64,000 nt of DNA from Stygiobacter sp. RIFOXYC2_FULL_38_25. GTDB taxonomy: Bacteria > Bacteroidota > Ignavibacteria > Ignavibacteriales > Melioribacteraceae. Numbering within the stretch: the stretch's first letter is position 1; the number at the start of each line of letters is the position of its first letter. The stretch spans positions 1 to 64,000 of the forward strand of contig MHAZ01000004.1 of the NCBI GenBank assembly GCA_001803165.1, written 5' to 3'. Below the pieces are notes generated by a model. The model was not told the origin of the DNA, searched no databases, and saw only the letters and a program-made list of their open reading frames with translations. Made by a program: the position numbers and the translations under genes. Shown piece by piece: positions 1 to 64,000 of the stretch.

Positions 1-83
1 TAAATCCGTCGTTAACCAGTATATTGACTTATTACCTTACGACTCTTAATTTTATTTCACCCTTCCTTTGGTATCATTTGATA

Positions 84-2303
84 CTATTTTATCAAAAGCA
101 TTTTCTTGGTTAAAATTGAATTGCCTGTGGAGACTGAATAGAAATAGATTCCGCTTGAAAGGTTATTTCCATCAAACTTTACTGAATATCTTCCCGGCAT
201 TTGATTTTCATTTACAAGTGATTTTACTAATCTGCCAAGCACATCATAAACATTTAACTTAACAATGCCAGGTCTGTTAAGCGAGTAACTAATATTTGTC
301 TCAGGGTTAAACGGATTCGGATAGTTTTGCATCAACTCAAAAGTTGTTGGTAGAGTTTCTTCTTCTTTAACACCAACAGAGGTAGAATTAGAATAGATTA
401 CACTCTTAGTGCCGCCTACAAAAATAGATCCGGATGGAATTATAGTAATATCATATACAGCAGTCTCTACATCAAAAACCGCAGAGGTACCCTGGTTAGT
501 CCAGGTTAAGCCAGCATCGGCAGATTGATAAACAGCCACACTTTTAGGTGCAGCACTTTTATATCCCACTGCCCAAACCGTATTTCCTTGAGCTGCAACT
601 CCTGTCATTGAATGAGTTAAATCTGCAACTGTAATGTAATTCCAGGTTGCGCCGCCATCTGTCGTTTTAAGAATTACTTTATCACCAACTGCAATAGCCG
701 TCGTTGCATTTATATATGATACTTCTCTTAAAGTTGCCGAAGCAGAAGCTGTTGGAACTCCGGTAAATGTAGATGCTGTCCAAGTGTTGCCTCCATCTTT
801 TGTATAGAGTGCTTTTAGTTTTTCACCAACGGTAATTCCGTTTTGCGCATCATAAAAAGCTACGCCTCTTAAATTTGCAGCAACAAGATTTGTCTTAGAA
901 GTCCACGTTGTACCGCCGTCAATTGTCTTGTAAATAATATCAACATTAGAAGCATCCTTACCGACGACAAATCCTAAATTTTCATTTATGAAGTGTACGC
1001 CATAGAGAACTTGAGTAGCGCTGCCAGTTGCATCCAAAGAAGATGTCCACGAAGCGCCGCCATCTACTGTTTTTGCAATCATACGGTAACTGCTAGCTGT
1101 ATAGCCAACTTTATCATTTACAAAGTAGATGCCCTGAATGTTTTGAGATGCTTTGTTAACTCTCTGATATGAACCTGTCCAGTTCTTACCGCCATCTACT
1201 GTTTTAAGTATTGCACCGTTAGAACCGCCGGCAAAAATTAAATTATTGTTTACTGCAAAAATGGAATTAACTGTGAAGCTCGGAACATTTGTAAGCAGTT
1301 TCCAGGTAGTTCCAAAATCAGTTGAAGATAAAAAAGCGCCATCTATTGTTGAAACAATTAGCTTATCGCCCGAACCAAAAATATTTTTTAAGGTAGAGCC
1401 ACAAGGAATATCAATTGGAGTCCAGGTTGTACCGCCGTTTGCAGTTCTAACAACGTTTCCACCAACGGCTATTCCGTTATTAGCATCCTTAAAATAGAGT
1501 TCGTACATGTTGTCATAGGTTTTATTTGCATCATCTTGTGTTAAGTAAGTCCATGTAGCACCACCATCAGTTGACTTAAGCTGAATGCTGGGTTGCGGAC
1601 CAACTAAAGATCCCCACCCGTCTGCATATACTGTATTCTGATCGAACATGAAGACTCCCTTAATATCGGTCTTAGTATAGCCTGCAGGAAAAGTTGGAGC
1701 TGTGCCTTTCGTCCAGGTTACGCCATCTTTTGTAAACCATAGATCGCACTTACCTACACCACCGCCAACAACAACACCAGAAGTTGCACTAAAGAAATCC
1801 ATTGCTTCAAGATCACCGGCAGGATTATCTGCCCCAACAGTCCATGTTGTCCCGCCATCAACTGTTTGAATTATTTTGGCTGCACTTGATGATGATGAAA
1901 TTACCCATCCTTTTTGCGCATCGGCAAAGTAAATATCATAGATGTACGCACTGGAACTTATCGCGCCTGTAACACTTATCGCAGTCCAGGTTTTACCGCC
2001 GTCTATTGTTTTATAAATTTTTGTTGTACTCCCTATAAAACCAGTTGTTGCATTCAAAAAGAAGACAGACTTTAAGTCTTCGGCAATATTTGTCGTAACA
2101 TCAGTCCATGTCTTTCCGCCATCTTGCGTTGTTTCCATAAGTCCTTTTGACCCAACGAACCAACCTGTAGTAGTATTAAGGAAGAATGCGGTTGCAAAAG
2201 TTGGAAGGCTTTGCGACGTTAATTGTTTCCAGGTCTGAGCCTCTGTATGATAGGCAAAAAGCATCACAGCTACAGCAATAATTAAAGTGTACCTCTGTTT
2301 CAT
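84..2303 (-). CDS. T9SS-exported YCF48/BNR propeller protein
   Basis: 739 residues. A Sec signal peptide (residues 1-22, hydrophobic core then TEAQ) is followed by about a dozen YCF48-like/BNR propeller units, each with the Asp-box signature DGG-x-TWT. The last ~80 residues are a T9SS type A sorting module with NYPNPFNPETNISY and a final KKMLLIK. The protein should therefore be exported across the outer membrane and either released or attached to the surface. Such propellers are usually binding scaffolds; no catalytic residues are evident and the ligand is unknown. It is the last gene of a leftward run that starts with the ECF sigma factor at 9.9 kb, about 40 bp after the barrel gene, so it may be co-transcribed with the TonB receptor locus. 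Confidence 0.85.
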   Translation of the reverse strand: MKQRYTLIIAVAVMLFAYHTEAQTWKQLTSQSLPTFATAFFLNTTTGWFVGSKGLMETTQDGGKTWTDVTTNIAEDLKSVFFLNATTGFIGSTTKIYKTIDGGKTWTAISVTGAISSSAYIYDIYFADAQKGWVISSSSSAAKIIQTVDGGTTWTVGADNPAGDLEAMDFFSATSGVVVGGGVGKCDLWFTKDGVTWTKGTAPTFPAGYTKTDIKGVFMFDQNTVYADGWGSLVGPQPSIQLKSTDGGATWTYLTQDDANKTYDNMYELYFKDANNGIAVGGNVVRTANGGTTWTPIDIPCGSTLKNIFGSGDKLIVSTIDGAFLSSTDFGTTWKLLTNVPSFTVNSIFAVNNNLIFAGGSNGAILKTVDGGKNWTGSYQRVNKASQNIQGIYFVNDKVGYTASSYRMIAKTVDGGASWTSSLDATGSATQVLYGVHFINENLGFVVGKDASNVDIIYKTIDGGTTWTSKTNLVAANLRGVAFYDAQNGITVGEKLKALYTKDGGNTWTASTFTGVPTASASATLREVSYINATTAIAVGDKVILKTTDGGATWNYITVADLTHSMTGVAAQGNTVWAVGYKSAAPKSVAVYQSADAGLTWTNQGTSAVFDVETAVYDITIIPSGSIFVGGTKSVIYSNSTSVGVKEEETLPTTFELMQNYPNPFNPETNISYSLNRPGIVKLNVYDVLGRLVKSLVNENQMPGRYSVKFDGNNLSSGIYFYSVSTGNSILTKKMLLIK

Positions 2304-2343
2304 TAGAACCTCCTTATTTTGGTATATCTATTTATTCCAATCA

Positions 2344-3825
2344 TTAAAATGCCTGCACTGTAAGTGAGATGTTTCCGGATAGGTATGATCTGGAAAAGTT
2401 ATCGGGTTTCTTTGGAGAGACATTTATGTATTGCAGACTTGCATCAATAGTTAAAAGGTCGAAGAGAGGGAAACCAATTCCGGCAGAATATTTATAACTA
2501 TTGCAATCCTTACCACCGTATATCAAGTCGTGTTCTTTAGCTCCGTAATTGAATCCACATCTCAGAAAAACTTCATCAGTTAATTTGTATTCAGCACCTG
2601 TGCGTAGTACATGATCATTAGAGACAATATTTAGAAGTAGATTATCAATGTACTTTGAAGAATCAACTGAACTATGAGAAAATTCATACTCGAGACCGAG
2701 AAGTAAAGACGGGGACGCTTGATAGCTCGCTCCGAGACCAAGAACAGTTTTTTTAATATCCCATTCCCATATCAGCAATTCTTTCAGCGAGATTTTAGAC
2801 CAGCTGTAATCGGAAAAATATCCGGCGTAGGCACCTACGGTAAGATCATCATCAAGCTTGTATTGTGTTTTCAGTTGTACGTCGAAGAATTCAAAAGCAG
2901 CATAGCTATCTTCAACTTCATCGAATGAAGTAGTCATTGATGATACAGTGGTTGTAAACGGTTTGAGTACTCTTGAATCGGAAGGAGTATAATTAGACTG
3001 CAAGCCTATCGATAATTTTTCTCCATCATCCCAGAATAATTGCGAACCAAAAGTAAATCCTTGTTTTTTAATTTTGCTGGTTATAGGTGAGCCCCTTTTC
3101 CCAACATAATAATTATCACCACGGTAATGACGCACTTCAACATCAAGGAGATTAACATCCTGTGCCTCAATAGCTTCTTGAGAATCCGAGTATTTAACAT
3201 CCACTCCAAATACTGCATTATGCATAAAATTAACTGCTAACCCAGCTTGTAATTCTGCATTACGATAAATTGTTTTAGCATAAGAATATTTTTCTTTCAA
3301 TCCGTCCATCAATTCATAAGCGACTGAACCTCCGGCGTATAAGCCCTCTATTGGTTCCCAGCTATAAATCAGAACAACTTTAGGGCCCATATATCTAAAA
3401 TCACTTGCGGTTGTATCTGTAAAATGGAATGCTTCCCCATTGTATGTATCTTTTTTAAGAGTTCTATAATTGTTTCTTCTGTTTTCATAATTGTAAGATG
3501 TAAAACCGGAAAATGTACCAAGATCACCTAACGTTTTTATTCCGTGAAATGCAGAACCTAAATTCGTATTACCTTCCGAATCATATTTTTGGCGGTAGTT
3601 TCCCCAACTGTTTCCATACGCTGGAGTAATTTTAAGATAAGATTCTTGTTCATCCATGAAAAGCCAGGCTGGGTTTCCTCCAAAATCGTATGGGGATAAA
3701 GACAAATCTCTATCAACAATCGAGAATTTTAAATCTCCCATTCCGGCAACGCGGCTAATCTGAGCCAAAGAAATATTGGAAAGAAGAAAAATGAGTAATA
3801 ATAATTTTGCCAGGCTTCTTAACAT
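2344..3825 (-). CDS. Outer-membrane beta-barrel protein, DUF6850-like
   Basis: 493 residues with a signal peptide (1-21, cleavage near ISLAQ). The remainder alternates aromatic and polar residues in strand-length blocks and ends in VQAF, typical of an outer-membrane barrel. The N-terminal half (GNPAWLF, then repeated Y-x-N and G-Y blocks) resembles the DUF6850 barrels that sit beside DUF4876 lipoproteins and TonB receptors in Bacteroidota. The neighbours here are exactly those two gene types, which supports the assignment by context; the family name is from memory and is inferred. Substrate unknown. Probably acts with the receptor encoded upstream. Confidence 0.7.
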   Translation of the reverse strand: MLRSLAKLLLLIFLLSNISLAQISRVAGMGDLKFSIVDRDLSLSPYDFGGNPAWLFMDEQESYLKITPAYGNSWGNYRQKYDSEGNTNLGSAFHGIKTLGDLGTFSGFTSYNYENRRNNYRTLKKDTYNGEAFHFTDTTASDFRYMGPKVVLIYSWEPIEGLYAGGSVAYELMDGLKEKYSYAKTIYRNAELQAGLAVNFMHNAVFGVDVKYSDSQEAIEAQDVNLLDVEVRHYRGDNYYVGKRGSPITSKIKKQGFTFGSQLFWDDGEKLSIGLQSNYTPSDSRVLKPFTTTVSSMTTSFDEVEDSYAAFEFFDVQLKTQYKLDDDLTVGAYAGYFSDYSWSKISLKELLIWEWDIKKTVLGLGASYQASPSLLLGLEYEFSHSSVDSSKYIDNLLLNIVSNDHVLRTGAEYKLTDEVFLRCGFNYGAKEHDLIYGGKDCNSYKYSAGIGFPLFDLLTIDASLQYINVSPKKPDNFSRSYLSGNISLTVQAF

Positions 3826-3884
3826 TGTTTACCTCAACAGATTGAGTAAATCAAGAAAATTTTTTGTTTCATAACTTTTCAATA

Positions 3885-4991
3885 TCATTTTTGCTTACCG
3901 GGAGTAGGTGCATTAAGTATTTCCCAATCAGACATAGCGTCATTGGAATCGCCGCCGGGTTCTCTTCTTTGCATAGACTTGCCGCTATACTTTGGTGCAC
4001 CCAGCAAAACACTTTTATCAACTCTTGTATCCAGATACTTTCTACTGGTCGTGGAGCTTACATATTGTACACCATCAATAACTGAAGAAATGTCAATACC
4101 ATCTTCCCATACTAAATCAGTTCCTGAAGCTAAAACCAGCACATCACTTGTTAAACCGACCAGAAAGTCGGCAGTCCTATCCGACCTGGTGTTTATCAAA
4201 TTAGGAACTTGAGGATTATCGAAATCAGCTACAGAAAATTGGTTGTAGAATTCCCAGTCAGCTTTGGATAAATCAATACTTGTAGCAACTGATTTCTTAT
4301 GATTAATTGCAGTTGTTGCCAAAACTTGAAATGTCTTGGGATAAAAAGGATGATTCTTCTCACCGGGTTTTCCCGGGAATTTAAACATGTACGTTACACC
4401 ATCAATATCGCCATCGTCTCCTTCATCTGCGCCGGGACCTTTCTTTCCGTCCGACGGACTATTGCCTGAGAAGCGCATAAATGTCATGCCGTCTAAATAT
4501 TTTACTTCTTCGCTGTAATTATATAACTCAAAGTATAAGTCATACATGAAATAAATATTATTAAGCGGACCACACGCATAAATTTCGTTAATTGCAATAC
4601 CTGTGTTAGCTACCTGAACAGCTTTAATTGTATCCTCAAGAACTTTGCCGGAAATAATTTCTTTATTATTCAGAGAACCGACGAGCAAAATATTAGAGTA
4701 CTTTGGATGAGTAAGCCGGGCACTAATACTATATGTAGAAGATGGAATGCCTTCTAATATCAATATGCCTTCAGAGTCTGTGTACCTTATCGAAATTCCA
4801 TATTCAGAAGAAAGGATTACTTTGGCATTCTTTAAAGGGATATAAACCGGTGTATTTCCTACAACTGTGGTGTCTCCAATAACTACTATTTTTGCTCTTG
4901 CATTGCCTTCGGATGTAACCGGCATTTGCTGCTGGCAGCTTATTAGCGCTGTAACTATAACAGCTGTTATTAATATCTTATGAAATTTCAT
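3885..4991 (-). CDS. DUF4876-type lipoprotein
   Basis: Signal peptide MKFHKILITAVIVTALISC with a lipobox-type cysteine (ALISC-QQQ), so an outer-membrane lipoprotein. Residues ~15-105 form a carboxypeptidase-regulatory/CNA-B-like strand-rich domain (SEGILILEGIPSSTYSIS). From ~120 on, the segments INEIYACGPLNN and YFELYNYSEEVKYLDG match the pattern of DUF4876, which resembles lamin-tail-like folds. The ATG at 4991 is preferred; a GTG at 5006 overlaps the stop of the TonB-receptor gene upstream, so the two are translationally close or coupled. In Bacteroidota this family accompanies SusC-like receptors, probably as a surface accessory; ligand unknown. Confidence 0.75.
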   Translation of the reverse strand: MKFHKILITAVIVTALISCQQQMPVTSEGNARAKIVVIGDTTVVGNTPVYIPLKNAKVILSSEYGISIRYTDSEGILILEGIPSSTYSISARLTHPKYSNILLVGSLNNKEIISGKVLEDTIKAVQVANTGIAINEIYACGPLNNIYFMYDLYFELYNYSEEVKYLDGMTFMRFSGNSPSDGKKGPGADEGDDGDIDGVTYMFKFPGKPGEKNHPFYPKTFQVLATTAINHKKSVATSIDLSKADWEFYNQFSVADFDNPQVPNLINTRSDRTADFLVGLTSDVLVLASGTDLVWEDGIDISSVIDGVQYVSSTTSRKYLDTRVDKSVLLGAPKYSGKSMQRREPGGDSNDAMSDWEILNAPTPGKQK

Positions 4992-5002
4992 AATAAGCCT
5001 TT

Positions 5003-7984
5003 TCACTTTGTTAAACTGTCAAACATCATACTGAACTCAATACCATAGAATAAATCCGGATTCCGTTTCTCGTCCGACATTTGAGTTAGCGAACTATTAT
5101 ATCTTCTAATTGCCGGGTCATCAAAAAAATTATTAACATAGAATGAAACTTCCGCCCCTTTGAATAACGATTTGCTCATATTAAAACTGAAGAGCCATTT
5201 GTTCGGTTTTCGTTTAATCTCTTGCTCGAAAAGGTAAGAAGCAGTTACAGTTGAGCCGGCAATATTAAAATCAATCGGCGCATCATCAAGATCCCGTGTT
5301 CTTTCAAAAAGCAACTGCTCTGCCCGTAATGTAATCCATAACCCTAAGGATGGAAGTGTATATTTGACCGAGTAATTTAGCTGTAGTCTGTCGTTCCATT
5401 TCTCTCCCCTCGGATACGTCCATCCGATCATCGTATCTACTTCTGAAGTCAAAAGTCTAAAATTTGGGTATTGCCCCTTCGATGCATCCGGTGTGCTGGA
5501 ATAATAATTTCCGACTCCCGGATATTTTACGAATGAATATGAACCGGTTACATTAAAGTCCATGTTCAACGCATCTATCTTAGAAGTTCTGACTGAGAAC
5601 TCGATTCCTTTCGTTTCGGTTATCCCTATATTCGAATAGAGAGAATAGTCATCAACAAAAAAAGCTTTGATTGTATTGCTGACATTGGTTAAAATGAAAA
5701 TAGGTATATCGTAACCGATGAGACTTCCTTTCCTTTGCTTAAAGTATGCTGATGCTGTCATGCCAACTGTGTTAAACAGCTTATGGTCGTAAGCTACTTC
5801 GCACATTGCCTCACGATAGCCTTTTAAATCCGGCTGATGCAGATTATTTCTGATGTATAGATTATTGCCGGTATATGGATTTCTCCAGGGCATAACATCT
5901 ACTTGAGGGTAAATTCTGCTCATTGGTGGAGATTTTGAAGAAGAACCAGCGCTTAATCGAAGTTGGTTCACCTTCGAGAAATAGACCATTAAATTTATTC
6001 TCGGGTTAAAAAATGTTCCTTGATGAGACTCAACAAGATCGCCATCTCCCCATAAGCCCGAGAGGTTAAACTTGGTTGGACGGTACATCTCATATCTAAA
6101 TCCAACCATTAAACTAAAATCGAAAAGCATGTGCCCAGTAATCTTATCTTCAAAGTAAGCGCCCAATAAGAACTGTCCGGGTATGTCATCAAAGCTATAA
6201 GGTCGTCTTCCAGTACCCTGTCCATAAAAACTTAATAGTGTATCGAAGACAACACCCTCCCCGGTATTAGCATTATACTGAGGTTCTATGCCGACAAGAA
6301 TTTTGTGTACAATATCGCCGGTATAAAATGCATCATTATATTCGAGCCGACCTCCAAGTGTCCATTCAATCCCTTTTGTCTCAACTTGCCCAATGTAACT
6401 TGTTAGAGTGTCCCCGCTTGGAATTATAACATAATCGGTAACAAGTTTAGATCTCATTGAATTTTCTTTACGCATCGTGGTGTAAAGATTATAATCTATA
6501 GATGAGACACCATCATCATCCTTATAACTTCCCCACGACGAAAGTGAAACAGAGTAACTCCGGTTATAATTTCTTGTGTGGCGCAAATCTTCTTTTGGCT
6601 CTTCTTCATCAAAAATTCTTTGATATGATATTTTATTATTTGTAGTAAGAGCATTATCAAAGAACTTTTTCGAATAGACTAGTTGACCGGTTAATCTTAA
6701 GTACTCATCGCCGGAAACCCTTACATCTCTTTCGCTTTGAGCAGCATTAAGATTATAACTGAGCGACCCTTCACCAACTCTAAACCCTCCTTCAAAATTT
6801 CCTTCCTGTGTATCCGGGTTATTTTTCAACTTAAGTCTATTTGGCGAAACACCGGTTTTTGATTTAATGTTAATAACGCCGGAAGTAGCGTCTCCATATT
6901 TAACAGAAGGAAGTCCTGTAGTAATTTCTATGTTTTGAATATTATCTGCGGGAATTGTTCTAAGATCAACTCCGGCTCCCATGTTATTCGAACCGAAATT
7001 TGCTGTGGAGGCTCTCTCGAACTGCATGTTTGCATTGTTCGATACCGGAGCGCCGTCAATAACTACAAGTGTTCCAAAAGTGCTGGAGTTATCCTGTTCA
7101 TTTCCACGCAACGCAACTTGCGATGTTTTACCTAAACCGGGATTAGATGTTTTTTGAACGCCGGGAACTAGATCCAAAACATCCTTAATGCTGGAAGCCT
7201 GATAGTGTTCAATCTCTCCGCTTGTAATTGTTGTTTTAGTTCTTGAGTCTGTTGGGATTAGATCCCTTGTTCCGGTAACTTCTATTCCACCAATTAGAAA
7301 GGCAGTTTCCTTTAGGATAAAGTTCTGTTCAAGAAGAATCCCGGCAGTAATTTTTACGCGACGAATTATTTTTTCATAGCCCATGTAGGATATTTCAAGG
7401 GTATATTCGCCGGGTTTAATATTTCTTAGAGAAAAATTTCCGTTAACATCGCTTGTTGTTCCAACACCAAGCTCCCTTATCAAAATATTTGTACCGAAAA
7501 GTTTTTCATTTTTTTCGTTTTTAATATTTCCTTTAATTCCGCCGGTTGTTTCATCTATTCTTATTTGTTTAGCTAAAGCAATTTCGCCCGGCGCAAACTC
7601 GTAATAACTTATATTATGGATGGAGAGGATTTCATCAAGCAGTTCATAAAGAGGCTTGTCTTCATAATTGATTGTTACACCCCGGATGTTAAGTAAACGG
7701 TCGTCATATACAAAGTTGATTTTGTTCTCTCTGGCAATTGACTTAATAATATCAGTCAGATTAGCGCTCGACATCTGTATTGTAATAAGAGTACTTAATG
7801 AATTACCGGCATTCTTCTTAAGATTTCCTATTGACTGGTAATCAAAGACTTCATCTTCTTTTAAATCCGATAGCAAAAATTCTTTGCTGTTGATTTCTTC
7901 CGGGTCGGGAATATTTTGGAATGCAGCAAACTGGATATTACTCAAACAAATTATGATGACTAATACTCTTAAATGTGAGTGCAT
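5003..7984 (-). CDS. TonB-dependent outer-membrane receptor with STN domain
   Basis: 993 residues. Order of parts: signal peptide (1-~22); an STN/secretin-like signalling domain (~66-140, LTDIIKSIARENKINFVYDD); a CarboxypepD_reg-like domain (~150-228, GNFSLRNIKPGEYTLEISYMGY); a TonB plug (~250-375, with VVIDGAPVSNNANM and GVINIKSKTG); then a long barrel ending in an aromatic-rich strand (FYGIEFSMMF). The STN domain is what lets FecA-like receptors signal through FecR to an ECF sigma factor, and exactly those genes lie directly upstream on the same strand. The receptor probably imports a bulky nutrient such as a chelated metal or glycan; which one cannot be read from sequence. Confidence 0.92.
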   Translation of the reverse strand: MHSHLRVLVIIICLSNIQFAAFQNIPDPEEINSKEFLLSDLKEDEVFDYQSIGNLKKNAGNSLSTLITIQMSSANLTDIIKSIARENKINFVYDDRLLNIRGVTINYEDKPLYELLDEILSIHNISYYEFAPGEIALAKQIRIDETTGGIKGNIKNEKNEKLFGTNILIRELGVGTTSDVNGNFSLRNIKPGEYTLEISYMGYEKIIRRVKITAGILLEQNFILKETAFLIGGIEVTGTRDLIPTDSRTKTTITSGEIEHYQASSIKDVLDLVPGVQKTSNPGLGKTSQVALRGNEQDNSSTFGTLVVIDGAPVSNNANMQFERASTANFGSNNMGAGVDLRTIPADNIQNIEITTGLPSVKYGDATSGVINIKSKTGVSPNRLKLKNNPDTQEGNFEGGFRVGEGSLSYNLNAAQSERDVRVSGDEYLRLTGQLVYSKKFFDNALTTNNKISYQRIFDEEEPKEDLRHTRNYNRSYSVSLSSWGSYKDDDGVSSIDYNLYTTMRKENSMRSKLVTDYVIIPSGDTLTSYIGQVETKGIEWTLGGRLEYNDAFYTGDIVHKILVGIEPQYNANTGEGVVFDTLLSFYGQGTGRRPYSFDDIPGQFLLGAYFEDKITGHMLFDFSLMVGFRYEMYRPTKFNLSGLWGDGDLVESHQGTFFNPRINLMVYFSKVNQLRLSAGSSSKSPPMSRIYPQVDVMPWRNPYTGNNLYIRNNLHQPDLKGYREAMCEVAYDHKLFNTVGMTASAYFKQRKGSLIGYDIPIFILTNVSNTIKAFFVDDYSLYSNIGITETKGIEFSVRTSKIDALNMDFNVTGSYSFVKYPGVGNYYSSTPDASKGQYPNFRLLTSEVDTMIGWTYPRGEKWNDRLQLNYSVKYTLPSLGLWITLRAEQLLFERTRDLDDAPIDFNIAGSTVTASYLFEQEIKRKPNKWLFSFNMSKSLFKGAEVSFYVNNFFDDPAIRRYNSSLTQMSDEKRNPDLFYGIEFSMMFDSLTK

Positions 7985-8007
7985 TTTTCTTCCTTAATCT
8001 TATCCTT

Positions 8008-9117
8008 TCAATTCTTGTTTATAAAGATTGTACGGTTTTCATACTTTAGTTTAATATCGAGTGTAAGGCTAATAACCGACAGAATTTTGTTAAGCGAGTC
8101 TGAACCAAAAAAGCCGGTCATCGTTATGTTCTTAAGCGAATCGGATTGAAACGAAGTTTTGATATTATAGTAACGCTCTATTTCATCCATAACATCAGAT
8201 AGCCGCGTGTGTTCGAAACTGAATTTATCGTTACGCCATGCCAAGTAATGGCGCAAGTTTGCTTTCTGTACTTTAGGCATTCTAATTCTATTATCGAACG
8301 AGAGTAAGTCACCCTTTTTCAACTTAAACACTTCTTCCTTGGTTGGGCTAAAAGTATTAACCGAGCCCTTGACAACAACAACACTTATTCGTTCACCTCG
8401 GTTTTTAATATCGAACTCTGTGCCAGTAACAACCGTTAGCACATTACCGGATTTAACAGAGAAAGGCTTTTCTTTATTCGAAGCCACAGAAAAGTAAGCT
8501 TCTCCTTCGAGCACAACATCTCTTGTTCTCTCTCCAAAAGTTTCGGGATAAGTCAGTTTGCTCAGGGTATTTAAATGTACTTTAGAACCATCCGGAAGTG
8601 TAACCGAAAGCTTTTCTCCCCGGTTTGTTTTTACTTCTAAGTATTTTGTAGCCGGTTCAACAAAGCTAACCAGCCTGTTCTTTTTTGTTGAATGCTGTTC
8701 AATTAAAAAAGACAACCCGACAGATGCTACAACAATAAGCGTTAAGGCAAAATGAAGCATTTTGCTTGTATAAACTGTTCTCCAATAATCGGTTTGAATT
8801 TCCAAGGGATGCAAAATTTTGAAAACCGAAGAGGAAGAAGCTTTGGGTTCTCTCTCTAAATTCAACAGAGCTTGTGTATTACGTTCGGCTAAAACTCTCT
8901 GCCGAATATTTTGCCACTGAATATTTTTATCCGGCAACGAAGGATTTTGTGATAAATCGAACTTATCTAACAAAAGAGCTATTTCGCTGTAAGTCTCTCT
9001 GTTTTTTTCCGATTCGGAGAGCCACTGCTCAAAGAACTCTTTTTCCTCGGGACTTAAATCGTTGTTATGTGCCCGGGCAATAAATTGGTAATCAACGGTT
9101 TTAGAAAATTTGAACAT
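8008..9117 (-). CDS. FecR-family anti-sigma/sigma regulator
   Basis: 369 residues. The cytoplasmic N-terminus has the DUF4880-like motif FEQWLSESEKNRETY. One transmembrane helix lies around residues 120-140. The periplasmic part contains a FecR domain (~160-255, TNRGEKLSVTLPDGSKVHLN, LEGEAYFSV, GTEFDI) and a C-terminal DUF4974-like module (~297-366, TRLSDVMDEIERYYNIK). Members of this family sit in the inner membrane, hold the ECF sigma factor and release or activate it when the loaded TonB receptor touches the periplasmic domain. It lies between the sigma factor (9302-9880) and the receptor (5003-7984), all transcribed leftward. Confidence 0.92.
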   Translation of the reverse strand: MFKFSKTVDYQFIARAHNNDLSPEEKEFFEQWLSESEKNRETYSEIALLLDKFDLSQNPSLPDKNIQWQNIRQRVLAERNTQALLNLEREPKASSSSVFKILHPLEIQTDYWRTVYTSKMLHFALTLIVVASVGLSFLIEQHSTKKNRLVSFVEPATKYLEVKTNRGEKLSVTLPDGSKVHLNTLSKLTYPETFGERTRDVVLEGEAYFSVASNKEKPFSVKSGNVLTVVTGTEFDIKNRGERISVVVVKGSVNTFSPTKEEVFKLKKGDLLSFDNRIRMPKVQKANLRHYLAWRNDKFSFEHTRLSDVMDEIERYYNIKTSFQSDSLKNITMTGFFGSDSLNKILSVISLTLDIKLKYENRTIFINKN

Positions 9118-9301
9118 AGTTTCGGCTTTTTATTAACTATAATACACGCGGGATGAAAAAAAGTACTATCCGTTTGAAAAATTATTTTTTGATCTCGACA
9201 AGAATTTTAGGGCAAAACATATTTGTTAAATTTCTTTAGCTCAATCGCTATTAGTTGGGATTTTAAAGATGAGGCTCCCAAGTAATTGGGAGTAATGATG
9301 C

Positions 9302-9880
9302 TTAATCAATGTACTTAATCAATCTTTTTCTAAGTACAGCGAGCGCTTTGTTCATCTGGTTTTTTACTGTTTGCAGCGAAACGCCCATCACCTCCGAAAT
9401 TTCGGAATAGCTAAACCCGGAAAAACGGCTTAGTAGAAATGTTGATTTACATCTTTCCGGCAAAGTATTGATGGCTTGCTGAAAATCATTCATGAAAAAT
9501 GAGTTATCAATTTCACTATCTATGCTTTTGCTTAATTGAAGCAAAATATTCTCTTCGTCAAAAGAAACAAGAGGCATACTTCGTTGAACTTGATTTATTG
9601 CCAGATTGCGCGCAATCTTAAAAAGATATGCTTTGAATGACTGGCGAGGATCGAGATTATCAATTGCCAGCCAGAATTTAACAAATGATTCTTGCGTTAA
9701 GTCTTCGGCAATTTCTCTGCTGTTGGTATAGCGGAATAAATAATAAAACAATTGGGGCTGAATAGAAAAGAAAAACTCTTGAAGAGCAGACTCATCTTTA
9801 CTCTTAATTCGAGAGTATAATTCAATCAATTCTTCGTTTAGATTTGATTCGACTTCTTTTTGTGTTTCCCTTTCTAGCAT
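9302..9880 (-). CDS. ECF-type RNA polymerase sigma-70 factor
   Basis: 192 residues, normal length for the FecI-like group of Bacteroidota. Region 2 is at ~25-95 (EIAEDLTQESFVKFWLAI, then FKAYLFKIARNLAINQVQR) and region 4 at ~135-188 (LPERCKSTFLLSRFSGFSYSEISEVMGVSLQTVKNQM). It should direct transcription of the downstream receptor locus and is probably controlled by the FecR-like protein encoded 185 bp downstream. The 207-bp gap upstream should hold its own promoter; no consensus could be confirmed there. Confidence 0.93.
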   Translation of the reverse strand: MLERETQKEVESNLNEELIELYSRIKSKDESALQEFFFSIQPQLFYYLFRYTNSREIAEDLTQESFVKFWLAIDNLDPRQSFKAYLFKIARNLAINQVQRSMPLVSFDEENILLQLSKSIDSEIDNSFFMNDFQQAINTLPERCKSTFLLSRFSGFSYSEISEVMGVSLQTVKNQMNKALAVLRKRLIKYID

Positions 9881-10027
9881 TCTTATTTACTCAGTTTAGA
9901 GAGATTCTGGAAGAATCCAGCTCAACTTAAAATTAACTTAACTAAAAAGAGTCGCTAATTCAAAGAGAAATATTAATAACGACCAAAAAAAATTGAGAAC
10001 CGGTGAATTAAATTTCATTATTCTAAT

Positions 10028-10057
10028 AAAAAAGCCGCTCAGAAATCTAAAGCGGCT
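10028..10057 (-). terminator. Rho-independent terminator of the 10088-12343 gene
   Basis: The 7-bp stem AGCCGCT/AGCGGCT (10033-10039 with 10051-10057) and 11-nt loop are followed, on the minus strand, by a run of T. It sits about 30 bp past the stop codon of the leftward T9SS gene. The same 25-bp hairpin, loop included, recurs at 25901-25925. Confidence 0.85.
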
Positions 10058-10087
10058 CTATGAAATCGTGTTACAGAAGATGTTTCT

Positions 10088-12343
10088 CTATTTGATCAGC
10101 ATAAGTTTTTTTGTAATCGAGTTATGTTCCGTAGTCATTTTATAATAATAAATTCCACTAGGGAGATTTTGCGCGTTAAATTGTAGCTCGTATCTGCCAA
10201 TGTTTTGTTCCTTATCAACAAGTGTTTTAATTTCATTACCTAGAACATCATACACCTTGATATTTACATATGATTTGTACGGAAGTTCATACCGGATTGT
10301 TGTGCTTGGGTTAAATGGATTTGGATAGTTTTGATGTAACTTGAAATCTACCGGAATCTTTGTATTCACTTCCTCAATTTCCGTTATTAGGTTAAACCAT
10401 TGCAAAATTTTTACTTGGGGTGCCTGGATGCTGGTTCCGAAACGGAAATATTTTGCATTTGTTTTGGGCGATTTAGTGTTCACCGCAATTGGATCAAAAC
10501 TAAAGAATGTTATTTTATTTCCGTTACTTAAAGTACGGTGCGTTAAACAAGCAAGATTTGTTTTTTGAGTTGTTCCATTTACTACTCTTGTTTCAACTTG
10601 TATATCTACTTGTTGATCACTAACAACATCAAATCCATCTATCCAGTTTTCTGTTTTGTTCAATTCATAATAAGGATCATACTGGAGAGAATCGCTTCCC
10701 CACAGCAAGAATTTCCTATACAATTCATCGCCCAAGAGACTGTTTTGCACGGCAAACATTCTTGAAGGCTTTATTGATGCATTTAAATCAGTTACATCAT
10801 TATAGGAGTGATTAATACCGAGTATATCATACTCAAACGACCCGGCAGAATAGTCTTTATCTATAAATCCGTCTTTAGCGCCCAGCCATTCCTGACCGGA
10901 TAGAGCGTAATTGTGGTTTCCGTTTTGTGCAAGCCAAGTACGTATTACACCTTGGTTATATTTTATGTTTTCACCTGAATTATCCGAACTGCATATTTCG
11001 AATATATTGGTATAATGATTCACCAACTCTGAAGTTAACGCGCCATAAGACCAAACATCATGCGTCCAGTTATTTACTTTAGCAGATTCATCCAACACGA
11101 AATATGAATTCATCGGGAACTGATTTATTTCTTCAGGCTCCATTCCATTAAATACCAAAAGAGATTTGACTCCTGGAGTTGGTCCGAAGACATAATATGA
11201 ATATGACTCGCCTGAGATGGATATATTTCCGTTAGTATCATCTGCCTTAATACGGTAGGTTACTTTAGTACCCGCATGCTGTCCGGGAATATTACCGGTG
11301 AAAATATCCCCGCTGGATTTTGTCATAGAGATGTCTTTCCATGTGGTATCTTTGTTTAAGAAGTACTGCAAATAAGCATTGCCTACTCCGGCAGTTCCTC
11401 CGCTCGGATTTTGATCAACAATCTTTGCTGTTACGGATCGTGCTTCTTTAGATAGAGTTGTTTCAAGAATATCAATATCGCTAATCATCGGCGAAGCGTC
11501 TCCGGTTATCTCAACTACAACGACTACATTTACCAAGAAATCTCTTTTCCACCAGCCGGCTGTCGTAAGATCGCCCGGTGTTCTTCCGTTTGCGTAAAAC
11601 TTAAAAACACCATAACCGGTTTCACTTGTAGCCATTATTCCAAACGTATTGTTTGATTCCCTCAATTCGGAATTCTTGATACAAACTGCAAAAACATCTC
11701 CTTTCTTTAATTCAGGTTCATTATTAAGAATATTCATTTCAATCCATTGATACGATTTAGAATTTTTATCATCAACAGGAAATAGTGACGCTCCAATTCC
11801 GTTATCGCTCCATAAATCGCTACCAAACGGATTATTACTTTCCGCTGAATTATTTATCCATGTTTTTGAAGTTGTGACATCACCTGAGAAAGGAAATATC
11901 TTATTTGTGTTGCCGTTAGAAATCCAATAGCCCAAATTTTCCGAACCGGCATTATTAAGTTTCTTTTCAGTCCATTCTTTATTGATCATTACAATTTTTA
12001 ATTCTGCTCTGACACTTAGTGCGTTATCACCGGCATCAATGCCGCAAGCTTTAATTTTGAGATCTTGCGGACAAACAAACCATGCAGCTATTATGTCTTC
12101 TCCGGCTGCGCTGAAAATAGTGTTGTAGCCTCTCACAACCTTATCATTGTTCAAAGTATCTGCCGCACCCTTAGCTCTAATTAATGCTTCATCGGAAATA
12201 GATAATGATTTTAAGTTGATGGTTTTTCCACCGTGATTCTGTACAATCTTTGTTTGTGCTACTGATGGACTGACTAGCGATAGTTTAATTAATAATCCAG
12301 CAAAAACTATAAATGATACAATAGAATATTTTCCCTTTTTCAT
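10088..12343 (-). CDS. T9SS-exported protein of unknown function
   Basis: 751 residues. A long signal peptide (1-~30, ending SPSVAQT) and a C-terminal T9SS type A sorting module (NYPNPFNPSTTIRYELP, closing KKLMLIK) mark a secreted or surface protein. The middle contains a strand-rich segment (~30-265) rich in W, N and G, and an immunoglobulin-like segment (~280-380, VTYRIKADDTNGNISISGESYSYYV). The region ~390-640 (LLVFNGMEPEEINQFPMNSYFVLDE onward) resembles no enzyme family that I recognise. It is monocistronic by appearance: a terminator follows it and ~60 bp separates it from the giant gene upstream. Function unknown. Confidence 0.75.
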   Translation of the reverse strand: MKKGKYSIVSFIVFAGLLIKLSLVSPSVAQTKIVQNHGGKTINLKSLSISDEALIRAKGAADTLNNDKVVRGYNTIFSAAGEDIIAAWFVCPQDLKIKACGIDAGDNALSVRAELKIVMINKEWTEKKLNNAGSENLGYWISNGNTNKIFPFSGDVTTSKTWINNSAESNNPFGSDLWSDNGIGASLFPVDDKNSKSYQWIEMNILNNEPELKKGDVFAVCIKNSELRESNNTFGIMATSETGYGVFKFYANGRTPGDLTTAGWWKRDFLVNVVVVVEITGDASPMISDIDILETTLSKEARSVTAKIVDQNPSGGTAGVGNAYLQYFLNKDTTWKDISMTKSSGDIFTGNIPGQHAGTKVTYRIKADDTNGNISISGESYSYYVFGPTPGVKSLLVFNGMEPEEINQFPMNSYFVLDESAKVNNWTHDVWSYGALTSELVNHYTNIFEICSSDNSGENIKYNQGVIRTWLAQNGNHNYALSGQEWLGAKDGFIDKDYSAGSFEYDILGINHSYNDVTDLNASIKPSRMFAVQNSLLGDELYRKFLLWGSDSLQYDPYYELNKTENWIDGFDVVSDQQVDIQVETRVVNGTTQKTNLACLTHRTLSNGNKITFFSFDPIAVNTKSPKTNAKYFRFGTSIQAPQVKILQWFNLITEIEEVNTKIPVDFKLHQNYPNPFNPSTTIRYELPYKSYVNIKVYDVLGNEIKTLVDKEQNIGRYELQFNAQNLPSGIYYYKMTTEHNSITKKLMLIK

Positions 12344-12405
12344 AATTAACCTCTAATAAACTTTTTTGATCATATTAGATTTAGTGTAATCGTCAAAGAA
12401 TATTT

Positions 12406-15400
12406 TCATTTTATCATTAATAGTTTCATTGTTTTAACAAACCGTTCTCTATTTTCCACCGATTCAGCCTCAATTCTTAATAAATAAACACCGGATGCTA
12501 GCCCTTTACCATTCCAAACTTTACTGTAATGACCAGCGTACTGTACTTCATCTACAAATTGCTCAACTTCTTCTCCAAGTATGTTATAGATATTTATCTT
12601 TACCTTGCTATCCGTTGGCAATTCATACTTAATTGTAGTTGTTGGATTAAATGGATTCGGGTAATTCTGGAATAATTCAAACTTAGCAGGCATTTCGGGG
12701 TTTTCTTCTGCTATCTTTCTAACACCATTAAATTCTCCTCCGTTAGTGCTATAAGCGAATATATCATCACCGTACAGATATACCAAGCTTTCAGAAAAAC
12801 ATCTCACCTTCATACCTGAACTTTTTATATTAGTTAATTTTAATGACCAAGTTTGACCACCATCCGCCGATTTGTAAAGAGAATATGAACCATTAATTCG
12901 CACAGAGATGTAACCAACGTTATTAATAAAATGAATTGATTCAACCTCGCCAGGTATTTCAGTTTGTACCTGTTGCCATCTCCCCCCACCGTTTGTGGTG
13001 CTGATGATTAATAATTCTTTTCTACTCGATTCACTGTTATAAAATGAACCAACTACCCAACCCGTGTTTACATTTGCGAAAAAAATATCTTTGAAATTAA
13101 TTCCGCTCAGACTAAAACCTAAATCTGTCCAATCCACACCTCCATTAGTTGTTCTATAAACTGCACTGTTGTTATAATTAAAACCAGTCTGGGTGTTGAT
13201 AAAGACAAATTTATCGGGAAAAATATTCGAATTTTGCCATGTTGCGCCACCATCTCGAGTTGACAGCAAGGTTGTCGAATATTCCGCATTCATACGCAAC
13301 CAACCTATTTGTTCATTTAAAAAGTAGATAGAGCTATTCACCGGATTTATTAATGTATTTACTTCATTTCTATAACTATAGAGGGTGCTGAGAATTTGAC
13401 CTTGATTTCCATACCTATATAGAAATCTATTTTCAAAGAACCCAGGTTCATAAAATGGATTAGGCGGGATATACTCTCTATATGCATCTAAAATAAAAAA
13501 GGTATGCTTGTTCAAAAAAAAGTGTCCAACAATATTTCTGTTGTTAGAGGCCGGTGACCAATTTGCACCCGAATTATTTGTTATATAAACACCATTTTTA
13601 TTTCTCATATAAGCAGTGCTTTGATCGAACGTCGCTAAATCAATTATGCCGGAAGAGTCAATTTCAACCCACGATAAATTTGGATCAAATCGTTGAACTG
13701 TAACAAGAGCCGAATCACATGTTAAAGGATCAGCCACATCCAAGATTTTCATTTCTAATTGCTTCCCAATTTGATTGGGAATGTAGTCAAATGATTTTTG
13801 ACTACTGTTTATTTCACCGGACTCATAGACTAAACCGTTATTATTAGTGAGTTGAATTTTTACTTTACCAGTTAACGAGCCGCAATCCCATTTGATACTT
13901 CGTGAAATTCCTTGTTGAATTTGATCATTGTCTTTAGGATCAACAAGTTTGAGGAAATTATCTCCATATCTGTATAAATAAACCTTATCCTCTGCCCCTA
14001 CCCGAGCAGCACCTAAAATATATAACGCTCCAGAGCCTGCATTAGTTAAATTGTAAAAATTCCCTTCATAAGGTATCTGTATGTTGGTCCAGTTTGATCC
14101 TCCGTCGGTAGATTGCCATGAACTGTTATTGCCAAATGCCCAAACATCTAAAGAAGAGATTAGCTGAAGATCGCTGAGATTAACAGTTATGCCAGAACTG
14201 AGTTGCGTCCAAGTATTACCGGAATCAATAGTTTTATATCTGGTTCCATTGCTGCCAACAATTAGACCAAGGGAACCATTAAATGCAATTGAGGATAAAT
14301 TGGAATTTGTTGATAAATTTATTCTCACCCAGTTTATACCTCCATTTTGTGTCTTGTAAATAAGTCCACTTTTTCCAACTATCCATCCAACGCTTGAAGA
14401 AAGAAATTTAATATCATTTATATCTGCACTTGCAATATCAATGTTAGCCGAAATTTGTGTCCAGTGTTTTCCCGAATCCGTGCTTTTATAAAGTGAAACC
14501 AATCCGTTTTTTTCCGCAAAAATCCAACCATCTTGCGTTCCATTAAATACTATTTTTTTAATATCTGCATCTATTGGTAATGGATAAGCTTGCCAGCTAT
14601 CACCCTCATTATTTGTCGCATAAATAGTTTTAGTGCTATCCTTCTTGGCGATTACAATCGCAGAGTTATCATCTATCTTTGTTAATAGAGAAAATCTCGT
14701 AAAATCTTGAAATGATAATACCGGCTGCCATGAAAAACCACCATCCCTTGTTTGAAGGATTTGGGCTTCACTTGTTCCTGAATATGTGTATGAGGGGACA
14801 CGCCCAATATTGGGAACGTCTGTGTAAGTAATTGAAACCGTAACATGAGAAAAGTATTTATTAACTAGACCGGTTGAATTATTCAAAAAGGTAAGATTTC
14901 CAACGGTAGTTTCTGAATTCGGTCTCAAATTATTAGAAACTTTTTTCCATCTATACGCACTACTCTGCCATATAGTAAAAGTTGTATCGCTAACATCAAG
15001 AACATTCGAGTTATCGTATGAAGAAATTTTAAATAGACATCTCGATGAACTTAATTGAGGTAACCATACAACAGCTTTATTTTTTCTACCATCTACTCGG
15101 TTAGCAACCAGACTCCATGTTTCCCCATTATCTTGAGATATATAGATTTTGATCAATCCGGCATTTGTATTTATCCACGAAACTTCTATTCTTGAATTAG
15201 CCTGATAACTTTCAAAGCCATTTGGAGAAACAATCCTGAGAGGTCTCTTGACAATTTTAATATTTTGTATTGAATGGTTTATATAACTAAAATCTAATGA
15301 GGTTAATTTAACTTCAAGGCTATCTGTAGCCAAATCAGGAGGAGTCCAATAACAATAACCTGAGTCCGCAGCGCGGAATGAATGATTAATCATTTCCCAG

Positions 15401-18400
15401 GGTAGGCTGGGCTTCAGCCTGTATTCTAATTTAAGTGTTGTTAAATTTTTACTGACCCATGTTATTTTATGTTCTTGCTTTGCAAATAAATATATTTTAT
15501 CACTCAGATTAGTTAGCCGGAGAATCGGACCTGAGATAATTGAAAATGATTTGCTTTCGAATTTATTATTTGATCCGGTATCAACAATTCTCAGCTTTGC
15601 TTCATTTGTTGGCATGTTGGCAATTTGCCAAGAAATGCTGTCATTTGTAGATGCTACGTTCGGTAAGAGCAAACTCCAGCTATTACCACTATCATTACTT
15701 TGTTCAATATTGAATGTATCAATAGATGAAGTCTTCCATTTTAATGAATAGATTTTGTTTTGCTCAAGTCTTACACCGACTCTGTCAATAGGTTTTTCAA
15801 ATCGAGCAAAAGGAGCATTCACAATTGCGAAAGGAGTTCTACACAAGCTGTAAATTTCACTATCACTTTTATCTATAATTCTAATTAAGCAATCTTGTGA
15901 AAAAATATTTGGGACAGTCCAATCATACTTGAGAAGATTTGACTGGATACTATCAGCAAAAGTTGTCCAATCACTTCCTCCATTGGTTGAATATTCTAAT
16001 TTCACTTTGTCAATATTTTGGCTTGCCCAGTTGATGCGGAAGGTTGAATTACTTTTCAGAATTTGTCCGGAAAGATTTGGATCTAAATCTAATTTTATAA
16101 TACTTATGGTCGCAGTTGCTTGATCACAGAATAAACAATTTTTCTTAACATTAATAGAAAATGAAGGCACAGTTGTATTTGTTGGGATATAGAAGGAATA
16201 ACTATAAGGAGCAACTCTTGCTGTATAATTTCTTTCTAATGCAGTAGTAGGCGAACTGGAATTAAAGAGACCAACTGATTCTATCTTTAATGGAACATCC
16301 TCGTAACAATACCATTGAATCACTATCTCACTGCCTGGGCGCACCCGAGTTCGTGAAGGGAATACAACTTCATAGTTTTTATTGTAAATAGTAAATTTTT
16401 TACTGATCACTGTATCAGTCGAATCTGAAATTCGTACTAAACAATTTCTCGACTGGATATTCTGGAAATAAAATGAATATGTATTTCTAGATAAAGTATA
16501 ATTTGATACAATATTTATCCAACTGATTCCTGAATCAGTTGAATAATCAATTTTAACTTTTCCAATCGAGTTGTCCCAGGTTATGTTTAAATTAGTGCCA
16601 CTCTTGCAAATTTGATTTTCAATAGGCGCCAAAATTCTTATCCTTGATAGACTAAAAGAAGAATCGCTTTCATCATAATGATTGGGATTAGCGGCATCTT
16701 CAATCTTTATTTTTACATTACCTTGGATTGTGTTGGGAATCAGCCAGTTGAATTCCTTCAATCCGGCTTCAACAAGATTGGCTATAGATGTCCATCTGTA
16801 ATTGCCGTTCTCAAAAAAACCTATTAAAATATTAATCCTATCTACCAAGACAGAATTCCATTCAATTTTTACCGTTGATCCAGTCTTAAGATAATCTCCT
16901 CCGTTAGGATTTTTAAGCTGTAAGCTGCCCCTAATACTATTTATAGTTCCGTTGCTAATGTAACTTGCACTGCTATTAATATCTGATACTCTAATCCGAA
17001 AAGATGCAACCGTATCCGGGAAATGCCAATTATATTCACCTAAGTCTGCATCTACTGAATCATCTATTATTTTCCAATTCCATGAATTATTAAATAGGTA
17101 TTCCAACCTAACAAATTGAACGTCTGTTGAACGCCACTTTATTAGAGCGGCACTTCCTATAGTATAAAATGTATCAGCCTGTGGATTAATAATTGTTATC
17201 TCAGGACGTATAATCGAGAAAGTTGAATCGCTAATTGCACTAACATTTTGATTAAGATTATCACTAATGCGAATCAAACATTTATTACTAAACCGATTAG
17301 GGACTGTCCAGCTATAAGATTTTTCCGATGAACGAATCAAATATGAAATCGTATTCCAATTATTACCATTATCAGTACTAAAATCTAGTTTTAGATGGTC
17401 TATATTTGTATCGCTAACCCAATTTACGTTTACTATATCTCCTTCTCTAAATTTCTCGCCACCCTGTGGACTAACGAGTTTTAATAGGTAAGCCGTAAAA
17501 TTTGCAGCTGATTGAGCTTTAACATCTGTAGATAACATGCTGGATATTCTTACTTTGTTGTTAAATCCAGGCTGAATATTCATATTCCACAGATATGAAG
17601 AATCTGCAACATTTATATTGTTCGCAATTGTATACCAGTTGTTGGCATCATCGGGAGAATATTCTAATTTCACCGGACCGGATAAGTATGCAGATTCCCA
17701 TTTTATTTTGTGATTTGTGTTGAGCGGCCATGACTCTCCTCCGCTAGGAGACAATAGATTAAGATGACAGATTGAAAATACAGAATCTGATTCAGCAGAG
17801 ATTAATTCATCGGCAGCATCTTCGATTTTTATTTTAGCTAACCTAGTAAGAACCATTGGGACATTCCAAACTAAAGAACCGGAAGCATTGTCTATTAACT
17901 GCCAGTTACCACCATTGTCAATCGAATAGAAAACTTTAACAAGAGAAACATTTATACCTGTCCAACTAATAGAATAATTATTCCCAGCAAGTAAATATTC
18001 TCCTCCTTTGGGGCTGATTAAAGTCACTATTCCCTTTTGAATTGAAAATGGACTCTCACTTTTATCAGTAATAAGTGGTTGGTTCTGATCTGTTAATCTT
18101 ATCAAACAGTTGTTCGAAATTCTGTCGGGTACAACCCAATCATATTTTCCTAGACTTGCGTTTAAGTTTTCACCAATTCTAATCCATCGTAGTCCACCAT
18201 CAATCGTATAATCTATGGATAATAATGTTGAGTAGTTAGAGATCCATTTGATGGTTGTCCTAGTATTCTTCGCTATCTTTTCACCACCATTCGGACTTGT
18301 CAAAGTCACTGCTGGTAGATATATCGTAAACACATTGTCACTAACGTCATTGATAGTTGGGTCTTCAACATCACTTATTCTCACTTTACAATTTGTTGAA

Positions 18401-21400
18401 AGTGAATTAGGTACTGTCCATGAAAATCTTTGTGAAGATGAAGTGATGTTACTAGCAAGCGGAGTCCAGATATTTCCACCATCTGTTGATAATTCAATAT
18501 TAATGTTCGTTACATTATCTGTACTCCATCTGATATCAACTACGGAGTTGGGAAGCAATTTCTCCCCTCCATTTGGATAAGCTACATAAACGAGTGCCCG
18601 AACAATTGAAAAGAATAAATCGCTTTCATCTTTTACATTCGAATCGCTAACATCACTGATTCTAACTTTGCAGTTATTAATAATAAAGTTGGGAACTGTC
18701 CAACTGTAACTCCCGGAATTAGCCGGTGTGTTTTCAATAATTTGTGTCCAACTTGTCCCATTATTCTGAGTGTATTCAATCTTAACATTTGTAACACTTG
18801 TACTCGTCCAAGTTATATTTTGAACCTTTCCCAAGCGCCAGTTTTCTCCACCATTTGGTGAAGTAAGCGTGATTGTAGGTGTGTAAATTGTAAAGACCGC
18901 GTTACTCTGGTCTGTTAATGTGTTATCGGAAGTATCCGAGATGCGAACTAATGCTTGTGATGTATTCGAATTTGCGACCACCCAGCTATAACTACCCGTA
19001 CTTGCAGCCGTGCTTGCATTTATTTGTATCCAGCTGCTGCCATTATTTGTGGAGTATTCAAGTTTTACATTTGTGACATTACTGCTAGTCCATGTTATGC
19101 TTTGTGTAGTTTCACCTTTCCAATTCTCTCCTCCATTTGGTGATGTTAAAGTTATAGTTGGAATATAAATAGAGAATACCGCATTGCTTTGATCAACAAT
19201 TGTATTATCTGTTATATCCGAAATTCTAACCAATGCTTGTGTTGTGTTTACACTTGGTACAGTCCATAAATAATAGTTTGGCAAGCCAGCAATATTAGAA
19301 GTAACACTGGCAGCAATTTGAATCCAGCTGGAACCGTTATTTATTGAATATTCAATTTTAACGTTCGGAACGTTTGTTGCGATCCATGTAATTGTTTGTG
19401 AAGAACCCGCTTTCCAGTTTTCTCCACCGTTGGGAAATAGAACACTTATAGTTTGATTATAAATTCTAAAAACAGAATTGCTCTGATCCTTAACCGTATT
19501 ATCTGTTGTATCGGTTACTCTTACCAAAGCAGTCGAAGTTGTTGAGTTAGTAATCGTCCAGCTATAACTTCCGGTATTTGCAGCAGTACTTGCAATAATT
19601 GTAGCCCAGCTCGAACCACTATCAACTGAGTACTCAAGCTTTACATTGGAAACGTTATTGCTTGTCCATGTAATATTTTGCGAAGTACCTACTTTCCATT
19701 CTTCTCCGCCGTTGGGCGATGTTAGACCTAATGTTGGAATGTATGTTGTGAACACCGCATTACTTTGATCTGCTAGAGTATTATCCAAAGTATCGGAGAT
19801 TCTAACCAATGCTTGAGTTGAATTTACATTAGGGACAGTCCACGAATAATAATTTGGAGAGCCGGAAATATTTGTTGGTACACTTGCAGCAATTTGAATC
19901 CAGTTAGTGCCGTTATCTATTGAGTATTCCAATTTAACATTAGGAACATTTGGTCCAATCCAAGATATAGTTTGAGACGAACCCGCTTTCCAGTTTTCTC
20001 CACCGTTGGGAAATAGTACACTTACAGTTTGGTTATAAATTCTAAAAACAGAATTGCTCTGATCCATAACCGTATTATCTGATGTATCGGTTACTCTTAC
20101 CAAGGCAGTCGAAGTTGTTGAGTTTGGAATAGTCCAAATATAACTCCCCGTATTTGCAGCAGTACTTGCAATAATTGTAGCCCAACTCGAACCACTATCG
20201 ACTGAGTACTCAAGCTTTACATTGGAAACGTTATTGCTCGTCCATGTTATATTTCTATTTGTTCCAACTTTCCACTCTTCTCCACCGTTGGGGGAAGTAA
20301 CTATAATAGTTGGTGTATAAATTGTGAAGACAGCGTTGCTCTGATCTTTTATCGTATTATCCGCAGCATCCGAAACCTTTACCAATGCTTGTGTTGTGTT
20401 TGAATTCGGAACTGTCCACGCATATGCACCGGCAGCGGCTGGTGTACTTGCAATTATTTGCGTCCAGCTTGTTCCATTATTCACAGAGTATTCAATTTTA
20501 ACATTCGTAACGCTGCTGCTCGTCCACGTTATATTTTGGGAAGAGCCAACCTTCCAACTTTCCCCGCCGTTTGGAGAGGTCACGGTAATTGTTCCGCTTG
20601 GTACTGGAGTGTATTTTAAAACTTTGCCCGCATCACCAACTGCCCATCCGGTGGTTGCATTAACAAAACTAAATGATCTAAGCGCGTCTGTAATTCCACT
20701 TGTTTGTGCTGACCAATTTGTTCCTCCATTTGTAGTTGCTTTAATTAGTCCGCCGGAACCGCCAACCCAAATGTTGCTTCCGCTTGCAGCACCGCAGCCA
20801 TAAAACCATTCGTTAATTTCTCCGCTTGGCTGCAACCCCCAATTTGTACCTCCGTTAGTTGTAGCTATGATTGTTCCATTTGGACCAACAGCCCAGCCAT
20901 TCTGGTTATCGGAAAAGCTAACAGAGTAAAGCCAGAGAGTTGTAGGACTCGTCTGAGCTGTCCAACTTTCTCCGCCATTTATTGTTTTTAATATTGTTGA
21001 TCTTCCAAAAGCATAATTACCTCCTACAGCCCAGCCGGTATTTGCATCTGTAAAGAAAACGCTCCATAAAACATCTGTTGTTCCGCTTACCTTGCTAGTC
21101 CATGTAAATCCGCCATCTATTGTTTTGATAATCTTTCCGTTATCTCCAACAGCAATAGCAGTGGTCGCGCTTACACTATACACTCCAAATAAATCAACCG
21201 TTGTTCCGCTGTTCATAGTTTGCCATATTAAACCGCCGTCGCTAGTCATCAAAATTTTGCCGCCGCTGCCAGCTATCAGTCCATTTAGCGAACCGGAAAA
21301 AGAAACTGAGTTAAGTTGATTCGTAACACCGCTTGTTTGAGTTCCCCAATTCGCGCCGCCGTTTGCTGTGTAAATTATTTTGCCTGTAGCGCCTACTGCC

Positions 21401-21534
21401 CAGCCTGAATTAGCATTTATGAAATTTACCGAAGTCAGATTATTTGTAGTGCCGCTATTTTGAGCCGACCACTGAGCTAACACTGATTGGCTAAATAACA
21501 CGGCTGCTGCTATTGTTAAGATGATGTTTTTCAT
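12406..21534 (-). CDS. Giant T9SS-exported repeat protein (3042 aa)
   Basis: Signal peptide (1-20), then YCF48-like units (~21-310, each GWAVG...ILKTTNGG). These are followed by about 20 tandem modules of 90-97 residues, opening with SPNGGE-x-W, then ITWTS, LEYS-x-NNG-x-SW and SWTVPN, and closing with VRISD...DQSNAVFTIY. They resemble the Ser-Thr-rich/Kre9-KNH Ig-like family. A second YCF48-type propeller block follows (~2190-2480), then one more degenerate Ig-like module, further propeller units, and a T9SS sorting module (NYPNPFNPTTTIKYELP, final KLLMIK). Modules 1-7 are nearly identical and later ones diverge steadily. The protein is probably a surface-displayed stalk or adhesin-like structure; no enzyme domain is visible. 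Ligand unknown. Confidence 0.88.
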   Translation of the reverse strand: MKNIILTIAAAVLFSQSVLAQWSAQNSGTTNNLTSVNFINANSGWAVGATGKIIYTANGGANWGTQTSGVTNQLNSVSFSGSLNGLIAGSGGKILMTSDGGLIWQTMNSGTTVDLFGVYSVSATTAIAVGDNGKIIKTIDGGFTWTSKVSGTTDVLWSVFFTDANTGWAVGGNYAFGRSTILKTINGGESWTAQTSPTTLWLYSVSFSDNQNGWAVGPNGTIIATTNGGTNWGLQPSGEINEWFYGCGAASGSNIWVGGSGGLIKATTNGGTNWSAQTSGITDALRSFSFVNATTGWAVGDAGKVLKYTPVPSGTITVTSPNGGESWKVGSSQNITWTSSSVTNVKIEYSVNNGTSWTQIIASTPAAAGAYAWTVPNSNTTQALVKVSDAADNTIKDQSNAVFTIYTPTIIVTSPNGGEEWKVGTNRNITWTSNNVSNVKLEYSVDSGSSWATIIASTAANTGSYIWTIPNSTTSTALVRVTDTSDNTVMDQSNSVFRIYNQTVSVLFPNGGENWKAGSSQTISWIGPNVPNVKLEYSIDNGTNWIQIAASVPTNISGSPNYYSWTVPNVNSTQALVRISDTLDNTLADQSNAVFTTYIPTLGLTSPNGGEEWKVGTSQNITWTSNNVSNVKLEYSVDSGSSWATIIASTAANTGSYSWTITNSTTSTALVRVTDTTDNTVKDQSNSVFRIYNQTISVLFPNGGENWKAGSSQTITWIATNVPNVKIEYSINNGSSWIQIAASVTSNIAGLPNYYLWTVPSVNTTQALVRISDITDNTIVDQSNAVFSIYIPTITLTSPNGGENWKGETTQSITWTSSNVTNVKLEYSTNNGSSWIQINASTAASTGSYSWVVANSNTSQALVRISDTSDNTLTDQSNAVFTIYTPTITLTSPNGGENWRLGKVQNITWTSTSVTNVKIEYTQNNGTSWTQIIENTPANSGSYSWTVPNFIINNCKVRISDVSDSNVKDESDLFFSIVRALVYVAYPNGGEKLLPNSVVDIRWSTDNVTNINIELSTDGGNIWTPLASNITSSSQRFSWTVPNSLSTNCKVRISDVEDPTINDVSDNVFTIYLPAVTLTSPNGGEKIAKNTRTTIKWISNYSTLLSIDYTIDGGLRWIRIGENLNASLGKYDWVVPDRISNNCLIRLTDQNQPLITDKSESPFSIQKGIVTLISPKGGEYLLAGNNYSISWTGINVSLVKVFYSIDNGGNWQLIDNASGSLVWNVPMVLTRLAKIKIEDAADELISAESDSVFSICHLNLLSPSGGESWPLNTNHKIKWESAYLSGPVKLEYSPDDANNWYTIANNINVADSSYLWNMNIQPGFNNKVRISSMLSTDVKAQSAANFTAYLLKLVSPQGGEKFREGDIVNVNWVSDTNIDHLKLDFSTDNGNNWNTISYLIRSSEKSYSWTVPNRFSNKCLIRISDNLNQNVSAISDSTFSIIRPEITIINPQADTFYTIGSAALIKWRSTDVQFVRLEYLFNNSWNWKIIDDSVDADLGEYNWHFPDTVASFRIRVSDINSSASYISNGTINSIRGSLQLKNPNGGDYLKTGSTVKIEWNSVLVDRINILIGFFENGNYRWTSIANLVEAGLKEFNWLIPNTIQGNVKIKIEDAANPNHYDESDSSFSLSRIRILAPIENQICKSGTNLNITWDNSIGKVKIDYSTDSGISWINIVSNYTLSRNTYSFYFQNIQSRNCLVRISDSTDTVISKKFTIYNKNYEVVFPSRTRVRPGSEIVIQWYCYEDVPLKIESVGLFNSSSPTTALERNYTARVAPYSYSFYIPTNTTVPSFSINVKKNCLFCDQATATISIIKLDLDPNLSGQILKSNSTFRINWASQNIDKVKLEYSTNGGSDWTTFADSIQSNLLKYDWTVPNIFSQDCLIRIIDKSDSEIYSLCRTPFAIVNAPFARFEKPIDRVGVRLEQNKIYSLKWKTSSIDTFNIEQSNDSGNSWSLLLPNVASTNDSISWQIANMPTNEAKLRIVDTGSNNKFESKSFSIISGPILRLTNLSDKIYLFAKQEHKITWVSKNLTTLKLEYRLKPSLPWEMINHSFRAADSGYCYWTPPDLATDSLEVKLTSLDFSYINHSIQNIKIVKRPLRIVSPNGFESYQANSRIEVSWINTNAGLIKIYISQDNGETWSLVANRVDGRKNKAVVWLPQLSSSRCLFKISSYDNSNVLDVSDTTFTIWQSSAYRWKKVSNNLRPNSETTVGNLTFLNNSTGLVNKYFSHVTVSITYTDVPNIGRVPSYTYSGTSEAQILQTRDGGFSWQPVLSFQDFTRFSLLTKIDDNSAIVIAKKDSTKTIYATNNEGDSWQAYPLPIDADIKKIVFNGTQDGWIFAEKNGLVSLYKSTDSGKHWTQISANIDIASADINDIKFLSSSVGWIVGKSGLIYKTQNGGINWVRINLSTNSNLSSIAFNGSLGLIVGSNGTRYKTIDSGNTWTQLSSGITVNLSDLQLISSLDVWAFGNNSSWQSTDGGSNWTNIQIPYEGNFYNLTNAGSGALYILGAARVGAEDKVYLYRYGDNFLKLVDPKDNDQIQQGISRSIKWDCGSLTGKVKIQLTNNNGLVYESGEINSSQKSFDYIPNQIGKQLEMKILDVADPLTCDSALVTVQRFDPNLSWVEIDSSGIIDLATFDQSTAYMRNKNGVYITNNSGANWSPASNNRNIVGHFFLNKHTFFILDAYREYIPPNPFYEPGFFENRFLYRYGNQGQILSTLYSYRNEVNTLINPVNSSIYFLNEQIGWLRMNAEYSTTLLSTRDGGATWQNSNIFPDKFVFINTQTGFNYNNSAVYRTTNGGVDWTDLGFSLSGINFKDIFFANVNTGWVVGSFYNSESSRKELLIISTTNGGGRWQQVQTEIPGEVESIHFINNVGYISVRINGSYSLYKSADGGQTWSLKLTNIKSSGMKVRCFSESLVYLYGDDIFAYSTNGGEFNGVRKIAEENPEMPAKFELFQNYPNPFNPTTTIKYELPTDSKVKINIYNILGEEVEQFVDEVQYAGHYSKVWNGKGLASGVYLLRIEAESVENRERFVKTMKLLMIK
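19411..20016 (-). repeat. Tandem two-module duplication, period 576 bp
   Basis: Within the giant gene, the same 30-bp stretch occurs at 19411-19440 and 19987-20016, an offset of 576 bp (192 codons, two Ig-like modules). The surrounding DNA is near-identical, with substitutions scattered, so a pair of modules has duplicated as a unit in frame rather than one at a time. At the protein level this shows as alternation of SPNGGEEWKVGT and FPNGGENWKAGSS units. Confidence 0.85.
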
Positions 21535-21548
21535 CTTACCCTCTTAAG

Positions 21549-21902
21549 TTAATTTTTGCTTATTACTTTTATGTATTCAGGAAGTTTATGGATATCCTCT
21601 TTCTTGAAGTATTGTATTGCACCTATTCTTTTTGTTTCAGTACGCATAAAATCATCATCATAGTTAGAGACAATTATTACTTTTGCTTTCGCGTCAATCC
21701 GCATAATCCTTTCTGTGGCTAACAATCCATTTAGTTTTTTCATTTTAATATCCATAAGCACCACATCCGGCTGATACTTTTGGTAAAACTCAACAGCCGA
21801 TAAACCATCGCTGCACTCATAAATTTCGTTTACAAAATCGGCAAGCATTTCTTTTATCATGTGCCGGACATTTACATTGTCATCAACAATTAGAATATTC
21901 AT
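21549..21902 (-). CDS. Single-domain response regulator receiver
   Basis: 117 residues, a bare CheY-like receiver. Acidic pair D7/D8, phosphoacceptor D51 in VVLMDIKMKKLNG, S79 (IIVSN) and lysine K100 near YFKK are all in place, so it should accept phosphate. No output domain. It lies just upstream of the giant T9SS gene (14-bp gap) and downstream of the kinase/NarL regulator pair, from which it is separated by ~120 bp. It may relay phosphate from the propeller kinase or another kinase; the partner is inferred from position only. Confidence 0.88.
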   Translation of the reverse strand: MNILIVDDNVNVRHMIKEMLADFVNEIYECSDGLSAVEFYQKYQPDVVLMDIKMKKLNGLLATERIMRIDAKAKVIIVSNYDDDFMRTETKRIGAIQYFKKEDIHKLPEYIKVISKN

Positions 21903-22023
21903 ATTGTGCTTTCATTTGCTGATTTAAGATCAAGAGCTGATGCTTTAGAACAAATAGGTAGGGGTACTCATTTTAAAAGTAGGACTACTTATACATATTA
22001 ATACAGAATAATTGGGTGCCTAA

Positions 22024-22674
22024 CTAGAGATTTGCTTTGTTTTGAATGGCGTACTTCATTAAAACATTAACACCGTGTAGATCGAGTTTAGCACAGATAT
22101 TAACCCGGTGGTTATCAATTGTTTTTCTGCTGACAAATAATTGATCTGCTATTTCCTGGCTGGTTTTACCATTGGCGATTAGCCTGAGTATAGTCTTCTC
22201 TGTAGAAGTAAGTTTTTCGATGCCGGTATTTTCAAGCGTTCCAAAGATGCCTCTCTGATTGGTAACAAAGTAATTAGAGAGTGCCGGACTAAAATAGAAA
22301 TCCTCTTTAGCTACTGCATGAATACAATCAATAATATCTTCTGCAGCGCTATCCTTCAACAAATAACCGGAGACATTTAACTCCATTGCACGCTTAAAGA
22401 TCTCGTGCTCATTATGCATAGTTAGAAAAATAACTTTCACTAGAGAATTACTTTTTCTTAACTCTCTTACAGTATCAAAGCCTGTTGTAATCGGCATGTT
22501 TATATCAAGAACAGCTATATCCGGAGAAACTCTTTTTATTAGATTAACTGCTTCCTCTCCATTGGCAGCTTGACCAAAAATTTCGATATCCTTTTCCAAT
22601 TCAATAATATCTACAAGCCCTTTCCGGAAAATCGGGTGGTCATCTGCAATAATCACTTTTATTTTTGATTTCAT
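22024..22674 (-). CDS. NarL/FixJ-family response regulator
   Basis: 216 residues. N-terminal receiver with acidic pocket D11/D12 and phosphoacceptor D57 (IAVLDINMP), and a C-terminal LuxR-type helix-turn-helix (~150-210, LTSTEKTILRLIANGKTSQEIADQL then VSRKTIDNHR). The ATG overlaps the stop of the sensor kinase gene by 4 bp (ATGA type), which indicates co-translation with its cognate kinase. DNA target not visible; local T9SS genes are plausible but unproven. Confidence 0.93.
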   Translation of the reverse strand: MKSKIKVIIADDHPIFRKGLVDIIELEKDIEIFGQAANGEEAVNLIKRVSPDIAVLDINMPITTGFDTVRELRKSNSLVKVIFLTMHNEHEIFKRAMELNVSGYLLKDSAAEDIIDCIHAVAKEDFYFSPALSNYFVTNQRGIFGTLENTGIEKLTSTEKTILRLIANGKTSQEIADQLFVSRKTIDNHRVNICAKLDLHGVNVLMKYAIQNKANL

Positions 22675-25600
22675 TTGGGGATTAACACTTTAATTGTAGT
22701 TCCGGTTTTATTGTTACTCTCTATTTCAAAGTTACCATTTAATGCTATTGACCGCTCTTGCATAGTACGCAAACCGAGTCCCACATGTTCACTCGATTTT
22801 TCCATACCGCTGATACCAATTCCATCATCACTTATTACAAGTTGAATTTTATTCCCGACATAGCTGAGTGAAATAACTACATTTTTTGCTTGTGAGTGTT
22901 TAATAGTATTAGTTATAGCCTCTTGCACTATTCTAAAGAGATTAATGCTTTCATCAAGATTCAGATACCGGTCAATGTTTTCAATAAAATCGTGAAAAAC
23001 AATTTCACCGGATTCTTTTATTCTGCTAACCAAACTTTGAATAGCAATTGTTACACCTAATTCTTCAATCTGATAAGGGTGTAAATCTCTGGAAATTTGC
23101 CTTATATCTTTGATAGACTCCTTAATAGTTTCGGAAATATTATTCAAATGTCTTTGAGCATCGGCGGGTTTCTTTAACCCCATCTGTGTCAAGTTACTCA
23201 CTATTAAAAGATTTTGCCCAACTCCGTCATGTAATTCAGCAGCAAGACGTTTTCTTTCACCTTCTTGTGCGGCAATTAATTTTCTAGAAAACAAAATCTG
23301 CCTCTCGGTTTCCTTTTTAAATCGTTTCACTCTTCGGGAATAAATCCATAAAATTATCCCGGTAAAAGAAGAAATAAATATTAAACGAAACCATGTTGTT
23401 GCCCAGAATGGAGGAAGAATTGTAATGGCAATAATAATTCCCTTTTCACTCCAAACTCCATCACCATTTGTAGTCTTTACTTTTAATAAGTACTCACCGG
23501 GGTCAACATTAGTATATGCCGCATATCTTCGTTTACCGGAATGAATCCATTCTTTATCGTAGCCATCCAGCATATAAGCATATTCATTAGCCGAGTTTGA
23601 TAAATCCAAAACAGAAAATTCAAAAGAGAAATAATTATCGTGATATTTCAGAATTATCTCCTCTCCATCATAATGTACCTTGTTAGGATACTTTACTTCA
23701 TCGTACACTTTGAAATTTGTTACAGCTAATTTCGGGGTATTAGTATTGCTGTAAATACTGTCGGGATTGAAAAACAATAAGCCCTCTATGCCTCCAAAAT
23801 ATAAATTTCCATGTTTGTCCGAGGTAAAGGCTCCGGTATTAAATTCGTACGTTGGAATACCATCGTTTAACTCATAGTTCTTAATATTCTTACTCTTAGT
23901 ATTAAAGCGTGCAATTCCGTAATTAGTTGAGAGCCATAGATTATTTTTACGGTCTCTTAATATTCCATAGATGACATTATTCGGCAGCCCATCGTTCTGG
24001 GTGAAGGAGGCAAATCGTTTTTTCATAGGATTAAATTTTATCAATCCGTCTCCTAACGTGCCTAGCCAAAAGGTTGAATCATTTTCTATATTAAACGAAT
24101 ACAAAACACTTTGAGTTGAGAAGTTGTCTTTAGTATCAGAAAAGAAACGTTGATAATCTCCGGTAATTTTATCGTATACAACCAAACCTGAAGCTGCTGC
24201 CATCCACAATTTTCCATGTCGTTCTTCTTCAATTTGAAAAATGACAACATCCTTTTTTGCATCCGGATTTTTATTCGTAAAAGTGTGGTTGTGAAAATTG
24301 CCGTTCTTAATATCAAAACTAAATAATCCAAGTCCGTAAGTGCCAAACCAGAGCGTGTCGCTGTTGCCCGGATAAATACATCTTATAGAGAAAACCGGTA
24401 GAGTTTCTTTTGTTCCTAATTTATTAATAAATCTCTCGAATGAATCCTTTTCTTTATTATACTTAGCTAAACCCCTTTGGGTGCCAAACCAGATATTCCC
24501 TTTTTTGTCTTCTGTGATAGTCCAAACTTTATTATCGTTAATAGAAGTTTCATCGCCGGGACGATTAAAATATTTAGTAACAACTTTGGATTTGGCAGAA
24601 ATTCTATTCAAGCCGTTATCAGTCCCTATCCATAAGTTGTTTTCTCTATCTTTATAAATAGATCGTATGGAATAATCGCTTAGGTACTGACGATTTTCTC
24701 TTTTTGTATAGCTGTTGAAGTTAGGTCTGTTTTTAATCCACTTAATTACGCCGCTTGTTGAAGTACCAAACCAATAATTACCATTAACATCTTCATAAAC
24801 ACACATGATGTTTTTCTCTTCAGCCACCGGATTTGATTTGGAAGCAATAAAAATTTTCGAGAAGGACTTTTGGGAAGCATTAAAAACATTTACTCCATTC
24901 CCTTCAGTGACAATCCAGATTCTGCTATCTCTATCACGGTAAAGTGATAAAATATTATTTCCACTTATTGAATTAATATGCGACGAATTGTTTTTATAAA
25001 TAGAAATCTCGTTAGTAGATGTGTTGAGAACATTGAGTCCATTTGTAGTGCCGATGATTATATTCCCGTTGTTATCTGAGCACAAAGCTGAGATGTAATT
25101 TGAGCTAAGTCCGCCTCTATTCACTTGCTTTTTTGATATGTATTCAAATTTCCCCGTCGCGATGTTGTACTTGTTAATTCCCGAACTAAAGGTGCCTATC
25201 CAAATATTACCAGATTCATCTTCACATAACGAAGTAATATAATTATCGTTGATTGAATTATGTGCTTGGGAATTTTTCATATATCTGACAGACTTGCCTC
25301 TACTTATTTTTAGTAAACCGGAATAGTAATCACCAATCCAAAGAGTACCATCCATGGCAATTAGAATAGATGATACCGAACCAACAGTATTTACATTATT
25401 GATTGTGTCTTTAATGGTTAGCTTACTAAAGTGATTTAACCTTGGGTCATAAATAGACACACCGTTAATTGTACCAATAAATATTTTACCATCCTTATCT
25501 TCTGTAATACATGAAATGTAGTTACCGGCTACAGAATTGTTATTCTTTGGTTCTCTTCTAAATTTAGCGAATTGATATCCATCGAACCGGTTCAATCCGT

Positions 25601-25763
25601 CTTGCGTTCCCATCCACATAAAACCATTTCTCTCTTGTAGTAAGCATCTCACATTAGCTTGGGATAAACCTTCGCCAAGAGAATAATATTCAAACTGTGC
25701 TTGTGTTTTTGCGCTGATAATTAATAGAAGTGTTATAATTAATATTTTGAGAGGGTTCTTCAT
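22671..25763 (-). CDS. Two-component propeller sensor histidine kinase
   Basis: About 1030 residues; the ATG at 25763 is preferred because it starts the signal peptide MKNPLKILIITLLLIISA, while 25790 would add nine residues in front of it. Periplasmic part: roughly a dozen two-component-regulator propeller repeats (IWIGT...GLNRF) forming two propellers (~25-680), then a Y_Y_Y domain (~690-775, YAYMLDGYDKEWI...YTNVDPGEYLL). One membrane helix follows (~790-810), then HisKA_3 with the phosphoacceptor histidine in AAELHDGVGQN and a HATPase_c domain (EAITNTIKHS, DDGIGI, HVGLGLRTM). The overall order matches the hybrid-propeller sensors of Bacteroidota, except that the regulator is a separate protein encoded immediately downstream. 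Confidence 0.93.
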   Translation of the reverse strand: MKNPLKILIITLLLIISAKTQAQFEYYSLGEGLSQANVRCLLQERNGFMWMGTQDGLNRFDGYQFAKFRREPKNNNSVAGNYISCITEDKDGKIFIGTINGVSIYDPRLNHFSKLTIKDTINNVNTVGSVSSILIAMDGTLWIGDYYSGLLKISRGKSVRYMKNSQAHNSINDNYITSLCEDESGNIWIGTFSSGINKYNIATGKFEYISKKQVNRGGLSSNYISALCSDNNGNIIIGTTNGLNVLNTSTNEISIYKNNSSHINSISGNNILSLYRDRDSRIWIVTEGNGVNVFNASQKSFSKIFIASKSNPVAEEKNIMCVYEDVNGNYWFGTSTSGVIKWIKNRPNFNSYTKRENRQYLSDYSIRSIYKDRENNLWIGTDNGLNRISAKSKVVTKYFNRPGDETSINDNKVWTITEDKKGNIWFGTQRGLAKYNKEKDSFERFINKLGTKETLPVFSIRCIYPGNSDTLWFGTYGLGLFSFDIKNGNFHNHTFTNKNPDAKKDVVIFQIEEERHGKLWMAAASGLVVYDKITGDYQRFFSDTKDNFSTQSVLYSFNIENDSTFWLGTLGDGLIKFNPMKKRFASFTQNDGLPNNVIYGILRDRKNNLWLSTNYGIARFNTKSKNIKNYELNDGIPTYEFNTGAFTSDKHGNLYFGGIEGLLFFNPDSIYSNTNTPKLAVTNFKVYDEVKYPNKVHYDGEEIILKYHDNYFSFEFSVLDLSNSANEYAYMLDGYDKEWIHSGKRRYAAYTNVDPGEYLLKVKTTNGDGVWSEKGIIIAITILPPFWATTWFRLIFISSFTGIILWIYSRRVKRFKKETERQILFSRKLIAAQEGERKRLAAELHDGVGQNLLIVSNLTQMGLKKPADAQRHLNNISETIKESIKDIRQISRDLHPYQIEELGVTIAIQSLVSRIKESGEIVFHDFIENIDRYLNLDESINLFRIVQEAITNTIKHSQAKNVVISLSYVGNKIQLVISDDGIGISGMEKSSEHVGLGLRTMQERSIALNGNFEIESNNKTGTTIKVLIPK

Positions 25764-25900
25764 TTTTGAAGTTATTCTCGACTCATACATTTTTCATATT
25801 TATAGTAATAAAATTTTATGCAAAGCGAAACTTCTCGAATCTGATGCAATATATTTTAATTCACGAATTCTAGGTTAGTAACTGAAACTGGCAATAAAAA

Positions 25901-25925
25901 AGCCGCTCAGAAATCTAAAGCGGCT
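25901..25925 (-). terminator. Rho-independent terminator of the S9 peptidase gene
   Basis: Stem AGCCGCT/AGCGGCT with an 11-nt loop, followed on the minus strand by a T run, 25 bp after the peptidase stop codon. It is identical over 25 bp to the hairpin near 10.03 kb. Confidence 0.85.
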
Positions 25926-25949
25926 TTTAACAATCTATCTTCAAAATTT

Positions 25950-27998
25950 TTACTGAGCATTCCTTACCATCTTTTTGCTATCCCACGGTGCCGCATCACC
26001 GCCGAGATATTTATGGAACCATTCCAGATGTGCATTATAGTAAAGAGGCATAGATTTTAAACCACTAGGCCAGTGTCCATCATTTTTGAAAATGATTAAC
26101 CTGCTGTCTATTCCTTTAGTTTGCAACACAGTAAAATATCTTAAGCTATTCAAGTAGGTTACACGGTAATCTCTTTCGCCGGTTATTATTAGTGTTGGTG
26201 TTGTGAAGTTGGAAGAATATTCACTTGGAGACATTGTTTGAAAATTTTTTCTACCTAAATCCCAATTTGAAAACCATTGCTCTTCCGTATCTTCCTTAAA
26301 CTGATTCAAATCATAAATTCCCATCATTGAAGCCAAACATTTGTACCGTTTGGTTTTGGCTTGCAGTAAATTCATGAAGTAGCCACCGTAAGACCAGCCC
26401 ATTGCGCCAATTCTATCTTTATCAACGTACGGCAAAGTTTCTAAATAGTCCGTTACCTTCATAATATCTTCATAGACTTTTCCATCCCAATCATTCGAGA
26501 TTGCTGCAGTGTATTTTTGTCCGTATCCGGTGGAGCCATGCGGATTCGGATAAACAACTATGTAACCGGCACCAGGATAAACTTGCCAATCGCCGCGGAA
26601 TGAATCCATCCATTGCATCTGCGGTCCGCCATGAACATTGATAACAACAGGATATTTTTTTGCCGGATCAAAACCATGTGGTTTAACAATAAATACATGA
26701 ACCGGAGCTCCCCCAGCACCTTTTACCCAAACTTTCTCTGAAGGACGAACATCAATACTATCGGTAAATTCTTTATTGAAGGAAGTAATGTCTTTCATTT
26801 CTTTTTTGGAAAAATCGTATCGGGCTAATTCAACCGGCTTGTGAGTAAAAGTGTAAGAAAAAACTGCGTAATCGTTTTTCGGGGACACATCAAAACTTGA
26901 TACCGGTACATTCTCTATAAGCTTTTCGATTTTGAAATCAGCAATGCTAATTTTATATAATGGCTGATAACCTTTCTCCTGTACCGTAAAGTAAATTGCT
27001 TTCGAATCTTTCGACCAGTTGAATTCATTTACCCAATTGTCAATTGATTCGGTAAGAATTTTATTCTCTCCTTTTTCTCTATCATAGATTGCTAATCTAA
27101 CTTTGTCCGATTCATATGTGGGAATTGTCTGTGTTAAGTAAGCTATAAACTTCCCATCGGGAGAATATCTTGGATCGGTATCTGAGCCTTGATTCTTCGA
27201 AGTAACATTCTTCAAACCGGTTCCGTCAATGTTTACTGTCCAAACATCATTATTGGTAGATTTCTCGGGATGCTTAACTCTCTTTGAGTCAAATGCAATT
27301 TCTTTATCATCTGGAGAAAATGAATAATTGCTGCTTCCGCCCGGAGCGAACGAAGGAGAATTTATATAACCGGGTGTTAGGTCAATTACTTTTTTTGTGA
27401 GTACATCGTACAACAATACATGAGAATACTGTCCATCTTCATATTCTGTCCAGTGTCTTACAAACAAACTGTCTGCCAAATGAGCTTGTATCGGTCCGCC
27501 TTCTGATGAATTGGAAATTTTTTGATTGCAGTCTGCATCGGCGCCGCATTCCGGATAAACCATGGCTGTGAAAAGGAATTTATTTCCATCACTTGATAAT
27601 TTTGGCGATGAAACACCCAAGGCATAATTCGTAATTTGAATTGGATCGCCCCCTTCTAATGACATGTAATATACTTGCTCAGATCCGCTTCGAGTTGAAT
27701 TAAAATAAATTCCCTTACCATCTTTACTCCAAATCGGGCTGTAGCTTGCAGATGTTGGGGTAGTCATTTGTCTTTGGTTCGATCCGTCTGAATTCATTAC
27801 ATAAATGCTTGTGCTACTCTTTGTTTTTTTTAGATCCGGAACAGAGACAACGAAAGCAATTTTTTCTCCCGAAGGAGATAGCACAGCCGAGCTTACACTT
27901 TTGATTTTATAAAGTTCTTCGATTGTAAATGGTTTCTTTTGCGAGAATACATTTGTAACAGCAATAAATATTGCAAAAGTTACTAATAGTCTTTTCAC
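25950..27998 (-). CDS. S9 family prolyl oligopeptidase-type serine peptidase
   Basis: 682 residues with a signal peptide (1-19, VTNVFSQ), so exported to the periplasm. Residues ~25-400 form a WD40/PD40-like propeller (SPSGEKIAFVVS, SPIWSKDGKGIYF, SPDGKFIAYL). The C-terminal alpha/beta-hydrolase carries S536 in GWSYGG, D610 in GERDYRV and H642 in NDGHWP, a complete triad. It belongs to the acylaminoacyl-peptidase/dipeptidyl-peptidase-like group and should cleave short peptides after the propeller filters substrate size. Transcribed alone, with a terminator right after it. Exact specificity (dipeptide release or acyl-peptide release) cannot be read. Confidence 0.93.
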   Translation of the reverse strand: MKRLLVTFAIFIAVTNVFSQKKPFTIEELYKIKSVSSAVLSPSGEKIAFVVSVPDLKKTKSSTSIYVMNSDGSNQRQMTTPTSASYSPIWSKDGKGIYFNSTRSGSEQVYYMSLEGGDPIQITNYALGVSSPKLSSDGNKFLFTAMVYPECGADADCNQKISNSSEGGPIQAHLADSLFVRHWTEYEDGQYSHVLLYDVLTKKVIDLTPGYINSPSFAPGGSSNYSFSPDDKEIAFDSKRVKHPEKSTNNDVWTVNIDGTGLKNVTSKNQGSDTDPRYSPDGKFIAYLTQTIPTYESDKVRLAIYDREKGENKILTESIDNWVNEFNWSKDSKAIYFTVQEKGYQPLYKISIADFKIEKLIENVPVSSFDVSPKNDYAVFSYTFTHKPVELARYDFSKKEMKDITSFNKEFTDSIDVRPSEKVWVKGAGGAPVHVFIVKPHGFDPAKKYPVVINVHGGPQMQWMDSFRGDWQVYPGAGYIVVYPNPHGSTGYGQKYTAAISNDWDGKVYEDIMKVTDYLETLPYVDKDRIGAMGWSYGGYFMNLLQAKTKRYKCLASMMGIYDLNQFKEDTEEQWFSNWDLGRKNFQTMSPSEYSSNFTTPTLIITGERDYRVTYLNSLRYFTVLQTKGIDSRLIIFKNDGHWPSGLKSMPLYYNAHLEWFHKYLGGDAAPWDSKKMVRNAQ

Positions 27999-28036
27999 GT
28001 TTGTCTCTCTTTTCTTCTAATTTATAAAGCTACTAA

Positions 28037-28927
28037 CTATGAATTTCTAATCTTATGGACCAACTCAATTGAAGGTCTTGCATCTTCAATACCTAGTCCA
28101 TTACCATTCAGTATTTCTTCATATACTTTTGTATGTAAATCAGTAAACCCTTCTGAGAATTCAATCCTTTCGCCGCTTACTTCTAAAGTGCGAAGTGTTT
28201 TTTGAACAGAATCTTTCGGTAGATCGTTGTAATCAACAGATAAAAACCAATCAACCTCAGCATGTTCAAGAATTAATCTCCCTTTCATTTTATCTCTACT
28301 TTTCAGTTCTACTTTACAATCTAGGACTGAGCCAAACAACCATATCAACAAATCAAATAAATGAATACCAATGTTTGTAGCTAACCCGCCGGATTTGCTC
28401 TCATCACCTTTCCATGAATAATGATACCATTTGCCCCGCGGTGTTATATATGCGAGCTTTACTCTATGAGTAGAAGTAGAATTTGATAGTTGCGCTTTAA
28501 GTTTCAGAAGTTCGGGATGGTACCTTAGCTGCATAACTGTTTTAATTGAGTTGTTGTGTTTCGCTTCTAGCTCGGCAAGCAGATCAAGATTTGATGGGAA
28601 AAGGACTAGGGGTTTTTCGCAAATTACATTTATGTTATTTGAAAGAGCAAGACGGATATGTGTATCGTGAAGATAGTTCGGCGAACAAATAGTAAGATAA
28701 TCCAATTTATCTTTTTCAACTGAAGATCTTTTTGCTATTTCTCTTTCAAATCTTTCCAGATTTGAAAAATACTCTGCCCCCGGAAAGTATTGATCAATTA
28801 TCCCTACCGAATCATTTGGATCAAAACATATTTCCAGCTCATTGCCGGTATCTTTAATTGCTTTTAAATGACGGGGAGCTACATATCCGCCTACTCCAAT
28901 TAATCCGAATTTTTTTAATTGCAACAA
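28037..28927 (-). CDS. Gfo/Idh/MocA-family oxidoreductase (WlbA-like)
   Basis: 296 residues. N-terminal Rossmann fold (FGLIGVGGYVAPRHLKAI) with the family signature NVICEKPLVL around residue 100 and a C-terminal dimerisation/substrate domain (GGLATNIGIHLFDLLIWLFG, with the expected D/H). The start GVGGYVAPRHLKAI is typical of the WlbA/WbpB subgroup, which oxidises UDP-N-acetylglucosaminuronic acid at C3 in the synthesis of di-acetamido uronic sugars. At ~296 residues it is at the short end for the family (usually 310-340). No sugar-nucleotide biosynthesis genes lie next to it in this window, so the pathway assignment is inference. Confidence 0.85.
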   Translation of the reverse strand: MLQLKKFGLIGVGGYVAPRHLKAIKDTGNELEICFDPNDSVGIIDQYFPGAEYFSNLERFEREIAKRSSVEKDKLDYLTICSPNYLHDTHIRLALSNNINVICEKPLVLFPSNLDLLAELEAKHNNSIKTVMQLRYHPELLKLKAQLSNSTSTHRVKLAYITPRGKWYHYSWKGDESKSGGLATNIGIHLFDLLIWLFGSVLDCKVELKSRDKMKGRLILEHAEVDWFLSVDYNDLPKDSVQKTLRTLEVSGERIEFSEGFTDLHTKVYEEILNGNGLGIEDARPSIELVHKIRNS

Positions 28928-29197
28928 ACGATGATCTCACTCGAAAGTGTAAAAAAATAAATTTATTACTTCAAGAACTAATATCTGCAAATGAAGCTCT
29001 ACGACGCAAGCGTCGGGGAATCAGGGAGACAATAATTATAAACAGCCGCGTGAAATAAATTCCATCGAATGATTTATTCTGATATATCTAAAAAGTGGGT
29101 TTGATTAATCAAACCTGAAAAATAATTTTTTTGAACCTTTTTGTGTACTCGAATTTTAATGCACACAACCGGTTAATTATAATGTTTTGTGTATATT
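28928..29197. other. Intergenic region with a perfect palindrome
   Basis: No supportable gene. It holds a small hairpin (CGACGC-AA-GCGTCG near 28999-29014) and a perfect 18-bp palindrome GGTTTGATTAATCAAACC at 29098-29115, followed on the minus strand by CAC then a short T run. The palindrome lies ~80 bp beyond the last gene of the 32.4-29.2 kb leftward cluster, so it may serve as that cluster's terminator, or alternatively as an operator. Confidence 0.45.
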
Positions 29198-29455
29198 TTA
29201 TTCCTTACACACAAAGCAAGAAATCATTTGCCACATTGCAACAAACAGATAACCAAATGCGCCGGTTAATAGACCTATAGGGAATGTAATCATCGCAAAA
29301 GCTTTTGCCATACTATCATTACTAACACAACTTGTTAGACTGGAAAAAATTGTTAATCCCGCAAAACCAACAATTACCCAGCCGATAATTGAAATTGTTT
29401 TACCGAGAGACAGCAAAGATTTGAAGCGGGAGTTAACATCAGGATTGTATTCCAT
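29198..29455 (-). CDS. Small two-helix membrane protein, unknown
   Basis: 85 residues with two hydrophobic segments (~18-40, TISIIGWVIVGFAGLTIF; ~52-78, AFAMITFPIGLLTGAFGYLFVAMW). No family recognised. It is the last gene of a leftward cluster behind a lipoprotein (29497-30189) and a propeller protein; about 40 bp separate it from the lipoprotein gene, so co-transcription is likely. Confidence 0.6.
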   Translation of the reverse strand: MEYNPDVNSRFKSLLSLGKTISIIGWVIVGFAGLTIFSSLTSCVSNDSMAKAFAMITFPIGLLTGAFGYLFVAMWQMISCFVCKE

Positions 29456-29496
29456 ATCATCTTCTATAAAAATTTTATTTTATCAATGCATTACAT

Positions 29497-30189
29497 TTAT
29501 TTTTTATTAAGCTCAAATGCTCTATTTTCTTCTCTATCAAATTTTAATTCATCTAATTTCCATTTTCCATTATCTGGATCTAAGTAAGCTTTTGCACTCC
29601 CCTCAAATTCTGCTTTGTTAATAATAATATTTGGTAATTCTGATAGAATTTCATATTTAAATGTTAATGCAAAAATTTTCATTTCAATACCCATGCCCAT
29701 AGGTTCAGCTTCATATTCATTCGTGTATTCAATTGATTTTAATTTTCTATCACCAAATTTAAACAACCAACGATTACAGTCTATATTAGCGTCTACTAAG
29801 TATTTTTCAATTTCACTCGAATATATCATTACCGGATATTCAAACCTTCCATAATTATTAGTTGTGGAATAATTTTTAATGGTAACTAAACGTAAATCAA
29901 GTAAATATTTGAGGAAATTGTCATCTATCATCCGACTGTGACTATTAAATGCTATTGGTGCAGCATCTAAACCATAATAAACTTTTTTATTACAATAATT
30001 TGCGACCCACTTTTCATCTTTGGAATCATCACAAGGGATTGAAATAGCGATAGGAGTGGCAAACTGAGATTTTTCAAAAACAATTTCTTTAATATCTGAT
30101 GGAATACTTTTACTGCATGAAATGTTTATTAAAGAACTCATAATCGTTACAATGAAAATCAGCAAATTCCTAAAGTTATTTTTATTCAT
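29497..30189 (-). CDS. Predicted lipoprotein, unknown function
   Basis: 230 residues. The signal sequence ends in LINISCSKS, a lipobox-like site with cysteine about position 25, so probably an outer- or inner-membrane lipoprotein. The rest is soluble, with acidic and lysine-rich stretches (CDDSKDEKWVANYCNKKVYYG) and a strand-rich C-terminal half. No family recognised. The gene starts ~15 bp after the stop of the propeller protein gene (30205-31818), indicating one transcript. Confidence 0.65.
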   Translation of the reverse strand: MNKNNFRNLLIFIVTIMSSLINISCSKSIPSDIKEIVFEKSQFATPIAISIPCDDSKDEKWVANYCNKKVYYGLDAAPIAFNSHSRMIDDNFLKYLLDLRLVTIKNYSTTNNYGRFEYPVMIYSSEIEKYLVDANIDCNRWLFKFGDRKLKSIEYTNEYEAEPMGMGIEMKIFALTFKYEILSELPNIIINKAEFEGSAKAYLDPDNGKWKLDELKFDREENRAFELNKK

Positions 30190-30204
30190 GATATTCTCCT
30201 GAAA

Positions 30205-31818
30205 TTATTTTACTTCGAGAACTCTTCCAGTCTGTAAGTCTGCCTCAACTTTATAACTTCTGACAATACCTTCATCATAAGACATAATATTCATCTTGAC
30301 ATAGAACTTTGTTTCGTCCTTATTCCACTTGAAAGCTTTTTCATCAACTTCTGCCCATTGATCTTTTGCACGTAAAATATGCTGGTGGTTTTCATTACTA
30401 ATATTAAATATGGTACCAACACCATCTCGTTCAGCTAAGGGTAAAGTTTTCACTTTTTTTGTTTCTAAATTAACACATTGTAAAAGTCCAGCTTCAGGAT
30501 CATGAAGAATCGCATATTTGTTAGTCCTTGACCAACGAACCCATTTCGCTGGACCATAATGAGTGTCATTTGCATCTGTGAGTGACATTTTTTCTAGATC
30601 TAATAATTTGAAAAAACTCTCTTCACAACCGCCTTTGTCAAGATCAATAGAACCAATGGCACAACCAGTAAGAAAAACAAATTTCCCATTTGGGCTCGAA
30701 GGGGAAATATATACAACTTGAGGAGTTGAATACTTAGGTTTTCCATCTTCATATATTGTATTTACTATTTTATCATTACATTTTTTTTCTTTATACGATA
30801 AAATATAATCTTTACTATAAGAGAAATATTTTCGTTTACTGCCTAGCGATAATTTAATCCATTCATTTTTCATGGGTTCATTAAACTTTTGAGAAATATC
30901 CTTTGAGCCAAAAGTAGAGATGTCAGAAATTGGCATATAATAGATACCATCATCATTCCCAATTATAATATTACGCTCATTAGCCTGAATCTTTTTGACA
31001 TTTTTATTATTCAATCCTATCGTATTTATTGGCTTCCAATTTTCACCTTTATCATTTGAAAAATATATACCATCTGTAGTCCCAGCGTAAATTGTTGAGT
31101 TATTATATGCAAGACTTAAAATAGATGGCAATTTCCCTATTGAGGTTAACCAAATTGATCCATTGTCTTCAGAATAATATAATTTACCATCAACAATAGC
31201 ATAATTTATATTATCAAAGATTGTAATTAAACTACAAATACCTTTAGGTACACCGTTAACAACTTCCCAATTCTGATAACCAATACTGTTAGTGAAGTAA
31301 AGAACACCATTATTACAAATTGCATAAAAATTCACAAAGTCATAGGCTAATGAATGAACAAAGTATGCACCACTTGATTGTGGCAAACCTTCGTTTGCAC
31401 CATACCATTTTTTCCCTTCATCAAATGAAACCAGTATACCTCTACCATTAGTTCCGGCAACTAAAGAATAATTAGTTAATAATGTTGTAAATACATTAAC
31501 CGGAGGAAAAGTATAACTATAATTCTTCCATGATTTTCCATAGTCTGAGGAAAAATAAATCCCACCATAAGTAGATGCATAAACTTTATTTTCATTCTTA
31601 GTTAAACTAAATACAGATTTATCACCTAGACCACTATTAGATTCTTCCCATGATATTCCGTAATTATTTGATTTAAATATTCCACCACCATAGGTACAAG
31701 TAAATAAAATATTATTAATTTCTACAAAAGAATAGACATTCGCTGGTCCATTCGTTTTATGAAATTGTGCAAACATTAATTGAACAAAAAAGAATAAAGG
31801 GAATAAAATTTTTTTCAT
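30205..31818 (-). CDS. Sortilin/BNR-type propeller exported protein
   Basis: About 537 residues from the ATG at 31818, which opens a clean signal peptide (MKKILFPLFFFVQLMFAQ); an ATG at 31833 would add five residues in front. Residues ~20-300 are BNR/Asp-box-type propeller repeats (SNNYGISWEESNSG, SSDYGKSWKNYSY, SNDKGENWKPINT). The C-terminal ~200 residues have WD-like strand patterns (SPSSPNGKFVFLTG, WSRTNKYAILHD) and no T9SS sorting module, so it should stay periplasmic. Function unknown; first intact gene after the prophage-split lipoprotein on the same strand. Confidence 0.75.
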   Translation of the reverse strand: MKKILFPLFFFVQLMFAQFHKTNGPANVYSFVEINNILFTCTYGGGIFKSNNYGISWEESNSGLGDKSVFSLTKNENKVYASTYGGIYFSSDYGKSWKNYSYTFPPVNVFTTLLTNYSLVAGTNGRGILVSFDEGKKWYGANEGLPQSSGAYFVHSLAYDFVNFYAICNNGVLYFTNSIGYQNWEVVNGVPKGICSLITIFDNINYAIVDGKLYYSEDNGSIWLTSIGKLPSILSLAYNNSTIYAGTTDGIYFSNDKGENWKPINTIGLNNKNVKKIQANERNIIIGNDDGIYYMPISDISTFGSKDISQKFNEPMKNEWIKLSLGSKRKYFSYSKDYILSYKEKKCNDKIVNTIYEDGKPKYSTPQVVYISPSSPNGKFVFLTGCAIGSIDLDKGGCEESFFKLLDLEKMSLTDANDTHYGPAKWVRWSRTNKYAILHDPEAGLLQCVNLETKKVKTLPLAERDGVGTIFNISNENHQHILRAKDQWAEVDEKAFKWNKDETKFYVKMNIMSYDEGIVRSYKVEADLQTGRVLEVK

Positions 31819-31929
31819 TGCTCTCTCCATCATTCTTTTACAACCTTTACAACTTTATCGCCATCCTTAAAAACAATTCTGTTTGGAAGAGCGGTTGCAT
31901 AATCCTAAGGCAGCAATCCAAAACTTATT

Positions 31930-32431
31930 TTATTTCGCATATTCATTGATAAACTTTTTGAGATTATCAAAATTATCACCGTCAAATACAGTCTGATAAT
32001 ACTGACTTTGACCTGAAAGTTTGACTTCTACTGTTTTTGCATTAGAAATTATTTTTAATTGTTCTAGTGTAATTGGATAAAATAATGTTTCACTGTATAT
32101 GTAACGTAAATTCTTTATATCGCTTTCAATGTCAGGACTTTTGGGTTCTCCTAATAACTTAAATCCCATTCTATTCCCATCAACTATCAATACAAGTGAT
32201 TCACCATTAGTATTTAACCATACACCTAATTCAATCTCCCCTTTATAAATAACTTGTAATCTAAAAGATTCATCGTCTTTCTTAATAAATTTTTGGGCAT
32301 TTAAATATATATCCAACGTTCTTCCACCTAAAGTATTTTTAGCAGCTTTTGCTAAAGAGGCAGCTAGACCCTTTACTCCCAATTTATTTCCTTCCATACT
32401 ATATAATCTAATGTCTTCAAATTTATCATAT
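31930..32431 (-). pseudogene. 3' part of lipoprotein gene split by the prophage
   Basis: Encodes about 165 residues (DKFEDIRLYSMEGNKLGVKG onward, ending KKFINEYAK) with no plausible native start. The GTG at 32436 that could open it lies in phage DNA. The missing 5' end is at 60031-60120, 27.6 kb away. Joining the halves across one copy of the ATAT duplication gives an uninterrupted ~195-residue lipoprotein frame (…NSQY-DKFED…). The protein family is not recognised. The C-terminal part is rich in beta-strand pattern and may fold as a small globular domain on the periplasmic face. Possibly still translated from GTG or phage-end transcription, but without a signal peptide. Confidence 0.85.
32428..32431. 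repeat. Target-site duplication, left copy (ATAT)
   Basis: ATAT directly outside the TG end of the prophage; the matching copy is 60031-60034. The shared direct repeat can be read as six bases, ATATTG, because the element starts with TG and the right flank also continues with TG, so 4-6 bp is the honest range. Mu-type transposition normally gives 5 bp. Confidence 0.75.
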
Positions 32432-32582
32432 TGCACACGGATGAATTAACTGCAAAAAAAAGGCGCGTTTTTGAATTGTTTTGCAAGGGATGTTTGCGGA
32501 TTAACTGCAAAAAATTTTAAAAAGCGCATTGCCGGAACAATTTATACTGTAATTACTTACCATTTTGAAACTGCATAAAAAA
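32432..32582 (+). promoter_or_regulatory. Prophage left end with transposase-binding-like sites
   Basis: L1 is GAATTAACTGCAAAAAA at 32443-32459. L2 (32496-32518) differs at one base of 23 from the inner right-end site R2 (59975-59997). A weaker match GAAACTGCATAAAAAA lies at 32567-32582, and a GAATTGTTTTGCAAGG stretch at 32473-32488 may be a third. The rest of the 310-bp gene-free stretch up to 32746 holds an 8-bp palindrome GTAATTAC (32549-32556), also present in the repressor/Ner operator region, and nothing else I can name. By analogy with Mu these are the attL sites bound by the transposase. Confidence 0.8.
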
Positions 32583-32746
32583 CCCGTTTACGCCACGTAT
32601 TACAAACAATTTGGAAATAGATACGCCGCTACCGGCAAAAATGAAACTTGCTGATTTTTGCTTATCGGAAATAACGGAAGTGCGAAAATGAGATAAAAAC
32701 GTAACCATTTCCGATAATTTTACTTAGTATTTCCGATAACAGAATA

Positions 32747-33430
32747 TTACCCAATCAATTTTCTTTTTTCCAACTCAAATTCTACCATGTCAATTAAATT
32801 AGCATCTAGTAACTCTTTTAGTTTCATTAATTGATCGATGGAAGTATTATCATTAGTGGAATTATTGGCCTTCTCCAGCTCAGATATATCTTTGAATAAG
32901 TTGTTGAAATTCTCTTTGAAAAAACTATAAACAGATTGTAAGTGCTTGTCTTTACAAGAAAATATTAAAATATGTTCTGTATCGTTTAGCGTTATTGAAT
33001 AAAGCAATAAATTATCAACATCGTTTATATTCACTTCTTTATCTTTAATCCCAGACATACCGCCAAGTATAGTCCCAACCGGGCCGAAAAGTAAACTCCC
33101 AATTAAGGCGCGTCCAATAATCGATCTGTTTTTTTTAATTTTCATATCAGCTTGCCTTTTGATCGACCAAAAATTCATCTGGTTGTAAAGCAAACCGATT
33201 CTGAAATTTTCGAAAGCGAGCATGAAAGTAATTTCAAGGCCTTTAGGTCTCATTGTTAAATTTATAAACGGAGTTGCTGCTGTTATTTTTTTCTCTGCCA
33301 GCATGTTATCAATTTGCGATATACCGCCAATGTATTTCACTTTATCAATACATGCGTTTCCGGCTTTGCCACTAAAGAGACCATATTTTCCAAGATAATT
33401 CTCAATTTCTTTTTTTGAAAGTAATCTCAT
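32747..33430 (-). CDS. Glycine-zipper, SHOCT-type prophage protein
   Basis: 227 residues from the ATG at 33430, chosen because GAGGTAAAG sits directly in front of it; an upstream in-frame ATG at 33466 would overlap the repressor gene. A central glycine-rich hydrophobic segment (IGRALIGSLLFGPVGTILGGMSG, ~110-130) looks like a glycine zipper or short membrane insertion. The last ~30 residues (IDQLMKLKELLDANLIDMVEF) match the SHOCT pattern, a short C-terminal oligomerisation module. Co-transcribed leftward with the repressor and therefore expressed in the lysogen; could be a superinfection-exclusion or lysogeny factor, which is inference. Confidence 0.6.
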   Translation of the reverse strand: MRLLSKKEIENYLGKYGLFSGKAGNACIDKVKYIGGISQIDNMLAEKKITAATPFINLTMRPKGLEITFMLAFENFRIGLLYNQMNFWSIKRQADMKIKKNRSIIGRALIGSLLFGPVGTILGGMSGIKDKEVNINDVDNLLLYSITLNDTEHILIFSCKDKHLQSVYSFFKENFNNLFKDISELEKANNSTNDNTSIDQLMKLKELLDANLIDMVEFELEKRKLIG

Positions 33431-33437
33431 CTTTACC

Positions 33438-33782
33438 TCATAATGGTTTATAATCATTAATAACATTAAGGATGTTTTCTAGTTTATCTTTGATTTCAAC
33501 AACCTCTCTATTTAACTTTTCTTGTATAAGATTTTTTTTATAATCATTAGTTGGTTCTGCTATCTTGTAATCACTAACTAATTGTTTATCATCTAAAAGC
33601 CAATTCAAATTACAATCTAATTTCTGAAGCTTTTGAAAAAAATCAAAACCGGGTTTTTGTTTACCAGACAAATAGCGTGATAAAACGGGTTGAGTTATAC
33701 TCATTTCTTCTGCAAAATCTTTCAATTTACCAAACTTTAATTTAGCCCAAAAAACAAGTTTATCTTCAAAAACCAAGCTCAC
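33438..33782 (-). CDS. Prophage repressor, XRE-like helix-turn-helix
   Basis: 114 residues. Helix-turn-helix at ~18-60 (KLKDFAEEMSITQPVLSRYLSGKQKPG) followed by LDCNLNWLLDD, the usual end of Bet-type phage repressor HTH domains. The C-terminal ~45 residues are charged and helical (coiled-coil-like, probable dimerisation). Transcribed leftward away from the Ner-like gene across a 108-bp divergent control region, the same arrangement as c and ner in Mu. It lacks a peptidase domain, so SOS self-cleavage is not expected. Confidence 0.82.
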   Translation of the reverse strand: MSLVFEDKLVFWAKLKFGKLKDFAEEMSITQPVLSRYLSGKQKPGFDFFQKLQKLDCNLNWLLDDKQLVSDYKIAEPTNDYKKNLIQEKLNREVVEIKDKLENILNVINDYKPL

Positions 33783-33890
33783 CTCATTTTATTTACCTTA
33801 TAGGGTAAAAAACTATTGACAGTAATTACCTAATTCACTAAGTTTGTAATAAAATTATTACATAAAATTTTAATCTGATAGAGCCAACGA
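33783..33890. promoter_or_regulatory. Divergent repressor/Ner control region with operators
   Basis: Rightward promoter: TTGACA at 33816-33821, 17-bp spacer, then TAAGTTTG at 33839-33846, which fits the Bacteroidota -7 consensus TAnnTTTG exactly. Candidate operators: TTACC-6 nt-GGTAA (33793-33797/33804-33808), GTAATTAC (33822-33829) inside the promoter spacer, and GTAAT-6 nt-ATTAC (33846-33861) over the start region. The last two share the half-site GTAAT and could be contacted by the repressor and the Ner-like protein. Confidence 0.65.
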
Positions 33891-34145
33891 ATGAAAATTC
33901 CTAAAAAAATACAGTTTGAAGATATTCGATTCCACAAAGGACTTATCAGACAAGAAGAATTGAGAAAGCTAACCGGGTTCAAAAGTCAAGGTTTTATATC
34001 TCAATTACTCAATAGAAAACGTTCAAATCCAAAATCAAAGCGTTCTAAAAAAGGAACAAGAACAATATTGCGAAATGCAATTGTAGAATATCATAAAGCT
34101 ATGGGTATTCCGATTGAATTTGTTCCTATGCAATATAATGATTGA
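33891..34145 (+). CDS. Ner/Cro-like DNA-binding regulator
   Basis: 84 residues, basic. Probable helix-turn-helix in the middle: QEELRKLTGFKSQGFISQLLNRKR, followed by a very basic stretch (NPKSKRSKKGTRT) that would touch DNA. It is the first rightward gene, opposite the repressor, where Mu carries ner. Role inferred from position: turning down the repressor and early promoters during lytic growth. Confidence 0.65.
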   Translation: MKIPKKIQFEDIRFHKGLIRQEELRKLTGFKSQGFISQLLNRKRSNPKSKRSKKGTRTILRNAIVEYHKAMGIPIEFVPMQYND

Positions 34146-34184
34146 ACTGTAAAAATTGTATTAAAATAAACCGGGAAGATTTCC

Positions 34185-34661
34185 ATGCGGGAACTTGAAG
34201 ACATTAAAACCGTTATCTATAAAACTATTCATAAAAACAAAAGCAAAAAATCCATTGAGCAAATAGCCGATGAAATGGGTATTGATGTAATGACTTTATA
34301 TAAATATCCATTGCCGGAACCAAGCGGCAGCAACATGCCGCTTAAGAGACTTATACCTTTAATGAAAGCAACCGGCGATTATTCTTTGTTGAAACACATT
34401 GCCGCAATGTGCGAATATATAGTAGTAAAAGTTCCGCGCTTCAAAGCCAGCAAAGGCGACAGCAACGAAATTATTTCCAGCTACCAGGCGACGAGCTGTA
34501 AAGCCTTCAATGATATGATAGAATTTTTTAAGAATAGATCGAAAGAAAATTATCAAAAAGTAACAGAGAGTTTACGCGCTGTAATGGAAGAAAGTGTAGG
34601 AACGCAAAAATATATTGACAAAGAATTCAGCGGTCAACTGGACGCATTCGAACAAGACTAA
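34185..34661 (+). CDS. CII-like phage regulatory protein
   Basis: 158 residues. Pattern SIEQIADEMGIDVMTLYKYPLP (helix-turn-helix), then MPLKRLIPLMKATGDYSLLKHIAAMCEYIVVKVP, matches the phage CII/CP76-type regulatory family, in which a short LIPL-x-D-x-SLL-x-LA stretch follows the HTH. The C-terminal half is helical. It should act as a transcription regulator of the lytic/lysogenic switch or the transposase operon. Ends 10 bp before the next gene. Confidence 0.68.
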   Translation: MRELEDIKTVIYKTIHKNKSKKSIEQIADEMGIDVMTLYKYPLPEPSGSNMPLKRLIPLMKATGDYSLLKHIAAMCEYIVVKVPRFKASKGDSNEIISSYQATSCKAFNDMIEFFKNRSKENYQKVTESLRAVMEESVGTQKYIDKEFSGQLDAFEQD

Positions 34662-34671
34662 GGAGAAAAAA

Positions 34672-34902
34672 ATGAAAAACAAATTATTAACCGGCTTAGA
34701 ACAAGCAAAAAAACTTGTTAAAGAAATTTCTCAGAATAATAAAATCTCGGTTAATTCTGTAGTGATAGAAAGATCGGTGTTGACTGAAAAAATAGTAAAC
34801 ATTGAACTATCACTCTCTCTCTATCGAGAAGAACAAAAACCCGGAGCTGGAAAAGTTGAAGGCTCGTTTATTTCTACCGAACCAGCGGATTCCGAGGATT
34901 GA
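34672..34902 (+). CDS. Small unknown prophage protein
   Basis: 76 residues, with a clear AAGGAG ribosome-binding site 7 bp before the ATG at 34672. Lysine-rich helical N-terminus (LTGLEQAKKLVKEISQNNK) and a strand-rich C-terminal part ending in an acidic tail (PADSED). No family recognised. Expressed with the regulatory gene upstream. Confidence 0.55.
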   Translation: MKNKLLTGLEQAKKLVKEISQNNKISVNSVVIERSVLTEKIVNIELSLSLYREEQKPGAGKVEGSFISTEPADSED

Positions 34903-35077
34903 GGATTTCATTTTGATACTGCTGCAAAATCAATTTAGCGTGTTTAATATAATAATTCATACTGCCTCTTTTGGCAGGTTCTTCAAGCAACATTAATTGT
35001 TGAGCGATGATAACAATGCCCATAGTTAAGAGATCGTTTTTAGCAATGTTAAAATTTTTTTCAAATTCTTCGTTCAT
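34874..35077 (-). CDS. Possible leftward small gene overlapping its neighbour
   Basis: 67 residues (MNEEFEKNFNIAKNDLL…), helical, with balanced protein-like composition. It faces the rightward operon and overlaps the 3' end of the preceding gene by 29 bp. The only ribosome-binding candidate is a weak GAGA 6-9 bp before the ATG. It could be a real antisense-oriented gene in a gap between operons, or a chance frame; nothing in the window decides. Confidence 0.35.
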   Translation of the reverse strand: MNEEFEKNFNIAKNDLLTMGIVIIAQQLMLLEEPAKRGSMNYYIKHAKLILQQYQNEILNPRNPLVR

Positions 35078-35105
35078 ACGAATTCTCGATTAGTTGAATA
35101 AATAA

Positions 35106-35148
35106 AGAGTCCCGCCTCTCTGCCGGCCAGCGTCAGGCGGGACTTTAA
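35106..35148 (+). terminator. GC-rich hairpin before the transposase gene
   Basis: AGTCCCGCCT ... AGGCGGGACT stem (10 bp) with a CTCTGCCGGCCAGCGTC loop, followed by TT. It stands in the gap between the regulatory genes and the transposase. It could be a partial terminator or attenuator of the early operon. It also resembles other GC-rich palindromic repeats inside this prophage (41468, 48221, 53430), so it may be a repeat element rather than a designed terminator. Confidence 0.5.
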
Positions 35149-35169
35149 CACTACATAAAGGATCACTTT

Positions 35170-37161
35170 ATGCAACTCAAATCTAACGATTATACAAGTC
35201 TTCTTCCATCCCCCGAAGTTGCTACAACCAGCAAACAATATAAAATTTCTCAACTAGCAGTAAAGCTTAATGTTACAGATAGAGCAGTTCGTTGGATGAT
35301 CGAGAATAATAAGCTACCCGAACAATATGAGTTGATAAAGATTTCCGATAGGAAAAGAATTATTGTAGAAAAGGAAGCGCTGAAGAAAGAGGAACCGAAA
35401 TACATTCACCCTTCCGAACTACCGGCTGATGCAATACTAAATATTACAAATTGTTTGAACGATGCACTCTTTATAAAACCGAGCGGCAAAGCAAACGTTG
35501 CAAAAATTGCAGAGCATGTAAACCAACACTACTGGACTGTAAAGAGATACCTTGAGGGAAATTACAAAGCAAAAGATGAAGCCCGCGCCGATAAAGGAAT
35601 AAGCAGAAAGTACAAACAATACAAACCGCAATCTCAAAAAATTATAAGAGCATGTTTTGAAAAACATTTTCAGAGTTCCGCGCAAATAAATGTACAACAA
35701 GCTATCCGCGCGGTTTACAATGAACTTGGAGAAAGAATACCGGTGCGGCTTGCAACTGAGTGGAAGCATTCTCTGTTAGGCACGCATACGATGAAACATT
35801 ACTACCGAACATTTATAAAAAAATATGTTCCGCATATCCGGCGCGATTTATGGGGAGAAACAAGAAACTTTTTAGATGTTGTAGAATGCGACGTATGGCC
35901 GGTGGATGTTCCTTTTGTTGATGATGAAACAAGAAAACAAATTGATGCAGAGCTGCAAGAATTAAAAAATAAAAATTACGGACAGTGGGAAGAGCAAAGA
36001 ACAAAAGCATACCGCGCGGAAATGTTGGCATTCATTGACCGCAAAACACGCTACCCTTTGCAAATATTAATTTGTCCTCATTCAGTTAGCGCCGTTGATG
36101 TAAAAAAAGGTTTGATGTTATTGATACGCGAATGGGGAATGTTCAAACAACTTTACATTGACAACGGAAGTGAATTCTTTAACGAAACAATAATTGATTT
36201 TATACATGGCATTCATTACAGCGATTCTACATGGACGGAAGGCGGACATAACCAAAAAGTTATTGAGTTAAAACAAGCTGAACAAATTGGAACCGCTAAA
36301 GCATACTCGCCGTACGGAAAAGGTTTAGTTGAAAGATTCTTCCGCGAGAATAAAGACAGATGGGCATCATATCAAATTGCTTATTCACCAAACAGATTTG
36401 AAAGTAGAAAACCAACCTTAAGACTTTCCGCCGTACAACCAACATTGAATTTTAATGAGCTTGCTTTATCGTTGATGAACTTTGTTTACAATGATTATGT
36501 GAACGAAGAGAGACCGGAAATGTTTTTGAATCCGGCTCGGACGAAAGCGGCTGATTGCAACATTGACAGACCGAAAACAATTAAAGAAGCTTTCGACAGA
36601 GCATATGCAAGAGAAGAATATCAAAAACAAATTGTTTCCGATTATGTACTTGCGTTCTACTATGCAGAAAAATTCAAAGTAACATTCCGCGAAGGCTGCA
36701 TAAGATTAACCTACAAAACTTTTGTGATGAGATACATTCCGGTTGATGATGATATTGAAAATATTATCGAATACACTGAAAAGAAAAAAGCTCTCACTCT
36801 CCTACTCAATCCATCTAACATTTATGAATGCTGGTTATTTGACGGCAACAATAGAATAGCGCACGCGCTTGATATTCATTACAACGAAAAGTTAGGTGTT
36901 GGAATGGATAGAGCAAACTACATTCAGAAAATTCAAAACAAAGTTATTGCCGCAACACGTAAGCAGATGAAACTTGTTGATGAATACGAGCACTTAGTAC
37001 GCCACGAAACAATTACAAACAAGTTTACCGAAAGCGATTTTAACCCGAGTGTAAAAATAACCGAGCAACAAAATTTTGAAGAAGAGTTAGCAGTAATTGA
37101 AAAAGAAGCTGATTCCGAATGTGTAAAAAGCATTTGGGATATTGATTTAGATGAAGATTAA
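35170..37161 (+). CDS. MuA-like DDE transposase
   Basis: 663 residues, the length of MuA. N-terminal winged-helix/HTH-type DNA-binding segment (YKISQLAVKLNVTDRAVRWMI), a second HTH-like stretch (ANVAKIAEHVNQHYWTVKRYL), then the catalytic core: D241 (VECDVWPVD), D331 in YIDNGSEFFN and E388 in GLVERFF. Spacing D331-E388 (57) is close to Mu's D336-E392 (56). A basic helical and strand C-terminal domain follows. It should cut at the TG/CA ends and move the phage DNA by replicative transposition. The target-selecting ATPase MuB is not encoded next to it. Confidence 0.95.
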   Translation: MQLKSNDYTSLLPSPEVATTSKQYKISQLAVKLNVTDRAVRWMIENNKLPEQYELIKISDRKRIIVEKEALKKEEPKYIHPSELPADAILNITNCLNDALFIKPSGKANVAKIAEHVNQHYWTVKRYLEGNYKAKDEARADKGISRKYKQYKPQSQKIIRACFEKHFQSSAQINVQQAIRAVYNELGERIPVRLATEWKHSLLGTHTMKHYYRTFIKKYVPHIRRDLWGETRNFLDVVECDVWPVDVPFVDDETRKQIDAELQELKNKNYGQWEEQRTKAYRAEMLAFIDRKTRYPLQILICPHSVSAVDVKKGLMLLIREWGMFKQLYIDNGSEFFNETIIDFIHGIHYSDSTWTEGGHNQKVIELKQAEQIGTAKAYSPYGKGLVERFFRENKDRWASYQIAYSPNRFESRKPTLRLSAVQPTLNFNELALSLMNFVYNDYVNEERPEMFLNPARTKAADCNIDRPKTIKEAFDRAYAREEYQKQIVSDYVLAFYYAEKFKVTFREGCIRLTYKTFVMRYIPVDDDIENIIEYTEKKKALTLLLNPSNIYECWLFDGNNRIAHALDIHYNEKLGVGMDRANYIQKIQNKVIAATRKQMKLVDEYEHLVRHETITNKFTESDFNPSVKITEQQNFEEELAVIEKEADSECVKSIWDIDLDED

Positions 37162-37186
37162 CACACACATATAAAGGAGTAGTACA

Positions 37187-37555
37187 ATGGCAAAAGGTTC
37201 AATGGTGGTATCGGAAAGCGGAAAGCTAACTTCTCAAAATGATGAGATTAAAAAACTTACCCGCTCGTTTATGAAAGCCAACAATAAAATTGCTGAATAT
37301 GTTGAGGAACAAAACATTCACGAAAAAACATTGAAAGAACTCAATGAAAAAAAGAAAGCATTAACGGCAAAGGTTAATGAAGAGATCAAAGAAATAAAGC
37401 AAAATCAAAAGCAGTTGCGGGACAAAGTAATATTCCAATTAGGTGAACGCTCCGCACAGGCAAAGATATTGAAAGAGCTAGGTGCATCGGTAGAGGATAA
37501 AGAAACACTGAAACGCATTCCGCAAAACTTAAAAGTGGAGATTGAACATGAATGA
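37187..37555 (+). CDS. Coiled-coil early protein, unknown
   Basis: 122 residues with an AAAGGAG site 7 bp before the ATG. Residues ~15-85 are a long charged helix (IKKLTRSFMKANNKIAEYVEE, LNEKKKALTAKVNEEIKEIKQ), predicted coiled coil. It occupies the position of MuB right after the transposase but shows no nucleotide-binding motif and is far too small. Overlaps the next gene by 8 bp, so translationally coupled. Confidence 0.6.
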   Translation: MAKGSMVVSESGKLTSQNDEIKKLTRSFMKANNKIAEYVEEQNIHEKTLKELNEKKKALTAKVNEEIKEIKQNQKQLRDKVIFQLGERSAQAKILKELGASVEDKETLKRIPQNLKVEIEHE

Positions 37556-38066
37556 AGTTGATGAGGTAAAAGCGGTTGGCATTATGAAGAAAATGAGAAC
37601 CGATTTACACCGGGCAATTGTAACGCACATGAATGTTATCGGTTTGACAGAGAGCGAAGAAATTATAGAACGCTTCAAGCGCTGGTATTTGTTCGATTAT
37701 TTCAATGTTGAAACAAGCCGCGCTCTTAGCATTGAAGGGTTAGAAGCTGCAAAGAAGCAATTGAAAACAGTAACACTTGAGGAAGCGCTAAAAGGTATCA
37801 CGAGAAAATATCATTTCTACACAAGCGATAAGCAATTAGTTAGATGCACTCAAGGACAGGTTAATAAAATTTACGCTGTTGCGCTTGGCAGTTTGAAAAT
37901 GGGAAAGGAAAAAATGTTTGAATACATCAACACTTCTTTGCATAGAGAAGTTTGGAAATTCAAAATGTCTATGACGGAAGCGGACACAGTAATAAAGAGG
38001 TTGGAGAATTTTGAAGTAAAGAAAATCCGGGATAAAAGAAATGAACGAGAAAATAATAAAAGGTAA
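37548..38066 (+). CDS. GemA-like (Mu gp16/DUF1018-type) protein
   Basis: 172 residues. The ATG at 37548 is chosen because GGAG lies 8 bp upstream. Layout fits GemA: N-terminal RTDLHRAIVTHMNVIGLTESE, then a C-terminal block TQGQVNKIYAVALGSL … REVWKFKMSMTEADTVIKRLE, like the Q-x-x-K-I ... L-T-x-x-E-A pattern of that family. Mu GemA modulates host gene expression in early infection. The match is by pattern only, so moderate confidence. Confidence 0.55.
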   Translation: MNEVDEVKAVGIMKKMRTDLHRAIVTHMNVIGLTESEEIIERFKRWYLFDYFNVETSRALSIEGLEAAKKQLKTVTLEEALKGITRKYHFYTSDKQLVRCTQGQVNKIYAVALGSLKMGKEKMFEYINTSLHREVWKFKMSMTEADTVIKRLENFEVKKIRDKRNERENNKR

Positions 38067-38316
38067 ATATTCTTCCGTTGCAAAAATTATTGATGAAGAT
38101 TACAAAGGCTACAATAAACCATTCGCGTTAAAGCACTACATCCAACGTCTTCAAGTTGGTTATCACTATTCATATTCATCGGCAACATTCTTGAAAATTG
38201 TTGCCGCTTACGAACTGTTTTTAATCCACACAGACAGAAAAGACATTCACTATAAAAATATAAAGGACTGGCAAATAATAGCGTGGCCGGTTCCTAAAGT
38301 AATTTCAATTAATTAA
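38041..38316 (+). CDS. Small unknown early protein
   Basis: 91 residues, aromatic-rich (YKGYNKPFALKHYIQRLQVGY, HYSYSSATFLK). No family recognised. Starts inside the preceding gene (26-bp overlap), so expressed by coupling with it. May be a small DNA-binding or regulatory protein: ALKHYIQRLQVG could be helix-turn-helix-like, which is speculative. Confidence 0.5.
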   Translation: MNEKIIKGKYSSVAKIIDEDYKGYNKPFALKHYIQRLQVGYHYSYSSATFLKIVAAYELFLIHTDRKDIHYKNIKDWQIIAWPVPKVISIN

Positions 38317-38327
38317 AGGAGAAACAG

Positions 38328-38621
38328 ATGAACGGACAAGTTCCGGTTGAAGTGCTTTCTGTTGAAACTCAAATTCACTACACGCTTTCTATTATCAACA
38401 AAAAGAAAGAGCAGATCGCAAAGAATGAGAGTAAGCAACAGAGTCTTAAAGCAGCGCACGATGAATTTGTTGCGCTGGAAGAAAGCAACAAATCGTTCAA
38501 GAAAGATATTGAACATGATTACAAATCAATAAAACAAGTTATTGATTTCACAGAAAGGAACGCCGGATACATTATTGAAACCGGACCGCTATTTAACCAA
38601 GAAAAGGAAGGTGAGAATTGA
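38328..38621 (+). CDS. Coiled-coil early protein, unknown
   Basis: 97 residues, preceded by AAAGGAG. Mostly one long charged helix (INKKKEQIAKNESKQQSLKAA … SFKKDIEHDYKSIKQVIDF). No family recognised. Its stop overlaps the TTG start of the next gene. Confidence 0.5.
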   Translation: MNGQVPVEVLSVETQIHYTLSIINKKKEQIAKNESKQQSLKAAHDEFVALEESNKSFKKDIEHDYKSIKQVIDFTERNAGYIIETGPLFNQEKEGEN

Positions 38622-38953
38622 AAGCACTAAAAACATACGCGAAATTTTTCAAGAAGAAAGCAGCTTATGAAGAAATTCTTTCGGACATAAAACCGAATGC
38701 TTTACGTGAATTAAAAAAACAACCAGAAGGGAAAGCAGATGTTGATGGAATTGAGTTTCATGTAACAAATAAAACAACAAAAAAATATTCTGAAGAATTA
38801 ACAACACAAATAAAAAAACTTCGTGAAGATGAAGAGGAAGCTGGAAAAGTAAAGACTTCATCAACTGAAAGTTTTGACGCATCAATTCCGAGAAGTGTAA
38901 AAGAATCAGTGTTATCAGATGTATCTGATTTCAAAAAACATTTTGATTTGTAG
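38618..38953 (+). CDS. Charged early protein starting at TTG
   Basis: 111 residues. The start is TTG at 38618, with GGAAGGTGAG just upstream and overlap with the stop of the previous gene; no ATG lies nearby. Lysine/glutamate-rich throughout (YSEELTTQIKKLREDEEEAGK). No family recognised; perhaps a phage-encoded host-interaction protein. Confidence 0.5.
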   Translation: MKALKTYAKFFKKKAAYEEILSDIKPNALRELKKQPEGKADVDGIEFHVTNKTTKKYSEELTTQIKKLREDEEEAGKVKTSSTESFDASIPRSVKESVLSDVSDFKKHFDL

Positions 38954-38954
38954 A

Positions 38955-39212
38955 ATGATTGAACCAAGTGGCTTGACTGATGAACTTATTGAAGCGCTGC
39001 AAAATTACGGAGTTAAGCCGTATGAGATTTCGCATTTGAAAAAAGGTTCAACAAACAAGATCGGCAGAGACAGAATGAAAAAAATAACAGCACTCTTAAA
39101 CGCAACACTTGTTAATGCCGATCAGTTTGTTCCCTTTGATGAAACAAAGAAAAAAGAATTTGCCGGGATAAAAAAAATATTCGTTCTACCAGTAAACTTT
39201 GAGAAAATGTAA
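38955..39212 (+). CDS. Small unknown early protein with HTH-like centre
   Basis: 85 residues from ATG 38955, the first ATG after the previous stop; an in-frame ATG at 38919 would add 12 residues inside the upstream gene. The stretch LIEALQNYGVKPYEISHLKKGSTNKIGRDRMKKITALL has the length and turn of a helix-turn-helix. Possible regulator; not assignable to a family. Its stop overlaps the next start. Confidence 0.5.
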   Translation: MIEPSGLTDELIEALQNYGVKPYEISHLKKGSTNKIGRDRMKKITALLNATLVNADQFVPFDETKKKEFAGIKKIFVLPVNFEKM

Positions 39213-39511
39213 TGACGTGTAGAAACTGCGGTCTTGATTACAAAGAAGATTATCAAAACGATTTTAAGATCGTGATGAAAACTTACGACAGTTACGGACT
39301 TCCGTTCATTCACCGCGTTAGAGCTTGTCCGCATTGCAATGATTTAAGCTTGACTGTTGAAAAGCACACCGGGGAAAAAGGTTATCCGACAGTTGAAATA
39401 AAAGAAGTTTTCACCTTGAATAAAGTTCTATTCAACAGCACAGATTTATGGATTGCCCGCTACCCTGGTGAAATAAAATTAATCACTCAAATAAAAAAGT
39501 TGGTAGAATGA
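39212..39511 (+). CDS. Zinc-ribbon small protein
   Basis: 99 residues. Two CxxC knuckles (MTCRNCG at the start, RACPHCND at ~38) form a probable zinc ribbon, followed by a strand-rich tail with no further motif. Overlaps both neighbours by 1-4 bp, so part of one coupled array. Could bind nucleic acid or the host RNA polymerase; not proven by sequence. Confidence 0.6.
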   Translation: MTCRNCGLDYKEDYQNDFKIVMKTYDSYGLPFIHRVRACPHCNDLSLTVEKHTGEKGYPTVEIKEVFTLNKVLFNSTDLWIARYPGEIKLITQIKKLVE

Positions 39512-40281
39512 ACCGGTATAGAAAAATAGTTGAAACAATGAAGAAAGAATTTGCGGCGGATATTGAAGCTGGAAAGGAACAATACGTTCATGCCGTTATC
39601 CGTGAAATTGATTATGAATTCAGAAAATATGCGGAGAAAAACAGAGTAATTGATTTCAAAAAGTTTGCAGATAATATGCTAAGGCGCTTAAGAGTTCCGG
39701 CAACAATTCAAACACAATTGAGCAATGATCTTGAAGATATGCAGAGAAAAATAAATACTCTCTGGAAAGAAATGTTTGAAACGGAAACCAATACAAAAAT
39801 TAGCGACCGCGCGATAACAAACCTTTTAGCTTCATATCAAATAGATTTTTCTTCGATAGATATTGGAACAACAATACAAGAGGAAGCAAAGCGCGCTGTT
39901 AATACCGGAACGGGCTACAATACTTTAAGAGCCGCATTGCAGAAAAGAAATTTAGGTTTTGGAGAAATTGAAACATTGAGCAATACAGCAATTGCAATGT
40001 TTGATAATGCGGCACATGTTGAAAACGCAAAGCAAGCGGGAGTAATGTACTACTTGTATGACGGCGCGGAACACCCGAACACAAGAGTTTTTTGCAAAGA
40101 ACATTTGGACCGCGTTTACACCTATACAGAATTAGCAGCAATGAGTAACGGACAAGGTTTGGCTGTTGTTACTTCGCTAGGTGGTTACAATTGCACACAT
40201 TATTTGACTGCATTAATTAACTATGTAAGAAAAGAGTATGGAGAAATATTCAATGCGAATCACTTTAGAAGAGCCGCATAG
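39508..40281 (+). CDS. MuF-like minor head protein
   Basis: 257 residues. A helical N-terminal two-thirds is followed by the family signature TAIAMFDNAAHVENAKQAG, YLYDGAEHPNTRVFCKEHLD and GGYNCTHYL, the spaced C/H pattern of Mu gpF/SPP1 gp7-type proteins. These bind the portal and enter the head with the DNA. It is encoded in the rightward early-type array, ~3.4 kb from the portal gene and on the opposite strand, whereas portal and MuF are normally adjacent. Confidence 0.75.
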   Translation: MNRYRKIVETMKKEFAADIEAGKEQYVHAVIREIDYEFRKYAEKNRVIDFKKFADNMLRRLRVPATIQTQLSNDLEDMQRKINTLWKEMFETETNTKISDRAITNLLASYQIDFSSIDIGTTIQEEAKRAVNTGTGYNTLRAALQKRNLGFGEIETLSNTAIAMFDNAAHVENAKQAGVMYYLYDGAEHPNTRVFCKEHLDRVYTYTELAAMSNGQGLAVVTSLGGYNCTHYLTALINYVRKEYGEIFNANHFRRAA

Positions 40282-40537
40282 CTCAGTAATAAAGGTTAAG
40301 GATATACGAGTTGTGTTTTCTATGAATCTGAATACACTTGTTCAGGTATCTACTGAATTAGCAGCAATGAATTCAATTGCATGTGAAATGCCCGGCGGAA
40401 AAGAAATGGTAAAACACACGCCGAGATTAATTAAAAAGTTTTGGAAAGCCGTTCCCGAAAAATTGCGTCGCGAGTTAGTGAAAGAAATGAAATGCACAGA
40501 AATAGCGAATCAACTAAAGCAAGTTGATAAGCAATGA
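40253..40537 (+). CDS. Small unknown protein
   Basis: 94 residues from ATG 40253 (GGAGA 8 bp upstream); an in-frame ATG at 40238 would add five. Strand-rich N-terminus, then MVKHTPRLIKKFWKAVPEKLRRELVKEM, a basic amphipathic helix. Overlaps the MuF-like gene by 29 bp and the following gene by 4 bp. No family recognised. Confidence 0.5.
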   Translation: MRITLEEPHSSVIKVKDIRVVFSMNLNTLVQVSTELAAMNSIACEMPGGKEMVKHTPRLIKKFWKAVPEKLRRELVKEMKCTEIANQLKQVDKQ

Positions 40538-40770
40538 ATCAGAACCAACAAATATTAAACTATATGTTGGAAGGAAATAAAATCACTCCGCTTGAAGCGC
40601 TGCAAAAATTTAATTGTCTCCGGTTAGGCGCACGCATTTGGGATTTGGAAAAAGAATATCCGGCGCTAAAAATAAAACATGATCTAATTGAAGTAGAATC
40701 CGGAAAGCATGTAGCGGAGTATTCAATCGAAGATTTAACACTATTGCTTAGGAGTAAAACATGCAAATAA
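40534..40770 (+). CDS. Helix-turn-helix domain protein (HTH_39-like)
   Basis: 78 residues. NQQILNYMLEGNKITPLEALQKF followed by RLGARIWDLEKEYP fits the small phage HTH family with the pattern ILxYL-x-G-x-x-IT-x-x-EAL…LAARIxDLR. Likely DNA-binding regulator. Overlaps neighbours on both sides by 4-10 bp. Confidence 0.6.
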   Translation: MNQNQQILNYMLEGNKITPLEALQKFNCLRLGARIWDLEKEYPALKIKHDLIEVESGKHVAEYSIEDLTLLLRSKTCK

Positions 40771-41012
40771 AAGAAGTAGTAACAAGAAATTATTCCAGAA
40801 AAGCTTATGAGTTTGTTGACGGAAGAAACGGTTTTAAGATGCGAGGCTCTTACATAGTTGATGCTAACAACAACAAAACCGGAATTATTGAGCTCTCCGA
40901 AAAGAAAGATCATCAATCGAAATGGAAAGTTGAATACATCTATAAACTGAATAGCTATGATACACTTGGCGAAGCATTGAAAGTATATGAGAGTGAAAGC
41001 AATGTTGGCTGA
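40761..41012 (+). CDS. Small unknown protein
   Basis: 83 residues, strand-rich (YEFVDGRNGFKMRGSYIVDANNNKTGIIELSEK). No family recognised. Coupled to the genes on each side by overlap. Confidence 0.45.
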   Translation: MQIKEVVTRNYSRKAYEFVDGRNGFKMRGSYIVDANNNKTGIIELSEKKDHQSKWKVEYIYKLNSYDTLGEALKVYESESNVG

Positions 41013-41298
41013 TAGCGAACTAAAACTTAACCGGTTTTACTGGTGCGAAGTGATTGATAGAAGTCATCAGTGTTTCGGAAAGGAATACAGAGTAAAATTC
41101 ACCGGGTTAGTTTTTAGAAATGCTGAATACGAAACCGAACATGTTCACGATTATCTTAATGATGACCGGGAAGCCGCAAGAAAGAAATTGAAGGAAAGAA
41201 ACAAAAACACAAAAGCCGATGCAATTTTTTATTTGTCTCAGATAAATATTTTTAGAGAAGCACCGGCGGATTTGTTCAACAATAATTTTAGGGATTAA
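41002..41298 (+). CDS. Small unknown protein
   Basis: 98 residues from ATG 41002 (GAGAG upstream); an in-frame ATG at 40987 adds five. Charged, with WCEVIDRSHQCFGKEYRVKFTG and a basic helical end (DREAARKKLKERNKNTK). No family recognised. It ends the coupled array; 221 bp follow with no firm gene. Confidence 0.45.
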   Translation: MLADSELKLNRFYWCEVIDRSHQCFGKEYRVKFTGLVFRNAEYETEHVHDYLNDDREAARKKLKERNKNTKADAIFYLSQINIFREAPADLFNNNFRD

Positions 41299-41519
41299 CA
41301 ATGAATTGTATTTACTCAATAATATTTCTTTGGCTGGACTGTTGATAATCGAATTGTTTTACGGGCTATGCCTATACATACGTTTGAAAAAAATGAGTAA
41401 GCGAAACGGATAACAAAAGCATAGACCGCACGTTCTTTGTGCCGGTCTCATGCTCAGTTATCCGCGACCCGCTCCAACTGGCGGAGCGAGGCAAGGCGGA
41501 AATAATTTAAGGAGGTGGA
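41299..41519 (+). repeat. Gap with palindromic repeat and hairpins
   Basis: No firm gene; two tiny hydrophobic reading frames (14 codons at 41301 and 23 codons at 41342) have no good support. A hairpin of AGACCGCAC/GTGCCGGTCT lies around 41421-41446. At 41468-41496 is CCCGCT…AGCGAGGCAAGG, a GC-rich palindrome with a close relative at 48221-48251. The following AAGGAGGTGG is an almost perfect ribosome-binding site for the gene at 41520. Confidence 0.6.
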
Positions 41520-41882
41520 ATGGCAAGCTTAAAAAAAATAATTATGATTGAGCGGATTAGCAGCAGACATTATCAGCTTTTACTTGAGTGCAACCACGCT
41601 GTTGTTAGACAACTTCATTTGCTAGACCAGGAATCATATTTGAAAAACTATAAAGCGCTATGCCGCATTTGTAACAATAAAAACGAGCGAGCTAACATGC
41701 TATTAAGCGATAGTGAAACGAAAAAGTTCTACGAAAAATTTGAAGAGTTGAAAAAAATTGTTTCTAGAATGAATGAAAATAAAAAATATGTAACAAAACA
41801 AATATCAGTAACTCAACTGGAACGTGCAGAAGAGCTAACAGAACAAATTCACAAAATTATTTACGAAAACTTAGAGGAGTAG
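41520..41882 (+). CDS. Small protein with possible zinc site
   Basis: 120 residues, strong AAGGAGG site. N-terminal ERISSRHYQLLLECNHAVVRQL followed by ALCRICNN gives a C-x-H … C-x-x-C arrangement that could hold zinc. The rest is charged helix. No family recognised. Transcribed just ahead of the membrane protein gene (2-bp gap). Confidence 0.5.
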   Translation: MASLKKIIMIERISSRHYQLLLECNHAVVRQLHLLDQESYLKNYKALCRICNNKNERANMLLSDSETKKFYEKFEELKKIVSRMNENKKYVTKQISVTQLERAEELTEQIHKIIYENLEE

Positions 41883-41884
41883 AA

Positions 41885-42328
41885 ATGAAAAAAGTTTTGT
41901 TGTTGTTGTGGCAATTGCCGCAAAGTATTATCGGTTTTATTTGCGTTGCGTTCTGGTGCATTGTAACAAGTGAATATTATTACGTTACGTTGAACGGAAC
42001 CGCAATATTTCTTTTCGACAAATTCCCTTCATGGATATGGGGAATATCGTTCGGTACGATTGCGGGAGTTGAAAAAGTTAAATATACATCGAGCGGAATA
42101 AAAACAAATATTGTTTCTTGGGAAACTGTTACTAACATAATGGGGCATGAACTAGGATACGCAACACAAAGTAAAATTTTGGGACCGGTTTATCTTATAG
42201 CAATTTTATTGCAGCATGTTACAATTTGGATTCCTTACGAAAAAAGATTTATGGAAGCATGGGCTAACAAGATTGGAATAAAAGTTACATGCGGTTACAA
42301 CGGTAAAGCATTTAAGATTGTGAATTAA
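41885..42328 (+). CDS. Membrane protein with HELGY motif
   Basis: 147 residues with hydrophobic segments at ~1-25 and ~105-118 and aromatic clusters. The middle reads WETVTNIMGHELGYATQSKILGPVYLIAILL and later EAWANKIG. This resembles small bacterial membrane proteins of the form HELGH-x-x-QS-x-x-LGP-x-YL … TE-x-WAD-x-xG, but the third zinc ligand H is replaced by Y, so peptidase activity is doubtful. Role unknown; a lysogenic-conversion or host-envelope function is possible. Confidence 0.5.
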   Translation: MKKVLLLLWQLPQSIIGFICVAFWCIVTSEYYYVTLNGTAIFLFDKFPSWIWGISFGTIAGVEKVKYTSSGIKTNIVSWETVTNIMGHELGYATQSKILGPVYLIAILLQHVTIWIPYEKRFMEAWANKIGIKVTCGYNGKAFKIVN

Positions 42329-42329
42329 A

Positions 42330-42383
42330 ATAGAGAGAAACAAAATGGCACAGACAATAGAGAGAAACAAAATGGCACAGACA
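42330..42383 (+). repeat. Exact 27-bp tandem duplication doubling RBS and start
   Basis: Two perfect copies (42330-42356 and 42357-42383) of a unit containing AGAGAGAAACAAAATGGCAC. Each carries the ribosome-binding site, the ATG and the next codons, so both 42345 and 42372 can start the KTSC protein in the same frame, nine codons apart. Confidence 0.95.
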
Positions 42384-42770
42384 AATGAAATGTTTTTTTA
42401 CAATACAATTAAAGCCGCACAGCAAATATTAGCTGAATGGATTTTGCCGGATAGCAGAATAACAGACAAATTTGCCCTATCGGAATTATTGGGGATACTT
42501 GACTCCCAAGTGCTGGTAAGGAAAATGTGCGAACTAGAAACAAAAGTATTCCCGTTAATACATGAAAAATTTTGGAAAGATAGTCCAAATGTTGAAAGGA
42601 CTTATTATTCTAAAACTGAAAAAACTATGCAAGTAGAATATAAAAATGGAAACAAATACCGATATACCGAATTTCCATTGGAACTGTGGAATGAATTAAT
42701 CAAGGCTGAATCAATTGGTTCGTTTTTGCATAGGTATGTGAAGGGATGTTTCAGTTACTATAAAGTTTAG
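42345..42770 (+). CDS. KTSC-domain protein
   Basis: 141 residues from the first ATG, 132 from the second (42372). The C-terminal ~60 residues (YYSKTEKTMQVEYKNGNKYRY, then FLHRYVKGCFSYYKV) match the KTSC domain, found in phage and bacterial proteins and in lysyl-tRNA-synthetase-like contexts; its function is unknown. The N-terminal part is helical with no motif. It is the last gene of the rightward early-type array and is followed by a terminator. Confidence 0.75.
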   Translation: MAQTIERNKMAQTNEMFFYNTIKAAQQILAEWILPDSRITDKFALSELLGILDSQVLVRKMCELETKVFPLIHEKFWKDSPNVERTYYSKTEKTMQVEYKNGNKYRYTEFPLELWNELIKAESIGSFLHRYVKGCFSYYKV

Positions 42771-42810
42771 AAGATTTAACAAGAGGTTTATCAAACTCAA
42801 TTACAACTTA

Positions 42811-42835
42811 ATCCCGCTACGGCGGGATTTTTTTT
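42811..42835 (+). terminator. Rho-independent terminator, rightward operon
   Basis: ATCCCGC-TAC-GGCGGGAT stem followed by T8. It sits 40 bp after the KTSC gene stop and ends the rightward early-type array. Confidence 0.9.
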
Positions 42836-42854
42836 GAGACGGGATATTTTTTTT

Positions 42855-42874
42855 AGACGGGATATATCCCGTCT
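42855..42874. terminator. Perfect 20-bp palindrome between convergent operons
   Basis: AGACGGGATATATCCCGTCT is a perfect inverted repeat without spacer, directly touching the stop codon (42875-42877) of the leftward packaging operon. The left half-site GACGGGAT recurs at 42839-42846 before T8. On the minus strand the palindrome is followed by AAAAAAAATATCCC rather than T, so a terminator role for the leftward operon is uncertain. Confidence 0.55.
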
Positions 42875-43456
42875 CTACTGTAATTTACGAATGATGTTTG
42901 CTGCCATTTCTTTTGATGCAAGTAAGCTTAACTCTTCAATTTCTTTTTTGCTAAAGCCCATGTATATTTTTTTCTTCTTACTCTTACCGGCTCCCATAAT
43001 GTTTTGCCAGATAGAAATTTGTTTTGCGCGTTCATCTTCAAAACCTAATTTTGCTTCGCGCGGTTCAACAGAAACGGCTGCAAGGTTTCTCATTACTTTG
43101 CCGCTCCAACTCATAGTAACAACATCGCTATTCTTTCCGGCTAACTGGCGTATGCGTTTATAACCTTCCGTTACCAATACCCAAAGCGAATTTGTTTTTT
43201 TGCTTCTGAAAAGATGAAACTTATCGGGATCACTTTTTGCAAGTGAATTGATTTTATTGCCGGTCATTTTATTAACAGCGCCAACAGGCATTGCAAAAGG
43301 ATTGGTAGAATAATTTTCGGAACCGGGAGAGCTGCCTTCTAGGTATTGCCCTTTCTTTGTGCGCTGCCTAATTATAAAAATTCCTTGACCGGCAACGCGC
43401 TGCATAATTATTCTATCGGTAACAGCATCTTGTATTTTATTAAGTACCGGTTCCAT
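42875..43456 (-). CDS. gpG-like virion morphogenesis/tail completion protein
   Basis: 193 residues. The end pattern AKLGFEDERAKQISIWQNIMGAG … KKKIYMGFSKKEIEELSLLASKE recalls the phage virion morphogenesis (Mu gpG) family, in which a G-F-x-D-x-R-x-A … P-x-R-x-F-x-G-L-S-x-x-D order occurs. It follows the portal gene, the usual location. Last gene of the leftward packaging operon. Assignment is by pattern and position. Confidence 0.5.
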   Translation of the reverse strand: MEPVLNKIQDAVTDRIIMQRVAGQGIFIIRQRTKKGQYLEGSSPGSENYSTNPFAMPVGAVNKMTGNKINSLAKSDPDKFHLFRSKKTNSLWVLVTEGYKRIRQLAGKNSDVVTMSWSGKVMRNLAAVSVEPREAKLGFEDERAKQISIWQNIMGAGKSKKKKIYMGFSKKEIEELSLLASKEMAANIIRKLQ

Positions 43457-43662
43457 TATTTATTAACCGGTTCCTTTTCAATTTCTTCCGGCTGCATAAA
43501 ATATTTTAATTCGCCGTCGCTGCATTGAACTAAGTATTCAGTTACTTTTTCATTCTTAACGGAAGTTATTAAATAACCGGTTACAATAAATTTAATATCT
43601 TCATAAGCGCGGTGTTGAACCTTATCGCCTTTTTCAAAATCGGTATCGAATACAATTATCAA
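43456..43662 (-). CDS. Small unknown structural-operon protein
   Basis: 68 residues, strand-rich (FEKGDKVQHRAYEDIKFIVTGYLITSVKNE), with no family match. Overlaps the portal gene by 4 bp and its stop touches the next start, so part of the coupled packaging operon. Confidence 0.6.
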   Translation of the reverse strand: MIIVFDTDFEKGDKVQHRAYEDIKFIVTGYLITSVKNEKVTEYLVQCSDGELKYFMQPEEIEKEPVNK

Positions 43663-44858
43663 ATTACTTCATCTCCCTCTACCGGTTGTGTAAAGCCGGT
43701 TTTCTCATACACTTCATTTTTCTTAAGAGGAATTTTTGCAGCTCTCAATTCCGAAATTGTACGCGCGTTTGTTTCAAAATCTTGGGCCTCATCAACATTA
43801 GTTTCGTAAACCGGAAAAGCATCGCGCGGCTCGCCGTAATTCATCAAGTAATCTTTCTTGATGTATTGCTCGGACATAACATCATCAAGGTTCAATATAT
43901 CCGCGTACAAATAATCTTCGCGCACATAATTTTGAATTTTGCCAAGCGCGAAGCTTCCAACATTGCCCGATTGTGTTGTTAGATTTTGTCCGAGCATGGA
44001 GATAGACATTTCAGTATTGACACCATTAATAAATTTTTCGTGCATAGTGCCAATACCTTCGCGTACAGCTTCAAGAAATTTTATTTCAACATCTTTACTG
44101 AATGCCGCTTTGCCGTCGTTGCCTAAGTTGCGTAAACCTTCAGTTACTTTTGCAACCTCTTCCGGTTTTGCTTTTATATCATACATAGCAACAATCAAAG
44201 CATCGGAAAATTTTTCATTTGCTTGAGCCCAATAAAATGTATCCCAATATTTCAACAGAATATAAATCATGTTTGTGCGCGCAATAGCTCCGGGAAAATC
44301 ATTGTCAATTCCTTCAAGCGGATTGTAACGCATAAACAAATGAGTATCAATATCAAGCGGAGCGCGGGAAAAGTTTCCGGTTTTATCGGAAGTAATTTTA
44401 TCGAGTCCGTCTGATGTTGTAAGAGAGTAATCCAAATCAGTGAGATCCAAAAAACTTATTTTCTTAACACAAGATTTATAGATGGGATGATTATCCCAAA
44501 GTAAATTTGTTGCACTCAATCCATATACAGCGCCATTCATTAAAACACTTTTCGCTTTGTTCAATTTACCAAAACGAAAACGCTGTTTTATTTCATCAAG
44601 TTTTTTCTTTTCAGCATCGGGAACCGGAACATCATCCGGGAATTTTATCCGATAAGGAAAACCGAGCACAGCAAGCTTGCGTGTTTGCATCAAACCAAAG
44701 AAGTGTCTATCGGCTTGAGGCAAACGTTTTAAGAATGAGAGCAATTTTCTTGTGTCTTTATAGCGGGCATCTTCATTGGTTGCAAGCTTAACATAATTTT
44801 TCACTTGGTCGAAAGTTGGAAGCAATGAACTTTTAAGATCGGGATTGTAGTAAGGCAT
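43659..44858 (-). CDS. Portal protein, Mu gp29/DUF935-like
   Basis: 399 residues, shorter than Mu gp29 (~512). Shared features: helical start YVKLATNEDARYKDTRKLLSF, then DRHFFGLMQTRKLAVLGFPY, LMNGAVYGLSATNLLW, and the stretch IYILLKYWDTFYWAQANEKFSDALIVAMYD, followed by SMLGQNLTTQSGNVGSFALG, which is the DUF935 signature order. It should form the dodecameric ring through which DNA is packaged. Ten bp behind the terminase large-subunit gene. Confidence 0.85.
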   Translation of the reverse strand: MPYYNPDLKSSLLPTFDQVKNYVKLATNEDARYKDTRKLLSFLKRLPQADRHFFGLMQTRKLAVLGFPYRIKFPDDVPVPDAEKKKLDEIKQRFRFGKLNKAKSVLMNGAVYGLSATNLLWDNHPIYKSCVKKISFLDLTDLDYSLTTSDGLDKITSDKTGNFSRAPLDIDTHLFMRYNPLEGIDNDFPGAIARTNMIYILLKYWDTFYWAQANEKFSDALIVAMYDIKAKPEEVAKVTEGLRNLGNDGKAAFSKDVEIKFLEAVREGIGTMHEKFINGVNTEMSISMLGQNLTTQSGNVGSFALGKIQNYVREDYLYADILNLDDVMSEQYIKKDYLMNYGEPRDAFPVYETNVDEAQDFETNARTISELRAAKIPLKKNEVYEKTGFTQPVEGDEVI

Positions 44859-44867
44859 AGTAAACTC

Positions 44868-46502
44868 CTAAAAAACTTTTGTTAAATTTCTTTTAGATAC
44901 GGAAATGTAATTGAAGCGCTCCCGCTTGTTGTATAAATAATCCGCAATGTTTTCAGTAAGCAGAATATGATAGAGACAGATAATCAAATCCGCCGCATCA
45001 TCTTTGCTTCCTTCTTTTTTCGAAACAAATTTGAATACTTGTTTAAGAAAAGTTTTTCCCTCTTCGCTTTCGGAAAAGCCCGGAGGAAAAAGAAAAACAC
45101 CATTTTTCCATTCGTTGCTGCATGGTGTAGAAATGTTATCAACAACTAATCTGTAAAAAGTAATGAACGGGAACATTACATTCTCAAGCGCTTCAAAGTT
45201 ATCAATGTGGTTAGTCCACGAACTTTCTTGAGCTACGTTCCCGTCCATTCCAAATATTTGTATGGAACCTAAATTGTTGCACTGATTAACACACTCCAAA
45301 TAATCTTTAAGAAGATCGTTTGCTTTAGCGTAACTTTTACAGCGCGGGAATAGAATAAATATTTTTTTGCGCGTTGGAGAAAAAAACATTCCGGCTAAAG
45401 CTGTTGTATCTCCCTTTCCTTTCTTAGATAAATTTTGGTCAACATACACAGCGCCGGTTAAATCATCCGGGAAAGATTCCCAATCGAATTCAGCATAGAA
45501 CTCTTTTGGAAATACGTGAGCTGATTTTAGAACCGGTCTTCCTTGACCGTTGCCCGCCCAATCGTAAGAATCATTCATTCCCATTAACTTTTGCATTTCC
45601 GCTTCTGATTTAGCGGGATAGCGCGCAAACCAAATTGATTTATATCTACCGGCTCTGTTTTTATCCCATGCGGCGTAATGATGAACAATAAAATCGGGAT
45701 TAAGAATTCCTTTCTCGAACTCTTCAAGCATATCATTTTGAGCGGTGTCAATATCAAAGTTGTTTCCTTCCGCAATCAAAGTGCCGCGCTTACCAAGTGA
45801 GCCGCGCATTTCATTCAACATTTTTATTCTATCATCACGCATTTCTTTTTTGCTTGAGGAGTTTGTTGATTCCCAATCAGTTAAGAAAATTAAACCGTAA
45901 CGTGAAAAAGAATTTGCAAGTCCGCGTGAGCTTCTTTCCATTGAGAGAGCATCTAAATAAGTTCCGCGCGGATTTTTATTTGTACGGACAAAAATTTGCT
46001 CTTTACTTTTTTGAACGAATGTAATTTCAAAATCATGTTGTATGCGTGGCGAGTTTTGCAGAAAGAAAATAATATCAACAATTCTTTTCTTTGCCGGAAT
46101 TAATGTTTCACTGCCAACAGCAATTTGCCTTCTCTTACCATAAAGAATTATTTGAATTATTTTTTTTATGAAGTTGGAAGTGCTTGCAACATCGCGCGGC
46201 TTAATTAGTATGTGCGCTTTTTTATCTTCCAGTTCTGTTAAAGCAGTAATTTCTTTATGAAAAATTCCGGGAGGACAAAAATCTTCATGCACTTCAGGAG
46301 GAAAATAATTCTTATCGAAAAAGAAAAAATCATTTTCGCTTCGTTCAACTCTTTCGGCTTTAGCTTCCGGCGTTCTCTCTTTAGCTGCAAACTTTGAGGA
46401 AGCCGCATATTCGGAAGCAAGAAAAAGTTTTCTCTCATCAGCACTCCGCTCCGCAATTATTTTGTCAAATTCAGAGCTTAAATCTTGTATGAATCCTTCC
46501 AT
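44868..46502 (-). CDS. Terminase large subunit, Mu gp28-like
   Basis: 544 residues. ATPase part: AHILIKPRDVASTSNFIKK is in the Walker A position but lacks the normal GK-S/T; LIFLTDWESTN is Walker B-like. Nuclease part: VYVDQNLSKKGKGDTTA carries D355, the first acid of the RNase H-like site, with further acids in IFGMDGN and DDAADL. It drives headful packaging of the transposed genome. Normal length for the family, encoded upstream of portal. The motor's Walker A departs from consensus as in several Mu-like terminases. Confidence 0.85.
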   Translation of the reverse strand: MEGFIQDLSSEFDKIIAERSADERKLFLASEYAASSKFAAKERTPEAKAERVERSENDFFFFDKNYFPPEVHEDFCPPGIFHKEITALTELEDKKAHILIKPRDVASTSNFIKKIIQIILYGKRRQIAVGSETLIPAKKRIVDIIFFLQNSPRIQHDFEITFVQKSKEQIFVRTNKNPRGTYLDALSMERSSRGLANSFSRYGLIFLTDWESTNSSSKKEMRDDRIKMLNEMRGSLGKRGTLIAEGNNFDIDTAQNDMLEEFEKGILNPDFIVHHYAAWDKNRAGRYKSIWFARYPAKSEAEMQKLMGMNDSYDWAGNGQGRPVLKSAHVFPKEFYAEFDWESFPDDLTGAVYVDQNLSKKGKGDTTALAGMFFSPTRKKIFILFPRCKSYAKANDLLKDYLECVNQCNNLGSIQIFGMDGNVAQESSWTNHIDNFEALENVMFPFITFYRLVVDNISTPCSNEWKNGVFLFPPGFSESEEGKTFLKQVFKFVSKKEGSKDDAADLIICLYHILLTENIADYLYNKRERFNYISVSKRNLTKVF

Positions 46503-46639
46503 AGCAGAAACTTCCTAAAATCGTTTATAAGGCGGTTTTGCCAAAAAGATGGGGTATAACTCATCTTTGAAGACAAAATCGGTTTTTGAGCGGGTTGGCG
46601 AATTCCAAATTATGGTCATTTTAGCGGTTGTGGTCATTT

Positions 46640-47164
46640 TTACAGTTCCACATTACTTTTTAGCTTTTCATACTCTTCCAAGTATATTTTCTTGATTTCA
46701 TCCAATTCCAATTCCGGTTGTAAGCGAAGCATAATTCTCATCATTAATTCAGCATTCATTCCCTTCATGTGAGATTGTAATTCGAGCGCTTCCAAATTTT
46801 TTAGCAGTGCCGATGCTTTTTGAATTAATGTAAGTTTAACATCCGGTGCATACGTTCTGGTTTTCAAATCTTTAACAGCTTCATGCAAACTTGTTTGCAG
46901 CATTTCTATAAGAGAAATGTTTTCGCGATCGTTAGGTTGAGTTCCTTCGCTTTGCTCAGGATGCCTTTTCGTTCCTTTGTCGGAACGAACGGCACTTTTC
47001 ATTTTTACTTTGCCGTATATAACAGCATTAACCTGGTGAATTGAACAACCGATATAATCTGCAATTTCTTTTGGTTTATGATTGCCGCTATTGAACATCT
47101 CTTTAATTTCTTTGCGTGTACCGGGAGAAAGTTTAGGAGATTTTTTTCTTTTGAGATTTTTCAT
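46640..47164 (-). CDS. Terminase small subunit/gp27-like DNA-binding protein
   Basis: 174 residues. N-terminal helix-turn-helix (GTRKEIKEMFNSGNHKPKEIADYIGCSIHQVNAVIYGK) and a helical C-terminal part, matching the small subunit preceding the terminase. Residues ~65-75 read KRHPEQSEGTQPND: this is the translation of a short interspersed repeat, not a conserved part of the family, inserted in frame between the HTH and the helical domain. Overlaps the gp37-like gene by 4 bp. Confidence 0.7.
   Translation of the reverse strand: MKNLKRKKSPKLSPGTRKEIKEMFNSGNHKPKEIADYIGCSIHQVNAVIYGKVKMKSAVRSDKGTKRHPEQSEGTQPNDRENISLIEMLQTSLHEAVKDLKTRTYAPDVKLTLIQKASALLKNLEALELQSHMKGMNAELMMRIMLRLQPELELDEIKKIYLEEYEKLKSNVEL
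46941..46990 (-). repeat. Short interspersed palindromic repeat in the small terminase gene
   Basis: The DNA CCTTCGCTTTGCTCAGGATG is a fragment of a very common short bacterial interspersed sequence (it translates as RHPEQSEG in many genomes), followed by a hairpin CGTTCC…GGAACG (46970-46987). It is inside a coding gene, in frame, with no stop. Confidence 0.65.
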
Positions 47165-47607
47165 TGTGCAAAGTCCATCATGTAGAATAAATTTAATTTT
47201 AGAATTGCTTGATCGGCTCTTTTAGCTATAACATCGAACGGTCTTTTCTTTACACTGATAATCACTAATTCATTTACTCCGCTAGTATTGCTTAACTGAT
47301 AATTACCCGGAACAAGACTTAATATTTTTTTTGCTATTGTGAAACACTCCGCAAGATTTTTGCCCGGCGTACCTTGTTGGGAAGAACAAATTATAATTGG
47401 TGTATCAATTGCAATATCAACGGGAGAACCGGCGCTGTTTTGTTCGTCGCTTTCTTCAGGCATTTCAAAACAATATGTGTAAGGCGGATTAAATTCTTTT
47501 CCGTTTGATTCCTCATTCATTTCTTGAGCGGTTGTTATTCCAATCTGTACAAGATTTGTAGTTTGAATGAGATTTATTTTCTCGATTACTTTATCCGGCG
47601 TTACCAT
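47161..47607 (-). CDS. Mu gp37-like head-tail protein
   Basis: 148 residues. Follows the gp36-like gene at 0 bp and precedes the terminase, the gp36-gp37 order seen in Mu-type phages. The length and its ISVKKRPFDVIAKRADQAILKL block fit the gp37 family loosely. Role: probably head-tail joining. Position-based with weak pattern support. Confidence 0.55.
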   Translation of the reverse strand: MVTPDKVIEKINLIQTTNLVQIGITTAQEMNEESNGKEFNPPYTYCFEMPEESDEQNSAGSPVDIAIDTPIIICSSQQGTPGKNLAECFTIAKKILSLVPGNYQLSNTSGVNELVIISVKKRPFDVIAKRADQAILKLNLFYMMDFAQ

Positions 47608-48015
47608 TTATAAAATTCCCGTAATTCTTTTTGTTGATTCAAACATTGGTGTTAGTGCTGATGTTAAAACAATTGCGGCTCCGGTTGAATCGTAAAGAGT
47701 ATCTTCGCCGCTTTTTATTTTATCAAGATCACTCATTGCATCTTGGTACATATTTTTCCTTTTCTGATAATCCCATGATTCTTTAGTTACACCTTCTTTA
47801 CCGGCGATATACCAAAGACAGATTCTGCAAGCAATATTTTGTAGATAAACGTTTGCTGTTTCGGGAGTTGCGGGAGTATCAACGCCAAGTTTACTTTTTA
47901 TAATTCCATCAATTTGTTTAACGATGGATTCAATGTTTACAAAATCCTCTTGCTTAACCATGAAGGAATTTTCTTGATAAAAACTTTTTAGAACACCCGT
48001 GTCTATATAACTCAT
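47608..48015 (-). CDS. gp36/DUF1320-like head-tail connector
   Basis: 135 residues. N-terminal MSYIDTGVLKSFYQENSFM, central ANVYLQNIACRICLWYIAGKEGVTKESWDYQKRKNMYQDAMSDLDKI and the tail match the DUF1320/gp36 pattern (short helical adaptor with the LYDxxGAAI-like tail segment). First gene of the leftward packaging operon; its start faces the divergent promoter region. Confidence 0.65.
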   Translation of the reverse strand: MSYIDTGVLKSFYQENSFMVKQEDFVNIESIVKQIDGIIKSKLGVDTPATPETANVYLQNIACRICLWYIAGKEGVTKESWDYQKRKNMYQDAMSDLDKIKSGEDTLYDSTGAAIVLTSALTPMFESTKRITGIL

Positions 48016-48157
48016 AACGTACCTAAAATATTTGTTCCAAAGGTAAATGATGGATTTATAAAAAAGTGTCTATTAGTACCAGTAGCCAACTACATACAAA
48101 TCAATGCTTTAGATTCGCTGGTGAAATTTGAAACGAAAAAAGAAAAGGAAGGAAGAA
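48016..48157. promoter_or_regulatory. Divergent late promoter region
   Basis: 142 bp between the leftward gp36-like and the rightward charged-protein gene, so it must hold promoters for both late operons. A TAGATTCG (48111-48118) approaches TAnnTTTG for the rightward operon; nothing better is visible. A phage late activator is likely needed. Confidence 0.45.
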
Positions 48158-48550
48158 ATGAAAATCATAAAAGGTAATGAGTTGAAAACTGGTACTGATG
48201 AAAAACAGAAAGACGATCAACCCGCTTCGACTAACGTCGAGCGAGGCAAGGATCAAGATCAAGAAAAAGAAAAGAATGAAAATCAGAAAGCTGATGTGAA
48301 CGAAAAATTAAAAGACGATCAAGAGCATGAGCACGATCAAGATCACGAAAAAGAGAAAGATATGAACGGATACGAATTTGAATTTAAGTTTGTTGAAAGC
48401 GGCAAAGAAATTGAAAAGAAAATTTTGTTCGGTTCCGGCAATGAAGCCGATGCAATAAAGGAAGCGAGAAGTAAAGCTGATGAATATAGCGCCGGAAAGT
48501 TTGAAGTAGTATTCACCGGTAACTTTAAGAAAATCATTTCGGAGGAATAA
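48158..48550 (+). CDS. Highly charged protein with a repeat-derived segment
   Basis: 130 residues from ATG 48158, behind AAGGAAGGAAGA. The N-terminal ~65 residues are a low-complexity D/E/K/Q/H stretch (KDQDQEKEKNENQKADVNEK, EHEHDQDHEKEKD); the C-terminal part (MNGYEFEFKFVESGKEIEKK, EVVFTGNFKKI) is ordered. Residues PASTNVERGK (codons over 48221-48251) come from a palindromic repeat shared with 41468-41496. It is the first gene of the rightward late operon; a capsid-assembly or decoration role is a guess. Confidence 0.6.
   Translation: MKIIKGNELKTGTDEKQKDDQPASTNVERGKDQDQEKEKNENQKADVNEKLKDDQEHEHDQDHEKEKDMNGYEFEFKFVESGKEIEKKILFGSGNEADAIKEARSKADEYSAGKFEVVFTGNFKKIISEE
48221..48251 (+). repeat. 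GC-rich palindromic repeat inside the charged-protein gene
   Basis: CCCGCTTCGACTAACGTCGA followed by GCGAGGCAAGG. It is a hairpin (TCGAC..GTCGA) and a close relative of 41468-41496: the first six and last twelve bases match, with a central difference and a 2-bp length change. Here it is coding and in frame. Confidence 0.7.
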
Positions 48551-48554
48551 GATC

Positions 48555-49157
48555 GTGGACGTAAAGAAACTTGTAGCAGCAATAAAAGCATTCTTCGCAA
48601 CTAAAAATATTCAGCTCGGAGAAAATGATGCCGCATTGGAAGCAGAAGTTGAAAGATTGATGAAGGATAATTCTACGAGCGAATTTGATCTATCGAAATT
48701 AGATTTATCCAAGTTTGGAAATTCCGGTACGGAAAAAGTTTTACAAGCCGTGTTAGCTAATCAAACGAAGTTGGAAAATGCTGTTACCAGTATCGCAACA
48801 ATGGTAAAGCAAAGCGCCGATTCGGTTAAAGCTGAAAAAGATGCAATAGAGGCTAGCAAGAAAACGCAACACGAAACCGATGTTAAAAAAGCTGTTGATG
48901 GTTTAATCATAACTAAGAAAGCTTTCCCGGAAGCAATGAGAGAGCATCTTACAAAAGTTGCAACTGCCGATCTTGATTCATTCAACATTATTTATAAAGA
49001 CGCGAAAGCGGGAAAAGAATTTACACCGGAGAAACCGGGCGAGGAAGGAAATAAAAATGTTGCAGTTAAATCAACAAGCGGCAATTCAAAAGCATTAAAA
49101 GCAATTCAAGAGTTTCAAGCAAATTCGGCTTCTGTTGAATCAACGGAAACAAAATAA
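48555..49157 (+). CDS. Head scaffold protein, Mu gpI/Z C-terminal-like
   Basis: 200 residues, GTG start at 48555 chosen for the GGAGGAATAAGATC in front. Mostly helical; the block VKKAVDGLIITKKAFPEAMREHLTKVATADLDSFNIIYKDAK follows the C-terminal pattern of Mu-type protease/scaffold proteins (V-x-x-A-I … P-x-x-R … L … D-x-x-F). No protease domain precedes it, so this would be a scaffold-only version. Sits right before the capsid gene, as expected. Confidence 0.65.
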   Translation: MDVKKLVAAIKAFFATKNIQLGENDAALEAEVERLMKDNSTSEFDLSKLDLSKFGNSGTEKVLQAVLANQTKLENAVTSIATMVKQSADSVKAEKDAIEASKKTQHETDVKKAVDGLIITKKAFPEAMREHLTKVATADLDSFNIIYKDAKAGKEFTPEKPGEEGNKNVAVKSTSGNSKALKAIQEFQANSASVESTETK

Positions 49158-49184
49158 TTTTTCAATAAATATTAGGATATAGAA

Positions 49185-50138
49185 ATGAACATTGCACAAA
49201 TTGGAAATCTCGGCCCGCGCGCTCAGGCATTGTTAAGTTTAATCTTAGCGCAATTACAAATTTTCCGCGTTGCTGAATTCAGATTGGACGCATCAACACA
49301 TTTACATGCAGTTGATAAACATAGTGCAACCGGTACTGCTGCAAGAGCTGAGGGAGCCGATACAGTTCAGACAGATAAACAAGCTCCATCAACCGAAGCA
49401 AAGAGTTTGAATCTATATACACGAGATGCAACAATTGATAAAGTTAGAACTCAGGATAAACTTTTAGGGATTGGCACTGAATTCCAAAAGTTGTTTGCAG
49501 ATCAAAGAATGGATTCAAATGTTATTGCTCTAGCTGAGGAAGTCCAGAATCACATGTTCACTGGCACATTGACAAACAATCAAATGCTTGGGCTTCTTGA
49601 ATTAATTAAAGATGCTGATGTAGCCGGACAAACGGCGCGTGGTGGTTTTACTCAAACTGAATTAGCAGCAATGAAAAGTAGAGCTGAACTAAAGCTGGAT
49701 ACGACCGAAAACCAATATGCTTTTGTTGAATTAATTGAAAAGGAATTGGCGAATGTTCCGGGTGCTAATGCAATTTTAGTAAATGCGAATGTTGGTGCAA
49801 GATTATCAACCATTGCTCGAAAAGTTTCCGCGCTAGGAATGACGATGGATCAATTTGGGTTCCCTTTGCAAACATTCAACGAAGTTCCAATTGTAAAAGT
49901 CCCAACCACTGCAATATCTCAGACGATGAGCGACGGAGTAAACGCGGACTGCACTGCTATTGCAATTGTAAGGTTTGCAGAAAGACAAGGAATGTGTTAC
50001 TCGACAAACTCGGGTTTCTTGTATCAAGATTTTGGAGAGATTGCCGGAAGCAGCCATAAGGCAGAGGCCAATTTGTTTTTATCAACAACGGTTGAGAAAC
50101 AAAACGCAGTAAAAATTATTTACAGAATTAGATTATAA
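49185..50138 (+). CDS. Major capsid protein
   Basis: 317 residues, usual for HK97-fold/Mu gpT-like capsid proteins. It follows the scaffold gene. Visible: a helical N-terminus with SLILAQLQIF, a central E-loop-like region (KQAPSTEAKSLNLYTRDATID), and a C-terminal domain with KVSALGMTMDQFG, VPTTAISQTMSDG and RQGMCYSTNSGFLYQDFGE. Assembles the icosahedral shell. No delta/propeptide region is evident, matching the separate scaffold. Confidence 0.8.
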   Translation: MNIAQIGNLGPRAQALLSLILAQLQIFRVAEFRLDASTHLHAVDKHSATGTAARAEGADTVQTDKQAPSTEAKSLNLYTRDATIDKVRTQDKLLGIGTEFQKLFADQRMDSNVIALAEEVQNHMFTGTLTNNQMLGLLELIKDADVAGQTARGGFTQTELAAMKSRAELKLDTTENQYAFVELIEKELANVPGANAILVNANVGARLSTIARKVSALGMTMDQFGFPLQTFNEVPIVKVPTTAISQTMSDGVNADCTAIAIVRFAERQGMCYSTNSGFLYQDFGEIAGSSHKAEANLFLSTTVEKQNAVKIIYRIRL

Positions 50139-50240
50139 TCCCGATTGATGGTCTGGTGCGGGAACCATATTCCTCCCGTGCTAGGCCGTCGTAATTTTTA
50201 TTCAAAATTATTTTTTTGTTCAAACATATTTGAGGTGTTA

Positions 50241-50711
50241 ATGAAACTAAAATTTTTGATTCCGTTACTGCTTATTCTTTTTGCGTTCTCGATAGAGGCG
50301 CAAGTAAGTGTAACAACAACTTACAATCACGACGTGTACAATCAATACAGTTTTTCCGATGCACTTTCCGGTACTGCAAATGATACAACGGCGGGATTTG
50401 CTCCATACACAAAAGGAGCGGTTGAAAATATTTTTTCACTTTATTCCTACACAGATCAAGCTAATGATTCTGTCTACATAAAGATATATAGAGAGATTCA
50501 AGCGATTGACGGAAAGTGGACAAATACAACTTTGGTAGGTATTGATTCGCTCGGAGGTGCGAAGGTTTGGAGCGACACCTTAGCGCATAATTTTTTGAAA
50601 GTAAGATATGTACTTGACGGCTCCAACAGCACCGCAAAGAAAAATGGTTTAGGAACAACTTACAGCGTAAACGTTCTTAACGCGAGAACGAAGAAAATAA
50701 AATTAGAATAA
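50241..50711 (+). CDS. Phage late protein with signal peptide
   Basis: 156 residues from ATG 50241 (GAGGTG upstream). Residues 1-18 (MKLKFLIPLLLILFAFSI-EAQ) are a clear Sec signal peptide, so it is exported to the periplasm; the mature part is strand-rich with S/T/N (VSVTTTYNHDVYNQYSF). Located between the capsid gene and the holin-like gene; possibly part of the lysis or host-envelope step. No family recognised. Confidence 0.6.
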   Translation: MKLKFLIPLLLILFAFSIEAQVSVTTTYNHDVYNQYSFSDALSGTANDTTAGFAPYTKGAVENIFSLYSYTDQANDSVYIKIYREIQAIDGKWTNTTLVGIDSLGGAKVWSDTLAHNFLKVRYVLDGSNSTAKKNGLGTTYSVNVLNARTKKIKLE

Positions 50712-50733
50712 GTTTTTTACTCCTTGACGAAAG

Positions 50734-50770
50734 CCGGTTGCATTAACACCCGGTAAGCTAATGCAACCGG
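50734..50770 (+). terminator. Strong 12-bp-stem hairpin after the exported protein gene
   Basis: CCGGTTGCATTA (50734-50745) pairs perfectly with TAATGCAACCGG (50759-50770) across a 13-nt loop, followed by TGATTTTA. It ends or attenuates the capsid transcript before the lysis genes, so could lower downstream expression; the T run is short, so termination may be partial. Confidence 0.6.
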
Positions 50771-50792
50771 TGATTTTATAAACCAAAAAAGA

Positions 50793-51047
50793 ATGATGAT
50801 GAAAACAAAAGATATTTACATGTACGTTTTAGGAATTATAGTAGTGCTTGCGGTGCTTACAATTGTTGCGGCGCTGATATTTGTACCTATACCGTCTATG
50901 AATAAAGACATTTTGAATATTGTGCTCGGTGCATTGCTTGCTCAGTTTGCAAACATCATTCAATATTTCTTCGGTTCATCTCAAGGCAGTAAAGACAAAG
51001 GCGATTTAATTAATCAAATGAAAAGTACAAACGCGGGTGCGCAATGA
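50793..51047 (+). CDS. Holin-like small membrane protein
   Basis: 84 residues with two membrane segments (~9-32, VLGIIVVLAVLTIVAALIF; ~40-62, DILNIVLGALLAQFANIIQYFF) and a hydrophilic tail (GSSQGSKDKGDLINQ) of the form YFFGSSxGSxDK seen in phage holin-like proteins. It precedes two lysis genes and overlaps the next gene by 4 bp. Holin activity is inferred. Confidence 0.65.
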   Translation: MMMKTKDIYMYVLGIIVVLAVLTIVAALIFVPIPSMNKDILNIVLGALLAQFANIIQYFFGSSQGSKDKGDLINQMKSTNAGAQ

Positions 51048-51535
51048 AAGAATTTATTACAAGCTACCTAAAAAAGTTTGAGAGTGATACTCTCCATTAT
51101 ATCAAAGCGAATATTATTGCTCTTGTAATAATTCTTAGCGCTGTTGTTGCCTTAACAGTTTGGATATTGCCAAACGAAAAACAAGTTGATGAAACCGAAT
51201 ATTCTGTTAACTCCGAGATTGCAAAGAATACGGATTTGCATACGATGGAATATGTTGACGCGAAGCTTGGTTTGAAGCAAGATAAAAAGTTAGCGGAAGT
51301 AAAAGCTGTTAAGAAGCAGAATTTATTTTTTCACTTTGTAGCTTTCATTCCAATTCTTGGTATAGCGGTGGTATTCTTGGCAATGTTAATGCAAGCAATT
51401 TATACAAAAATTCAGTTTACAAAAAACTTATTAGCCGGTATGCGGATATTAAGCGCAACGCTCTATTGCTCCACCTTAATTGTAATTGTTGTTTTTGCTC
51501 TATGGTACATTAAAACCTACTTCCTAATTGCATGA
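51044..51535 (+). CDS. Three-helix membrane protein in lysis cassette
   Basis: 163 residues with hydrophobic segments at ~22-42, ~95-118 and ~133-160. Not a recognised family. Tightly coupled between the holin-like and lysozyme genes, so it may be an antiholin or holin partner. Confidence 0.5.
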   Translation: MKEFITSYLKKFESDTLHYIKANIIALVIILSAVVALTVWILPNEKQVDETEYSVNSEIAKNTDLHTMEYVDAKLGLKQDKKLAEVKAVKKQNLFFHFVAFIPILGIAVVFLAMLMQAIYTKIQFTKNLLAGMRILSATLYCSTLIVIVVFALWYIKTYFLIA

Positions 51536-52062
51536 AAAATATTTTAACAAAAATATTACTGCTTATTCTTTTTACTGCAAGCATTACAGCACAGGCAGAA
51601 ACAACAGAAGTTGGCGTCTCTTTAATAAAATATTTTGAGGGATTGCGGACTAAAACATATAGATGCAGTGCCGGAGTTCTTACAATTGGAATTGGACATA
51701 CCGGAAGCGATGTATTTGTAAACCAAATAATTACAAAAGCGGAAGCGGTTTTATTACTGAAAAATGATTTAAGAAGATTTGAAAATTATGTTGATAAAGT
51801 AGCTGTTAGAAATATTAAATGGCATGAGTTCGACGCGCTTGTATGTTTTAGTTTTAATCTCGGTTATAGAATTGACGCTGTTATGAAAGAAGCAATTAAC
51901 AGAAGTAACACGAAGTTGGTTTTAGTAAAAATGTTGCGTTACAACAAAGCAAAAGTAAACGGCAGTTATATTGTTCTAAACGGATTGATGAAACGAAGAA
52001 AAGCGGAAGCAGCGCTCTATCAAAATAAATTATCAAGCTCTTTGAAGCTTGCAATGATGTGA
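51532..52062 (+). CDS. Phage lysozyme (GH24), secreted
   Basis: 176 residues. Signal peptide or signal anchor at 1-20 (LTKILLLILFTASITAQAE), then KYFEGLRTKTYRCSAGVLTIGIGHTGSD: E of FEGLR, C of YRCSAG and T of LTIGIGHT occupy the E-D/C-T catalytic triad positions of the T4/P21-type lysozymes. C-terminal part AVLLLKNDLRRF, WHEFDALVCFSFNLG also matches. Cuts peptidoglycan at the end of infection. The signal suggests Sec export rather than holin-only release. Confidence 0.88.
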   Translation: MKNILTKILLLILFTASITAQAETTEVGVSLIKYFEGLRTKTYRCSAGVLTIGIGHTGSDVFVNQIITKAEAVLLLKNDLRRFENYVDKVAVRNIKWHEFDALVCFSFNLGYRIDAVMKEAINRSNTKLVLVKMLRYNKAKVNGSYIVLNGLMKRRKAEAALYQNKLSSSLKLAMM

Positions 52063-52065
52063 GAA

Positions 52066-52527
52066 ATGGAAAAAGCTAAAGCTGTTGATATTGTACTTGT
52101 GTTTGCTATTCTGATAATGATCGGAGTTGCTATTGAAATGATCTCAAATTGTTCGGGAAGGAAAAGTGTTGTTGAAACAGTTATTGTAAAAGATACTGTT
52201 ACAAGAGTTGATACTATCCGCGTTCCTAAAACTATTTACGTTACAAAGTTGCAAGCAAAACTTGATACAATATTCGTTAATAATAATCCGGTTCAAGTTG
52301 CTAAAGCCGATACAACTTTACAGAAAGATTCAAGCAAAATAGATATTAGTTATTTCTTTCCGCCGTTAAATTATTTTGAAGCAAAGTTTGACATAAAAGA
52401 AAAAATAATTGAAACGTTAAAAACAATTACGGAAACAATAACTGTTACTGTAGAAAAGCCGGTATATCAACAATGGACTTTCTGGAGTACGATAGCGGCT
52501 GTTCTTTTATTATTTGTAGTGAAATAA
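52066..52527 (+). CDS. Candidate unispanin-like or envelope lysis protein
   Basis: 153 residues with hydrophobic segments at both ends: N-terminal ~9-28 (IVLVFAILIMIGVAIEMISNC) and C-terminal ~138-153 (FWSTIAAVLLLFVV). The middle is strand-like with V/T alternation (VVETVIVKDTVTRVDTI, ITETITVTVEKP). Its position after lysozyme fits a spanin, the last lysis component, which would join inner and outer membranes. The lipobox-like ISNC is not standard, so the role is a hypothesis. Confidence 0.45.
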   Translation: MEKAKAVDIVLVFAILIMIGVAIEMISNCSGRKSVVETVIVKDTVTRVDTIRVPKTIYVTKLQAKLDTIFVNNNPVQVAKADTTLQKDSSKIDISYFFPPLNYFEAKFDIKEKIIETLKTITETITVTVEKPVYQQWTFWSTIAAVLLLFVVK

Positions 52528-52552
52528 AAAACATTAACGAAAGAAAAAGGAA

Positions 52553-52738
52553 ATGAAAACATTGCATAACAATTTTGAAATTCTCAGTGTGAATGGTTTC
52601 TCTGTTGTGTCTGTAATACTTGCATGGTTTACACAATACACCGGCTTACTAACTGTACTTGTTTTGATTTCCAGTTTGGTTTATAACTGTATAAATATTT
52701 ATCGAACATTGAAAAAGAAAAAGAGTGGTGAAAAATGA
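52553..52738 (+). CDS. Small membrane protein
   Basis: 61 residues with one or two hydrophobic helices (FSVVSVILAWF; LLTVLVLISSLVYNC) and a basic end. Overlaps the next gene by 4 bp. Possibly a second membrane partner of the lysis cassette. No family recognised. Confidence 0.5.
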   Translation: MKTLHNNFEILSVNGFSVVSVILAWFTQYTGLLTVLVLISSLVYNCINIYRTLKKKKSGEK

Positions 52739-53022
52739 GTGAAGTTGTTGCCGGACAAATTTGGAAATTGAAAGAACCGCTTTGGGCTAAAACATTTGGA
52801 CAAGGTGAGCCGCCTACTGCAATGAAAATGCAGTTTGGTGAAAGAGTAATTGAATTAGAATTTGGAAAAGAATTTAAAGCAAGCGGAAGCTGCGACTATA
52901 ATAATGATCCGCCAATATGTTCGCTTAACCAAACTCCGCCGTTATTGAGAACTGAGTTCATTGAAAAAAACATTGAACAATTTGAATTAATTGAAGATGT
53001 AATTACAGAAGAAAAATTATAA
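52735..53022 (+). CDS. Small unknown late protein
   Basis: 95 residues, strand-rich, with two cysteines (GSCDYNNDPPICS). No family recognised. It lies between lysis and tail-tube genes; may be a tail or head-tail protein. Confidence 0.5.
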   Translation: MSEVVAGQIWKLKEPLWAKTFGQGEPPTAMKMQFGERVIELEFGKEFKASGSCDYNNDPPICSLNQTPPLLRTEFIEKNIEQFELIEDVITEEKL

Positions 53023-53042
53023 TAAAAAATTAGAGGTAGCCA

Positions 53043-53429
53043 ATGGCAAACAGTAAATATTCCGGTATTAAAAAAATTGAATACGCAGCAACGGGAACTG
53101 CTTTTGCAAGTCCGGTTGAAATTACACCAATCCTTGAAGACAGCGACGGGCATACACCCGAAAGTCAGAAAGAAGGATTGAGTGACGGAAGAAAAGTTTA
53201 CGCCGGAACAAATAACAAGTTCACGGTAAAATGTTTAGACCTTTCAAAATTTGCCGCGCTTGAAACATTGATGAAAGCGGATAGCGGAATTGATATTCGT
53301 GTTACGGATATGGAATCAAATCTCAATACAGTTGTTGTTGGTGCAATTCCAATTGTTTCGAAACCGGCAAATGCAGCTGCGCTTAAGAGAAATTATTTTA
53401 CGCTAGAATGTGAGATTGCAGTAGTATAA
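53043..53429 (+). CDS. Tail tube-like protein, short paralogue
   Basis: 128 residues, AGAGGTAG ribosome-binding site. The stretch SGIKKIEYAATGTAFASPVEITPI, then LSDGRKVYAGTNNKFTVKCLDLSKFAALETLM and RNYFTLECEIAVV, parallels the N-terminal half of the next gene's product. These fit a two-sheet tail-tube fold. Probably a major tail or tail-completion protein; family not named. Confidence 0.6.
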   Translation: MANSKYSGIKKIEYAATGTAFASPVEITPILEDSDGHTPESQKEGLSDGRKVYAGTNNKFTVKCLDLSKFAALETLMKADSGIDIRVTDMESNLNTVVVGAIPIVSKPANAAALKRNYFTLECEIAVV

Positions 53430-53490
53430 CGCTTCGACTTCGCTCAGCGCAAGCTCCGATCCTCTCCTTAAAATAAGGAGAGGGAGAAAA
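53430..53490. repeat. Intergenic palindromic repeats
   Basis: CGCTTCGACTTCGCTCAGCG, of the same style as the repeats at 46941 and 48221, followed by CTCTCCTTAAAATAAGGAGAG, an inverted repeat (CTCTCCTT/AAGGAGAG). Both are non-coding here and look like short interspersed elements dropped into the tail operon. Confidence 0.6.
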
Positions 53491-53515
53491 GATTAATTGA
53501 ATAAGGATTTTTGAA

Positions 53516-54352
53516 ATGACAGTAACGGGACAAAAGAAAATATCTATTTACGATCCGGCAACGGGAACGGTTGTTCAACTAAATAATATTTCCGAGGAAG
53601 GTGAGTTCGAAAAGAAAGGCGCATTTATTAAAACAAGCGCGGGCAGCAGAATGTATTCCGGCGATGAAAGCAAAGCGGAATTCCTTTCGCTCGATTGGAC
53701 TGGCTACGATCAACTTGTTACATGGATGAAAGAAAGAACTCCCGTTCGCTTTGTTACTTACGGACTTGATGAACACATACTTTGGTATGAAGACACCTTA
53801 ATAACAGTTGATTTGAAAACTGTTTTCTCACCTTATAAAAGAAGCGGCTTCAAAATATATTTTGAAAAAGCGGGCGGAGTGCATGAGATTTATAAAGGAG
53901 CAAATTTACTGTACAAAGCAAAAGGATGGAAAGATGTAGACACAAGCAACAAGGCGGATAATTATATAATTAACACCAGTGGCGGTAGTTTTACATTTTT
54001 ATTCCAGAACGGCATGCAAAAAATAAGTTGTGTAACAGATGGAAATTTAACTTTCGCCGCAACCCTTGTTTATCCAATATCAGGAATTACGTTAAATTTA
54101 TTCCAGAGATTTGGGGTGGATAACAACATTATACAAGATCAATATACATATATTAAAGATTTTGGTGGTTCACCTCTAACCAATGTTCACGGTCCCAGGT
54201 CAAATGTTCTTTCAGCAACTTCACCGGCAAACGTATATACATTCGAGTTGTATCTTATCAACGCTAATTATTCAATGGTCAGCGGGAACATTATCCAGAT
54301 TTATTCTCCATACTTAGGTTTAGCATCAACAATATTAGAGATTTTATATTAA
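53516..54352 (+). CDS. Tail tube-like protein, long paralogue
   Basis: 278 residues. N-terminal ~115 residues (QKKISIYDPATGTVVQLNNI, AGSRMYSGDESKAEFLSLDW, RSGFKIYFEKAGG) parallel the preceding 128-residue protein; a C-terminal ~160-residue domain (FTFLFQNGMQKISCVTDGNL onward) is extra and may project from the tube. Likely the major tail protein with an Ig-like or other decoration. Its stop touches the start of the chaperone gene. Confidence 0.6.
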   Translation: MTVTGQKKISIYDPATGTVVQLNNISEEGEFEKKGAFIKTSAGSRMYSGDESKAEFLSLDWTGYDQLVTWMKERTPVRFVTYGLDEHILWYEDTLITVDLKTVFSPYKRSGFKIYFEKAGGVHEIYKGANLLYKAKGWKDVDTSNKADNYIINTSGGSFTFLFQNGMQKISCVTDGNLTFAATLVYPISGITLNLFQRFGVDNNIIQDQYTYIKDFGGSPLTNVHGPRSNVLSATSPANVYTFELYLINANYSMVSGNIIQIYSPYLGLASTILEILY

Positions 54353-54780
54353 TGATAACCGGTGCAAAATATAAATCTCTTCGCATGTTGCGGTTAAAGT
54401 ATTCCGGTACAAGCGCACAAGAACAATTTGAAATTATTAACGAATTCAAATTGAATGAAGAGTACAAAGCAATTAATGAGCTGCGAATTCAAAGGGATGT
54501 TATAGAAAATTTTATTGTAAAACTTAAAACGGAAATTGATCTTAATACTCAGTGCAAATTTACCGGCAAAGTAAAAGAACTGGAAACAGAGCTTGCCGCA
54601 ATTGAAACACAACTGAATGAGATTAACAGTGAACTTGCTAATAAAGATGCTGAAAAGATTTCTGTTGTTGAATATTACGAAAGCCTCTTTGAAATTTTAT
54701 TTGGTGAAAAAAAACCGTTCGACGAAATAGATATAGCGGCAGTAAACAAAGCATACAAAGATTTTTTTTTGAGTTTGTAA
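54352..54780 (+). CDS. Tail assembly chaperone, short form (gpG analogue)
   Basis: 142 residues; overlaps the tube gene's stop. N-terminal part compact, then a helical middle (AIETQLNEINSELANKDAEK) and SVVEYYESLFEILFGEKKPFD. It ends 10 bp after a run of nine T. Position directly upstream of the tape measure gene is where tail phages encode the chaperone pair that coats the tape measure. The long form comes from frameshifting on the T run. Confidence 0.75.
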   Translation: MITGAKYKSLRMLRLKYSGTSAQEQFEIINEFKLNEEYKAINELRIQRDVIENFIVKLKTEIDLNTQCKFTGKVKELETELAAIETQLNEINSELANKDAEKISVVEYYESLFEILFGEKKPFDEIDIAAVNKAYKDFFLSL

Positions 54781-55040
54781 AACAGTTCTCTCAGTTTGTT
54801 AATGATCTTGAAATTCTTAAAGAACTTCCTTCTCCGCCAAAAATTAAACGACCACCGGAATATGAGGATTACGATAACGATGTAAAATTTGTCCGGGAAC
54901 AATATTACAAGATGCACTGGGAATACAAAAGCATACTTCTTAGATTTACTTCCACACCGCAAGAGTTCGATTACCTTTTCAACAAGCCCGTTCACGAAGT
55001 TTCAAAATTCATTATTAAAAAACAGTTAGGCGCAGAATGA
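54352..55040 (+). CDS. Tail assembly chaperone, -1 frameshift form (gpGT analogue)
   Basis: Residues 1-139 are shared with the short form. In the T9 run (54762-54770) the heptamer T TTT TTG (54765-54771) lets the ribosome step back one base. Reading then continues from TTT at 54768 as FEFVKQFSQFVNDLEILKEL for 90 more codons, stopping at TGA 55038-55040. The fused protein is ~229 residues. The extension has no start codon of its own near its beginning (first ATG is ~49 codons in) and its stop overlaps the tape-measure start as ATGA. This is the standard arrangement in lambda-like phages (gpG/gpGT); not shown in any single uninterrupted frame. Confidence 0.8.
54765..54771 (+). promoter_or_regulatory. 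Slippery heptamer for -1 ribosomal frameshifting
   Basis: T TTT TTG inside a nine-T run, with the zero-frame codons TTT TTG and the -1 codons TTT TTT. It matches the X XXY YYZ rule. No strong downstream hairpin or upstream Shine-Dalgarno-like stimulator was identified by eye. Confidence 0.75.
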
Positions 55041-58003
55041 GCGACATAGAATTAAAATTATTACTCGATGGAAAACAACACGACGCCACACTTCTTAACA
55101 GTGATAAAATTTGGCAGCAATTAAGAAGAACCGCGCTTGATACATACAACAAAATGCAAAGCGGAAGTAAACCAGTTGAAGGTTCACTTGGTGCAATGCG
55201 TGAACGTCTCGAAAGATTGAATTCAATTTTTGACAGAACAAAAGTTGGCAGCGATCGTTTTAATTCTATTGCGGCGGAAGTTGGAAAAACAAAAGATAAA
55301 ATTAGAGAAGCAGAAGCACAGGCAGCAATATTTTCTCATAGAACTGAAAGCGTTGCTGATAAATTAAGCATGTGGGGAAATGCTGTTACCGGTTTTAATC
55401 AAGGATTAGAACTTGCAAGAAAAGGATTAGATTTTTTTAGCAAGCCTCTTAACATTGCCGGACAGTTTGAAGATGCGAAAGTTCAACTAAGTGTTTTACT
55501 TGGCGGAGTTGATGCGGCACAAAAAAGAATAGATGAACTCGCTCAATTTAGTGCGAGTACACCTTTTGAATTTCCTCAGATAGTGCAAGCCTCAAAAGTT
55601 TTACAAACATTTGGCGGAGATATACTAGCAGTCGGAAAAAATTTAACAATGATTGGTGATGTAAGCAGTGGAACCGGGCAACCGATTGAAGAACTCGCGT
55701 TACATTTTGGAAGATTGTACGATTCAATACAAAGCGGCAGACCGGCGGGCGAAGCATTAATGCGTTTGCAAGAAATTGGAGCGCTTACCGGAAAGAGCCG
55801 TGAGGAAATTGAGAAAGCTATTTCTTCCAACAAAGATGCCGCCGCAACTTGGGATATTGTTACAAACTCGCTAGGCAGATACAAGGGAATGATGGAACAA
55901 CAAAGCCAAACCTTAAACGGAATGGCAAGTAATATGAGAGATCAAATTACTTTGTTGTTACGCGACGCGGGTAATGAAGTACTGCCAATTGCAAAAGATA
56001 TTTATGATGTGTTGATTCCGGCAATTGGCGACTTGCGCGGGAACCTTGATGTAATTATTCCAACTATGAAAACAATTGCAATCGTAACAGCCGCATGGAC
56101 TTTAGCAATGTATGGAGCGGAAGCGGCTGCAAAAGCTAAAGCAATTGCAACAGCATTGGCGACATATGCGGTTAAGCTTTTCAACTTTACGATGGCAATG
56201 AATCCAATCGCCGCAACTGTTGCCGCGCTTATTAGTTTAGTCGCAATACTTGCTCAAGTAACAGATGGATTTAATTTCACTACTATGGCTGTTAAAGATG
56301 AGATAAAAGCAAAGAAAGAAGAAATTGAATCAACGCGGATTAGTTTAGGATTGCAAGAAGATAATATTAAGAGACTGATTGAAGAAGCAAAAAGAACAAA
56401 CGCTACTGCCGAAACTATTGATAACTTAAATAAGAAACTTGAAGAAACAAATCAACGAAGAATACAGTTAGCAAATACTGAAAGTTGGATTAAAGCAACA
56501 GAAGCAGCAACCGAATATATTGACAGTTTAGAAAACCTTGCCGGTGGTGTAATTGGAAATTTGCTTTCCGGTAAAAGTGTTGGTGAAACTGTTCTTGATG
56601 TTCAAAATGCTTTGAGTCGTGAGGAGTTTGCAAAGACTCAATTATTTACCGGAAGTATTGAAAAGAGAATTCAAGCTGCTAACGTTCGTATGAACGGCGC
56701 TACACTTGAGCAAAAGAAAATATTATTAACATATATTCAAACTCTTCAAAGCATGGATTCTCTAAATGCGAATGCTTCTAAAGTTCCGGTAGTAGGAATT
56801 GTTGCAAAAGATGAAGAGAAAAAAATAGGTGAATTAAAAAAGGAAGTTAATACACTTAAAGCTAGTCTTGATAATTACAAGCCGACTCAGTTAGCTGAAA
56901 TTGAAGCGGTAAATAAACAGATTGAAGCTAAAGAAAAATTGATTAGTGTAATTGAGAAAGAAAAAGTTTCTCGCGGCGGCTCAAGCTCTAACAAAGTTAC
57001 TACAACTGTTGAAACTGTTAAGCGCGATATTACAATTCCAAACTTGCAAGCAAAAGGAGCCGATACGCAATCGAGCAGCTATCAAAAAGAAATTGATTCG
57101 ATGAATATTCTTAATGCCGCGAAGGAAGAATTTTTTAGAAAAGATTTGGAGCGGTATGAAGAAGAAAAATTTAATCAATGGCTGAACGTTGCAACACAAA
57201 CCGAAATAGATAACATGCTGCTTGCAGAGCACCAGAATATTTCATCATTAAAAAGCCAGTTACTAGCGTCGGAAGATTTAGAAAAACAACAAGCTTTAGA
57301 AAAAGATATTCAACGCGCGGAACAAAAGAAAAATGTCTTACAAAATGAAGCTCAGGCATTAAAGAACTATGTAATTCAAGAAATGCAATATGGAACGCAG
57401 CAATATGATGCAAAGGAAAATTTAGGAAAACAATTCAATAGGCTTGCAAATGAAGCCACACGCAACGCGATTTCGAACGCAATTATGGCATCTGTTGCTG
57501 AAGAAATGGCTTGGGTAGTTAAGATTGTTCCGTGGCCGTTTAATATAATTGCCGCACCGGCAGCCGGTTTAGCAATTCAATATTTGTTAGAACAAGCTAT
57601 TCCAAAATTTGCAACCGGCGAAGTTGACATAGTTGGAAGCTCTCACGCGAATGGCGGAAGGATGGTGAACATTGAGGGCGGAGAATCAATTATTAACAGA
57701 AACGCTACTCAAAAAAATAGAGATGTGCTTGAGTTAATAAACAACGGTGCAACTTTATCAGTTTCGGAACAAAATCGTGCCGCAAAAATAAACAGCATTT
57801 TAACAATGCCATTGCCAAATAATACTGTAAATAATTTTTCCAATGTATCCGCAAATTTTGAAGCGGGCATGAATAGAATGTCTGAAAGATTGGAAAGTAA
57901 ATTTGATAAACTTATTGAAGTAGAAAGAAAAATTACTCTATCACTTTCTGAATTTGATGAAAAATACAGCAACTATAAAAAATCAATTGATGAGTTGAAA
58001 TAA
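55037..58003 (+). CDS. Tail tape measure protein
   Basis: 988 residues. N-terminal coiled coil, tape-measure domain (~105-260: FEDAKVQLSVLLGGVDAAQK, FSASTPFEFPQIVQASKVLQ, GEALMRLQEIGALTGKSREEIEKA), two hydrophobic segments (~340-410: TIAIVTAAWTLAMYGAEAAA; AAVTALISL-like stretch), coiled coils, and the conserved C-terminal SHANGGRMVNIEGGESIINRNATQKNRD. It sets tail length; at about 1.5 Å per residue this predicts a tail near 150 nm. ATG overlaps the chaperone-extension stop. Confidence 0.92.
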   Translation: MSDIELKLLLDGKQHDATLLNSDKIWQQLRRTALDTYNKMQSGSKPVEGSLGAMRERLERLNSIFDRTKVGSDRFNSIAAEVGKTKDKIREAEAQAAIFSHRTESVADKLSMWGNAVTGFNQGLELARKGLDFFSKPLNIAGQFEDAKVQLSVLLGGVDAAQKRIDELAQFSASTPFEFPQIVQASKVLQTFGGDILAVGKNLTMIGDVSSGTGQPIEELALHFGRLYDSIQSGRPAGEALMRLQEIGALTGKSREEIEKAISSNKDAAATWDIVTNSLGRYKGMMEQQSQTLNGMASNMRDQITLLLRDAGNEVLPIAKDIYDVLIPAIGDLRGNLDVIIPTMKTIAIVTAAWTLAMYGAEAAAKAKAIATALATYAVKLFNFTMAMNPIAATVAALISLVAILAQVTDGFNFTTMAVKDEIKAKKEEIESTRISLGLQEDNIKRLIEEAKRTNATAETIDNLNKKLEETNQRRIQLANTESWIKATEAATEYIDSLENLAGGVIGNLLSGKSVGETVLDVQNALSREEFAKTQLFTGSIEKRIQAANVRMNGATLEQKKILLTYIQTLQSMDSLNANASKVPVVGIVAKDEEKKIGELKKEVNTLKASLDNYKPTQLAEIEAVNKQIEAKEKLISVIEKEKVSRGGSSSNKVTTTVETVKRDITIPNLQAKGADTQSSSYQKEIDSMNILNAAKEEFFRKDLERYEEEKFNQWLNVATQTEIDNMLLAEHQNISSLKSQLLASEDLEKQQALEKDIQRAEQKKNVLQNEAQALKNYVIQEMQYGTQQYDAKENLGKQFNRLANEATRNAISNAIMASVAEEMAWVVKIVPWPFNIIAAPAAGLAIQYLLEQAIPKFATGEVDIVGSSHANGGRMVNIEGGESIINRNATQKNRDVLELINNGATLSVSEQNRAAKINSILTMPLPNNTVNNFSNVSANFEAGMNRMSERLESKFDKLIEVERKITLSLSEFDEKYSNYKKSIDELK

Positions 58004-59943
58004 TGGCATTCACTAAATTTGTTGAGACACCGCTTTACTACAACACCGAGCATAATTACAAAGTTGAATTATACATTGATGACGCGGCTCCTCCAGCATT
58101 AAGAACAATGCAAACAACCGGCGATTATAAAATTACGCGCGGCAATGCAAGTCCGGCACATAAGTATGAACCAATAGCCAACACCTTCGCAGATATTCAG
58201 TTTATTGATGAGGCTGGATTTTTGCAAGGAATAATAGAATCGAAACCGGATCACTTATTGAAGTGTAGAATTATTGAAGACGGAACAACGGAAGTGTTTG
58301 CGGGATTTATTACAGCTAATAGATTGAAAAGAAAATTCTTGCAAGAGCTGGAAACAATATCTATCCGCGCTTACGATGGCTTTAATTATCTTAAAACATT
58401 TACAGATTTTACTCTACTGCCGCAAGGCAAACAACCGATTTCGAATATGTTAATGGCTATTCTTAATAAACTAAATCTGAATAGAAACCTTTGGCTCTCA
58501 ATACAAACATATCCAACAACAACTACAACACCCATAAAACCGGCTGATTTTATCGGCTTCGATGTTGCTGATTACTCTTTATTAAATGACGATGCTACTT
58601 ACTACGATTTGTTAGTTGATTTATTGAAGTCGTTAACATGCCAACTTACTTCTGATAGCGGAGATTTTTGGATTAGGCAGATACCTACTTTTGTGAGCGG
58701 GACACTTTATTTTCAGAAAGTAAATTATTCGACCGGTGCTTCAGATTACAGCACATCAAGCGTAACCTTTAGCAGCTTAACTTCGCATCTTGCGGAAGCT
58801 CCAAAGAAATTTAGTATGAAAAGCATTGATAAAATTTCTTTCATTCAATCGGTAAAAAAAGATGATGCTGTTAAGTTCATGCAGCGCAAAAAATATTTAA
58901 CATGGGTAAATCCATTTTTCAAAGATGGTGTGAACGGATGGACGCAATACGGAGCGGCTGGTATATTTGATAATTGTGTCCATGTATATCCCACTAACAG
59001 TTTGGAGCAACTTTCAAGTTATATAACATGCGGCGAAGAAATTGAAATATTATTCTCGTCAACCGTAGTACAGTGGATAAATAGCATATCTGAAAACATG
59101 TATGATATTCCGTTAGTGCGCTTAATTGCATTAGAAACGGGAAGCGATGCTGATGAAGTGAAATATTATAATTTTCAGACTGATACGTGGGATAATTCCT
59201 TCTTAGGTAATGATGCAAAGGTTGATTTGGAAGTTGAGACGCCAAAATATCCGGGGGCATTAGTAAAGAGTTTAGGCATTCCGAATTATTACATGAAGAC
59301 GCTTGTCAAAAATATTTCTACGACGATGCCAAATTTTACTAACGGTAAAGGATCAATTTGGATAGTACTACTTGGAGGCACAGCCTCACCAAACTCTAAA
59401 CCTAAGAACATTACAGCGCAACATAACTACGCAATAGTTAGATATAAAGAAACTGTTGCTGATAATAATAATCCATTCCCCACAGAAGAACGCCATATAT
59501 GTTCAATATCAGTTCCAAAGAATTTGAGTGAGATTAATGTAAAGTTTAACGATACCGATCCATATATTCCTTTATCGTTTTATGACATGAACGATTCGTA
59601 TTGGGAAGGAGCATCCGGAGGAACGACTTACGTTAAAACAGTTTTTTGGACACCCGGAACATTGCCTTTAATGCAGTTACTCTCACAAAATATTCTTGAA
59701 AGTGATGCAAACAATTTGACCGGCTTTGATGTTGTATTCAATACAATGCCTGGTAGTAAGCCGATGTTTTATAATCGCGTTTCTGCCAATTACGAAGGAC
59801 TTGGAGCTAAAATATATTTGCCTGTCTATGAAGAACGTTACCTACTAGGCACAGATTACAAGGTAAGAATGGTATTAATAGAGCACGAAAGGAAGACAGT
59901 TACGAAGACTTATACGAACGAATATGTATTCTCAGACGAATAA
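58003..59943 (+). CDS. Tail tip/distal tail protein
   Basis: 646 residues; ATG overlaps the tape-measure stop by one base. N-terminal part (FVETPLYYNTEHNYKVELYI, YKITRGNASPAHKYEPI, FADIQFIDEAGFLQGII) is of the distal-tail/hub type that follows tape measures; the rest is strand-rich with FWIRQIPTFVSG and TYYDLLVDLLKSLTCQLTSDSGD. It probably plugs and perhaps recognises the host surface. No separate fibre or baseplate gene follows, so it may be the whole tip. Confidence 0.65.
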   Translation: MAFTKFVETPLYYNTEHNYKVELYIDDAAPPALRTMQTTGDYKITRGNASPAHKYEPIANTFADIQFIDEAGFLQGIIESKPDHLLKCRIIEDGTTEVFAGFITANRLKRKFLQELETISIRAYDGFNYLKTFTDFTLLPQGKQPISNMLMAILNKLNLNRNLWLSIQTYPTTTTTPIKPADFIGFDVADYSLLNDDATYYDLLVDLLKSLTCQLTSDSGDFWIRQIPTFVSGTLYFQKVNYSTGASDYSTSSVTFSSLTSHLAEAPKKFSMKSIDKISFIQSVKKDDAVKFMQRKKYLTWVNPFFKDGVNGWTQYGAAGIFDNCVHVYPTNSLEQLSSYITCGEEIEILFSSTVVQWINSISENMYDIPLVRLIALETGSDADEVKYYNFQTDTWDNSFLGNDAKVDLEVETPKYPGALVKSLGIPNYYMKTLVKNISTTMPNFTNGKGSIWIVLLGGTASPNSKPKNITAQHNYAIVRYKETVADNNNPFPTEERHICSISVPKNLSEINVKFNDTDPYIPLSFYDMNDSYWEGASGGTTYVKTVFWTPGTLPLMQLLSQNILESDANNLTGFDVVFNTMPGSKPMFYNRVSANYEGLGAKIYLPVYEERYLLGTDYKVRMVLIEHERKTVTKTYTNEYVFSDE

Positions 59944-59974
59944 AAAGCCGCCAAAATTGCTAAATTTGTACTGC

Positions 59975-60030
59975 AAAATTTTTTGCAGTTAATTCGCACA
60001 ATTTTTTTGCAGATAATTCGCAAATGCACA
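59975..60030 (-). promoter_or_regulatory. Prophage right end with transposase-binding-like sites
   Basis: Read on the minus strand from the end at 60030: TGTGCATTTGC, then R1 GCGAATTATCTGCAAAAAAA (60021-60002), then R2 (59997-59975), which matches the left inner site L2 at 22 of 23 bases. The first 17 bp of the element (TG plus 9 nt plus GAATTA) keep the same layout at both ends. Confidence 0.85.
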
Positions 60031-60034
60031 ATAT
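60031..60034. repeat. Target-site duplication, right copy (ATAT)
   Basis: Partner of 32428-32431. Both copies belong to the tyrosine codon of the interrupted lipoprotein gene (CAA TAT GAT), so removing one copy restores the frame. Confidence 0.75.
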
Positions 60035-60120
60035 TGACTATTTACACTATATGAACTAGAGCAATATTGAAAAAGAATCAGTGAGAAAATGATAGATAAT
60101 CCAAATACTACTTTTTTCAT
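60031..60120 (-). pseudogene. 5' part of lipoprotein gene split by the prophage
   Basis: Thirty codons from ATG 60120, preceded by TGGAGGATTT: MKKVVFGLSIIFSLILFQYC begins a signal peptide, then SSSYSVNSQY. A cysteine after LILFQY gives a non-standard lipobox. Reading past the junction enters phage DNA and adds CAFANYLQKNCAN before a stop, a chimeric tail. Continues in the original frame at 32427 with DKFEDIRLYS. Confidence 0.85.
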
Positions 60121-60263
60121 AAATCCTCCAATTACTTTTACTTTGTTAATAATATCATTCCCACGCCTGATCACTTTTGCAGAAAATATCTCAAAATTTT
60201 TTCGGTTATTGTGTTAGAGTTTTGGATTTACCAAAATGAAGAAAGAGAAAAGATGAAACGTGC

Positions 60264-61691
60264 TTACTTAAGATATGTTACTTTTTTTGCAAGTTTTTCA
60301 ATGTAATCTGCGTTTAAAGGTATTTTTAATTTTCCTGCTTTATATAAACGACTGTAATGCGCCATGAAATCATCTCCAGGCACAATACTGTTGAGCTTAA
60401 GATCTTTCCCAAAGTTATAAAGTATAGAAGCAGTAACGTTTAGTTGATGTCCAGGTGCAGGGACCTCCTGAACATATGCAGTAATTGTTTCGTCTTCTCT
60501 GGAAGTAAGAAATTTGCTGACAATGTTATAATCGCTGTTACTAACAAGTTTGCCGTAATTTGTATGAGGAATGAGAACATATTTTGAAGCTGTGTTTTTT
60601 TGCTCTGCCTTTGGGATATAAAGTTCGTTAGAAGCACTAAATCCACTAACACTATTGGGATTAAATACTGCTATGAAAGCACAATCAAATGCATCATTTA
60701 TTCCGCCAACAATTATCTCTTCTTTCTTATCGCCATTAATGTCAAAAATAGAAGTCGCAGTTATCCCGCCAGTATTATAAAACTCTTGAACCACTTTTCC
60801 GGTTGATATCTCCAATTCAAAGAATTTCGTTGGCGAATAATTTGAGCCTGCGATAACAAATAAACGTTCTTTGTGCTTTAAATTGTCATGGAATGTAAAA
60901 AAGTCTGAAATGAATAAGTAATTAAATTTCCATCTAGGTGCAGAGAACTTTGCGAGTTTTCCACAGCCATATTTCCAATTCAATTCACCGACATTATTAA
61001 AACAATAAATGGTATCTCTAGCAAAAACTCCTTTCATTGAATAATTACCTGTTAAAAGCAATTCATTAATTCCATCATGATTTAAATCATCCAGAAGCAA
61101 CTCCCTTGTATTGGATTTATCCTTTTGATTATCGAAAGAAATGTCAGTCCTATAATCAGACATACCTGGGACTCCCCTCTTCCACAATACATCTCCCATT
61201 TCGTTGTAAACTGAGAGTACATTATTTTCAATAATGGCAAGAGATGGATTTACAAATTCTTTTTCTGTCTTTTTAACGTTAAATAGTACAATAATCAGGA
61301 TGCCGATAAAGACTAAAGAACCGGTTACTTTTATAGGATTATATAGGACAAATTCTCCCATCCACTTCAACAGGGATTTTCTTGATTGCTCAATAATTTC
61401 ATAACTACCGTTGTAAATAGTAATAGCTCTCTTACCTTCATTCAGCAATTTTTCATTTTCAGCTAGCGTATTTTGTTTTTTTAGTTTTAGAGCAATATCA
61501 GAATCATTTTCTTCAGTCTCGGCAATATTATTTTCTATATAAGAATAGAAGGATTTTATTCTTGTATACTTCTCTGTACATAGTTCGCATTCCGTCAAAT
61601 GCGCGCGGATATTATTCGTTTGATCTTTAGTTAAATTACTATCATCAAGGAATAATAATTCTAATTCATTATCATTTATATGAGTTTTCAT
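60264..61691 (-). CDS. Zinc-finger anti-sigma-like membrane protein with FG-GAP repeats
   Basis: 475 residues. N-terminal zf-HC2/ZAS motif H31-x3-C35-x2-C38 (RAHLTECELC) is followed by a transmembrane segment (~133-150, VTGSLVFIGILIIVLFNV). The exported part holds FG-GAP/VCBS-like repeats with calcium-like loops (DDLNHDGINELLL; FDINGDKKEEIIVGG), which would form a propeller-like sensor. So it looks like an anti-sigma factor fused to a calcium-binding outer domain. The preceding gene (61748-62788) encodes its probable partner. No fully typical sigma factor is adjacent. Confidence 0.7.
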   Translation of the reverse strand: MKTHINDNELELLFLDDSNLTKDQTNNIRAHLTECELCTEKYTRIKSFYSYIENNIAETEENDSDIALKLKKQNTLAENEKLLNEGKRAITIYNGSYEIIEQSRKSLLKWMGEFVLYNPIKVTGSLVFIGILIIVLFNVKKTEKEFVNPSLAIIENNVLSVYNEMGDVLWKRGVPGMSDYRTDISFDNQKDKSNTRELLLDDLNHDGINELLLTGNYSMKGVFARDTIYCFNNVGELNWKYGCGKLAKFSAPRWKFNYLFISDFFTFHDNLKHKERLFVIAGSNYSPTKFFELEISTGKVVQEFYNTGGITATSIFDINGDKKEEIIVGGINDAFDCAFIAVFNPNSVSGFSASNELYIPKAEQKNTASKYVLIPHTNYGKLVSNSDYNIVSKFLTSREDETITAYVQEVPAPGHQLNVTASILYNFGKDLKLNSIVPGDDFMAHYSRLYKAGKLKIPLNADYIEKLAKKVTYLK

Positions 61692-61747
61692 TTTTACTTT
61701 CTAATACCACAATAGATATTGTTTCGTTTTAGCTTAGTTGCCGAAAA

Positions 61748-62788
61748 TTATATTTCTTCAAGCAGATATTTCGCAAATTCCTCGCGAGCAAGTTTAACTA
61801 AATACTCTACCTTAGTTTTGTAAGTCTTTACATACTCGACTTTCTCTGCATGATGGTGTGTAATGAAATAATCGTATATCGAATCTTTAGTTGCAACTCC
61901 ATAAAACCAATCACTAATAATATCTCTAATTGCTAAATAAATAGATTCTGCTTCTTTCTTTGTAACCTTTTCCTTCACGAAATAATCCAGTAATATTTTT
62001 TTCTTAATATAGTTTTCAACCTTCTGCCTTATCTGGTCTATCTCGTAATCTTCAAACCCATTACTATTTATGTGTGTAGCAAAATAATTCTCATTTATTT
62101 CAGTGCTACTAATTTCTTCAGCATTGAAATACTTTTTAAATAATTGAACTGTTTGTGTAAGTGAAATAACTCTTCTGTATTCGTTTTGGTTGAAAAGTAT
62201 TTCATGCAGCCTATTTAGTAGAGAATTAGTGTTAGTTTCAATATCTGGCGAACTAAATTCTAACAACAATCTATCAAAGGGAAATTCTACACTAGATGTT
62301 ATCCCATAACATTCTTTCACAGTTAAGAACTGTCCCCTCAGTTCCTTGGTTATGCAAAATTTATCAGATTGCCGGACTACATCTTTAATATTTCTGAGTA
62401 TCTTTGCTCCAATTGGGTCAGTTTCAGAATAAAGTTTAGATAATTGAGCATTAGCAACTTTTATTAAAAAACTTTTGTACGCTAGATAGAGATTTATTGG
62501 TTTTGTCTCTTGGATAGTCAGATTGAGAGAGAATAAAAATTTTGTAATGATATAGTATCTGTTTTCACCATTTCTTGAAAATACCTCTGCAAGACAATCG
62601 TACGACAAATCCGTAACTGTTATTCCATTTCTTGAGACAAGATTTAGAACATCCGAACGGTAGTTAAACAAATATGATTGAATGATAAGGCGAGAAGTTT
62701 TGACAAGTTCAGTCAGTTGAGTGTGGCTAATTAAGTCTTTGGAAACAGCCATCAATAATACCCATATTTTATAAAAATCAATCCCCAT
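61748..62788 (-). CDS. Unrecognised protein paired with anti-sigma-like gene
   Basis: 346 residues, helical throughout. Start uncertain: ATG 62788 or internal ATG 62752 (MAVSKDLI). Visible block: LTELVKTSRLIIQSYLFNYRSDVLNLVSRNGITVTDLSYDCLAEVF, where the helix-turn pattern slightly recalls sigma region 2. C-terminal part EYVKTYKTKVEYLVKLAREEF is basic helical. It lies ~56 bp upstream of the anti-sigma-like gene on the same strand. It could be a divergent sigma factor; I cannot confirm the family. Confidence 0.5.
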   Translation of the reverse strand: MGIDFYKIWVLLMAVSKDLISHTQLTELVKTSRLIIQSYLFNYRSDVLNLVSRNGITVTDLSYDCLAEVFSRNGENRYYIITKFLFSLNLTIQETKPINLYLAYKSFLIKVANAQLSKLYSETDPIGAKILRNIKDVVRQSDKFCITKELRGQFLTVKECYGITSSVEFPFDRLLLEFSSPDIETNTNSLLNRLHEILFNQNEYRRVISLTQTVQLFKKYFNAEEISSTEINENYFATHINSNGFEDYEIDQIRQKVENYIKKKILLDYFVKEKVTKKEAESIYLAIRDIISDWFYGVATKDSIYDYFITHHHAEKVEYVKTYKTKVEYLVKLAREEFAKYLLEEI

Positions 62789-62869
62789 GATTTTTCAAAT
62801 TAAATGTTTCTCCTAAAAACTATTTCGATGTGTGCATGAATTTAGCTTGTTAATATTATTAGAGCTGAA

Positions 62870-64000
62870 TCAACAGTTACCGTTTTTTTCTGCGCATAAC
62901 TTACTCAAGATTTCAAGCTTGTATCCGGATTCAACCGCTGCAAGTTTTAGTTTGTCGCATTTGCCGGATAGTTCAATAATTGTTTGAATAAGTATTGGCT
63001 GGCTTACTTCCACTTTTATTTTTTCAAGCAGAGCAATTGAAAACATCCAGTTGAGCATTTCTTCAAACTTTTCTTTGCTGTAGTAAACAATTCCTTCGTA
63101 CTCGTTAACACCTAAATACATCTGCACACGTTCATCATCCAAAATTTTTTCAAGCTTGTTTGTTTTTGGCTTAACAATCTCAGCAACTTTATCATCATCC
63201 TCAAATAGAGAACCGGTGAACTCCATCAGAATTCCGAGCAAAATAATTTCATCATGAAGTTCGGCTTCTCCCCTGCCAAGACGCAAAAGTGTTTTTCTAA
63301 CCGGAATATCAAGACGCATCTTATCCAGGAAGTCGCTGCTGGTAATTTCTCCCGCACCTCCGAGAAGTTTTTTAAGATTAGTCAAAGCTAGCCAAATCAT
63401 AAATAGCAAGGAATTTTCCCGGTAGTTCATTTCGCCGCTAACAACAAACGATTTATGAATCGTTGAATATTTTGGAGATTTGGTAAGGACAAATTCGGAA
63501 TCTAATAGATTATTCATATTCCGCAGCGAAATAATCTCATCATCAAAATCCTTGAGTGCAAGTTTATGATCGAATTTTAAATTGTAATGCTTCTTCACAA
63601 CATCTAGAAAAGCTTGAAATTCATCTTCCAAAAACTGAACTACGACTTTCTCTTGGTCCCTGTCTTTGTCATCAATCATTATTGCTTCAACAAAATTATC
63701 CATAGTAACTTCGTTGAAAATCGTTTCGAACGAATTGTGGATTGGTTCGAGCTTCATTTCGATCAAAGCTTCGCTGATACTTGGAACACCGCCGCCGTTT
63801 AGCCGGGAAGCCAAACTTTCGTAATCACCATTAATATCCACCAATTCCCGGAAATCTAAAAACACCTTACACTTAAACGCGCCCAGGGCAACGTTGAATC
63901 CTCTGCTTACCAAATCTTTTCCCGAGCTGATAAATTCCAGATTGCTCGTGTGTACTCTGAAAACATAAAAGTACTTTTCTGCTCCATTAAGATTAAGCGC
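62870..64000 (-). CDS. Partial CDS running off the right window edge, unknown
   Basis: At least 376 residues; the reading frame is open to position 64000 (the segment just upstream reads ALNLNGAEKYFYVFRVHTSN), so the start lies outside. A TTG at 63913 is internal rather than the true start. Visible: VSRGFNVALGAFKCKVFLDFREL, SRLNGGGVPSISEALIEMKL, then a helical C-terminal region. I do not recognise the family from this fragment; a multi-domain enzyme with an accessory C-terminal domain is possible. Confidence 0.6.
   Translation of the reverse strand, partial: ALNLNGAEKYFYVFRVHTSNLEFISSGKDLVSRGFNVALGAFKCKVFLDFRELVDINGDYESLASRLNGGGVPSISEALIEMKLEPIHNSFETIFNEVTMDNFVEAIMIDDKDRDQEKVVVQFLEDEFQAFLDVVKKHYNLKFDHKLALKDFDDEIISLRNMNNLLDSEFVLTKSPKYSTIHKSFVVSGEMNYRENSLLFMIWLALTNLKKLLGGAGEITSSDFLDKMRLDIPVRKTLLRLGRGEAELHDEIILLGILMEFTGSLFEDDDKVAEIVKPKTNKLEKILDDERVQMYLGVNEYEGIVYYSKEKFEEMLNWMFSIALLEKIKVEVSQPILIQTIIELSGKCDKLKLAAVESGYKLEILSKLCAEKNGNC

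Follow-up and report, generated by a model that had tools for sequence, protein, structure and literature searches.

The window analysed here, a stretch of 64,000 nucleotides from Stygiobacter sp. RIFOXYC2_FULL_38_25 (Ignavibacteriales, Melioribacteraceae; contig MHAZ01000004.1), carries on its minus strand a giant gene for a type IX cargo protein built of two YCF48-type regions and a long array of Ig-like modules (M1–M20). The parts of this gene and its downstream neighbour are the following.

12406–21534, minus strand: giant type IX cargo gene, 3042 aa (open reading frame and Pfam)
21475–21534, minus strand: likely signal peptide, residues 1–20 (judged by eye from the sequence)
20595–21474, minus strand: N-terminal YCF48-type beta-propeller, residues about 21–313 (PF14870 and solved YCF48 chains)
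14968–20592, minus strand: 20 contiguous Ig-like (Kre9_KNH) modules M1–M20 (PF10342, module boundaries, M2M3 model)
18877–20592, minus strand: M1–M6, an exclusive clade and putatively a block expanded in place (module tree, support 0.965)
14968–18594, minus strand: M8–M20, divergent modules with a best identity within the protein of at most 47%
12664–14967, minus strand: YCF48/BNR-type repeats of the C-terminal part, including a weak Ig module at about residue 2530 (Pfam, profile)
12451–12663, minus strand: type IX secretion sorting tail (PF18962)
10088–12343, minus strand: downstream protein of 751 aa with a type IX tail (open reading frame and Pfam)

Architecture and secretion context of the giant protein

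Three Pfam families exceed their cut-offs in the giant protein: PF14870 (YCF48-type repeats; 147.5 bits for the whole protein), PF10342 (Kre9_KNH; 86.3 bits against a cut-off of 24.6, with seven stretches passing individually) and PF18962, the sorting tail (34.4 bits against 27). The reading frame and the tail confirm the initial annotation, which had described a 3042-residue protein of the type IX system. The N-terminal propeller stretch matched the solved YCF48 chains 2xbg and 5ojr at E about 1e-16. The modules, delimited by eye and by a motif, lie contiguously between residues 315 and 2189 and measure about 94 residues each. A profile built from the 20 modules recovered the same 20, in agreement with the number of about 20 proposed earlier, along with weaker matches at residues 2339 (10 bits) and 2530 (32 bits). 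The structure predicted for M2M3 consists of two beta sandwiches (pLDDT 96, pTM 0.76), and its best matches among solved structures are FnIII- and Ig-type tandems, the first being the FnIII-like modules of CbhA (E 4e-7). The whole-pair TM to this first match was just 0.32, probably because the angle between the domains differs. In the model, the Kre9_KNH module is thus predicted to be an Ig-type beta sandwich. An Asp-box, suggested by a match to a Reelin subrepeat, was considered and dropped, since its pattern also fits the SPNGGE start of the module.

With its likely signal peptide, a tail over the family cut-off, and SprA and a PorX-type gene in the same genome, the giant protein resembles other type IX cargo with a PF18962 tail; it differs from them in its giant propeller/Ig/propeller build, and its secretion, predicted from sequence, is putative. 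In the genome of the window (4.4 Mb, 22 contigs), the type IX tail was matched 146 times at E 0.001 or better, in some cases below the family cut-off (150 of 163 candidates were scored). The search for the machinery covered SprA, PorX-type proteins and GldL. SprA was found over its cut-off (1030.9 bits, with neighbours in frame) and is adjoined by a 563-residue PglZ protein of the PorX type, while the GldL model gave no match in the genome but was silent in all control genomes too. The window also carries, about 10 kb from the giant gene, a 739-residue YCF48-repeat protein with a type IX tail (84–2303). A prophage occupies 34185–59943, with matches to a transposase (phrog_310), portal, terminase, major head protein, endolysin and tape measure; its ends were not found, and the transposase might hint at a Mu-like lifestyle.

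Divergence of the modules along the array

According to the initial annotation, the modules diverge progressively from near-identical N-terminal units towards the C-terminus. The falling trend is real, as the identity between each module and its most similar counterpart decreases from N to C (Spearman rho -0.92), but it is not an even one. Mean identity per module is flat at 41–42% for M1–M7, drops to 33% at M8 and slopes gently afterwards. A step after M7 fits these values better than a straight line (SS 1052 vs 1775), and a residual slope persists inside M8–M20 (rho -0.78), so that a step followed by a shallow slope is the better description. Near-identical units do not occur at the N-terminal end: the best DNA identities are 88% (M2/M4, 90% at the amino-acid level) and 80% (M3/M5, 79%), and outside these two no pair exceeds 71% amino-acid or 70% DNA identity.

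The relationships among modules were further examined in a tree (FastTree, midpoint rooting) of 905 modules from 56 arrays. M1–M6 form an exclusive clade (support 0.965), within which M2/M4 and M3/M5 are sisters (support 0.998 and 1.0, respectively), and M7 falls outside it. M7 shares 69% identity with modules from a different protein (L064), more than the 63% that it reaches within its own protein, which means that not all similar modules need have arisen in place. L064, a 2424-residue frame whose 17 Ig modules are uniformly similar to one another (mean identity 64%), belongs to a genome of another family and has a different N-terminal part, which we take to resemble an M6-type metallopeptidase. 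Acquisition of M7, and perhaps of its neighbours, by recombination with another array gene would explain the closer foreign match; M1 reaches 66%. Such an origin is nevertheless doubtful: the comparison involved 885 foreign but only 19 own modules, which should in itself raise the highest foreign identity, and the best array paralogue in the genome of the window is just 42% identical.

Synonymous and non-synonymous divergence was estimated by the Nei–Gojobori count for 40 module pairs (all pairs of M1–M8 and all neighbours). Apart from M2/M4 and M3/M5, the other 38 computed pairs have a dS of at least 1.17 or infinite, near or at saturation. The synonymous sites are thus exhausted, and age and constraint are inseparable beyond M1–M6. 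It is conceivable that the gradient reflects constraint and not age, a functional requirement, such as ligand binding or packing close to the propeller, having kept M1–M7 alike. The saturation of the 38 pairs is consistent with this, as beyond M2/M4 and M3/M5 the gradient is one of amino-acid identity alone, and so is the slope within M8–M20, where no duplication is visible. Yet constraint alone would not readily make M1–M6 an exclusive group among 905 modules, and for this reason we regard it as rather unlikely, though worth serious weight, as the general cause of the pattern. In-place expansion of M1–M6 is therefore preferred. For M7–M20, however, the age reading is not secured, because faster change under weaker constraint would give the same pattern.

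A single pair duplication with a conversion-like tract

The closest modules of the array form two adjacent pairs, with the following coordinates.

19735–20310, minus strand: M2M3, left copy of the 576-bp pair
19159–19734, minus strand: M4M5, right copy of the 576-bp pair
19981–20238, minus strand: conversion-like tract, left copy (permutation of codon differences)
19405–19662, minus strand: conversion-like tract, right copy (permutation of codon differences)

M2M3 aligns onto M4M5 at one ungapped offset of exactly 576 bp, which bears out the earlier proposal that paired modules were duplicated together. The gene contains 17 exact matches of at least 14 bp, and 11 of them, including the longest four, lie at this offset; ten are inside the M2M3/M4M5 pair and one links M5 to M7. 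The exact 576-bp period is consequently correct as an offset and not as a running period, since it stems from a single event. For the whole pair, dS is 0.68 and dN 0.086, with 0.475 and 0.059 for M2/M4 and 0.944 and 0.113 for M3/M5. With a dS of 0.68 for the closest pair and the remaining 38 close to saturation or saturated, a single pair duplication can be recognised. It is not recent, which speaks against the active repeat expansion suggested before. For the duplicated modules, dN/dS amounts to some 0.12 (0.059/0.475 and 0.113/0.944). Selection on them is therefore purifying and not diversifying, amino-acid change is slow, and the suggestion of antigenic selection is not upheld. Stygiobacter is not known to be host-associated.

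The two halves of the pair have diverged unequally (35 of 282 against 60 of 294 bases, p 0.01). Differences along the pair are also uneven, being sparse in a tract covering codons 25–110 of the 192-codon unit, where 13 of 86 codons differ as opposed to 58 of 106 elsewhere; at third positions the corresponding values are 10/86 and 51/106. None of 300 permutations reached either value, in a test that assumes exchangeable codons. Gene conversion after the duplication, by which about 260 bp were made alike again, is the simplest account of the tract; uneven constraint is a less likely explanation for the third positions. Of the repeat homogenisation assumed by the initial annotation, this tract is what was found, and nothing beyond it.

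The low level of exact repetition also bears on two other explanations of the array. One regards the giant protein as a periscope-type protein, that is, an actively recombining surface stalk of variable length under length or antigenic selection. Like periscope proteins (PMC8201768), the giant protein is probably exported and is made of folded domains in tandem, with a different domain on the N-terminal side, and the pair duplication would also fit. However, known periscope proteins need long, highly similar DNA repeats, according to the available part of that source, and these are missing from the giant gene, where no two modules share more than 88% DNA identity and exact repeats do not extend beyond 38 bp. 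Together with the dS of the duplicated pair and its purifying selection, this makes the periscope-type explanation very improbable. The other explanation, an assembly artefact at the repeats, draws on the contigs of relatives, which sometimes end inside such genes (the frames L035 and L068 are open at the contig end). It deserves hardly any credence here, as the gene sits well within a contig of 205 kb and contains no exact repeat longer than the 38 bp given above, and a collapse or expansion of the repeats during assembly is accordingly unlikely. A single old duplication followed by local conversion is retained as the probable history of M2–M5.

Block duplication of this kind has been described before: several domains may duplicate at once, and the two-domain unit appeared to be the commonest overall (PMC1553488, in the part available). 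The M2M3 unit agrees with this description in its size. It differs in being bacterial and in lying near the N-terminal end of its array, whereas many of the duplications reported in that part of the paper took place in the middle.

A homologue and related arrays in other genomes

The first 792 residues of the array were matched in 69 of 77 genomes, including that of the window; one of the eight genomes devoid of a match belongs to the same genus and has a completeness of 77%. A whole-protein scan of named genomes confirmed none of 57 candidate stretches as an orthologue. For the C-terminal 852 residues, no match in five same-genus genomes was better than E 1e-26, the listed matches spanning about 100–160 residues, and elsewhere the matches were only partial, the best listed one (44% over 154 residues) being in genome G045. 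This genome, from another family of the order, encodes L054, the only protein with the whole architecture among the matches examined. L054 consists of a propeller, 17 modules with a cohesin-like insert, YCF48 repeats and a tail, and shows a similar gradient (rho -0.83). Its own pair duplication is shifted by one module towards the C-terminus (M3M4 to M5M6) and has a dS of 0.31 in each half; it is independent of, and younger than, that of the giant gene. Moreover, the same three genes precede L054 in the same order as in the window, with a gap of 26 bp before the L054 gene.

A wider sample was assembled from 64 loci taken from high-ranking matches, of which, with the window, 56 arrays of at least six modules were kept. 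Removal of redundancy left 36 arrays, and 14 of these have a pair of at least 70% identity. The most similar pair lies at lag 2 in eight of the 14, at lag 1 in three and at lags 4, 7 and 18 in one each, so two-module duplication is the commonest unit in this sample. A general youth of N-terminal modules was considered and rejected: rho is negative in 23 of 33 non-redundant arrays, but seven are significantly negative and four significantly positive (p < 0.01). Among the 25 arrays whose frame does not begin at the start of the retrieved stretch, a filter that tests the frame start only and may retain frames cut at the far end, 15 are negative and four are significant in each direction.

Neighbours among M2 to M5 are just 52–54% alike although M2/M4 reaches 90%, which recalls the Ig tandem repeats with divergent neighbours described in the accessible portion of PMC4660218. 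Selection for unlike neighbours is only weakly supported in the arrays studied here, unlike in those repeats, and was not adopted. Before the removal of relatives, modules at lag 1 were less alike than those at lag 2 in 37 of 51 arrays (p 0.0015). In the non-redundant set this holds for 23 of 33 (p 0.03), or 22 of 32 when the window is left out (p 0.05), and in arrays lacking a pair of at least 70% for 14 of 19 (p 0.04); a coarser removal, which merged 45 of the 56 arrays and gave 3/6, was discarded. Lag 2 also exceeds lag 3 in 27 of 33 arrays, which indicates two-module units as much as selection.

Several individual arrays of the sample showed features of their own. In L066, M25 and M27 are identical in amino-acid sequence and their neighbours M26 and M28 just 48% alike, owing to either conversion or an assembly fault. 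L061 contains, in a frame of 4687 residues, a long block (M11–M38) with a six-module super-repeat and one module pair identical in amino acids, and it is a better candidate for recent expansion than the giant gene. A related array protein of 12–14 modules (L055, L057–L059, L037, L040), with no pair above 66%, is conserved across several genomes from the same genus and family, and its frame start in the genome of the window is lipoprotein-like.

The upstream kinase, regulator and receiver genes

Three genes on the same strand lie directly upstream of the giant gene.

21549–21902, minus strand: stand-alone CheY-like receiver of 117 aa, separated from the giant gene by 14 bp
22024–22674, minus strand: LuxR-type response regulator, overlapping the kinase gene by 4 bp
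22671–25790, minus strand: sensor histidine kinase (Reg_prop, Y_Y_Y, HisKA_3, HATPase_c)

The recurrence of this set was followed through 64 CheY-like matches selected from a list over 146 genomes; they are high-ranking short frames among the matches listed, some others having been passed over, and the sample is biased because the query came from such a set. Eight loci were left unresolved by the script, including L218, which shows the full set. In five of the 56 resolved loci there is no complete next gene and in two the next gene is on the other strand. The remaining 49 comprise 25 in which the CheY-like gene stands directly before a gene with a type IX tail and 24 in which it does not, and such a gene occurs among the next four in 32 of the 49. 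The exact order of kinase, LuxR-type regulator and CheY-like receiver was found in 31 of the 56 loci, 18 of them with cargo directly behind (16 outside the genome of the window); G045 is outside these counts although it has the same order. By thirds of the list, the link with cargo fades with distance from the query (10/17, 11/14 and 4/18). The profile used to call tails was itself derived from the tails of these loci, and a Pfam search of eight genes from these sets placed seven over the PF18962 cut-off, the eighth being apolipoprotein acyltransferase-like. Other domains of these cargo genes vary (fn3, laminin-G-like, FG-GAP, BNR), and the cargo is thus not one family.

As a control within the genome of the window, 19 of 67 LuxR-type regulator matches were examined, all nearly full length, a few weaker or partial ones of similar frame length being omitted. 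Cargo lies behind eight of the 19, either directly or after one CheY-like gene, against a background of about 4% of genes (146 tails in 4.4 Mb, assuming one gene per 1.15 kb). In one further case (contig C6) the cargo comes one gene later, and behind the other ten none was seen directly. The CheY-like gene was considered as the sole link to the cargo and rejected in this role: it is present in four of the eight sets (the window, C16, C9 and C12) and absent from the other four (C17, C12 twice and C19). It is therefore primarily the kinase and LuxR-type regulator that are associated with cargo, the receiver being an additional member of some sets. Kinase and LuxR-type sets before type IX-tail genes, some with one or two CheY-like receivers, recur in the same genome (L218–L220, L284, L286, L289, L292, L294). 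In L233 (1428–9887), a protein of 2819 residues with no Pfam match at E 0.001 lies behind a second CheY-like gene. Promoter and terminator scans performed no better than shuffles (69 against a mean of 63.9, and 8 against 9.4, respectively).

The CheY-like frames of the loci retain key receiver residues, namely the phospho-acceptor Asp in 62 of 63, and the switch Thr/Ser and the Lys in all 63, and they separate from the LuxR-type receivers in a tree. The receiver before the giant gene consists of the 117-residue receiver domain only, with no fused PglZ. In Flavobacterium johnsoniae, the receiver domain of PorX binds GldL in a two-hybrid assay, and a change preventing phosphorylation of the receiver abolishes this binding (PMC10951265, available part). 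Like PorX, the receiver described here is of the CheY type and linked to type IX secretion, but it is a stand-alone protein beside a cargo gene, and the genome has a separate PorX-type gene. In the literature covered by gene order and by domains (titles and the beginnings of abstracts, open-licence papers), no description of the kinase-regulator-receiver-cargo order was found. The paper on the Melioribacter roseus genome notes enzymes with the Por tail, and the term 'response regulator' is absent from its main text in the part available.

Discussion

Taken together, the results make it fairly probable that the giant gene encodes a type IX cargo with an old Ig array, in which M1–M6 expanded in place and M2M3 was duplicated and partly converted, and whose expression is controlled by the kinase and LuxR-type regulator encoded upstream. 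The product would be a long exported protein that crosses the inner membrane by means of its signal peptide and the outer membrane through the type IX system. Between the N-terminal YCF48-type propeller and the YCF48-type repeats near the tail lies the string of Ig-like sandwiches, which may be extended and may keep the propellers, which are possibly binding domains, apart from each other or away from the cell. The array itself appears to be old. Its six N-terminal modules would have arisen in place, the last visible step being a single tandem event that copied the two modules of M2M3 to give M4M5, after which about 260 bp of the pair were re-homogenised, most simply by gene conversion. The C-terminal modules may be older or may change faster. 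Production of the giant protein is probably controlled by the kinase and the LuxR-type regulator located just upstream, which would switch on the gene.

The role of the CheY-like receiver is harder to assign. Since the PorX receiver binds GldL, in the part of the source cited above, the receiver of the cargo-linked sets might also act on the secretion motor. It would then be phosphorylated by the kinase and control secretion while the LuxR-type regulator switches on the cargo gene, with many such circuits working in parallel in each Ignavibacteriales genome. This is the boldest reading and not the likeliest one, an analogy with PorX that we consider a long shot; the receiver might instead serve as a phosphate sink or as a second output of the kinase.

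The giant protein belongs to known kinds, being a type IX cargo with an Ig array shaped by block duplication. The repeat aspect is ordinary, as block duplication has already been described and the two-domain unit is the commonest, and what is added is a clear bacterial case together with a homologue in which a pair was duplicated independently. The least expected finding is the set of kinase, LuxR-type and CheY-like genes directly before the giant gene, which recurs before type IX cargo in this genome and in relatives, and this upstream gene set matters more than the repeats. If the order of sensor, regulator, receiver and cargo is a functional unit, it would provide a testable link between the receiver and type IX secretion, and, if the receiver indeed acts on the motor, one sensor would set both the production and the export of a surface protein. 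Such a unit would also offer a way of finding out which signals these poorly studied bacteria perceive before they display large proteins on their surface.
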